Below are positions 1 through 28,733 of a stretch of DNA of 28,733 bases, piece after piece. A program made the translations under genes and the position numbers. The stretch comes from a virus. The DNA is taken from the IMG/VR virus record IMGVR_UViG_3300040809_000734, positions 1 to 28,733 of that record, one strand, 5' to 3'. Numbering within the stretch: position 1 is the stretch's first letter; each line of letters starts with the position of its first letter. The notes beneath the pieces were generated by a model. It searched no databases, had not been told where the DNA came from, and saw only the letters and a program-made list of their open reading frames with translations.

Positions 1-1
1 A

Positions 2-907
2 TTTACTGATGAAGAATTACAACAACTACAAGAAGCACTCAACAACGAAATGTCTGTAAGAGCTGCCGCTAGAGATATTCTTGGTAAGGAATCTAGAGAG
101 AGTTCTATTAGGAATGCTATTAAGAGAGGTGAGCTTAGTAGAGGAGAGCCTACTAAGAACCCTACTGAAACGTTTAATGTCCGTACTGTAGATACTAAAG
201 AGTATGACAACTCAAGTGTTCTTGTAATCAGTGATATGCACATACCTTATCAACACCCTGATGCAATTGAATTCTTACAGTACCTTAAGGATAAGTATCA
301 ACCCACAAGGGTTATCTGTACAGGTGATGAACTAGATAAACATGCTCTGAGTTACCATGATAGCGATCCAGACTTAGCCAGTGCAGGGGATGAACTTAAG
401 AAGAGTTTACCTACTATAGCAACTCTTAAAGAAATGTTTCCTGTAATGGACTTGATTGATTCTAATCACGGGAGTATGGTATGGAGAAAAGCTAAGACAC
501 ATGGTATCCCTAAACACTACATTAAAAGTTACAATGAGGTACTTGGTGTAGATGATGGCTGGCGATGGCACTTTGATTTAACTATTACATTACCTAATGG
601 GCAGAAATGTTACTTCCATCACGGTAAGACCTCTCAAGTGTTACGCCTATCACAGCAGATGGGTATGTGTGCAGTACAGGGGCATTATCATGAAACGTTT
701 GGAATCTCTTACTGGGGCAACCCTACAGGACTCTATTGGGGATTACAGTGTGGGTGTTTGATTGACGATAAATCTCTTGCATTCAGCTATAATAATGTTA
801 ATATTAAGAGACCTATCATTGGTACGGCAGTAATTATCAACGGTCAACCTATATTAGAGCCTATGGTATTGGATGACAATGGTAGATGGTTATACCGTAA
901 AAGCTAA
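2..907 (+). CDS. Metallophosphoesterase with N-terminal helix-turn-helix, 5' end outside window
   Basis: This is a calcineurin-like metallophosphoesterase, probably acting on phosphoester or nucleotide/nucleic-acid substrates in the cytoplasm. The frame is open to the left edge. The first internal ATG (position 50) has no ribosome-binding site, and the upstream residues continue a helical, helix-turn-helix-like segment (SVRAAARDILG, then IRNAIKRG). The true start therefore lies outside the window. Counting from the ATG at 50, the two-metal motifs are D62-x-H64, G92-D93 with D96, a variant N139-H140 (SNHG instead of GNHD/E), H190-H191 and G211-H-Y-H214. All metal-ligand positions are present, so the enzyme is likely active. 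An HTH-like N-terminus suggests that DNA or RNA guides the phosphoesterase. The substrate is unknown. Confidence 0.8.
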   Translation, partial: FTDEELQQLQEALNNEMSVRAAARDILGKESRESSIRNAIKRGELSRGEPTKNPTETFNVRTVDTKEYDNSSVLVISDMHIPYQHPDAIEFLQYLKDKYQPTRVICTGDELDKHALSYHDSDPDLASAGDELKKSLPTIATLKEMFPVMDLIDSNHGSMVWRKAKTHGIPKHYIKSYNEVLGVDDGWRWHFDLTITLPNGQKCYFHHGKTSQVLRLSQQMGMCAVQGHYHETFGISYWGNPTGLYWGLQCGCLIDDKSLAFSYNNVNIKRPIIGTAVIINGQPILEPMVLDDNGRWLYRKS

Positions 908-956
908 TATCGTTTAACATTAAAAGCTAGACAAGGATGTTCTATTAGGATACACT

Positions 957-1106
957 ATGAAGATTAGAATACATTACGATTTCAAAGATGTTACAGGTGT
1001 TGGTGATGTAAAAGTTACTAACTTGGATGGTACGGATGTTACAGATAGTTTTATAGTTGAACCCTATATTTGGTGTACTTTTTTAGATAAAAACTTGGAG
1101 GTATAG
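957..1106 (+). CDS. Small hypothetical protein, 49 aa
   Basis: The ATG at 957 follows AGGA (947-950) by six bases. The 49-codon frame ends at TAG 1104-1106, two bases before the thyA start. The product begins [12 protein letters not shown], is soluble and slightly acidic, and has no recognisable domain. Its tight fit between two genes, with its own ribosome-binding site and with the thyA ribosome-binding site inside its last codons, argues that it is real and translationally linked to thyA. Function unknown. Confidence 0.6.
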
Positions 1107-1108
1107 AT

Positions 1109-1642
1109 TTGAATGCAGAACAACAATACCTAGAGATAGGTAAGCGTATAATCAAAGAGGGGGTATGGGTTGAGAATGAACGTACAGGAAAACGATGCCT
1201 TACAATCATTGATGCCAGTATGGCTTACGATGTAGGGAATAAAGAGTTCCCTATGTTATCAACTAAACAGTGTTTCTGGAAGAGTGCTGTAGCTGAGAAG
1301 ACTGGATACTTAAGAGCATACACCTCCGCAAAAGACTTCAGAGAGCTTGGCACTAAGACTTGGGATATGAATGCCAATAAGACTAAAGCTTGGTTAGATA
1401 ACCCGTATAGGAAAGGTGTTGACGATATTGGTCTTGCTTATGGCGCTGTAGGTAGGAACTTTGGAGGTATTGACCTTCTAGATGGTATCTACGAGAAGTT
1501 ATGCAAAGGTATTGATGATAGAGGGTTGATACTTACCTATTGGAAACCTGATGAGTTTCATAAAGCTTGCCTTAGACCTTGTATGTACTCTCACCATTTT
1601 AGCTTACTAGGTGATACACTACATTTGACATCTACACAGCGT
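1109..1642 (+). CDS. thyA: Thymidylate synthase, exon 1 (residues 1-178)
   Basis: Thymidylate synthase methylates dUMP to dTMP using methylene-tetrahydrofolate. The start is TTG at 1109, seven bases after GGAGG (1097-1101); no in-frame ATG precedes the conserved sequence. Exon 1 carries the N-terminal half and the catalytic cysteine in the LRPC motif (E. coli LAPC). Translation without splicing would stop at TAA 1643-1645, right after ...STQR. The family continues here with a conserved serine-x-aspartate and LGLPFN, which are found in the + strand frame from 2800. The splice junction is therefore placed after the U of CGT (1642). Spliced with exon 2 the protein is 284 aa, close to the T4 Td length. 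The enzyme pairs functionally with the DHFR encoded downstream. Confidence 0.93.
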
Positions 1643-1739
1643 TAACTTGAGCGCCCTTATGTAGAAATACATATTGAATAACTTTACTAAACAGGGGAAC
1701 TCTCATTGAGACAATCCTGTACTAAATTACATAAAATAA

Positions 1740-1768
1740 TTGACAGTATTGTATATGCATAGTATACT
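1740..1768 (+). promoter_or_regulatory. Sigma70-type promoter inside the thyA intron
   Basis: TTGACA at 1740-1745, a spacer of exactly 17 bases and TATACT at 1763-1768 (6/6 and 5/6 to consensus). The predicted start falls near 1775, about 20 bases before the endonuclease ATG at 1796, leaving room for the AGAGAGG ribosome-binding site. It would allow endonuclease expression independent of the thyA pre-mRNA. Confidence 0.6.
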
Positions 1769-1795
1769 GAAGTTTTCATTTCCAGAGAGGTAAAT

Positions 1796-2617
1796 ATGAA
1801 TTACATATACATGATATCCAATATAAACAACGGTAAATTTTACATAGGCTCTACCACACAGTACAAGAAGAGGTTTTCAAGACATAAAGAAACTCTTAAA
1901 CTTAATACACACCATAATAAAACTTTACAAGAAGATTACAATACTCATGGGGAGGAAGCTTTCTCTTATATCTTACTAGAGGAGTTACCATGTGAAGAAT
2001 CTTTGAGGTCAAGAGAGCAAGACTATCTTGATATGTATTACGAAAGTGGTATACTTTATAATATATCTAAACATGCTACCTGCGGAGACTTACTCTCGTA
2101 CCATCCTAACAAAGAGGATATAGTTAGCCGTATATCTGCAACTTTACTTGAGAAAAATAGTAAGATGACAGAAGCGGAAAGGAAAGAACTTTGGGGTAAG
2201 AACGGCGAAGAAAATGGTATGTACGGAAGAACTCACACAGAAGCTTCTAGGAAAAAGATATCTGAGAATATAAAAAGGTTCTACGAAAATAATGAATCTT
2301 ATAGGAAAGGTAAAACTTTTGAAGAGTTATTTGGAGAAGAAGAAGCTATCAGGTTAAGAAAGAATCTAAGTGATCATGCCAAAAACCGTACAGGTAATAA
2401 GAACCCTTTTTATGGTAAGACACATACTCCTGAAACAAGAGAGAAGTTATCTAAAATACACACAGGTAGAAGTAACCCTAGTTGTTGGAAAGCTGTGTCT
2501 TGTGAAGGGGTAGTGTACGAATCTATAAGTAAAGCTGCAAACCATTTTAATGTCTGTGGCGGGACCATAATACACCGTATCAAGAGTAAAAATTACCCAG
2601 ATTATTTTTATGTATAA
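1796..2617 (+). CDS. Intron-encoded GIY-YIG homing endonuclease (I-TevI-like)
   Basis: This site-specific endonuclease (273 aa) is expected to cut intronless thyA alleles and spread the intron. The N-terminus has the GIY-YIG fold: YIYMISN, then KFYIGST and KKRFSRH with the catalytic arginine. A glutamate follows near residue 73 (LRSREQDYL). The C-terminal part has two NUMOD3-type motifs (NGMYGRTHT near residue 140 and NPFYGKTHT near residue 203). It ends with a NUMOD1/helix-turn-helix-like tail (YESISKAANHF). This is the I-TevI plan of a catalytic head, linker and modular DNA-binding tail. The start ATG follows AGAGAGG by five bases and its own promoter lies upstream. The last codons and the stop overlap the 3' arm of an intron stem. 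Confidence 0.9.
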   Translation: MNYIYMISNINNGKFYIGSTTQYKKRFSRHKETLKLNTHHNKTLQEDYNTHGEEAFSYILLEELPCEESLRSREQDYLDMYYESGILYNISKHATCGDLLSYHPNKEDIVSRISATLLEKNSKMTEAERKELWGKNGEENGMYGRTHTEASRKKISENIKRFYENNESYRKGKTFEELFGEEEAIRLRKNLSDHAKNRTGNKNPFYGKTHTPETREKLSKIHTGRSNPSCWKAVSCEGVVYESISKAANHFNVCGGTIIHRIKSKNYPDYFYV

Positions 2618-2799
2618 ATGTGCAACGACTATCGAAAGCACGCATAGCGTAGTAAGTAGAGTAGGCTTCAAGTGAAGTCGAAAAGTAAAGAACCTTAACA
2701 GGTAGTGCTGAAGGTTGTGATATAGTCTAATCTGTATGGTGACATACAGCAGTTCATAAGAGAACGTACCTAGAGTAACGAACTAGGTAGAATATAATG

Positions 2800-3120
2800 T
2801 CAGTAGATGTACCATTAGGTTTACCTTTTAATATGTTACAGTGTTATTTCTTGTTAGATGCAATGGCTAAGGTTACAGGACATAAAGCTGGTAAAGTTTT
2901 CCATAAGATGGTTAACGTACATATCTACGAAGATCAGTTAGACCTACTTGAAGAACAACTAAGCAGGAAACCTTTAACGAAAGCTGATGGGTTTGATCCT
3001 AAGTTTGAATTACCAGAAGATTTAACTTACGAGAAACTACTTACAACGTTTACTCCTTCAGATTGTACATTGACAGGGTATAAACATTTAGGTAGAATAG
3101 ATTACCCCTTTAGTGAATGA
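2800..3120 (+). CDS. thyA: Thymidylate synthase, exon 2 (residues 179-284)
   Basis: This is the C-terminal part of thymidylate synthase. It begins with SVDVPLGLPFN, matching the dUMP-binding RSxDxxLGLPFN region that continues from exon 1 ...TQR. Next come the conserved helix (LLDAMAKVTG) and the VHIYEDQLDLLEEQLSR segment, equivalent to the E. coli dUMP-binding HLYxNH region. The ATG at 2797-2799 belongs to the intron end and is not a start: no ribosome-binding site precedes it and the alignment with the family begins at the serine. The end of this exon overlaps a predicted promoter for the next genes (3070-3098). Confidence 0.92.
   Translation, partial: SVDVPLGLPFNMLQCYFLLDAMAKVTGHKAGKVFHKMVNVHIYEDQLDLLEEQLSRKPLTKADGFDPKFELPEDLTYEKLLTTFTPSDCTLTGYKHLGRIDYPFSE
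3070..3098 (+). promoter_or_regulatory. Sigma70-type promoter in the 3' end of thyA
   Basis: TTGACA (3070-3075), 17 bases, TAGAAT (3093-3098), giving 6/6 and 5/6 consensus matches. It lies inside thyA exon 2 and 43 bases before the next start codon (3142), well placed to drive the small gene and dhfr. Confidence 0.5.
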
Positions 3121-3141
3121 TACAACAAGAGGAGAACCGTT

Positions 3142-3372
3142 ATGAAACTCATTACAAAAAGGTCAACGTATAAGAAACCAACCACAGCAGACCTCTACAT
3201 GAGGAACCTTAAGACGTTACACAAGTTGAAAGTCCTTGTAGATAGAATCTATGCAGATGAACATTTAAAGCAACCAGAACTATCTACAGCTTTATTTGAT
3301 TCGTGTGATGACCTAAAGGAAACAATTAGAACTATCCTCTACCTACAAAGAGCCAGAAAGGAGAAATCTTAA
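3142..3372 (+). CDS. Hypothetical protein, 76 aa, upstream of dhfr
   Basis: A basic, helical small protein of unknown function (MKLITKRSTYKK..., then leucine-rich amphipathic segments). The ATG follows AGGAG (3130-3134) by seven bases. Its stop TAA shares one base with the dhfr start (TAATG), so the two are translationally coupled. It sits between thyA and dhfr, which suggests a role in or around the thymidylate cycle, but no domain is recognised. Confidence 0.7.
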   Translation: MKLITKRSTYKKPTTADLYMRNLKTLHKLKVLVDRIYADEHLKQPELSTALFDSCDDLKETIRTILYLQRARKEKS

Positions 3373-3812
3373 TGGATGCAATATTCGCAAGTGGTCTTAA
3401 CGGAGAATTTGGTTTTGAAGGTAGACTGCCTTGGGATCATATACCAGAAGATATGAAGTTCTTTAAAGAGACTACTATGGGGAAGGTATTGGTCTGTGGG
3501 AAGAATACTTATGAGAGCCTGCAAGTATTGCCACCCCTAAAAGGAAGAACTCTTGAGTTAGTTTCCCGTAGAGATGATATCTTTGAAGGTAATACCTCTG
3601 ATAGTTTGATTATCGGAGGAACTTCTCTTTTAACTGTTGACAATCTTAAGAAATGTGATACAATCTACCATACACTTGTCTTAGGAAGCTTTGAAGCTGA
3701 TACGTTTATCAATGAAGAAGTTATCGAGTATCTTGAGACCTTGAAAGATGAAACTATAATGGTTACTGATAATATTGTGATTAGTAAGTATACTAGAAAG
3801 GTAGGCACATGA
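3372..3812 (+). CDS. folA: Dihydrofolate reductase
   Basis: It reduces dihydrofolate to tetrahydrofolate with NADPH, regenerating the cofactor consumed by thymidylate synthase. At 146 aa it is slightly shorter than E. coli DHFR (159). Recognisable elements are LPWD in the substrate loop, IPEDMKFFKETTMGK with the proton-relay aspartate (E. coli D27 equivalent), the NADPH-binding GKNTYESL segment and the conserved IIGGTSLL double glycine. The start overlaps the stop of the preceding gene by one base. Its own stop overlaps the next start (ATGA at 3809-3812). The enzyme looks complete. Confidence 0.92.
   Translation: MDAIFASGLNGEFGFEGRLPWDHIPEDMKFFKETTMGKVLVCGKNTYESLQVLPPLKGRTLELVSRRDDIFEGNTSDSLIIGGTSLLTVDNLKKCDTIYHTLVLGSFEADTFINEEVIEYLETLKDETIMVTDNIVISKYTRKVGT
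3637..3664 (+). promoter_or_regulatory. Possible promoter within dhfr
   Basis: TTGACA (3637-3642), 16 bases, TACAAT (3659-3664). It could serve the 98-aa gene starting at 3809, but the distance of about 145 bases is long. Lower confidence than the promoters with 17-bp spacers. Confidence 0.3.
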
Positions 3813-4105
3813 AGATAGAAAACTGGCAGAGAAGGTCTTTCAAGCGCTCTCTTAAGTGGAATGCCTCTTGCTATGAATATTATTGTAAGAGAGATAGCCA
3901 TAGAGAGTGCATAACAATCTTCAATGGGAGTAATTACAGTTGGAAGAAAGTTATAAGACAGTCTGAAAAAGAACGACAACGTATTGACTATTACCGTAAG
4001 ATTGACTACAATAGAGATACTTCACTGTGTATTATTAGGGTGAACCGTGTTAAGAGTTATCTTGCTAGAAAGAGACTTAAGAGATTATTAGAGGAGGGGA
4101 AATAG
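3809..4105 (+). CDS. Hypothetical basic protein, 98 aa
   Basis: The start codon overlaps the dhfr stop (ATGA), so translation is coupled; a weak AAAGG lies upstream. The product is strongly basic and rich in Arg, Lys and Tyr (RKRLKRLLEEGK at the end), with a WKKVIRQSEKERQRI helix. This composition suits nucleic-acid binding, but no family is recognised. There is no membrane segment or signal peptide. Confidence 0.65.
   Translation: MKIENWQRRSFKRSLKWNASCYEYYCKRDSHRECITIFNGSNYSWKKVIRQSEKERQRIDYYRKIDYNRDTSLCIIRVNRVKSYLARKRLKRLLEEGK
3984..4012 (+). promoter_or_regulatory. Possible promoter within the 98-aa gene
   Basis: TTGACT (3984-3989), 17 bases, TACAAT (4007-4012). It lies about 200 bases before the next well-supported start (4216) and about 95 bases before the ATA-started frame at 4109. 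Confidence 0.35.
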
Positions 4106-4108
4106 AAT

Positions 4109-4174
4109 ATAGCTAAGGTTTATCTTAAAGAAGATGGTGCAGAATATTGTTATGAATTAAGTGTCTCCCTTTAA
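4109..4174 (+). pseudogene. Possible decayed 21-codon gene with ATA in place of the start codon
   Basis: After the strong ribosome-binding site GAGGAGGGG (4091-4099) an open frame runs from ATA 4109 to TAA 4172-4174. It reads like the start of a protein (xAKVYLKEDGAEYCYELSVSL), but the first codon is ATA rather than ATG. Either the start mutated and the gene died, or the non-canonical codon is used. The remaining intergenic bases to 4215 hold only the ribosome-binding site of the next gene. Confidence 0.25.
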
Positions 4175-4215
4175 GATAGGTTTTCCATTTAACGCATAGA
4201 GGGGAGAGAACAACC

Positions 4216-4515
4216 ATGAAGAAGTATTTAGCTTTCAGAGATAAAATCCCAATGGAAGAGTGCGATTTACATTACATACCAACGGGTATCATCTGTAACA
4301 CTTCAGAGGTGATCGAAAAAGGTTGTCGTAGTTTGAAAGATTATAGTGTAATATATTTTGATGTACAAGGTAAGTGCTGTAGTGAGTGGCGAGGGGTAGA
4401 GGAAGTAGATGTATTCACAATATCGGAAGAATCTTGGGAGCAGATAGATCGTAAAGCTAGGGATGCAGAAGATACACCTTACATCAAGGAGAACAACTAT
4501 GACAGAACGCACTAA
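4216..4515 (+). CDS. Hypothetical protein, 99 aa
   Basis: The ATG follows GAGGGGAGAG (4199-4208). The product is soluble and acidic, with several cysteines (MEECDLHYIP, IICNTS, KGCRS, GKCCSEW) that do not form an obvious CxxC zinc site. The end overlaps the start of the next small gene (4499) by 17 bases, so the two are probably co-translated. No recognised family. Confidence 0.65.
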   Translation: MKKYLAFRDKIPMEECDLHYIPTGIICNTSEVIEKGCRSLKDYSVIYFDVQGKCCSEWRGVEEVDVFTISEESWEQIDRKARDAEDTPYIKENNYDRTH

Positions 4516-4633
4516 TGATTACAAAACCTGTTTAGATACCATCTACTTGTTACAAGAATTAAAGTACACCGTTAAAAGCATTACTGGTGATGGACATAAT
4601 TTTAGGTTATACCATAACCAAGAGGGAGCCTAA
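4499..4633 (+). CDS. Small hypothetical protein, 44 aa
   Basis: The ATG at 4499 follows AAGGAG (4486-4491) by seven bases and overlaps the preceding gene. The 44-residue product starts MTERTNDYKTCLDT and stops at TAA 4631-4633, three bases before the Dam methylase. An AGAGGGAG ribosome-binding site for the methylase lies within its last codons. Function unknown. Confidence 0.55.
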   Translation: MTERTNDYKTCLDTIYLLQELKYTVKSITGDGHNFRLYHNQEGA

Positions 4634-4636
4634 AAC

Positions 4637-5245
4637 ATGAACAATGATTTAATGTTCTCATCTAAGGATCAGAACTGGGCAACCCGTATTAGCACATTCA
4701 AGGATATAGAAAGTAAACTCAATAGACAATACTTAATAGATCCATGCTGTGAAGAACATACTGCTAAGTGTCCTAAGTATATCACTAAAGAGGATGACCT
4801 ATTCAGTATAGGTGATCTAAGAGAACATTTTGATATCGAATCTTCTGATGAATTGCAAATCTTTATGAACCCTCCTTACGGTAGGGTACAGTTTAAGTTT
4901 GTAAATTACGTTAAAAACTTATGTGAACTCGATAGTAAGTTGATCGTAGATGTATTAATACCCGCTAGGACCGACACACGGTTATTTCACGAACTAGTGT
5001 TACCATATGCAACAACTATTAGGTTCATCCGAGGAAGACTTACGTTCGGTACTGACGCTTATTGGGAGTATATGTGGAAGACAGAATACTTAGAGAATGG
5101 TAAGAAGAACTCTCTATACGGTAAACACGGTAAGACGAATCCTGCTGCTTTCCCTTCTATGGTGGTTAGCTTTGGAGAAGATAAACCTTTAAGTTATGAA
5201 ACTTTAGAGTTGACTAAAGCAGGTTATCCTGATATAGTATTGTAA
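4637..5245 (+). CDS. dam: Phage-type DNA N6-adenine methyltransferase (Dam family)
   Basis: This 202-aa protein matches the phage Dam family of adenine-N6 methylases. FSSKDQNWATR sits at the N-terminus and the catalytic NPPYG at residues 78-82. It also has the typical IPARTDTRLFHELV segment followed by IRFIRGRLTFG, and a C-terminal FPSMVVSF strand. It would transfer a methyl group from S-adenosylmethionine to adenine in phage DNA. Likely uses are protection from restriction or marking of replicated DNA. No partner endonuclease is nearby, so it is an orphan methylase. The target sequence is unknown. Confidence 0.85.
   Translation: MNNDLMFSSKDQNWATRISTFKDIESKLNRQYLIDPCCEEHTAKCPKYITKEDDLFSIGDLREHFDIESSDELQIFMNPPYGRVQFKFVNYVKNLCELDSKLIVDVLIPARTDTRLFHELVLPYATTIRFIRGRLTFGTDAYWEYMWKTEYLENGKKNSLYGKHGKTNPAAFPSMVVSFGEDKPLSYETLELTKAGYPDIVL
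5210..5238 (+). promoter_or_regulatory. Sigma70-type promoter in the 3' end of dam
   Basis: TTGACT (5210-5215), 17 bases, TATAGT (5233-5238), each 5/6 to consensus. It lies within the last dam codons, 30 bases before the next start codon at 5269. Confidence 0.5.
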
Positions 5246-5268
5246 AATTAATTAAGAGAGAGTGTTCT

Positions 5269-5484
5269 ATGAGTTTAACTAAATGTCCCCTATGTAGAAA
5301 GACCTTTGATGAAGATGATCCTGACTTCTGCTACCCTATGACAAGACCTGATGAAGAAGGTAATCAAAGATGGTGGGCAGGTTGTACAGAGAGTTGTGGT
5401 AAAGGTTTTGAAGGAGATAGCAAGGAAGAGGTAATGACTAATTGGAATACTCTTAAAGAATTACATAGTAAGTTAACATATTAA
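5269..5484 (+). CDS. Small zinc-finger protein, Lar-like
   Basis: A 71-aa protein with two cysteine pairs, CPLC at residues 6-9 and CTESC at 39-43, followed by an SKEEVMTNWNTL helix. This order (CPxC, tryptophan-rich turn, CxxxC, then EAxxxWN) resembles the Lar/restriction-alleviation-like small zinc proteins found in prophages and phages. Restriction alleviation is known for Lar itself; for this protein it is only an inference. Its position next to the Dam methylase would fit an anti-restriction role. Ribosome-binding site AGAGAGAG precedes the ATG. Confidence 0.65.
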   Translation: MSLTKCPLCRKTFDEDDPDFCYPMTRPDEEGNQRWWAGCTESCGKGFEGDSKEEVMTNWNTLKELHSKLTY

Positions 5485-5498
5485 ATAGGAGACTAACA

Positions 5499-6032
5499 TT
5501 GAGTAATATTAATTGGAATGAAGCACCAGAAGGAACCACACATGCAGATTGTGAAGGGCACTTCTACTCTATTATAGTGGTGGATGGATTAAGAGATGAG
5601 AACTTATGGGATAGTAATTATGGCGGATGGCTTGGAGTAGATTTAACAGTAAAGAATCTATTCGAACTAATCCCTATCAGAGATTATATGTGGTACGATA
5701 AAGGTACTGTGATGATGTACCCATGTAAAGGAGAGCAATTCTTATGGAAGAACCAAATAGCCACAACCTTAGCAGTGACTTCCGAAGAGGATCTAGTATT
5801 CGAAGTGGAGGGCGAGGTACATACTTTAGGTCTACTATCTATGCAGTACATCCAACCACTACCGTCACCAACACAGTTAGCAGCACAGGCAGAGAAAGAG
5901 CTTAATAAAGAACTCTATGACTTGATTACTAAACGGGTGGTGAGTGGTAAACGTGATAGAGGACTAACTCCAGAACAAGTCTTTGAGAATTTATATTCTG
6001 AAGGGTATCGTATTTGTAAAGTAGAACAATAA
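5499..6032 (+). CDS. Hypothetical protein, 177 aa
   Basis: The start is TTG at 5499, seven bases after AGGAG (5487-5491). The N-terminal half is aromatic and acidic (INWNEAPEGTTHADCEGHFYS; DYMWYDKG; GEQFLWKNQ) and looks like a small beta domain. The C-terminal part is helical (AAQAEKELNKELYDLITKR). I do not recognise the family. It lies between the zinc protein and thioredoxin in the same transcription direction. Confidence 0.7.
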   Translation: MSNINWNEAPEGTTHADCEGHFYSIIVVDGLRDENLWDSNYGGWLGVDLTVKNLFELIPIRDYMWYDKGTVMMYPCKGEQFLWKNQIATTLAVTSEEDLVFEVEGEVHTLGLLSMQYIQPLPSPTQLAAQAEKELNKELYDLITKRVVSGKRDRGLTPEQVFENLYSEGYRICKVEQ

Positions 6033-6051
6033 CAACAAGAGGTAAATTAAA

Positions 6052-6303
6052 TTGAACGATGGATTAAATATTTTTAGTGCTTCATGGTGTGGACCATGTA
6101 AGATGTTAAAGGCTACATTAGACTCTAAGGAGATCCCCTATACAGTAGTGGACGTAGATGAGCAATCCTCCTTAGCAGCTTCCTATAACGTAAGAGGTGT
6201 CCCTACATGTATCTATGTTAAAGATGGTGTTGAGAAGGAACGCTTTACAGGAGTAGCTAAAGAGAATATCACTAAAGCAGAAGAACTGGTTAAGAATCTA
6301 TAA
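6052..6303 (+). CDS. Thioredoxin / glutaredoxin-like protein
   Basis: An 83-aa redox protein with the active-site motif WCGPC at residues 12-16 and the cis-proline in VRGVPTCIYV. It keeps a compact thioredoxin fold, shorter than host thioredoxin (108 aa). It lies directly before nrdA and nrdB and very likely supplies electrons to the phage ribonucleotide reductase, as NrdC does in T4. The start is TTG at 6052, eight bases after AGAGGT; no ATG is available in frame. Confidence 0.88.
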   Translation: MNDGLNIFSASWCGPCKMLKATLDSKEIPYTVVDVDEQSSLAASYNVRGVPTCIYVKDGVEKERFTGVAKENITKAEELVKNL

Positions 6304-6315
6304 GAGGTATTATGA

Positions 6316-7197
6316 ATGGAAGATATCTACGTAACTAAACGTAAAGGTGTGCGTGAGAAGTTTAATGCTGAGAAGATTAATGAGGTAGTGGAGAACTCGT
6401 GCTACGGTCTTAAAGGTGTATCTGCAAGCCAAATCATTATGAATGCTCACTTGCAATTCTATGATGGTGTTAAAAGTGAAGATATTCAGAAGATGCTTAT
6501 TAAATCTGCGGCAGACCTTATCACAGAATATGCACCTGATTATTCTAAAGCAGCAGCAAGACTTTTAGTTTTCCATATCCGTAAACAAGTCTTTGGGCAA
6601 TATGACTACCCAGACTTTTACGAACACATTGAAGAGAACGTTCTCCTATTTAAATATGATAAGGAAATCCTAGAAAAGTATAGTAAAGAAGAGATTGATG
6701 AGTTAGGTGATTATATTGACTCTGAGAGGGATTGTGAGCTACACTATGCTGCTATGGTTCAACTGGATAGCAAATACCTTGTACAGGATCGTAAGTCAGG
6801 GCAGAAGTTTGAAGCACCGCAGCAATTATTTATGTTAGTAGGTATGTGTCTATTCCAAGAAGAGTCTGAAGATATTAGATTACAGTATGTTAAAGATTTC
6901 TACGATGCAGTGAGCCTTAATAAGATTTCTTTACCTACACCTATTATGGCAGGCGTAAGAACACCTACTAGACAATTCAGCTCATGTACTCTTATAGATG
7001 CTGATGATAACCTATCTTCTATTAATGCTACTTCTAGTGCAATTGTTAACTACGCATCTAAGAGAGCTGGCATAGGGTTGAATGGTGGTAAGCTCAGGTC
7101 TTTAGGTAGCCCGATTAGAGGCGGCGAAGCAGTACATACAGGCGTTATTGGATTCTATAAATATTTCCAAAGCGCTTTGAAGAGTTGTTCACAGGGT
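6316..7197 (+). CDS. nrdA: Ribonucleotide reductase alpha subunit (class Ia), exon 1 (residues 1-294)
   Basis: This is the N-terminal part of the large subunit, which reduces NDPs to dNDPs. It contains an ATP-cone (VTKRKGVREKFNAEKINEVV) and the first redox cysteine, C224, in FSSCTLI (E. coli C225). The start ATG 6316 has AGAGGT seven bases upstream; the ATG at 6312 is out of frame. Unspliced translation would run seven codons past ...KSCSQG and stop at TAG 7216-7218. Family conservation continues only from 8096, so exon 1 ends at GGT 7195-7197. Spliced length is 756 aa, against 761 for E. coli. Confidence 0.94.
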
Positions 7198-8095
7198 TGT
7201 TTTAGCCCCTCCCTGTAGAAATACAGGAAAGATAATACATTGAATTGCTGGAAACTCTCGGTAAGTGTACAGTAGGATACTAGATGGTGACATACTAGCG
7301 AACCCTAAAAATCTGTACAATAGAGACAATCAGCAGGGAAGGCTCTATAGTTAACTTTCAAATAGGAGGTTACTATGGAAATATGGTTAACAATCCCATT
7401 CGAGGATCAGTATGAAGTGTCTGATCTCGGAAGGGTACGTAATAAACAAACTAAACATATAAAAAGTTTAAGATATAACAAAGGTGGTTACTTGAGGGTG
7501 ACCTTATATCCTTCTGGTAAAACTTACGCTGTACATTCTTTAGTTGGTAAGGTGTTTTTGCAAGAGTTTTATAGAGAAGGTTTACAGATAGACCACCTTA
7601 ACAGTGTCCGAGATGATAACAGGCTTTGTAATTTAGAATGGGTAACTGCTAAAGAGAATACCAGACGCATAAATAAAAGAGCTGATGTTAAAGGTATGAA
7701 GAACCCTTGCAGTAAAATAACAGAGCAACAAGCCTACTATATAAAGTACACTTTTGATATACCTAATAGTGTGATGTGTAGAGAGCTTGGATTATCAAGA
7801 AGTATCGTTGAAAAGATTAGAAATAGGGAAAGGTGGGTGCATATAATCGACCCAGATCTTGAATCTAAATATATCAACGGTGAAATAAAATATAAAAGAT
7901 TAGTTTAGTTAACTATAGAGCAACCTTCAACGACTATCCCTGATGGGAGTAGAGTGTAAGTTTATGACACTCGAAGTGGTGTACACCTTAGTATTATATT
8001 TAATATAGGTGAAGATATAGTCTGGTCTTTATGGAGACATAAAGCTGCAACAGGGAGTTGCGGTCTAAGAGTTACGAACTTAGATGAACATAACG
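7198..8095 (+). other. Group I intron (td-like) in nrdA, carrying an HNH ORF
   Basis: An 898-base intron. P1 pairs exon GGGU (7194-7197) with intron GCCC (7205-7208), placing U.G at the splice site. P2 is CCTGTA/TACAGG with a GAAA loop (7212-7227). GATATAGTCT (8014-8023), the stem CTTTATG/CATAAAG with a GAGA loop (8027-8044) and the P9-like stem TCTAAG/CTTAGA (8064-8084) match the thyA intron element by element. The terminal base is G 8095. The ORF is inside the loop of a perfect 14-bp stem (7342-7355 with 7908-7921). The two introns share a ribozyme core but carry different endonucleases. Confidence 0.88.
7375..7908 (+). CDS. Intron-encoded HNH homing endonuclease
   Basis: A 177-aa endonuclease. 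The N-terminal NUMOD4 motif (IWLTIPFEDQYEVSDLGRV) is followed by an HNH-type metal-finger segment (VHSLVGKVF, then LQIDHLNSVRDDNRLCNLEWVT, residues about 58-92). A C-terminal helix-turn-helix follows (ITEQQAYYIK, MCRELGLSRSIVEKI). It should nick or cut intronless nrdA and promote intron homing. An AGGAGG ribosome-binding site precedes the ATG. The stop codon touches the intron stem, showing close fitting of ORF and ribozyme. Confidence 0.9.
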   Translation: MEIWLTIPFEDQYEVSDLGRVRNKQTKHIKSLRYNKGGYLRVTLYPSGKTYAVHSLVGKVFLQEFYREGLQIDHLNSVRDDNRLCNLEWVTAKENTRRINKRADVKGMKNPCSKITEQQAYYIKYTFDIPNSVMCRELGLSRSIVEKIRNRERWVHIIDPDLESKYINGEIKYKRLV

Positions 8096-9484
8096 GCAGT
8101 ACGAGGAGCAAGTGCTACATTATACTACCCTTGGTGGCATCCTGAAATACAAAGTATGTTAGTTTTGAAGAATAATAAGGGTACAGAAGAGAACCGTGTA
8201 CGTCATATGGATTATGCGTTCCAAGCTAACAAATTCTTCTACGAGAAAGCTCAAAACCAAGAAGAAGTTTATTTATTCAACCCTAGTGATGTAGAAGATA
8301 TGTATGAAGCTTTCTTTGGAGATCAAAAACTCTTTATACAACTGTACGAGAAATACTCTCAAGACCCAGATAAAGTTTGTGGTAAAGTTAACGCCTATGA
8401 GTTACTGGAGAGTTTTGCAGATGAGAGAGCTGCTACTGGGAGAATATATCTTCAGAATGTAGACCATACTAATGATTACAGCCCTTTCAATGTAAAGTAT
8501 GAAGGTAATGTTATCAGGATGTCAAATTTGTGCCTAGAAGTTTGTCTTCCAACTACACCTCTGAAAAACATTGAAGATTTAGACGGTGAGATAGCTTTAT
8601 GTACCTTAGCAGCATTTAATCTTGGCAATCCTACGTTGTTTGAGGATCTACCTTGGTTATCCAGACTAATAGTCAGAGCCTTAGATAACCTATTAGACTA
8701 TCAAGATTACCCTGTGAAGGCTGCTGAGAAGAATAAACTAAGACGTACATTAGGTGTAGGTGTTATAAATACAGCATACTACCTTGCAAAGAATGGTTTA
8801 AAGTATTCAGATGGTAGTGGTAATAATCTTATACATGAAACCTTTGAGAAGATACGTTACAACTTATTAAAAGCTTCTTGTGATTTAGCTAAAGATAAAG
8901 AACCTTGTAAGTGGTTCCATAAAACTAAATACGCTAAAGGTATATTACCTATAGATAATTATAAGAAAGAGATTGACTTGTACCATACACAAGAGTTAAC
9001 ATGTGATTGGGAATCTCTAAGAGAAGATATTAAGAAGTATGGTTTAAGAAACTCAACTACTATGGCTTTGATGCCTTCGGAAACATCTAGCCAAGTATCT
9101 AATGCTACTAATGGTATTGAGCCACCTAGAGGACTTACTACAACTAAATCTTCAAAAGATGGGGCGTATAAACAAGTAGTGCCTGATGTATTAGATTACT
9201 GGTTAGATTATGAAACTGTATGGGATATTCCTGACAACAAAGGGTACTTAACATTATGCGGTATCATGCAGAAATGGGTAGATCAAGCTATCTCAGCTAA
9301 TACTAATTATGACCCTTATAAGTTTGAGAAGAATAAAGTACCTCTACAGTTAATATTAGAGGATTTATATTATGCTTATCATCTTGGATTGAAAACACTT
9401 TACTATCATAACACACGAGATGGTAGTGGAAAAAAATTAGATGACGAAGACGGTGGTTGTGAATCTGGCGCGTGTAAGTTATAA
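8096..9484 (+). CDS. nrdA: Ribonucleotide reductase alpha subunit, exon 2 (residues 295-756)
   Basis: This is the catalytic and C-terminal part of NrdA. It continues directly from exon 1 as AVRGASATLYYPWW. All key residues of the class Ia enzyme are present. They are the radical cysteine C440 in SNLCLE with its neighbouring asparagine and glutamate, C463 in IALCTLAAFN, the tyrosine pair in TLYYHNTR, and the C-terminal CESGACKL swapping cysteines used by thioredoxin. The ATG at 8084 lies in the intron end and is not a start. NrdB follows after nine bases with an AAGGAG ribosome-binding site. Confidence 0.94.
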   Translation, partial: AVRGASATLYYPWWHPEIQSMLVLKNNKGTEENRVRHMDYAFQANKFFYEKAQNQEEVYLFNPSDVEDMYEAFFGDQKLFIQLYEKYSQDPDKVCGKVNAYELLESFADERAATGRIYLQNVDHTNDYSPFNVKYEGNVIRMSNLCLEVCLPTTPLKNIEDLDGEIALCTLAAFNLGNPTLFEDLPWLSRLIVRALDNLLDYQDYPVKAAEKNKLRRTLGVGVINTAYYLAKNGLKYSDGSGNNLIHETFEKIRYNLLKASCDLAKDKEPCKWFHKTKYAKGILPIDNYKKEIDLYHTQELTCDWESLREDIKKYGLRNSTTMALMPSETSSQVSNATNGIEPPRGLTTTKSSKDGAYKQVVPDVLDYWLDYETVWDIPDNKGYLTLCGIMQKWVDQAISANTNYDPYKFEKNKVPLQLILEDLYYAYHLGLKTLYYHNTRDGSGKKLDDEDGGCESGACKL

Positions 9485-9493
9485 GGAGAAACT

Positions 9494-10588
9494 ATGACAA
9501 TTTTTAACCCTAAAGTGTTTGACACCACTAAGCAGTATATGTTCTTTGGTGAGGAACTTAATGTAGCTAGGTTTGACAAGCAAAGATATGAGAAGTTAGA
9601 ATCTTTAACTGAGCAACAGCATGGTTTCTTCTGGAAGCCAGCGGAAGTGGATATCAGTAGGGATAGATATGACTTCAATCATAAACTTACAGAGCATGAA
9701 AGAAAGATTTTTATATCTAACCTACAGTATCAGACACTATTAGATAGTGTACAAGGGAGAGCGCCTACTCAGGTGCTTCTTCCAATCTGTTCCTTACCTG
9801 AGTTAGAAGGGTGGATAGAGGCTTGGTCTTTCTCTGAATCTATACACAGTAGGTCATATACGCATATTATTCGTAATGTATTTGACGACCCTAGTAAAGT
9901 GTTAGATGAGGTACTGGTTACACCAGAGATCCTAGAAAGAAGTAAGACTGTAACTAAATATTATGATGAGCTAGAAGAGAAATGCTTAAAGTACCGATTA
10001 GGTATGGATGTAGATATTAAAGACTGTAAAGAAACTTTATTGAAGTGCCTATTTAGTGTGTACTGTTTAGAACATATCCGTTTCTATGCGTCCTTTGCAT
10101 GTTCCTATTCTTTCAACGAAAGAAGATTGATGGAAGGTAATTCCAAGATCATAAAGCTAATTAACCGGGACGAGTTCCTTCACCAAGGGGCTGTACATTT
10201 CATGCTTACTAGGTTTCAAAAAGGCTTAGATGATCCTGACATGACTGAAATCTTCAATAGTAACACCACATGGTTACGAGAGATGGTGGGAGAAGTTTAT
10301 GAGCAAGAGTGTGATTGGTGTGATTTCCTGTTTAAAGATGGTAGCATGGTTGGATTGAATGCTAAGATACTTAAATCTTTTGTAGAGTATCAATGTAACA
10401 CTTGTTTACTAAGTATTGGGTTAGAACCTCTAACAAGTTTGACCACTAACCCTCTACCTTGGATGGAAGCTTATACTAATGCAGATAAGACTCAGGTAGC
10501 TCCACAAGAATCTGAGATCAGTTCTTACTTAATCGGTGCTATTAACAAGAGTGTAGATAAAGAAGAGCTTAAGAGTTACAAACTATAA
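9494..10588 (+). CDS. nrdB: Ribonucleotide reductase beta subunit (class Ia)
   Basis: A 364-aa diiron-tyrosyl radical subunit. It retains D84 in QTLLDS, the ESIHSRSYTH motif with iron ligands and radical tyrosine Y122 (same number as in E. coli), the glutamate of CLEHIRFYASF, and the RDEFLH pair. The C-terminal tail, needed for docking to NrdA, is present (EELKSYKL). The gene is uninterrupted, unlike nrdB of T4. It works with NrdA and thioredoxin encoded immediately upstream. Confidence 0.95.
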   Translation: MTIFNPKVFDTTKQYMFFGEELNVARFDKQRYEKLESLTEQQHGFFWKPAEVDISRDRYDFNHKLTEHERKIFISNLQYQTLLDSVQGRAPTQVLLPICSLPELEGWIEAWSFSESIHSRSYTHIIRNVFDDPSKVLDEVLVTPEILERSKTVTKYYDELEEKCLKYRLGMDVDIKDCKETLLKCLFSVYCLEHIRFYASFACSYSFNERRLMEGNSKIIKLINRDEFLHQGAVHFMLTRFQKGLDDPDMTEIFNSNTTWLREMVGEVYEQECDWCDFLFKDGSMVGLNAKILKSFVEYQCNTCLLSIGLEPLTSLTTNPLPWMEAYTNADKTQVAPQESEISSYLIGAINKSVDKEELKSYKL

Positions 10589-10600
10589 AGAGGAGAACCT

Positions 10601-10714
10601 ATGTCGAAACGTTACATGCCAAAGAAGAAGTTTAAGAGGCTTATCGAGAAGTACACTAAAATCTTCCATAAGAAACTTAAGAAGAAAGGTATCAAGCCAT
10701 CCCGTATTAATTAA
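10601..10714 (+). CDS. Tiny highly basic protein, 37 aa
   Basis: The ATG follows AGGAG (10590-10594) by six bases. The product has 37 residues and is extremely lysine-rich (MSKRYMPKKKFKRL..., then KKLKKKG). It ends at TAA 10712-10714 and is followed after six bases by the ribosome-binding site of the next gene. Such composition suggests nucleic-acid or polyanion binding; no family is recognised. Confidence 0.6.
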   Translation: MSKRYMPKKKFKRLIEKYTKIFHKKLKKKGIKPSRIN

Positions 10715-10733
10715 CCGATAGGAGGTATCATGT

Positions 10734-11189
10734 ATGGACCTAACCAAACAGAAAGGTATACCAGATACGATACACTTAGAAGATTTAACGGATGAGGAGA
10801 TCATAGAAGAACATTACTATCTGACGGAACAAGAACAAGTGTATTCTGATATGTTCAACTTGAAGTATCCAGCAATCTATGAACAAGATATACAACCTAT
10901 TCTCAATATAGAAGATGCTAGGGATTTCTACACTCAGTATTATCTACCTGCAATAGTAGATATGAAAGGTACTGACGATGGAAGGTTATCCCCTGAAGAG
11001 ATTAAGATTCTTAATGAGTCTGTCAAGCTAAGTATCCAAGCAATGGAGTTAGCTGACAGGATGGATAAGACAGATAACATTATAGAGTCTTTAGGTTTGA
11101 GAGATAAGCTAGGTGATAGGATGGAAGTGCTGGATGCAACCATACAAGGGAAGGTTATAAAAGAGTTGTTCAAGTTTATGGATTCTTAA
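10734..11189 (+). CDS. Hypothetical acidic protein, 151 aa
   Basis: The start is ATG 10734, seven bases after GGAGGT (10721-10726). An ATG at 10730 is only three bases from the same site and leads to a 21-codon frame, so it is not the start. The product is acidic and helical (DLTDEEIIEEHYYL; SPEEIKILNESVKLSIQAMELADRM), without membrane segments. It sits between nrdB and phoH. Function unknown. Confidence 0.75.
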   Translation: MDLTKQKGIPDTIHLEDLTDEEIIEEHYYLTEQEQVYSDMFNLKYPAIYEQDIQPILNIEDARDFYTQYYLPAIVDMKGTDDGRLSPEEIKILNESVKLSIQAMELADRMDKTDNIIESLGLRDKLGDRMEVLDATIQGKVIKELFKFMDS

Positions 11190-11232
11190 GAAGATACTGA
11201 GCAAGGAAGCTCTTAAGATGTAGAGGTAATAT

Positions 11233-11991
11233 ATGTCAGATAGTGAGGTGATTGATCGTATGCGAGAACGTAATAAGAAGAGAAGCAGTAAGGGTAAGAG
11301 GAGAGAACTGATAGAGCAAGATTTAAATAAAGGGAAAGAAGGTAAACATAAGGTAGCTCCTCCAGTAGTTGCTAAGAATACCTTCCAGAAGGAGTTATTC
11401 AAGGCTTTAAAAGAGAAACAAGTTATCATATGCAATGCCCCGGCTGGCGTTGGTAAATCTTTCTGTGTGATGTCTCAGGTATCTGATTGGTATGTTGGTG
11501 GTGAAATACCAGATATCAAGATAGCTAGACCAGCAGTAGGTATGGGTAATTCCCTAGGTTTACTAAAAGGTACTCTCCAAGAAAAGTATGAACCTTATCT
11601 AATGCCTCTCATAGATGTAATCTGTAAGAGATACAGTAGAGGTGTTTACGAGACAGGTGTACGGAATGGTAATATCGAGCTACTTCCAGTTGAATACTTA
11701 AGAGGGAGAAACTTTGATGGTGTAGCTATTATAGATGAGGCTCAGAACCTAACACCAGAAGAGTGTTATTCTATACTTACTCGTGTAGGGGAATATGGAA
11801 AGCTTATTATGATAGGGGATCATACCCAGAATGACTTGAGTGGTAAATCTGGTATAGCTTGGGTAGAAGAGTTTATTGAAGATCACAACTTACAAGAGTT
11901 CGCTACAGTATTGAAAGCAACAAGTGATGATATAGTTAGAAGTGGCTTCTGTAAGGCAGTCGTGAAAGCTAAAGAATCTCAAATAGATTAA
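11233..11991 (+). CDS. phoH: PhoH-like P-loop ATPase
   Basis: A 252-aa PhoH family ATPase. Residues 1-45 are a basic, lysine-rich leader. The core has Walker A (GVGKS, residues 72-76), the family signature RPAVGMGNSLGLLKGTLQEK and YEPYLMPLID, Walker B IIDEAQ (166-171) and the sensor-like MIGDHTQND. PhoH proteins are common in lytic phages and have been linked to RNA helicase-type activities, but the phage role is unsettled. The gene lies 43 bases after the preceding one with GAGGT before the ATG. Confidence 0.9.
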   Translation: MSDSEVIDRMRERNKKRSSKGKRRELIEQDLNKGKEGKHKVAPPVVAKNTFQKELFKALKEKQVIICNAPAGVGKSFCVMSQVSDWYVGGEIPDIKIARPAVGMGNSLGLLKGTLQEKYEPYLMPLIDVICKRYSRGVYETGVRNGNIELLPVEYLRGRNFDGVAIIDEAQNLTPEECYSILTRVGEYGKLIMIGDHTQNDLSGKSGIAWVEEFIEDHNLQEFATVLKATSDDIVRSGFCKAVVKAKESQID

Positions 11992-12009
11992 TAACAGGAG
12001 TACATACAT

Positions 12010-12687
12010 ATGACACACTTATACACACAACAAGCAAGATCACCTTTCGTCAAGTCAACTCCTTTAGCTGTCAAGCATGAGGTAACTATTGAAGGACCTC
12101 TAGATGATGTAGAATTCTTTGTAGAAGAGATGGATACAATAGCTAGTGCTGGACCTGATGATGTAGTTATTATTACAGTTAATTCTGGTGGTGGTAGTCC
12201 TTTCGTAGCCTTTGCTATTAACGATGCTATCAATCAGTGTCAAGCACATGTGATTATGAAGGCAACTGGTCAGGTAGCTTCTGCTGCAACCTTAATCTTC
12301 TTTAATGAAGCTGATGAGTATTACTGTGATAAGGATACTGAGTTCTTATTCCATCAACCATCATACAATCTAGGTTATAGTAAACATTCAGAAAGTAAAG
12401 CATTTACAGATCACATTGATAAGGCTTCTAATAGGATCTACGATAGATACTACAAAGGTATATTACCAGATGACCTAATAGATAGAATCGCTAAAGGTTT
12501 GGAATGTTTTATGTTTGGTGATGAAGTGATGGAACTTCTACAGAAAGCTTCTCAATCAGAAGAGGGGCAAGAAGAACCTCAAGAGCTACCATCGTACGAA
12601 GAACTTATGAAGCTCAATAAGAAAGATATCCTAGCAGTGTTTGGAATTACACCCTCTGAAGAAAGTTCAGAAAAAGATTTGACATAG
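12010..12687 (+). CDS. clpP: ClpP-like serine protease
   Basis: A 225-aa ClpP/crotonase-fold protease. NSGGGSPFVAFAINDAI gives the oxyanion region, GQVASAATL carries the catalytic serine S91, and FLFHQP carries the catalytic histidine H115. The third residue is probably one of the acidic residues near 160-175. The last 50 residues are an extra acidic, low-complexity tail absent from host ClpP. There is no Clp ATPase gene in the window, so the enzyme may use a host unfoldase or act alone, for instance on host regulators or virion precursors. It ends the transcription block before the terminator. Confidence 0.87.
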   Translation: MTHLYTQQARSPFVKSTPLAVKHEVTIEGPLDDVEFFVEEMDTIASAGPDDVVIITVNSGGGSPFVAFAINDAINQCQAHVIMKATGQVASAATLIFFNEADEYYCDKDTEFLFHQPSYNLGYSKHSESKAFTDHIDKASNRIYDRYYKGILPDDLIDRIAKGLECFMFGDEVMELLQKASQSEEGQEEPQELPSYEELMKLNKKDILAVFGITPSEESSEKDLT

Positions 12688-12705
12688 ATGATTTAATATA
12701 TTAAT

Positions 12706-12753
12706 ATAGCCACATAGATTTTATCAATTAGATAGCGTCTAGTGGCTATTTTT
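12706..12753 (+). terminator. Rho-independent terminator after the ClpP-like gene
   Basis: ATAGCCAC (12706-12713) pairs with GTGGCTAT (12742-12749). The stem continues, after a one-base bulge, with TAGA (12715-12718) and TCTA (12738-12741). It is followed by TTTTT (12749-12753). This is a strong 12-pair stem with a U-tract, in the only sizable gap between 11.2 and 16.6 kb. Confidence 0.75.
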
Positions 12754-12771
12754 ATTTGTAAGGAGTATTAA

Positions 12772-13677
12772 ATGAATGTTTTGAGCCTATTTAACGGAGT
12801 TAGTTTCGGTATGATGGCATTAGAGAAGTCAGGCGTCAAAGTAGAGAAGTATTATTCTAGTGAGATAGATCCGTACGCTAATAAAGCTAGTAGTCTACTC
12901 TATCCCGATATCATACAATTAGGTGATGTAACTAAGTGGGTAGGATGGTGTATAGATTTTTCTGATATTGACTTACTTCTTGCAGGATTCCCTTGTCAGG
13001 CTTGGTCTGTAGGAGGTAAGCAGCAAGGGGATAATGACCCTAGAGGGGCTTTAGTACATGATTTACTAGCTATATGGCGTCATATAGACAATAAAAGATT
13101 AGTTGAAGGTAAACCCCCTGTGAAGTTTCTATTTGAGAATGTAAAAATGAAAAGAGACTTCCTAGAATACATCAATACTATGTTTAAGGTAGAACCTCAT
13201 CTTATTAACAGTGCAGATGTCAGCGCTCAAAATCGTCAAAGATATTACTGGACAAATATTGAGGTCAACAGACCTCTAGAAGTAAAAGATATTAAGTTAT
13301 CTGATATACTGGAAGAAGGTTGGTATGCCACAAGAGATAAAAGCTATTGCTTAGATGCGAACTATTACAAGGGTACTAATTTCAGAAGATACTTCTTTTG
13401 CGGGTCTAGGCAGCTTGCACTAAAAGAAGGATATACCCCTCCAGAGAACATGACAAAAGATAATGCCAATGATATAATGAGAGATGCTAAAGGTTTATGG
13501 CGAAAACTAACCCCGAAAGAATGTATGTTGTTACAAACTGTACCACCTCATTGTATGGAAACACTTTTAGAGTCAGATATAAGTGATTCTCAACTATACA
13601 AAATGATGGGTAATGGTTGGACAACAGATGTAATTTATCACTTCCTAAGAAATTTAAAACCTATAGGAGACAACTAA
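12772..13677 (+). CDS. DNA (cytosine-5) methyltransferase
   Basis: A 301-aa C5 methylase with the ordered motifs: I LSLFNGVSFG, SEIDPYA, IV GFPCQAWS with catalytic C75, VI FENVK (121-125), VIII QNRQRYYW (153-160), IX KLTPKECMLLQ and X MGNGWTTDVI. The target-recognition region between VIII and IX is short, and all catalytic motifs are intact. It has AAGGAG upstream and follows a terminator, so it may have its own promoter. No cognate nuclease is visible. With the Dam-type enzyme it would give the phage two kinds of methylation, probably against host restriction. The stop overlaps the endolysin start by one base. Confidence 0.9.
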   Translation: MNVLSLFNGVSFGMMALEKSGVKVEKYYSSEIDPYANKASSLLYPDIIQLGDVTKWVGWCIDFSDIDLLLAGFPCQAWSVGGKQQGDNDPRGALVHDLLAIWRHIDNKRLVEGKPPVKFLFENVKMKRDFLEYINTMFKVEPHLINSADVSAQNRQRYYWTNIEVNRPLEVKDIKLSDILEEGWYATRDKSYCLDANYYKGTNFRRYFFCGSRQLALKEGYTPPENMTKDNANDIMRDAKGLWRKLTPKECMLLQTVPPHCMETLLESDISDSQLYKMMGNGWTTDVIYHFLRNLKPIGDN

Positions 13678-14225
13678 TGAAGCACAACTTTAAACGTTCA
13701 TACATTGAACTGGTGAAACTAGAGGGGGGTTTTACTTTACATACTAACCCTTCAGAAGAGACAGAGACCTACGCAGGTATCTACCGTAAAGCTAACCCTC
13801 AGTGGATTGGCTGGAGAGATATTGATGCAGGGAGAATACCAGATGAAGAACTTGTACACAACTTCTACAGAACATGGTATTGGGCGAAGTGTAAGTGTGA
13901 TGATCTACCTACAGGGTTGGATTTCTCAGTGTTCCAGTTTGCAGTGGTGAGTGGTGTTAAGAACTCTGTAAAGACTCTACAAAGAGTGCTTGGCTTTGAA
14001 GGTAAGGCTGTAGATGGTATCATTGGTAAGGATACTCTAGGAGCTATCAAACTATGGGAGTCCTGTTCTGATAAGTTCAGAGAACTTACATGTTTACTAA
14101 CTGGAGAGCATATTGATTACTACTATTCCCTACCAGAACACAAGCAAGAACTCTTCATAGATGGATGGCGTAACAGAGCTATCAAAGCAGATCGTATAGT
14201 TGATTCTATGTCAACCCCATTCTAA
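13677..14225 (+). CDS. Endolysin, GH108-type muramidase with peptidoglycan-binding domain
   Basis: A 182-aa cell-wall hydrolase that would cleave peptidoglycan at lysis. The start is ATG 13677, one base over the methylase stop and seven bases after AGGAG (13665-13669); an in-frame ATG at 13617 lies inside the methylase gene. The N-terminus carries the signature LVKLEGGF with presumed catalytic E16, followed by YAGIYRKANPQW, typical of glycoside hydrolase 108. The C-terminal half resembles the PG_binding_3 domain (AVDGIIGKDTLGAI). No signal peptide is visible, so a holin is needed; candidates lie downstream. Confidence 0.88.
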   Translation: MKHNFKRSYIELVKLEGGFTLHTNPSEETETYAGIYRKANPQWIGWRDIDAGRIPDEELVHNFYRTWYWAKCKCDDLPTGLDFSVFQFAVVSGVKNSVKTLQRVLGFEGKAVDGIIGKDTLGAIKLWESCSDKFRELTCLLTGEHIDYYYSLPEHKQELFIDGWRNRAIKADRIVDSMSTPF

Positions 14226-14236
14226 GGAGAAACCTG

Positions 14237-14539
14237 ATGAGTTTGGAACTTATAGAGAAGATAGCTAAGATAGAAGGTCTTGAAGTGTTTATGTATTCAG
14301 AGGACCAGATGTTCGTAGAGGTGGGGGATAAGATTGTAGAGTATGATCCTATCAATGATAATGCTTTAAATCATCACCTACAAATTAAATACCAGATATG
14401 TGTAGACTTTAGAACAGAGAAGGTGTATACTTATAGGTATGGTGAGAGTTACAAGATAGCAAGTATACCTTTCCACGGTAATCCTAATAAGGCTATCTGC
14501 AAATGTATTGTAGAGAAGGAGACTAAAGATGTTAGATGA
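14237..14539 (+). CDS. Hypothetical protein, 100 aa
   Basis: AAGGAG precedes the ATG by seven bases. The product is a soluble alpha/beta protein (LIEKIAKIEGLEVF; VGDKIVEYDPINDN; ICVDFRTEKVYTY) with no recognised family. Its end overlaps the next gene by 11 bases, indicating coupling. Confidence 0.7.
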   Translation: MSLELIEKIAKIEGLEVFMYSEDQMFVEVGDKIVEYDPINDNALNHHLQIKYQICVDFRTEKVYTYRYGESYKIASIPFHGNPNKAICKCIVEKETKDVR

Positions 14540-14762
14540 CTTGTATGTATACACATATAGTAGTTTTAAGATGACACCAGATATGATTACACGTTATGCT
14601 GCTAATGGTCAACTAGGAGATTACCTAGAGAAGAATAATCTTGATGTGAACCAGATAGTATTACAACTTGAAGATCATCTTAAAGAAATGTATAAGGAAG
14701 AGATTGAAGATTTAAAGGCGGATGTAGAGACTTTAGAAACTATTATAGAAGGAGGACGCTAA
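14529..14762 (+). CDS. Hypothetical coiled-coil protein, 77 aa
   Basis: Starts inside the end of the preceding gene and ends with TAATG shared with the next. The C-terminal half is a predicted acidic coiled coil (LEDHLKEMYKEEIEDLKADV, then ETLETII). There is no membrane segment. It forms a coupled group with its neighbours after the endolysin. Confidence 0.65.
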   Translation: MLDDLYVYTYSSFKMTPDMITRYAANGQLGDYLEKNNLDVNQIVLQLEDHLKEMYKEEIEDLKADVETLETIIEGGR

Positions 14763-15085
14763 TGTCTAAGAGTTACAAACTTAAGAGAGCCTATACAATA
14801 TTTAAACTACTAGGAGCTTTATCTATAGCAGGTATGTTCATCTACAAGCTGCTTGATATTTCCTACACAGGAGGAGGTACTGCATCGGATTTTGTTATCT
14901 TAGTTGTCTGCGGAGTATCATTAGTACATTACTCTCTCTCATACATGAAGGTTAACATGGAAAAGGAAGATGCTATGGAGAAGATTATCTCTATGGTGAA
15001 AGCTAATGAAGAACGTAGTAAGGCAAACCGTAAGATGATTGAACGTAACAATAAATTACTAAGAGGTACTCCTGATGACAAATAA
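14762..15085 (+). CDS. Two-helix membrane protein, 107 aa, holin candidate
   Basis: Two hydrophobic segments (about residues 12-32 and 43-61) are followed by a charged, lysine-rich cytoplasmic tail (KANEERSKANRKMIERNNK). The size, topology and position two genes after the endolysin fit a class II holin. Other phage membrane proteins look alike and no specific family is recognised. The start overlaps the preceding stop (TAATG). The end overlaps the next gene by 11 bases. Confidence 0.65.
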   Translation: MSKSYKLKRAYTIFKLLGALSIAGMFIYKLLDISYTGGGTASDFVILVVCGVSLVHYSLSYMKVNMEKEDAMEKIISMVKANEERSKANRKMIERNNKLLRGTPDDK

Positions 15086-15302
15086 GTCTAAAGCAAAGAA
15101 GAAAGAAATTAATTCTGTAGTAGTACCATACAATGCTTTCATAGATTTAGAGTTTAAGCCGCCAGCACGTTGTAAATGGTTCATTAAGATGGCTACAGGA
15201 GACTTCCTATTCATCCAACTTAGTAAGGATAAACGTAGAGAAGCACAAGCCTATGTAGATAAGAACTATGGTAGAGGTAAATATGTAGTACGACCAGTAT
15301 AG
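15075..15302 (+). CDS. Hypothetical basic protein, 75 aa
   Basis: Overlaps the preceding gene. The lysine-rich N-terminus (TNKSKAKKKEI) is followed by a compact beta-like domain (FIDLEFKPPARCKWFIKM) and a basic end. No family recognised. GATGA coupling supports translation. Confidence 0.65.
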   Translation: MTNKSKAKKKEINSVVVPYNAFIDLEFKPPARCKWFIKMATGDFLFIQLSKDKRREAQAYVDKNYGRGKYVVRPV

Positions 15303-15310
15303 GAGGCAGT

Positions 15311-15661
15311 ATGAAGACACAATTGACGATAGAACAGTTCATGGACCTCCTAACTAAGTTCAAACCAGATGAGGAATTCTTCCAAGGAGTTTATAAGTGT
15401 GAACCCTATGTAGGGGACTTAAGTAATGTAACTCTTCTTATGAATGATGATGGTAGTCGGGGTATGGTCCATGAAGTATTTCAGATATTGAATGATGTAG
15501 TAGGTCAAACTGTATTGGACCCATACCATATGGAAAGAATCATTACAAAAGAGTGTAAATTGTACTTGTCTTATGAAGGTTGTTATGGTAAAGTTATTAC
15601 AGGTTTGGAATTGACACCAAGGGGTTTGAACTTCAAGGTGGAGAGAGATATTTTTAATTGA
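15311..15661 (+). CDS. Hypothetical protein, 116 aa
   Basis: TAGGAGG precedes the ATG. The product is soluble, with an N-terminal helical segment (LTIEQFMDLLTKFKPDEEFF) and a mixed remainder including GCYGKVITGLELTPRG. No recognised domain or catalytic motif. It belongs to the post-endolysin run of small genes. Confidence 0.7.
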   Translation: MKTQLTIEQFMDLLTKFKPDEEFFQGVYKCEPYVGDLSNVTLLMNDDGSRGMVHEVFQILNDVVGQTVLDPYHMERIITKECKLYLSYEGCYGKVITGLELTPRGLNFKVERDIFN

Positions 15662-15684
15662 TACACGTTTCATGGAGGGCACAT

Positions 15685-15885
15685 ATGAAACATTTATTAT
15701 TACCATTAGCAGCAGGTTTATTATACTTAGCATTGACCAACCCTGAGTCAGAGAACCAAGGAGCTTTGTGGGCTGTTACAGTGGCAGTGACAATACTCTA
15801 CGTAACATTATTAGGGGGAGATACAAGACCTGTTGAGAAGTTTAATGATGATGAAGAGGACAGTGATGTAGCGTCTCACAAATAA
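15685..15885 (+). CDS. Small two-helix membrane protein, 66 aa, second holin candidate
   Basis: The start ATG 15685 is chosen because GGAGGG (15674-15679) lies five bases upstream; the in-frame ATG at 15658 overlaps the previous stop and has no site. Segments at residues 3-17 and 29-46 are hydrophobic, and the tail is strongly acidic (NDDEEDSDV). Class II holin size and topology, but the assignment is tentative. Confidence 0.65.
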   Translation: MKHLLLPLAAGLLYLALTNPESENQGALWAVTVAVTILYVTLLGGDTRPVEKFNDDEEDSDVASHK

Positions 15886-15899
15886 CGAGGTAAAGCTAG

Positions 15900-16070
15900 A
15901 TGAATGTAGTGGATTGGATTATTACGGTAATAGGTGTAGTTGTACTGTTAGGTTTCGCAATAGGCTATCCTGTTATCTACTTTCATGCTAAGTTTGAAGA
16001 AATAACACATTACTGGTTGTGTATTGCTATGTGGAGTACTTTTATAGCATTCCTTATTAAGATTACATAG
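15900..16070 (+). CDS. Small membrane protein, 56 aa
   Basis: The ATG at 15900 follows GAGGT (15888-15892) by seven bases. Most of the 56 residues are hydrophobic: segment 5-27 (WIITVIGVVVLLGFAIGYPV) and segment 38-54, joined by a short charged loop (AKFEEITHY). It stops at TAG 16068-16070. Function unknown; part of the small membrane protein cluster. Confidence 0.6.
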   Translation: MNVVDWIITVIGVVVLLGFAIGYPVIYFHAKFEEITHYWLCIAMWSTFIAFLIKIT

Positions 16071-16080
16071 GTAGACTCTA

Positions 16081-16284
16081 ATGACAGAAAAACCTAAAAA
16101 GAAGAAACAGAAAGTACACAAGTTTTTACACAACCGTCAAACACATGGGTATAGATCTTATAGAGAAAGGAAAGCCAGAGCAGAGTATATAATAGAACGT
16201 ATGAAGTACTATGGGAAGGTTGCTCTTACAGCCTACCTCTGTACTATCATCCTTCCGTGGATCTATACAACATTCTTTATGTGA
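16081..16284 (+). CDS. Small membrane protein with very basic N-terminus, 67 aa
   Basis: The N-terminal 40 residues are rich in Lys and Arg (PKKKKQKVHKF; SYRERKARAEY). A single hydrophobic segment follows at residues 46-66, so the basic part faces the cytoplasm. AGGT lies about nine bases before the ATG. Might bind nucleic acid or lipids at the membrane; unknown. Confidence 0.55.
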   Translation: MTEKPKKKKQKVHKFLHNRQTHGYRSYRERKARAEYIIERMKYYGKVALTAYLCTIILPWIYTTFFM

Positions 16285-16291
16285 GGTTGGT

Positions 16292-16384
16292 ATGACAAGT
16301 GAAAGCACTTATATGGTAAGACTAGTAGGTTGGATATCAGTAGCAGGGATTATTGGGTTAGCTATAATACTTTGTGTATTCTGA
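16292..16384 (+). CDS. Tiny single-helix membrane protein, 30 aa
   Basis: ATG 16292 follows GAGGT (16283-16287). Thirty residues, mostly one hydrophobic helix (LVGWISVAGIIGLAIILCVF). It stops at TGA 16382-16384, overlapping the ribosome-binding site of the next gene. Size and composition are typical of phage membrane micropeptides. Function unknown. Confidence 0.45.
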   Translation: MTSESTYMVRLVGWISVAGIIGLAIILCVF

Positions 16385-16394
16385 GGAGGATATT

Positions 16395-16643
16395 ATGGTA
16401 GTTATGTTTGAAAAGGTTGGAGGAATGTTAATAGTCAAAGGAGATGATTGGTACGAGTATGCTAAGTACGTGGTTCTAGGAAGTATAGCTCAGTCAGAGG
16501 AAGATTCTTACTACTACTTTCAACCATCTGGGCACATCTTAGAATATAATCAGATGAAGAAGATATGTGAGAAGGTGTATGAACTAAATTATGCAGAGTT
16601 TATAGAACCTCTAGATATAACAAACCCAGAAGAACCTTCCTAG
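16395..16643 (+). CDS. Hypothetical protein, 82 aa
   Basis: Start placed at ATG 16395 because GAGGAGGA (16383-16390) ends four bases before it; an upstream GTG at 16374 has no site. The product is acidic and tyrosine-rich (DDWYEYAKYVVLG; SYYYFQPSG). No family known. The stop TAG 16641-16643 is the first part of an 11-bp direct repeat (TAGGATTGATT). Confidence 0.6.
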   Translation: MVVMFEKVGGMLIVKGDDWYEYAKYVVLGSIAQSEEDSYYYFQPSGHILEYNQMKKICEKVYELNYAEFIEPLDITNPEEPS

Positions 16644-16720
16644 GATTGATTCTAAGAGGTTCTAGCTCTTAAGTAGTACCCTAGGTAGGTTAAGGTATAG
16701 AAAACCTCTTAGGATTGATT
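16641..16720. repeat. Direct and inverted repeats between convergent genes
   Basis: TAGGATTGATT occurs at 16641-16651 and 16710-16720. Between them, CTAAGAGGTT (16652-16661) is the exact inverse of AACCTCTTAG (16703-16712). The stop codons of both convergent genes lie in the repeat copies. The inverted repeat may form a bidirectional terminator-like hairpin although no long T-run follows. The direct repeats could mark the insertion edge of the endonuclease gene. Confidence 0.5.
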
Positions 16721-17239
16721 ACAGGGAGGATTATAATTATCTTCATATACCTTCTCAGTGCATACTCTACGGAAGTCTATAAGAGTTCCATTTTTAGGGA
16801 TACTCTTGTTGTAGATCTGTAGACGGTTAGATACGAGCAGGTTGGCTTCTGTAGAGAGGGCTATCTTCTCAGGTAGGTATTCAGATACCCACACTTCTAA
16901 GGTTTTACCTAGAAAGAAATCCCTATTAAGATAAGCACAACTGGAAGTGCCACTAACACAATGCTTCCATCTATTGTTCCTACCCTTACCGACATACCTT
17001 AACGTACCATCTACAATACATACGTACAAATAGTAATCCTTCTTACCTACCTCCCTTTTACGTTCTTCTCTTTTAAGTTTTTCTTCTTCATTCTGTTCCA
17101 TTAAGTAGTTTAATCTTTCTAGGTCACATAGATCTTCAGGGAATGTCATTTTATTTAAATTTCTCTTGATATTAATTTTTAGATAGGTTAATATATGTAC
17201 GTCATTAAATACAGGAGGATGTAACAACAGAATAGACAT
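16709..17239 (-). CDS. Free-standing GIY-YIG homing endonuclease on the reverse strand
   Basis: A 176-aa protein with a GIY-YIG domain in the middle: YYLYVCIVDGTLRYVGKG, then NRWKH with the catalytic arginine region, and a downstream glutamate in STEANLL followed by YNKS. It is the only reverse gene in a long + strand array. A consensus promoter lies just upstream on its own strand. The start is uncertain: ATG 17239 has no ribosome-binding site, and a second ATG at 17149 (MTFPEDL) gives 146 aa. Residues 35-65 are a charged helix (NEEEKLKREERKREVGKK). It is probably a mobile seg-like gene that cuts a neighbouring locus in related phages. Confidence 0.82.
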   Translation of the reverse strand: MSILLLHPPVFNDVHILTYLKINIKRNLNKMTFPEDLCDLERLNYLMEQNEEEKLKREERKREVGKKDYYLYVCIVDGTLRYVGKGRNNRWKHCVSGTSSCAYLNRDFFLGKTLEVWVSEYLPEKIALSTEANLLVSNRLQIYNKSIPKNGTLIDFRRVCTEKVYEDNYNPPCNQS

Positions 17240-17259
17240 ACATAAAGATAAGACGTAAC

Positions 17260-17288
17260 GTTATAACACATTATATTTAATCTGTCAA
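17260..17288 (-). promoter_or_regulatory. Reverse-strand promoter for the GIY-YIG gene
   Basis: On the minus strand: TTGACA (17288-17283), 17 bases, TATAAC (17265-17260). The predicted start is near 17253, 14 bases before the longest start codon. The element opposes the + strand reading of the cluster. Confidence 0.6.
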
Positions 17289-17307
17289 GCTTAAACGAGG
17301 ACTATTA

Positions 17308-17496
17308 ATGAAATACTACGGTTACACTTATGAAGGGATCACATACTGGTTAGGACCAATCTCAAAGGATAATATGAGAAGAATGTATGACATCTTTAGA
17401 CACAAATCAAGAACAACAGTAACAGAGAATGAAACTAATAAGATTATATCCTACATAGAAGCTAATAAGCTGATGGATATATATTACAGGAGATAA
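17308..17496 (+). CDS. Hypothetical protein, 62 aa
   Basis: ACGAGGA lies before the ATG. Aromatic, basic small protein (MKYYGYTYEGITYWLGPIS; MRRMYDIFRHKSR). No membrane helix or known domain. Its 3' end contains the AGGAG site of the next gene. Confidence 0.6.
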   Translation: MKYYGYTYEGITYWLGPISKDNMRRMYDIFRHKSRTTVTENETNKIISYIEANKLMDIYYRR

Positions 17497-17500
17497 CGAA

Positions 17501-17770
17501 ATGATAGCAGTACTCACCATCATATACTTTCTATATATCTGTGTAGAATGTCATATGTACTTCACTAACAATCAGACAAGTAAAATAGTCCGTAATATGA
17601 GGGCACAGAACAAGGACAGGTACAAAGCTAATGTAATAGCTCGCACATGTACAGCATCTCTTACAGCAATTTCTTTAGAAGAATCTCTATTACAGGCTTT
17701 ACTTTTGTTTGTAGTTGTTATAGACTTCTACATATACATTAAGCAATCACAAGTGAGATTAAAACTATGA
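17501..17770 (+). CDS. Two-helix membrane protein, 89 aa
   Basis: Hydrophobic segments at residues 2-20 (AVLTIIYFLYICVECHMYF) and 62-80 (LLQALLLFVVVIDFYIYI), separated by a basic loop. AGGAG precedes the ATG. The stop overlaps the next start (ATGA). Function unknown. Confidence 0.65.
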   Translation: MIAVLTIIYFLYICVECHMYFTNNQTSKIVRNMRAQNKDRYKANVIARTCTASLTAISLEESLLQALLLFVVVIDFYIYIKQSQVRLKL

Positions 17771-18159
17771 AGAAATTACTAACAGCACAACGTAAAATGA
17801 GAGAAGCTTTAAAAGAAGAACTATTGAACTACCTATCAGATGATGAGATACCTGTGTTCAGTAGATGGGAAGCTTTCACACACGAAGAAACAGAACATGT
17901 ATTAGACGAGGTAGAGATGGGGTTATCTTTAGGTATCTTCTCAGAATTGTTTAGTACAGAGTTGACAGAGTATGTATTAGGTATCCGCAAAGATGACGAA
18001 CTCACCTATGAAGAAATACTTGAAATGTTGATAGACTATGCAGAGGAAGACTTTGCAGAGAGGGCAGCTAAGAGTAGTGGCGTGGAAGATATTGATGATC
18101 TTGAGTATGAGATTAAGAGGATTATCCTGTCACACGGGTATTATCACGTAAGCATCTAA
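17767..18159 (+). CDS. Hypothetical acidic protein, 130 aa
   Basis: Coupled to the preceding membrane protein by ATGA. The product is acidic and helical (DDELTYEEILEMLIDYAEED; EDIDDLEYEIKRI) without cysteines or membrane segments. No family recognised. It may be a soluble partner of the membrane protein it is coupled to, which is inference from gene arrangement only. Confidence 0.7.
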   Translation: MKKLLTAQRKMREALKEELLNYLSDDEIPVFSRWEAFTHEETEHVLDEVEMGLSLGIFSELFSTELTEYVLGIRKDDELTYEEILEMLIDYAEEDFAERAAKSSGVEDIDDLEYEIKRIILSHGYYHVSI

Positions 18160-18172
18160 GAGGAGAACGGAT

Positions 18173-18763
18173 ATGTGCAAACCTTCTGATAACATATTTA
18201 AGCGGTTATGGTATAAGAGACATGCAGGAGTTAGGCATACAGCCATCCTCGGGCAAAGTCTTTATGTAGTGTTTATTGTTGCAGTTACTTTATTGATACA
18301 GAGTTGGCTACCATTTCCGATTACTGCATCATTCTTCATCTGTGCGATAATCTCCATAGGCAGTATCGTAATAGGAACATACTTAGGAGTGTTCCTTAAA
18401 GCAGAACAAGTAGTTAACGATGCAAGAGAGTTCGTTAATGAGGATAAACGATGTATCATGGGATGCAAGATAACGTGTGAAGATTGGGAGGATCACCATA
18501 TATGTACTTACGACTACACACATAATGCTCTACTGTTACCGTATAAGATAGCACAGATGGTGGCTAAGATAAGAAAGCTCCCTACATCACAGACACTCAA
18601 CTTGAGGACACCTGTAGAGGTTATTATTAACAAGGATGCCCAACATTATACAATCACAGTAAGTTCCCCTTACGAGGCATACAAGAAAGTCGAGAAGTTT
18701 AAGAAAGGCGGAGAGTTAGAACGTTTAGGTTTTATTGAGAGAGGATTTGACAATGACAATTAA
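18173..18763 (+). CDS. Membrane protein with C-terminal cytoplasmic domain, 196 aa
   Basis: AGAGGAG precedes the ATG. A basic N-terminus (FKRLWYKRHAG) leads into two hydrophobic segments (about 27-45 and 50-75). A cysteine-containing stretch follows (CIMGCKITCEDW, residues near 93-105), then a 90-residue soluble alpha/beta domain (VEVIINKDAQHYTITVSSPY). No recognised family. The end overlaps the next gene by 11 bases. Confidence 0.68.
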   Translation: MCKPSDNIFKRLWYKRHAGVRHTAILGQSLYVVFIVAVTLLIQSWLPFPITASFFICAIISIGSIVIGTYLGVFLKAEQVVNDAREFVNEDKRCIMGCKITCEDWEDHHICTYDYTHNALLLPYKIAQMVAKIRKLPTSQTLNLRTPVEVIINKDAQHYTITVSSPYEAYKKVEKFKKGGELERLGFIERGFDNDN

Positions 18764-18968
18764 AACAACTAAAGTAATCTGCCACAGTATTTCTCTAAAA
18801 GATTACTGTATACTTGCTAATGAACATAACTTCATAGAGGTAATTAATTGGCGTAATGGAGAAGGTAAGGATATCACAATAAATAACTGTGGTGAAGAGA
18901 GAACATTCAAATTGACACATGGGGAGTTCCAAGCTCTTAGTGTGTTATTTAATTATGAAGGAGAATAA
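18753..18968 (+). CDS. Hypothetical protein, 71 aa
   Basis: The start ATG 18753 is chosen because GAGG (18741-18744) sits eight bases upstream; an in-frame TTG at 18735 is less likely. It overlaps the end of the membrane protein. The product is a small beta-rich protein (VICHSISLKDYCILANEH; ITINNCGEERTFKL). Unknown function. Confidence 0.6.
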   Translation: MTIKTTKVICHSISLKDYCILANEHNFIEVINWRNGEGKDITINNCGEERTFKLTHGEFQALSVLFNYEGE

Positions 18969-18974
18969 ACATTA

Positions 18975-19247
18975 ATGAAACTAACTAAGAAGACTATCCA
19001 ACCAGAAAAGGAAGTGGAGATAGATATAGGCTTCCAATGCGACATGTGCGGTAAGATCTATAAAGAAGAAGACGGTTACGATTACTGCAAGACGAAAATA
19101 GAGCTTGACACAGGGACCTCTTATGGATATACTGGGAACTATGAAAAGTACAGTGTTGACCTATGCAGTGATTGCTTCAGTGGTCAGCTTGTAGAATGGT
19201 TTAAGAGTAAAGGTTGTAAGATTCAATATGAAGAAGATAGTTGGTAG
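18975..19247 (+). CDS. Zinc-ribbon protein, 90 aa
   Basis: Two CxxC knuckles, CDMC at residues 22-25 and CSDC at 64-67, most likely bind one zinc ion. The rest is acidic. GAAGGAGA lies about 10 bases before the ATG. Zinc ribbons of this kind often mediate protein or nucleic-acid contacts; the specific role is unknown. The gene body contains a consensus promoter reading into the next genes. Confidence 0.68.
   Translation: MKLTKKTIQPEKEVEIDIGFQCDMCGKIYKEEDGYDYCKTKIELDTGTSYGYTGNYEKYSVDLCSDCFSGQLVEWFKSKGCKIQYEEDSW
19105..19133 (+). promoter_or_regulatory. Sigma70-type promoter within the zinc-ribbon gene
   Basis: TTGACA (19105-19110), 17 bases, TATACT (19128-19133): the same hexamers and spacing as the thyA-intron promoter. 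It would drive the membrane protein and lipoprotein genes at 19260 and 19573. Confidence 0.5.
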
Positions 19248-19259
19248 AGGAGAAATAAT

Positions 19260-19589
19260 ATGATACAACATTGGCTATTATGGTTGGTAGGTACAACCCT
19301 TTTATGGTATTCTTTAAAGAAGTTCTTACCAGAAAAGGTATTCACCAAGATAGATAAACACAAAGGTTATATATTCATAGTATATACCTTCTTATCATTC
19401 TTAGTGATAGGCTCCCCTTATAGAATGGAAGCTACAGAACTCACTGGAGAGGTAAGATTCTCACAACCTTTCGATGATCTATCTGAAAAGGTTAATATTG
19501 AAAAGAAAGACTTGACACAAACTTTAGAAGAAGGTAAAATCAATCTCAGAAAACAACAAGAGGAGACACAAAATGAAGTCAACAATTAA
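19260..19589 (+). CDS. Membrane protein with coiled-coil tail, 109 aa
   Basis: Two hydrophobic segments (about 4-18 and 36-51) are followed by a charged helical tail (EKVNIEKKDLTQTLEEGK). AGAGGAG precedes the ATG. It overlaps the start of the SPFH lipoprotein by 17 bases, so both are co-translated. A functional pair at the membrane is plausible but not shown. Confidence 0.65.
   Translation: MIQHWLLWLVGTTLLWYSLKKFLPEKVFTKIDKHKGYIFIVYTFLSFLVIGSPYRMEATELTGEVRFSQPFDDLSEKVNIEKKDLTQTLEEGKINLRKQQEETQNEVNN
19512..19540 (+). promoter_or_regulatory. Sigma70-type promoter directly before the SPFH lipoprotein gene
   Basis: TTGACA (19512-19517), 17 bases, TAAAAT (19535-19540). The predicted start near 19547 leaves a 26-base leader that includes AGGAG before ATG 19573. 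Confidence 0.55.
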
Positions 19590-20448
19590 ACTTATCACAG
19601 CGGCTTTAGTAGCACTAACTCTGACAGGATGTGGGTTCTCAACTATCCCACCAGCACACAAAGGTAAGATCCTATCTACATCAGGGTATTCCCCAGAAGT
19701 GATTGAACCGGGTCGTCAGTGGATTGGATGGAATGAGAAACTTGTATTACTAGATACCTCAACAACAACATATAAGGAATCTATTAAAGTTATCTTAGCT
19801 GATAAGTTAACACTACATGTAGATATCCGATTTAGTGGACGTATCTCTGGATCTGATAAAGTTATTAATACTATGTTCAACGATATCAATGCTGGTCCAG
19901 ATAAACGTATTGCTTTTGACGAAGTGTATAAGATTTATGGTCAGATGGTTATCCGTAACAAGACTCGTGAGATTATCAATCAATATAATGTAGACGAGGT
20001 ACATAAGAATTATAAACGTATCGGACAAGATATTGCAGCTACAGTGACTAAAACACTTATGAGTACACCTTTAGAGATTTCTAACATAGCTCTTGGTAAT
20101 GTACAATACCCTGAAGTGGTGACTGAAGCAGTGGAGATGAATGAGAAGCGTAGACTAGATATTGAGAAAGAGAAAGCCACACAAGCTATCGAACTTCTTA
20201 AACGTAAGAACCAACAAGCTTTAGCCTTAGCAGATTATGACATCCAGATTACAGAAGCTAAAGCTATTCGTGACAAGAATAAAATTATTGGCGAAGGTAT
20301 TACCCCAGAACTTATTAAGCTTCGACAGTTAGATGTACAGGTTAAGATGGCAGAGGCTATGAGCAAACAAGGTAACAACTCAGTATTTGTACCTTATGAA
20401 TCTCTACAGTCTACAGGTCTTAATAATAGAATCTATAATAGTAAGTAA
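19573..20448 (+). CDS. SPFH/prohibitin-like lipoprotein
   Basis: A 291-aa protein with a lipoprotein signal: basic start, hydrophobic stretch (LITAALVALTL) and lipobox LTGC with acylated C20. Residues about 30-180 form an SPFH/band-7-like domain (GRQWIGWNEKLVLLDTSTTT; TLHVDIRFSGRI; EISNIALGNVQYPEVV). A long alanine- and glutamate-rich helix follows (NEKRRLDIEKEKATQAIELL) and a terminal MAEAMSKQGNNSVFVPY, as in prohibitin and stomatin homologues. The residue after C20 is Gly, so outer-membrane sorting is expected by the +2 rule. AGGAG precedes the ATG. Possible roles are envelope remodelling, modulation of host membrane proteases, or exclusion of other phages; all are inference. Confidence 0.85.
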   Translation: MKSTIKLITAALVALTLTGCGFSTIPPAHKGKILSTSGYSPEVIEPGRQWIGWNEKLVLLDTSTTTYKESIKVILADKLTLHVDIRFSGRISGSDKVINTMFNDINAGPDKRIAFDEVYKIYGQMVIRNKTREIINQYNVDEVHKNYKRIGQDIAATVTKTLMSTPLEISNIALGNVQYPEVVTEAVEMNEKRRLDIEKEKATQAIELLKRKNQQALALADYDIQITEAKAIRDKNKIIGEGITPELIKLRQLDVQVKMAEAMSKQGNNSVFVPYESLQSTGLNNRIYNSK

Positions 20449-20490
20449 ATTTAATAGGACAAGGAAGTCTGATACATAGGAGAAAATGAT

Positions 20491-20664
20491 ATGAAAGATT
20501 TAGAGAAAGATACGGCAGAAGCTAAAAACTATAGCGCTATATTGATTGAGAAGTTTGTAAATAGCTTACCTTTCATTTTTGTAATAAGTCTGGCAACATT
20601 AACTGGGATTACACTTTTCACTACACTTTCTAAATGGCTGACTGGCAGTGTACCTTGGTTGTAA
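20491..20664 (+). CDS. Small single-helix membrane protein, 57 aa
   Basis: ATG 20491 follows AGGAG (20478-20482) by eight bases. A charged N-terminal helix (KDLEKDTAEAKN) is followed by a hydrophobic segment at residues 24-46 (FIFVISLATLTGITLFTTL). It ends at TAA 20662-20664. It lies just after the SPFH gene. Unknown function. Confidence 0.6.
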   Translation: MKDLEKDTAEAKNYSAILIEKFVNSLPFIFVISLATLTGITLFTTLSKWLTGSVPWL

Positions 20665-20684
20665 ATACTTAGAGAGAACTACTA

Positions 20685-20843
20685 ATGCAATATCTAATAA
20701 ACCTTAGAATGTCCCTAGCCTTCAAGATTATGTCTCTAGGAGTATGGATCTTACCAGAGGAGTACTGTAATGAAGTGTTCCTTACAAATATGATCAAGAT
20801 AGGGAAGATTAAAAATGTTAAAACTGAGGATACTGAACAATGA
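20685..20843 (+). CDS. Small hypothetical protein, 52 aa
   Basis: AGAGAGAA precedes the ATG at 20685. The N-terminal half is amphipathic and moderately hydrophobic (LINLRMSLAFKIMSLGVWIL); the C-terminal half is charged. The stop overlaps the start of the next gene (ATGA at 20840-20843), which supports it as a real coupled gene. Confidence 0.55.
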   Translation: MQYLINLRMSLAFKIMSLGVWILPEEYCNEVFLTNMIKIGKIKNVKTEDTEQ

Positions 20844-21196
20844 AGAATCAACTTTATAAATTCACAACTAAATGGTATGGAGATTATATAGAGAAAGAGA
20901 CAGACCTGTGTAGTTTTACATTGAAAACTATATATGCTATGGTGAAGTTTGCATTAATTGCTAGTTTGGTCTTACAACCTCTAGTGTTTGGTCCTTTAGG
21001 ATGGTACTTGAGGGTTTTAAATATACCTGTTGAGTTTGGGTACGCTTGGTATTTAGTTATTAATATGATGGCATTCACAATTGGAACTTTATTCGTATTA
21101 GGATTCCTCTGCCTAGAATGGATACCCAACACAGTGAGGGGTATTATATACAACTTAACATGTTCTAAGAAGATAACCTTCGAAGAGGACGATTAA
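20840..21196 (+). CDS. Membrane protein, 118 aa
   Basis: Coupled to the preceding frame by ATGA. Two long hydrophobic segments (about 32-56 and 68-93) with a short basic-acidic tail (CSKKITFEEDD). No family recognised. It closes the membrane-protein cluster. Confidence 0.65.
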   Translation: MKNQLYKFTTKWYGDYIEKETDLCSFTLKTIYAMVKFALIASLVLQPLVFGPLGWYLRVLNIPVEFGYAWYLVINMMAFTIGTLFVLGFLCLEWIPNTVRGIIYNLTCSKKITFEEDD

Positions 21197-21199
21197 GAG

Positions 21200-21257
21200 T
21201 AATCATCAAAACAGTGATTAGAATAACACGCATTAGATAACTAATGAAGAATATAAT
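21200..21257 (+). promoter_or_regulatory. Intergenic hairpin plus AAGAATATAAT element, copy 1
   Basis: TAATCAT pairs with GTGATTA (21200-21220, seven pairs with one G.U). AAGAATATAAT follows at 21247-21257, including a perfect -10 hexamer but no recognisable -35. A related element lies at 23627-23661. A regulated promoter or processing site is possible. Confidence 0.4.
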
Positions 21258-21274
21258 ATGCAGGAGACCTTAAT

Positions 21275-21721
21275 ATGAATAGACAACAATACAACCTTTT
21301 AGATCAAGTTAAGTTTAAACACCTACAATGGTGTATCTATGAAGGTTCTAACGGATGGGATGATAAATACAAGAATGTAGGTAAAGATGTAGCCTTAATC
21401 TTCTTTATATCTACTGAAGAAGTCTTACACAATAGGAAATTCTTTAAATGTGGTTACTACATAGATAAATTCAAAACAATTACGTTAACATTTACATATG
21501 GCGACAAGAAAGAGGAATGGGTTCTGGACAATAACCTAAGTTATTCTGATATCTATTTTGCTATCAGGGGTATCATAAAAGAGGAACACGTCCCAAAGGA
21601 GTTAGCTAAAGACTTCGGAAATGTGTTGCACAACCTAATAACTTTATTTGATACCTATATGGATGATACCTCTTTACAAGGATTTGAGAATGATGTAGAA
21701 TCGCACCCATTATTAAAATAG
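21275..21721 (+). CDS. Hypothetical protein, 148 aa
   Basis: CAGGAG lies eight bases before the ATG. Soluble alpha/beta protein rich in Phe, Tyr and Lys (VALIFFISTEEVLHNRKFF; TITLTFTYGDKKEEW). The next gene starts within a GTG overlapping its stop region. No family recognised. Confidence 0.7.
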   Translation: MNRQQYNLLDQVKFKHLQWCIYEGSNGWDDKYKNVGKDVALIFFISTEEVLHNRKFFKCGYYIDKFKTITLTFTYGDKKEEWVLDNNLSYSDIYFAIRGIIKEEHVPKELAKDFGNVLHNLITLFDTYMDDTSLQGFENDVESHPLLK

Positions 21722-21735
21722 TGGAGGAGGAAGAT

Positions 21736-22314
21736 GTGGACAAGATTAAAGTAAAATTCGAAGATAGGATTTATACAGTATCTGCACACCATGAGTGGTT
21801 GGCAATAGATAGAGATGGATCGGTATTCTCTTATGATATTATACCCTACACTGTAGATTCTCAAGCGAATTGGGATAATAATAGCGAGCAGGAATATTTA
21901 GCGAGTATCTGTAAAATAATACCTGATTGGGAAGAAACCTTAACAAAGATAACAGAAGATATGATCATAAAAGATACTCCTAAAGAAGACACCTCTAGCG
22001 ATCAACCCTCTAAAGAGAAAACCTATAGAGGCATCCTAACTAAAGATTACATCTTAGACAAAGCTATTGAGATAAAAGGTGAAGATGTATACAAAGCAGA
22101 GAAACTGTTTAAGTTATTTAATATCTCTACACCAGAAGTATCTGTATCTGGTGACACTATGTTGCTAACTTACAAAGATAATGGCTCTGGCAGGCTAATA
22201 TCTTTGGCAGGGTTTTGCTTTAAGACTCTACACAGGTTGTCAGAAGTAGAAATCCTTAGTGTAGAAATATCTATCCCTTCATGCAAAGTACTAGTGAGGA
22301 TTCCAAATGAATAA
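21736..22314 (+). CDS. Hypothetical protein, 192 aa
   Basis: Start chosen at GTG 21736, five bases after GGAGGAGG (21723-21730). The longer in-frame GTG at 21721 would place that site inside the gene, and the ATG at 21734 is out of frame. An N-terminal beta-like segment (IKVKFEDRIYTVSAHHEWLA) is followed by a linker rich in Asp, Thr and Ser (KEDTSSDQPSKEKTY) and a second domain (VYKAEKLFKLFNISTPEVSV). Two-domain organisation, function unknown. Confidence 0.65.
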   Translation: MDKIKVKFEDRIYTVSAHHEWLAIDRDGSVFSYDIIPYTVDSQANWDNNSEQEYLASICKIIPDWEETLTKITEDMIIKDTPKEDTSSDQPSKEKTYRGILTKDYILDKAIEIKGEDVYKAEKLFKLFNISTPEVSVSGDTMLLTYKDNGSGRLISLAGFCFKTLHRLSEVEILSVEISIPSCKVLVRIPNE

Positions 22315-22942
22315 ACGTGTAGATAACCTAATGTATAAGACATCCTACAACAGAGATGTCAATAAGAAGCTAGACTTGCAAGGTGATGTTGAGAAGTTGC
22401 AGTGGGAGATTAAGGAACTTAACTCGCAGAAGAGTAACCTACGGTACGAATTAAAATCTTTAGAGAAAAGTAAGGAAGAATACCTAGCTGAACGGTATAA
22501 GGAACGTGAAAAGGAAACCCTTCTGCTAGAAGACTACGAAGAAGAGATTAAGAGGTTAGCTTATAGATTGAGTGAACTAGATGAAATTAAAGGCGGTAGA
22601 ATGGTAAGCTTTTCCCAGAGCTATTATGAAGAACTTAGAGCTGTTAAGACAAGACTAAAAGAACTTCAAGAGAAATTCTCTAGAGTGTCTATACCTATAG
22701 GAGAACTCAGTAGGTATTCTAACTTCTGTATAACAGGTAAGATACTTAAGATGTCTCATAAGATAGATGAGCTTACTAAAGAAAGAGAAAAAGAAGACGC
22801 CAAACTAAGATGGCAACAGAAAGAACTACGAGAGACAGAACAGAAATACAAAAAGGTTATCCACCAAGATAGAGAAACTATATTGCGATGGACCATAGTA
22901 GGTGCTATCCTTGGGGCTTTACTAACAGGGTTGTTAACATGA
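22307..22942 (+). CDS. Long coiled-coil protein with C-terminal membrane anchor, 211 aa
   Basis: Nearly the whole chain is a charged coiled coil (VEKLQWEIKELNSQKSNL; YEELRAVKTRLKELQEKF; KEDAKLRWQQKELRETEQ). It ends in a hydrophobic segment of about 17 residues (WTIVGAILGALLTGLLT), so it is tail-anchored with the coil in the cytoplasm. Such a rod could tether a structure to the membrane. An i-spanin would have the membrane helix at the N-terminus, so that reading is disfavoured. Start overlaps the previous gene by eight bases; the stop overlaps the next start (ATGA). Confidence 0.7.
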   Translation: MNKRVDNLMYKTSYNRDVNKKLDLQGDVEKLQWEIKELNSQKSNLRYELKSLEKSKEEYLAERYKEREKETLLLEDYEEEIKRLAYRLSELDEIKGGRMVSFSQSYYEELRAVKTRLKELQEKFSRVSIPIGELSRYSNFCITGKILKMSHKIDELTKEREKEDAKLRWQQKELRETEQKYKKVIHQDRETILRWTIVGAILGALLTGLLT

Positions 22943-23196
22943 CTAAGATGATAATCTTTGAAGGAAACACTGTAAGGTTAGATAACAACAGCATAAATGA
23001 CCTAGAAATTGCCCTGAAGGTACAAGACTTAGAAGGTTTTATTGTTAAGCATATAAACCTGCAAGAGAGATTCTATGTACTTAGCACAGAACACATATTG
23101 CACGAAGGATGTATACTTAGCGTTATATCTAACTGGGTTTACTTTAAAGATAAAAACCTCAAGAAGTACGCGGAAACTAGTAGACTATCTTGTTGA
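22939..23196 (+). CDS. Hypothetical protein, 85 aa
   Basis: The start is ATG 22939, overlapping the preceding stop (ATGA); the longer frame from 22888 lies inside the coiled-coil gene. Soluble alpha/beta protein (MIIFEGNTVRLDNNSIND; LNLQ-type segments; YFKDKNLKKYAET). Its first 20 bases are nearly repeated at 23249. Confidence 0.6.
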   Translation: MTKMIIFEGNTVRLDNNSINDLEIALKVQDLEGFIVKHINLQERFYVLSTEHILHEGCILSVISNWVYFKDKNLKKYAETSRLSC

Positions 23197-23248
23197 AATT
23201 TAGTAAGATAGTATATTAAATAAGTAACTTAAAAGAGGGTGTTTAACA

Positions 23249-23284
23249 ATGACTAAGATGATCCTTATCGGTATAGTCATTTAG
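23249..23284 (+). pseudogene. Eleven-codon frame duplicating the start of the upstream gene
   Basis: An AAGAGGG site and ATG are followed by MTKMILIGIVI and TAG. The segment AGGGTGTTTAACAATGACTA (about 23236-23255) and the following AGATGAT copy the start region of the 22939 gene (AGGGTTGTTAACATGACTA...). It may be a remnant of tandem duplication, or a leader peptide whose translation couples to the gene at 23295. Confidence 0.35.
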
Positions 23285-23294
23285 TGAGGGTTGA

Positions 23295-23579
23295 ATGATT
23301 AAAATAGAGAAAGAAGGTAGTATGTATAAAGCTTACCATACGGAATACAAGAGCGTTAAACCCGTATACCGTAAAACAGAATTTAATGCAGAGTTAGTTT
23401 TTGGTTTCAGGCTGGCACGATATAAAGCACATCTGGCGAGTATAGAGGAACTTAAAAAATTGTTACACTTATACCCAAAACTAGCTAAAGATGTTTTGGA
23501 AGAGATTGGAGATACTAGTGAAAACTTGGTACTTGAAGAAAGAGCAGGATGGTGGACTGACGAGAAACCTAATGATTGA
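23295..23579 (+). CDS. Hypothetical protein, 94 aa
   Basis: GTGAGGG precedes the ATG. Small soluble protein with a basic first half (MYKAYHTEYKSVKPVYRK) and a helical, acidic second half (IEELKKLLHLYPKLAKDVL). Unknown function. Confidence 0.65.
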   Translation: MIKIEKEGSMYKAYHTEYKSVKPVYRKTEFNAELVFGFRLARYKAHLASIEELKKLLHLYPKLAKDVLEEIGDTSENLVLEERAGWWTDEKPND

Positions 23580-23626
23580 TCCCCACTACTGAAGAATAAA
23601 CCATGTAAGATGGTAATCTGTTAAAT

Positions 23627-23661
23627 TAATCACCAATGAGAGTGATTATTAAGAATATAAT
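23627..23661 (+). promoter_or_regulatory. Intergenic hairpin plus AAGAATATAAT element, copy 2
   Basis: TAATCAC pairs exactly with GTGATTA (23627-23633 and 23642-23648). After two bases follows AAGAATATAAT (23651-23661). Same two parts as the element at 21200-21257, but closer together. It precedes the gene at 23689. Confidence 0.4.
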
Positions 23662-23688
23662 TAAGTAATACATAAGAGAGGAACTAAG

Positions 23689-24183
23689 ATGAAAGATAAT
23701 AAGATTAAGACAGAGGCAGAAAAGAATCTAGAAGCTCACGAATTCATATATTGCCATGAAGGCGGTTACTATTTCTCAGAGAACGAGCAATATAACTTCA
23801 GCAGAAATACTAACTATAAACGTGATGGTGATATAGAATCTTGGGAATTTCAAGATGGGTCTAAAATATATAAGACCGCAGGAAGATTCACAGTTGAAGA
23901 AATACCTAAACCCTCTAAAACGTGGGGTATCCCTACTTTTAAGGGTATGGAGAAGACTCAAGCATATGGCGCATTATGTACAGAGTGTTTTAAACAAGAG
24001 GATGATAATCTTTTCACAGCTCTACATTGTAATGTTTACTGGTTTCCACCTTATATTAAACAATATGAAAGAGAAGGGAGTATAGAAGTCTGGTTGTGTG
24101 AAGATATGTCTATTATAGAAAAACATGGTAGATTGTTTTATGTTAGAGAGCTAGGAGAAGGTCTTAGGTGGGTACAAGCTTAA
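23689..24183 (+). CDS. Hypothetical protein, 164 aa
   Basis: GAGAGGAAC lies before the ATG. Aromatic soluble protein with three cysteines in the middle (ALCTECFKQEDDN; ALHCNVYWFPPY); CTEC could be half of a zinc site. Two similar halves are suggested by ...IESWEFQDGSKIYKTAGRF and ...IEVWLCEDMSIIEKHGRLF, an internal repeat of about 80 residues. No family recognised. Confidence 0.7.
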   Translation: MKDNKIKTEAEKNLEAHEFIYCHEGGYYFSENEQYNFSRNTNYKRDGDIESWEFQDGSKIYKTAGRFTVEEIPKPSKTWGIPTFKGMEKTQAYGALCTECFKQEDDNLFTALHCNVYWFPPYIKQYEREGSIEVWLCEDMSIIEKHGRLFYVRELGEGLRWVQA

Positions 24184-24206
24184 TATATTTAATAGAGGAG
24201 AAAACG

Positions 24207-25481
24207 ATGGAAGTGTGTAAACAACAAAAAGCTATAGACCTAATAAACTCTGGTGAGAATATCTTCTTAACTGGAGCTGGAGGTGTTGGTAAAAGTTATG
24301 TAATCAAACAAGTAACTACAGATAATACCTTATTGTTAGCACCAACAGGTATAGCAGCTCTAAATATTGGAGGTAGTACATGTCATAAAGTTTTCAAACT
24401 ACCTCTAGGTTTACCCACAGAGAAAGATAAGAAATTTATACACAAGGACCTAAAGAGTCTATTCTCAGGTAATAAAGTAACACGTATCATTATTGATGAA
24501 GTAGGTATGCTACGAACTGATGTACTAGAACTTATCAATACTCGACTTCAGAAGGTGAAAGGTAATAAACTCCCTTTTGGTGGTATCCAGATGGTATTAG
24601 TCGGTGACTTCTTCCAGCTAGAACCTATTGTGAACTATCAAGAACGTACACGGTTCAATGCACTGTATGAATCACCTTTCTGTTTCTCTAGTGAAGTGTT
24701 TGCAGACTTCCATACAATAGAACTAACTAAAGTGTATCGTCAAGAGGATGAACGGCAAGTAAAAATATTAGAAGCATTACGTAAAGGTACAAACTATAAA
24801 GAGGAAGCTCTACAGTGTATCATACAAGAAGCAGCACCCTATGACCAGACACAAGATAAACTCCATCTATGCGCTTATAAGAAAGATGCTGAGAAAGTTA
24901 ACCAATACTGGGCTAATAAACTTAAAGGTAAAACACATACATTCAGAGCTAAATTAGGCGGTAAGAAAGCTACATGGTCAGAAGCACCAGTACCATTAGA
25001 AGTGAAACTCAAAGTAGGGAGTAAAGTAATTATATGTGCTAATAGTCCTGATGAAAGTTATGTCAATGGTGATAGAGGTACTGTAACCAACATATCTAAA
25101 ACATTTGTCACTGTGAAGCTCCTAGACGGAAGAGAAGTGGAAGTAGATGAATTCACATGGGAGAAATACGGATACAAAGGAACTGGTAAAGGCTTCACGA
25201 AGATGGTTGAATCTTCTATGGCACAAATACCATTGGCACTAGGTTGGGCGATATCTATTCACAAATCTCAAGGAATGACTTTAGAGGATGTAGTATTAGA
25301 TACTGGTAAAGGTTGTTTCTCACATGGTCAACTATATGTAGCCCTGTCACGTATTAAGGACCTAAGAAGGTTATCTCTAACTAAACCAATAGAACTTAGA
25401 GAACTAATCGTTAAACAAGAAGTGAAAGACTTCTACAACAAGATAGAACATGCAGAGAGATTACATGAAGAAACAATCTGA
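24207..25481 (+). CDS. Pif1/RecD-like SF1B DNA helicase
   Basis: A 424-aa ATP-dependent 5'-3'-type DNA helicase. Motifs in order: Walker A GAGGVGKS (23-30), Ia LLLAPTGIAALNIGG, Walker B IIIDE (94-98), III QMVLVGDFFQLEPI, IV-like VYRQED, and a central SH3-like region (SYVNGDRGTVTNI). V/VI are GWAISIHKSQGMTLEDVVLD and YVALSRIKDL. It likely acts in replication fork progression or recombination, as Dda does in T4. Start ATG 24207 has GAGGAG just upstream; the ATG at 24168 lies in the previous gene. Confidence 0.9.
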   Translation: MEVCKQQKAIDLINSGENIFLTGAGGVGKSYVIKQVTTDNTLLLAPTGIAALNIGGSTCHKVFKLPLGLPTEKDKKFIHKDLKSLFSGNKVTRIIIDEVGMLRTDVLELINTRLQKVKGNKLPFGGIQMVLVGDFFQLEPIVNYQERTRFNALYESPFCFSSEVFADFHTIELTKVYRQEDERQVKILEALRKGTNYKEEALQCIIQEAAPYDQTQDKLHLCAYKKDAEKVNQYWANKLKGKTHTFRAKLGGKKATWSEAPVPLEVKLKVGSKVIICANSPDESYVNGDRGTVTNISKTFVTVKLLDGREVEVDEFTWEKYGYKGTGKGFTKMVESSMAQIPLALGWAISIHKSQGMTLEDVVLDTGKGCFSHGQLYVALSRIKDLRRLSLTKPIELRELIVKQEVKDFYNKIEHAERLHEETI

Positions 25482-26220
25482 TATAGATAATATAGTAGAG
25501 CAACTTAAAAATGAAACCTTTGAATTACATGAAGTGGTAGATAAACTATTGCACCTACAAGGATGTAACGTAGATATGAAGAAAGCCTTTACTATATCTA
25601 ATATGGTGGCTGGCAAGGCAAAAGATAATATAACATCACAAGAAGACTATGTACAGAAAGAATACATAAGCTATGAACTACAGTTTGCAGCATACACCTA
25701 TATACTAGACTGCGGAGCCACACCAGAAGAAGCACTAATGTATTCCACCTCACTAGACCTTCCCAACGGTGTACCAGAAGGAATGGACCCAGAAGAGTTC
25801 ATACAAGCAGTGAAGAACCGTAAAAGCTTCCACAATAAGAAAGTAGTACAAGCAGCAGATGACCACAAGGAACAGCAGAAGATGGATAAGAATAGAACAC
25901 TGTGTAAGAAAGTCCTTAGAGAAGCATCATCTCCAAATGCACAACTAAGAGCTTTACATAAACAGAAAACTCTAAGCGATATCCTAGAAGGTTTGAAAGA
26001 AAAGAGTGAGATACAAGAAAATAAAATATCCAACCTAGAGGCTAAAACATCCTCCACTGAACTAGATATAAAATATCTACACGAGATGCAAGGACTAGAA
26101 GGTATACCACCTAAAGAGAAAGCCTCCAAGCTTAAAGCAGATGGTCACACTCAGAAGGTTATAGCTGAAGCTGTAGGTGTAAGTCTCCCCACTATAAAAC
26201 GTTGGTGGAAGTCCTTGTAA
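25465..26220 (+). CDS. Helix-turn-helix protein overlapping the helicase gene
   Basis: A 251-aa protein that starts inside the helicase end. ATG 25465 has AGAGAG upstream, as used elsewhere in this phage; ATG 25450 is possible. A long central region is helical and charged. The last 40 residues form a helix-turn-helix of the resolvase/Fis type (KASKLKADGHTQKVIAEAVG, then VSLPTIKRWWKSL). The N-terminal domain is not recognised (LHEVVDKLLHLQGCNVDMKK). Coupling to the helicase suggests a DNA-binding replication partner or a regulator. Confidence 0.72.
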   Translation: MKKQSDIDNIVEQLKNETFELHEVVDKLLHLQGCNVDMKKAFTISNMVAGKAKDNITSQEDYVQKEYISYELQFAAYTYILDCGATPEEALMYSTSLDLPNGVPEGMDPEEFIQAVKNRKSFHNKKVVQAADDHKEQQKMDKNRTLCKKVLREASSPNAQLRALHKQKTLSDILEGLKEKSEIQENKISNLEAKTSSTELDIKYLHEMQGLEGIPPKEKASKLKADGHTQKVIAEAVGVSLPTIKRWWKSL

Positions 26221-26272
26221 AGTCTCTTAAGAAAAATGATACCTAAATGATACCCTGAGAAGTCTCTTTTTT

Positions 26273-26290
26273 ACTATAAAGACTATAAAG
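26273..26290. repeat. Tandem 9-bp repeat ACTATAAAG
   Basis: Two adjacent copies at 26273-26281 and 26282-26290, with a partial third copy (ACTATAAA) at 26339-26346. They lie in the 159-base gap before the HNH gene. The same gap can fold CCCTGAGAAGT (near 26253-26263) with ACTTCTTAGGG (near 26295-26305) into an 11-pair stem enclosing the tandem repeat. Confidence 0.5.
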
Positions 26291-26379
26291 AAAAACTTCT
26301 TAGGGCTACCAACAAGATAATGTACCTGATATAGTACCACTATAAATAGTATAGAACATATATAAGAGAAAATAAATAC

Positions 26380-27576
26380 ATGAAAGAACTAAATTCTAAA
26401 ATAGAACACTTCCTTACACTGAACTACCCTTTAACAAATAACCGTTATAAAATATCTAATCTAGGAAGAGTCTGGGACTGTAAATCCAATAGATTTGTAT
26501 CACATGTACTAACTGGAAAGCCTTCTTACTTCTATGTGAACCTAACACTATCTAATAATAAAAGAGTTCTTAGAAGAGTGCATAACTTAATGGCTAAAAC
26601 CTTTATAGAGAATCCTGAAGATAAACCTATAGTAGATCATATAGACCGTAATAGATATAATAACTCTTTACCAAACCTTAGATGGGCTACTAGAAAAGAG
26701 AACGCTAGAAACTTACATCTTAACGTATACTATAAAGGACAACTACTATTAGACTACTGTAAAAGTAAATACCCAGAAGATAGCAGTGCTTTTAGTTACA
26801 TCAATCAAAAGAAGAACCTTCAAAATATCTCTATAGAAGATGCTGAAGCATTATACTTAGAGAGTAGAGCTGGTGAAGATATGAGAACTGTAACTGTGAA
26901 TAATAAAAATATCCGCCTTAAACATTATGCTGAAATATTAGATACAACCATATCAGAAATATCAACACTAAAAAATAATAACATATCTTATACTCTACTA
27001 GCTGAAGGACTTATTCTTAATAAGAAATATCTACATAGTTTGAAACCTGTATCAGAACTCCGTATGGAACAATCTATAGAGGTCTACGGTAAATGGTATC
27101 CCTCTCAAAGAGAACTATGTAGATGTTATGATATTAGTGAACATACTTTTAGAGAAAGACTTAAAAGAGGTATGAGTATACATGAAGCACTACACCATGA
27201 ACATATAAAGGCTTATGAAGCAATCTTAAATGGTAAAACTGTTACAGGAACTATTAGAGAATTGAGTGATATGTTTGGCATCCGTTATGAAATGGTATCT
27301 GACAGGATTAACAATAAAAAGATGTCCTTACAAGAAGCTTTAACAGGTAGTCGTAAAAAGTTTATGAAGTATAAAATAAATGGGGAGTTAGTACCTAAGA
27401 AGGACCTAATTTTAAAGTATCTACCAAATATTGATACTAAAACTTTTAATAGTAAACATTCTGTATTCCTTAAACGTTACAATCTTAAAGGTATCTCTGG
27501 TAATGTGGAAGGGTTGAGGATGACTTTTGAATTCTTTGGTGTGAAGGACATACCTGAAGATATTGAACCTTTTTAG
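26380..27576 (+). CDS. Free-standing HNH homing endonuclease with repeated C-terminal modules
   Basis: A 398-aa protein. The N-terminus has a NUMOD4-like segment (YKISNLGRVWDC) and an HNH core (VHNLMAKTF, then IVDHIDRNRYNNSLPNLRW, residues about 67-102). The remaining 280 residues appear to be five degenerate modules of about 40-50 residues. They lie at 117-160, 171-212, 234-272, 282-323 and 332-372. Each has the pattern Gly-Lys, a helix (xELxxxYxI), an Arg-rich helix and often MSxxEAL. They are probably DNA-binding units. It lies at the end of the + strand block and has only a weak ribosome-binding site. Confidence 0.82.
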   Translation: MKELNSKIEHFLTLNYPLTNNRYKISNLGRVWDCKSNRFVSHVLTGKPSYFYVNLTLSNNKRVLRRVHNLMAKTFIENPEDKPIVDHIDRNRYNNSLPNLRWATRKENARNLHLNVYYKGQLLLDYCKSKYPEDSSAFSYINQKKNLQNISIEDAEALYLESRAGEDMRTVTVNNKNIRLKHYAEILDTTISEISTLKNNNISYTLLAEGLILNKKYLHSLKPVSELRMEQSIEVYGKWYPSQRELCRCYDISEHTFRERLKRGMSIHEALHHEHIKAYEAILNGKTVTGTIRELSDMFGIRYEMVSDRINNKKMSLQEALTGSRKKFMKYKINGELVPKKDLILKYLPNIDTKTFNSKHSVFLKRYNLKGISGNVEGLRMTFEFFGVKDIPEDIEPF

Positions 27577-27616
27577 TATACTTTAGAAGATTAGCTTTAG
27601 AGGGTTTCTGATTAGG

Positions 27617-27675
27617 GTGGGACTGTAAATGGGTCTAGCACCACTTAATCCAACCCCAGCCCACTATATATTTTT
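27617..27675 (+). terminator. Terminator closing the + strand gene block
   Basis: GTGGG-A-CTG (27617-27625) pairs with CAGCCCAC (27657-27664) around a bulged A. The stem can extend by GGGT (27631-27634) with ACCC (27653-27656). TATATATTTTT (27665-27675) follows directly. It stands between convergent genes. The rest of the gap to 27769 is non-coding and contains unusual C7 and C6 runs. Confidence 0.6.
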
Positions 27676-27769
27676 ACAGCACAATATAGAAATATCGAAG
27701 CAGACCATCCTACAAAGACCCCCCCAGAGGACCACCTCAGAAGCCCCCCAAGAAGATATCTTTTAAAGG

Positions 27770-28012
27770 TTAACCCATATAGTTGCTATCTTTCAAGTCT
27801 TCCTCTGAAGCGTTTTCCTCTACCCAGTTCTCATATTCTACTAGTTCCTTTTTAGTTTTAGCTGTATCTCCAGAATCACCATCAAAGTCACCTTCATAGT
27901 TAACACACCATTTATGACCCCATGAACATTCCTCTAGTCTGGATATTGTTATTACTTGTCCGTCTTTACGTGTAGCCTGATAGTCGCCGCTAGGAAGTCT
28001 TGAAAATTTCAT
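27770..28012 (-). CDS. Hypothetical protein, 80 aa, reverse strand
   Basis: Minus-strand gene starting MKFSRLPSGDYQATRKDGQV. A small beta-rich N-terminal half (ITISRLEECSWGHKWCVNY) is followed by an acidic end (DGDSGDTAKTKKELVEYENW). Its start lies two bases after a hairpin that presents AAGG in the loop. It has its own promoter at 28070-28098. Function unknown; expected to be an early, individually transcribed gene. Confidence 0.65.
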   Translation of the reverse strand: MKFSRLPSGDYQATRKDGQVITISRLEECSWGHKWCVNYEGDFDGDSGDTAKTKKELVEYENWVEENASEEDLKDSNYMG

Positions 28013-28087
28013 ATACTGTTACCTTATACAGTGGTTAGCTAAAGCGGTATTGCCTTAGCTGGTGTATTCATTATGGGGGATAACCTC
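28010..28087 (-). repeat. Promoter-leader cassette, copy A
   Basis: This segment matches 28311-28387 over most of its length, including the start of the gene (ATGAAA-TTTC). On the minus strand it carries the -10 region, CAGCTAAGG, a hairpin (28037-28045 with 28052-28060, nine pairs with one G.U) and a second stem ACTGT/ACAGT (28015-28032). The eight-base loop of that stem holds the AAGG ribosome-binding sequence. Confidence 0.65.
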
Positions 28088-28098
28088 TGATAAGTCAA
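28070..28098 (-). promoter_or_regulatory. Promoter for the 80-aa reverse gene
   Basis: Minus strand: TTGACT (28098-28093), 17 bases, CATAAT (28075-28070), each 5/6 to consensus. Transcription would start near 28063, giving a leader of about 50 bases with two hairpins. Confidence 0.6.
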
Positions 28099-28118
28099 GC
28101 CCCTAAGTGAAATAAATA

Positions 28119-28313
28119 TTACTTAACAATCTCTAAAAATTTGACTCTAAGTTTAGCCAGTGAGATAGCCTTTTTAGCTGCTACTGTATTGATAGCGCCC
28201 ATTTGATAGATTAAGCAATGCAAGCTTACAACGTCTTTTCTACTTTTGATATATTCTTCTGCTAAACCTGATTCATTGTTTTTTAAAGTGTTTAATACAG
28301 TAGAAAGTTTCAT
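28119..28313 (-). CDS. Hypothetical protein, 64 aa, reverse strand
   Basis: Minus-strand gene beginning MKLSTVLNTLKNNESGLAEE. Helical, basic small protein (KKAISLAKLRVKFLEIVK at the end). It uses the second copy of the promoter-leader cassette, and even its first codons resemble those of the neighbouring gene. No family recognised. Confidence 0.6.
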   Translation of the reverse strand: MKLSTVLNTLKNNESGLAEEYIKSRKDVVSLHCLIYQMGAINTVAAKKAISLAKLRVKFLEIVK

Positions 28314-28387
28314 AACTGTTCACCTTTACAGTGGTTAATGCCTTGGGGTTGTTCCCTTAGCTGGTGTATTCATTATGGGGTATAACC
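28311..28387 (-). repeat. Promoter-leader cassette, copy B
   Basis: Second copy of the element at 28010-28087. The stem ACTGT/ACAGT (28315-28319 with 28328-28332) again has an eight-base loop containing AAAGG. The middle hairpin has changed to a shorter GGG/CCC stem. The block from CCAGCTAAGG back to the -10 region is nearly identical in both copies. Confidence 0.65.
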
Positions 28388-28400
28388 TTTAAAAGATCCA
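28372..28400 (-). promoter_or_regulatory. Promoter for the 64-aa reverse gene
   Basis: Minus strand CATAAT (28377-28372) as in copy A. The -35 region is poorer: TTGGAT with an 18-base spacer or TGGATC with 17. Supported mainly by being the duplicate of the promoter at 28070-28098. Confidence 0.45.
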
Positions 28401-28681
28401 ATAAAAGATCAACTATTTTAATACAAGATAGTTATATACATATACTAAAACCTATATAAGCTGTAATCCTTCCTGTAAGCCATCCTAAGCGGTTTTCTCT
28501 AAAAGTGATACTATGACAGCCAGAACAAGAGATCTCAATTTTCACTATAATAGTGCAAAATGATCATTCACCAAATGAATAATGGTAGACACTAATACAT
28601 AACTAAAATCAATACATTCTATATAACATTCTCATATACTATATAACTATGATATCATCATAACCCTTTGACAGACTCATC
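28401..28681. other. Non-coding AT-rich region with palindromes
   Basis: No convincing gene on either strand. It contains the odd-centre palindrome CACTAT-A-ATAGTG (28543-28555), the 10-bp palindrome ATGATATCAT (28649-28658), a direct repeat CTATATAAC (28619-28627 and 28639-28647) and TTGACA on the + strand (28668-28673) without a good -10. The content fits an operator-rich control region or a replication origin flank. Confidence 0.5.
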
Positions 28682-28733
28682 TTAATAGTGTTCTATTAAT
28701 AGGGTATTCTTAATAGGTCTACCTTAATAGTAC
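28682..28733. repeat. TTAATAG array with 14-bp period, running off the right edge
   Basis: TTAATAG occurs at 28682-28688, 28696-28702, 28710-28716 and 28724-28730. The starts are exactly 14 bases apart, with seven-base spacers of unrelated sequence. The array may continue beyond the window. Regular spacing of a short motif in AT-rich DNA is typical of iterons or multiple binding sites for one protein. Confidence 0.65.

Follow-up and report, generated by a model that had tools for sequence, protein, structure and literature searches.

The window, that is the whole stretch of DNA analysed here, is a linear phage record of 28.7 kb from IMG/VR. Its plus strand encodes thymidylate synthase, DHFR, a split ribonucleotide reductase, PhoH, ClpP and a PIF1-type helicase, and two small genes (64 and 80 aa) lie on the minus strand at its end. 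This layout mirrors that of Pseudoalteromonas phage PH357, where small genes of early type form a region that faces the nrd/phoH block, and likewise resembles that of Alteromonas phage PT11-V22; the window phage is of marine type. For its metabolic block, even the nearest proteins share only about 30-54% identity, and there is therefore no close relative with which it can be compared. A 39-nt repeat (79%) is present at 2712-2750 and 8007-8045, one copy following a GIY-YIG-like ORF beside a thymidylate synthase piece and the other an HNH-like ORF in the nrdA gap, and the copies may be the 3' portions of two self-splicing introns that are related to each other. The AT-rich, gene-free end contains a repeat with a 14-bp period (CTTAATAG) at 28680-28730, which is perhaps an origin or the cause of the contig ending there; PH357 has a gene-poor repeat region of 2.1 kb in a similar place.

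The 64-aa ORF (28119-28313, minus strand) is lysine-rich, and protein scans detected no relatives of it. The 80-aa ORF (27770-28012, minus strand) has homologues in Vibrio phage vB_VmeM-32 (59% over 66 aa), in PH357 and in one IMG/VR contig, while a search of genome contigs for this family returned none. No alignment was obtained between the two proteins, which are unrelated, in line with the first-pass annotation of this DNA. The similar first codon run that it reported is also there, both genes starting with ATGAAAyTTTC. Since the homologues of the 80-aa protein begin with VKFTK or MLKFTK, the MKF start probably belongs to the 80-aa gene.

Each gene stands behind one copy of a duplicated promoter-leader cassette, situated where the first-pass annotation had placed it and consisting of two direct-repeat blocks, one of 37 nt (28050-28086 and 28352-28388, 95%) and one of 23 nt (28015-28037 and 28315-28337, 83%). 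The repeat had been described as a unit of about 75 bases beginning at the -10 region; in fact it reaches further upstream, to the -35 in both copies, and runs in both through -35, -10, a leader of about 51 nt and the first codons, ending at approximately the fourth codon. The promoter of copy 2 (28070-28098, minus strand) is sigma-70-like, with TTGACT (28098-28093), a spacer of 17 nt and CATAAT (28075-28070), and has 10 of 12 consensus matches. That of copy 1 (28372-28401, minus strand) comprises a weak -35, TTGGAT (28401-28396), a spacer of 18 nt and CATAAT (28377-28372); it scores 10.4, less than the median of 11.8 for the best site in shuffled sequence, and is supported by the duplication and its position, not by its score. 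Part of this promoter (28374-28397, minus strand) has a 24-nt inverted match at 27758-27781 on the plus strand, 15 nt of it exact (ATCTTTTAAAGGTTA); one arm lies where the 80-aa gene ends and the other in the copy 1 promoter, with both genes between them. The stretch TTTTAAAGGTTA is found in PT11-V22 too, as an RBS stretch. Terminator-like sites are absent from 27400-28733, and the best hairpin upstream of promoter 2 reaches only -2.2 kcal/mol; the hairpins of the leaders were themselves rejected as terminators, having no U tract. A search for further copies had been proposed in the first-pass annotation. The 24-mer CCATAATGAATACACCAGCTAAGG occurs twice (0 expected from 100 shuffles), and IMG/VR, scanned with exact and with gapped patterns, yielded no further copy of the cassette, the sole pattern match being a 17-mer inside a coding gene (L093, a 776-aa ORF) that was judged to be due to chance. 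A blastn comparison of the cassette with phages gave no match, and Rfam gave only a weak sub-threshold one.

Between the two repeat blocks lies a second hairpin, stronger than the one at the ribosome-binding site (RBS) and overlooked in the first-pass annotation. In copy 1 this 5'-proximal stem-loop (28340-28361, minus strand) is GCUAAGGG-AACAAC-CCCAAGGC, with 6 of 8 pairs, a central tandem A.A mismatch and a predicted start at about +5. In copy 2 (28037-28060, minus strand) it is AGCUAAGGC-AAUACC-GCUUUAGCU, with a predicted start at about +4 and an 8-6-8 core, GCUAAGGC-AAUACC-GCUUUAGC, in which all eight pairs form, or nine with the outer A-U. The 5' arm AGCTAAGG is shared, the loop and the 3' arm have diverged between the copies, and the 8-6-8 geometry is found in both. 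Shuffles of the variable segment equalled the pairing of copy 1 in 0.26% of cases and its energy in 0.44%; for copy 2 the figures were 0.02% and 0.04%. These tests were run after the structure had already been noticed. With whole-leader shuffles, the MFE of copy 2 was reached in 0.5% (significant) and that of copy 1 in 13% (not significant). Among 62 early leaders from five distantly related phages, 9 have 5'-proximal hairpins, where 4.3 (sd 1.8) would be expected, and VmeM-32 contributes none of the 9; the enrichment is modest, as some shuffles reach 11. Overall, the RNA fold that looks preserved despite sequence change is this 5'-proximal hairpin, seen in two copies which, with only this pair and no close relatives, fall short of a true covariation series.

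The hairpin on which the first-pass annotation had concentrated, an ACTGT/ACAGT stem with an eight-base loop containing AAGG, is present in both copies as described. In copy 1 (28315-28332, minus strand) it reads ACUGU-AAAGGUGA-ACAGU, with AAGG at 28326-28323 and -3.1 kcal/mol when folded alone, and in copy 2 (28015-28032, minus strand) ACUGU-AUAAGGUA-ACAGU, with AAGG at 28025-28022; the 8-nt loops are AAAGGTGA and ATAAGGTA and the stem is identical, so that it offers no covariation to judge. In copy 2, the loop of the 5' hairpin (28037-28060) contains UACC and the RBS loop (28015-28032) its complement GGUA, a possible kissing contact of which we see no clear repeat in copy 1 or in other leaders.

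The RBS hairpin had been taken as a sign of selection for RNA structure, for example as the site of a translational repressor. The 18-nt stem-loop, with AAGG in the loop, would then be the operator at which an RNA-binding protein of the phage or its host blocks translation of an early regulon. The constant stem and loop size in spite of changed loop letters would suit this, as would the fact that T4 gp43 uses an 18-base hairpin operator (PMC3014915). However, with AAGG held fixed about 14% of shuffles produce a stem of at least 5 bp around it, and the stem is retained in 12% of trials with random changes of two insertions and one deletion. The SD lies in such a hairpin loop in 7 of the 62 early leaders, where 8.4 are expected, so there is no enrichment; the hairpin is weak, with AAGG mostly unpaired (about 0.5-0.99), and IMG/VR holds no further copy. 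The stem is also absent from the leaders of the VmeM-32 and G002 homologues of the 80-aa gene, and the leader of the PH357 homologue has just a weak A-U stem at the RBS position. Moreover, a RegA-type repressor (PF01818) was found in none of the window (a partial genome), PT11-V22, G001, PH357 and G002, and was present in VmeM-32, the positive control. The RBS hairpin is weak and at chance level and fails as evidence of selection, and a repressor site there, suggested by nothing more than the shape, is improbable; such signs of selection on RNA structure as we find are at the 5'-proximal hairpin. A recent duplication in which no RNA structure was selected, both hairpins being by-products of the copying of promoter and leader, would suffice for the 95% block and the identical RBS stem. 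Nevertheless, the strongly diverged segment between the blocks still pairs with the 5' arm in the same geometry in both copies and similar 5' hairpins exist in other phages, and we regard plain duplication as rather unlikely.

Two readings that place the signal outside the hairpins appear more doubtful still. The ATG in CATAATG, overlapping each -10, opens short ORFs on the minus strand (MNTPAKGTTPRH at about 28373-28335 and MNTPAKAIPL at about 28071-28039), and translation of these could be coupled to the main genes: they have MNTPAK in common, both stop shortly 5' of the main SD, and an AGG stands 12 nt upstream of the ATG. With CATAAT as the -10, where the promoter of copy 2 matches at 10 of 12 positions, the mRNA would however begin after this ATG, the SD spacing would be long, and related early genes mostly have short leaders, all of which makes a translated leader highly unlikely. 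It is just as hard to credit that the conserved promoter spacer AGGTTATnCCCC is a DNA operator for a transcriptional repressor or activator controlling both genes, for its near-identity between the copies, to which the inverted match at 27758-27781 may be added, is also explained by recent copying, and neither a palindrome nor a known operator was recognised in it.

Comparable arrangements are found in other phages. In PH357 a leader with AGCTAAGG-GATGTT-CCTTAGC (AGCTAAGGGATGTTCCTTAGC) directly follows the -10 (exact pattern match at 15327-15347). In the 132-kb IMG/VR genome G002, two unrelated genes each have a copy of TGGCTRGCAAGGGTGTTAGCC immediately 3' of the promoter, one pair being retained through a change from A-U to G-U, and the leader is better conserved than the promoters. 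PT11-V22 has a similar 5'-proximal hairpin in a leader, and comparison of its cassettes at offsets 10889, 12186 and 12705 (0-based from 13401) identified the early gene at 12705 as having a mosaic cassette, its promoter being like that of one neighbour and its leader like that of a second. A mosaic of this sort may reflect modular shuffling, for which the window phage has no near relative as a comparison. In the T4-like VmeM-32, near-identical terminator-promoter-leader units, an arrangement known as PeSL, precede several genes. From these sequences, duplication of promoter-leader cassettes is general in the early regions of these phages.

Taken together, we think it probable that the locus contains two copies of a mobile cassette of early promoter and leader, which resembles a PeSL lacking its terminator and in which the 5' stem-loop probably serves to protect the mRNA. 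In each copy, a sigma-70-type promoter would be followed by a leader that opens with the 5'-proximal stem-loop, and then by a Shine-Dalgarno site and the opening codons, the two copies being set before unrelated small genes of putative accessory function. The most likely origin is a promoter-leader module that was copied or recombined, as happens in the early or hyperplastic regions of large lytic phages. RppH and RNase E favour single-stranded 5' ends and 5' secondary structure stabilises mRNA (reviewed in PMC3997798), so a stem separated from the predicted end of the transcript by only 3-4 nt fits a protective role, and would most likely shield short, presumably early, mRNAs from 5'-end-dependent decay of the RppH/RNase E type. 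The RBS hairpin would then be weak and inherited, and the Shine-Dalgarno site would stay accessible within it. The 5'-proximal placement depends on the predicted start sites, near 28365 and 28063, and fails if transcription starts elsewhere, and the two A.A mismatches and weak -35 of copy 1 weaken this reading. If instead an undescribed RNA-binding protein of the phage recognised the 5' stem-loop and the SD-in-loop hairpin jointly, the leader would act in this lineage as a portable element of RNA control and place a set of early genes under common regulation; we consider this very unlikely, and on present evidence no new regulator is revealed. The duplicated cassette suggests that growth of early regions by copying of promoter-leader modules extends beyond the T4-like phages to PH357-like and Myoalterovirus-like ones, and that such modules may carry a 5' stem-loop in place of a terminator. 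If confirmed, they would provide ready parts for the expression of small phage genes and help in recognising early genes in metagenomic contigs.

The promoter-early stem-loop cassettes (PeSLs) of the T4-type phages RB49 and phi1 were reportedly described by Arbiol in 2010 and Comeau in 2014. A PeSL has a sigma-70-like early promoter adjoining a stem-loop that is a transcription terminator. The cassette studied here is similar in its early sigma-70-like promoter, in two copies before unrelated genes, but it has no terminator and its stem-loop is part of the leader and lacks a U tract, and for want of the terminator we do not file it as a PeSL. PeSLs are short cassettes that recur before unrelated accessory genes and are thought to mediate gene shuffling (both studies are cited in PMC4503421). 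In the SAS/ESAS system of cluster K mycobacteriophages a motif recurs where translation of unrelated genes begins, and about half of its occurrences have inverted repeats upstream (PMC3203893); the likeness is one of idea and not of sequence, as the 13-bp GGGATAGGAGCCC is absent from both starts and the repeat here includes the promoter. The ompA and papA mRNAs of E. coli are stabilised by 5'-terminal stem-loops (PMC3997798), and here too a stem-loop is predicted a few nucleotides from the 5' end (+4/+5 from the -10), although the sequence is unrelated and the 5' end is inferred. The translational operator of T4 gene 43 is, like the RBS hairpin, an 18-base hairpin close to the SD, but it has a UAAC loop (PMC3014915), which is missing from AAAGGUGA and AUAAGGUA, and it is a single site on the mRNA of a DNA polymerase, whereas here a repeated cassette precedes small orphan targets. 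The cassette is a modest variation on known promoter-leader cassettes, which are common in phage early regions.
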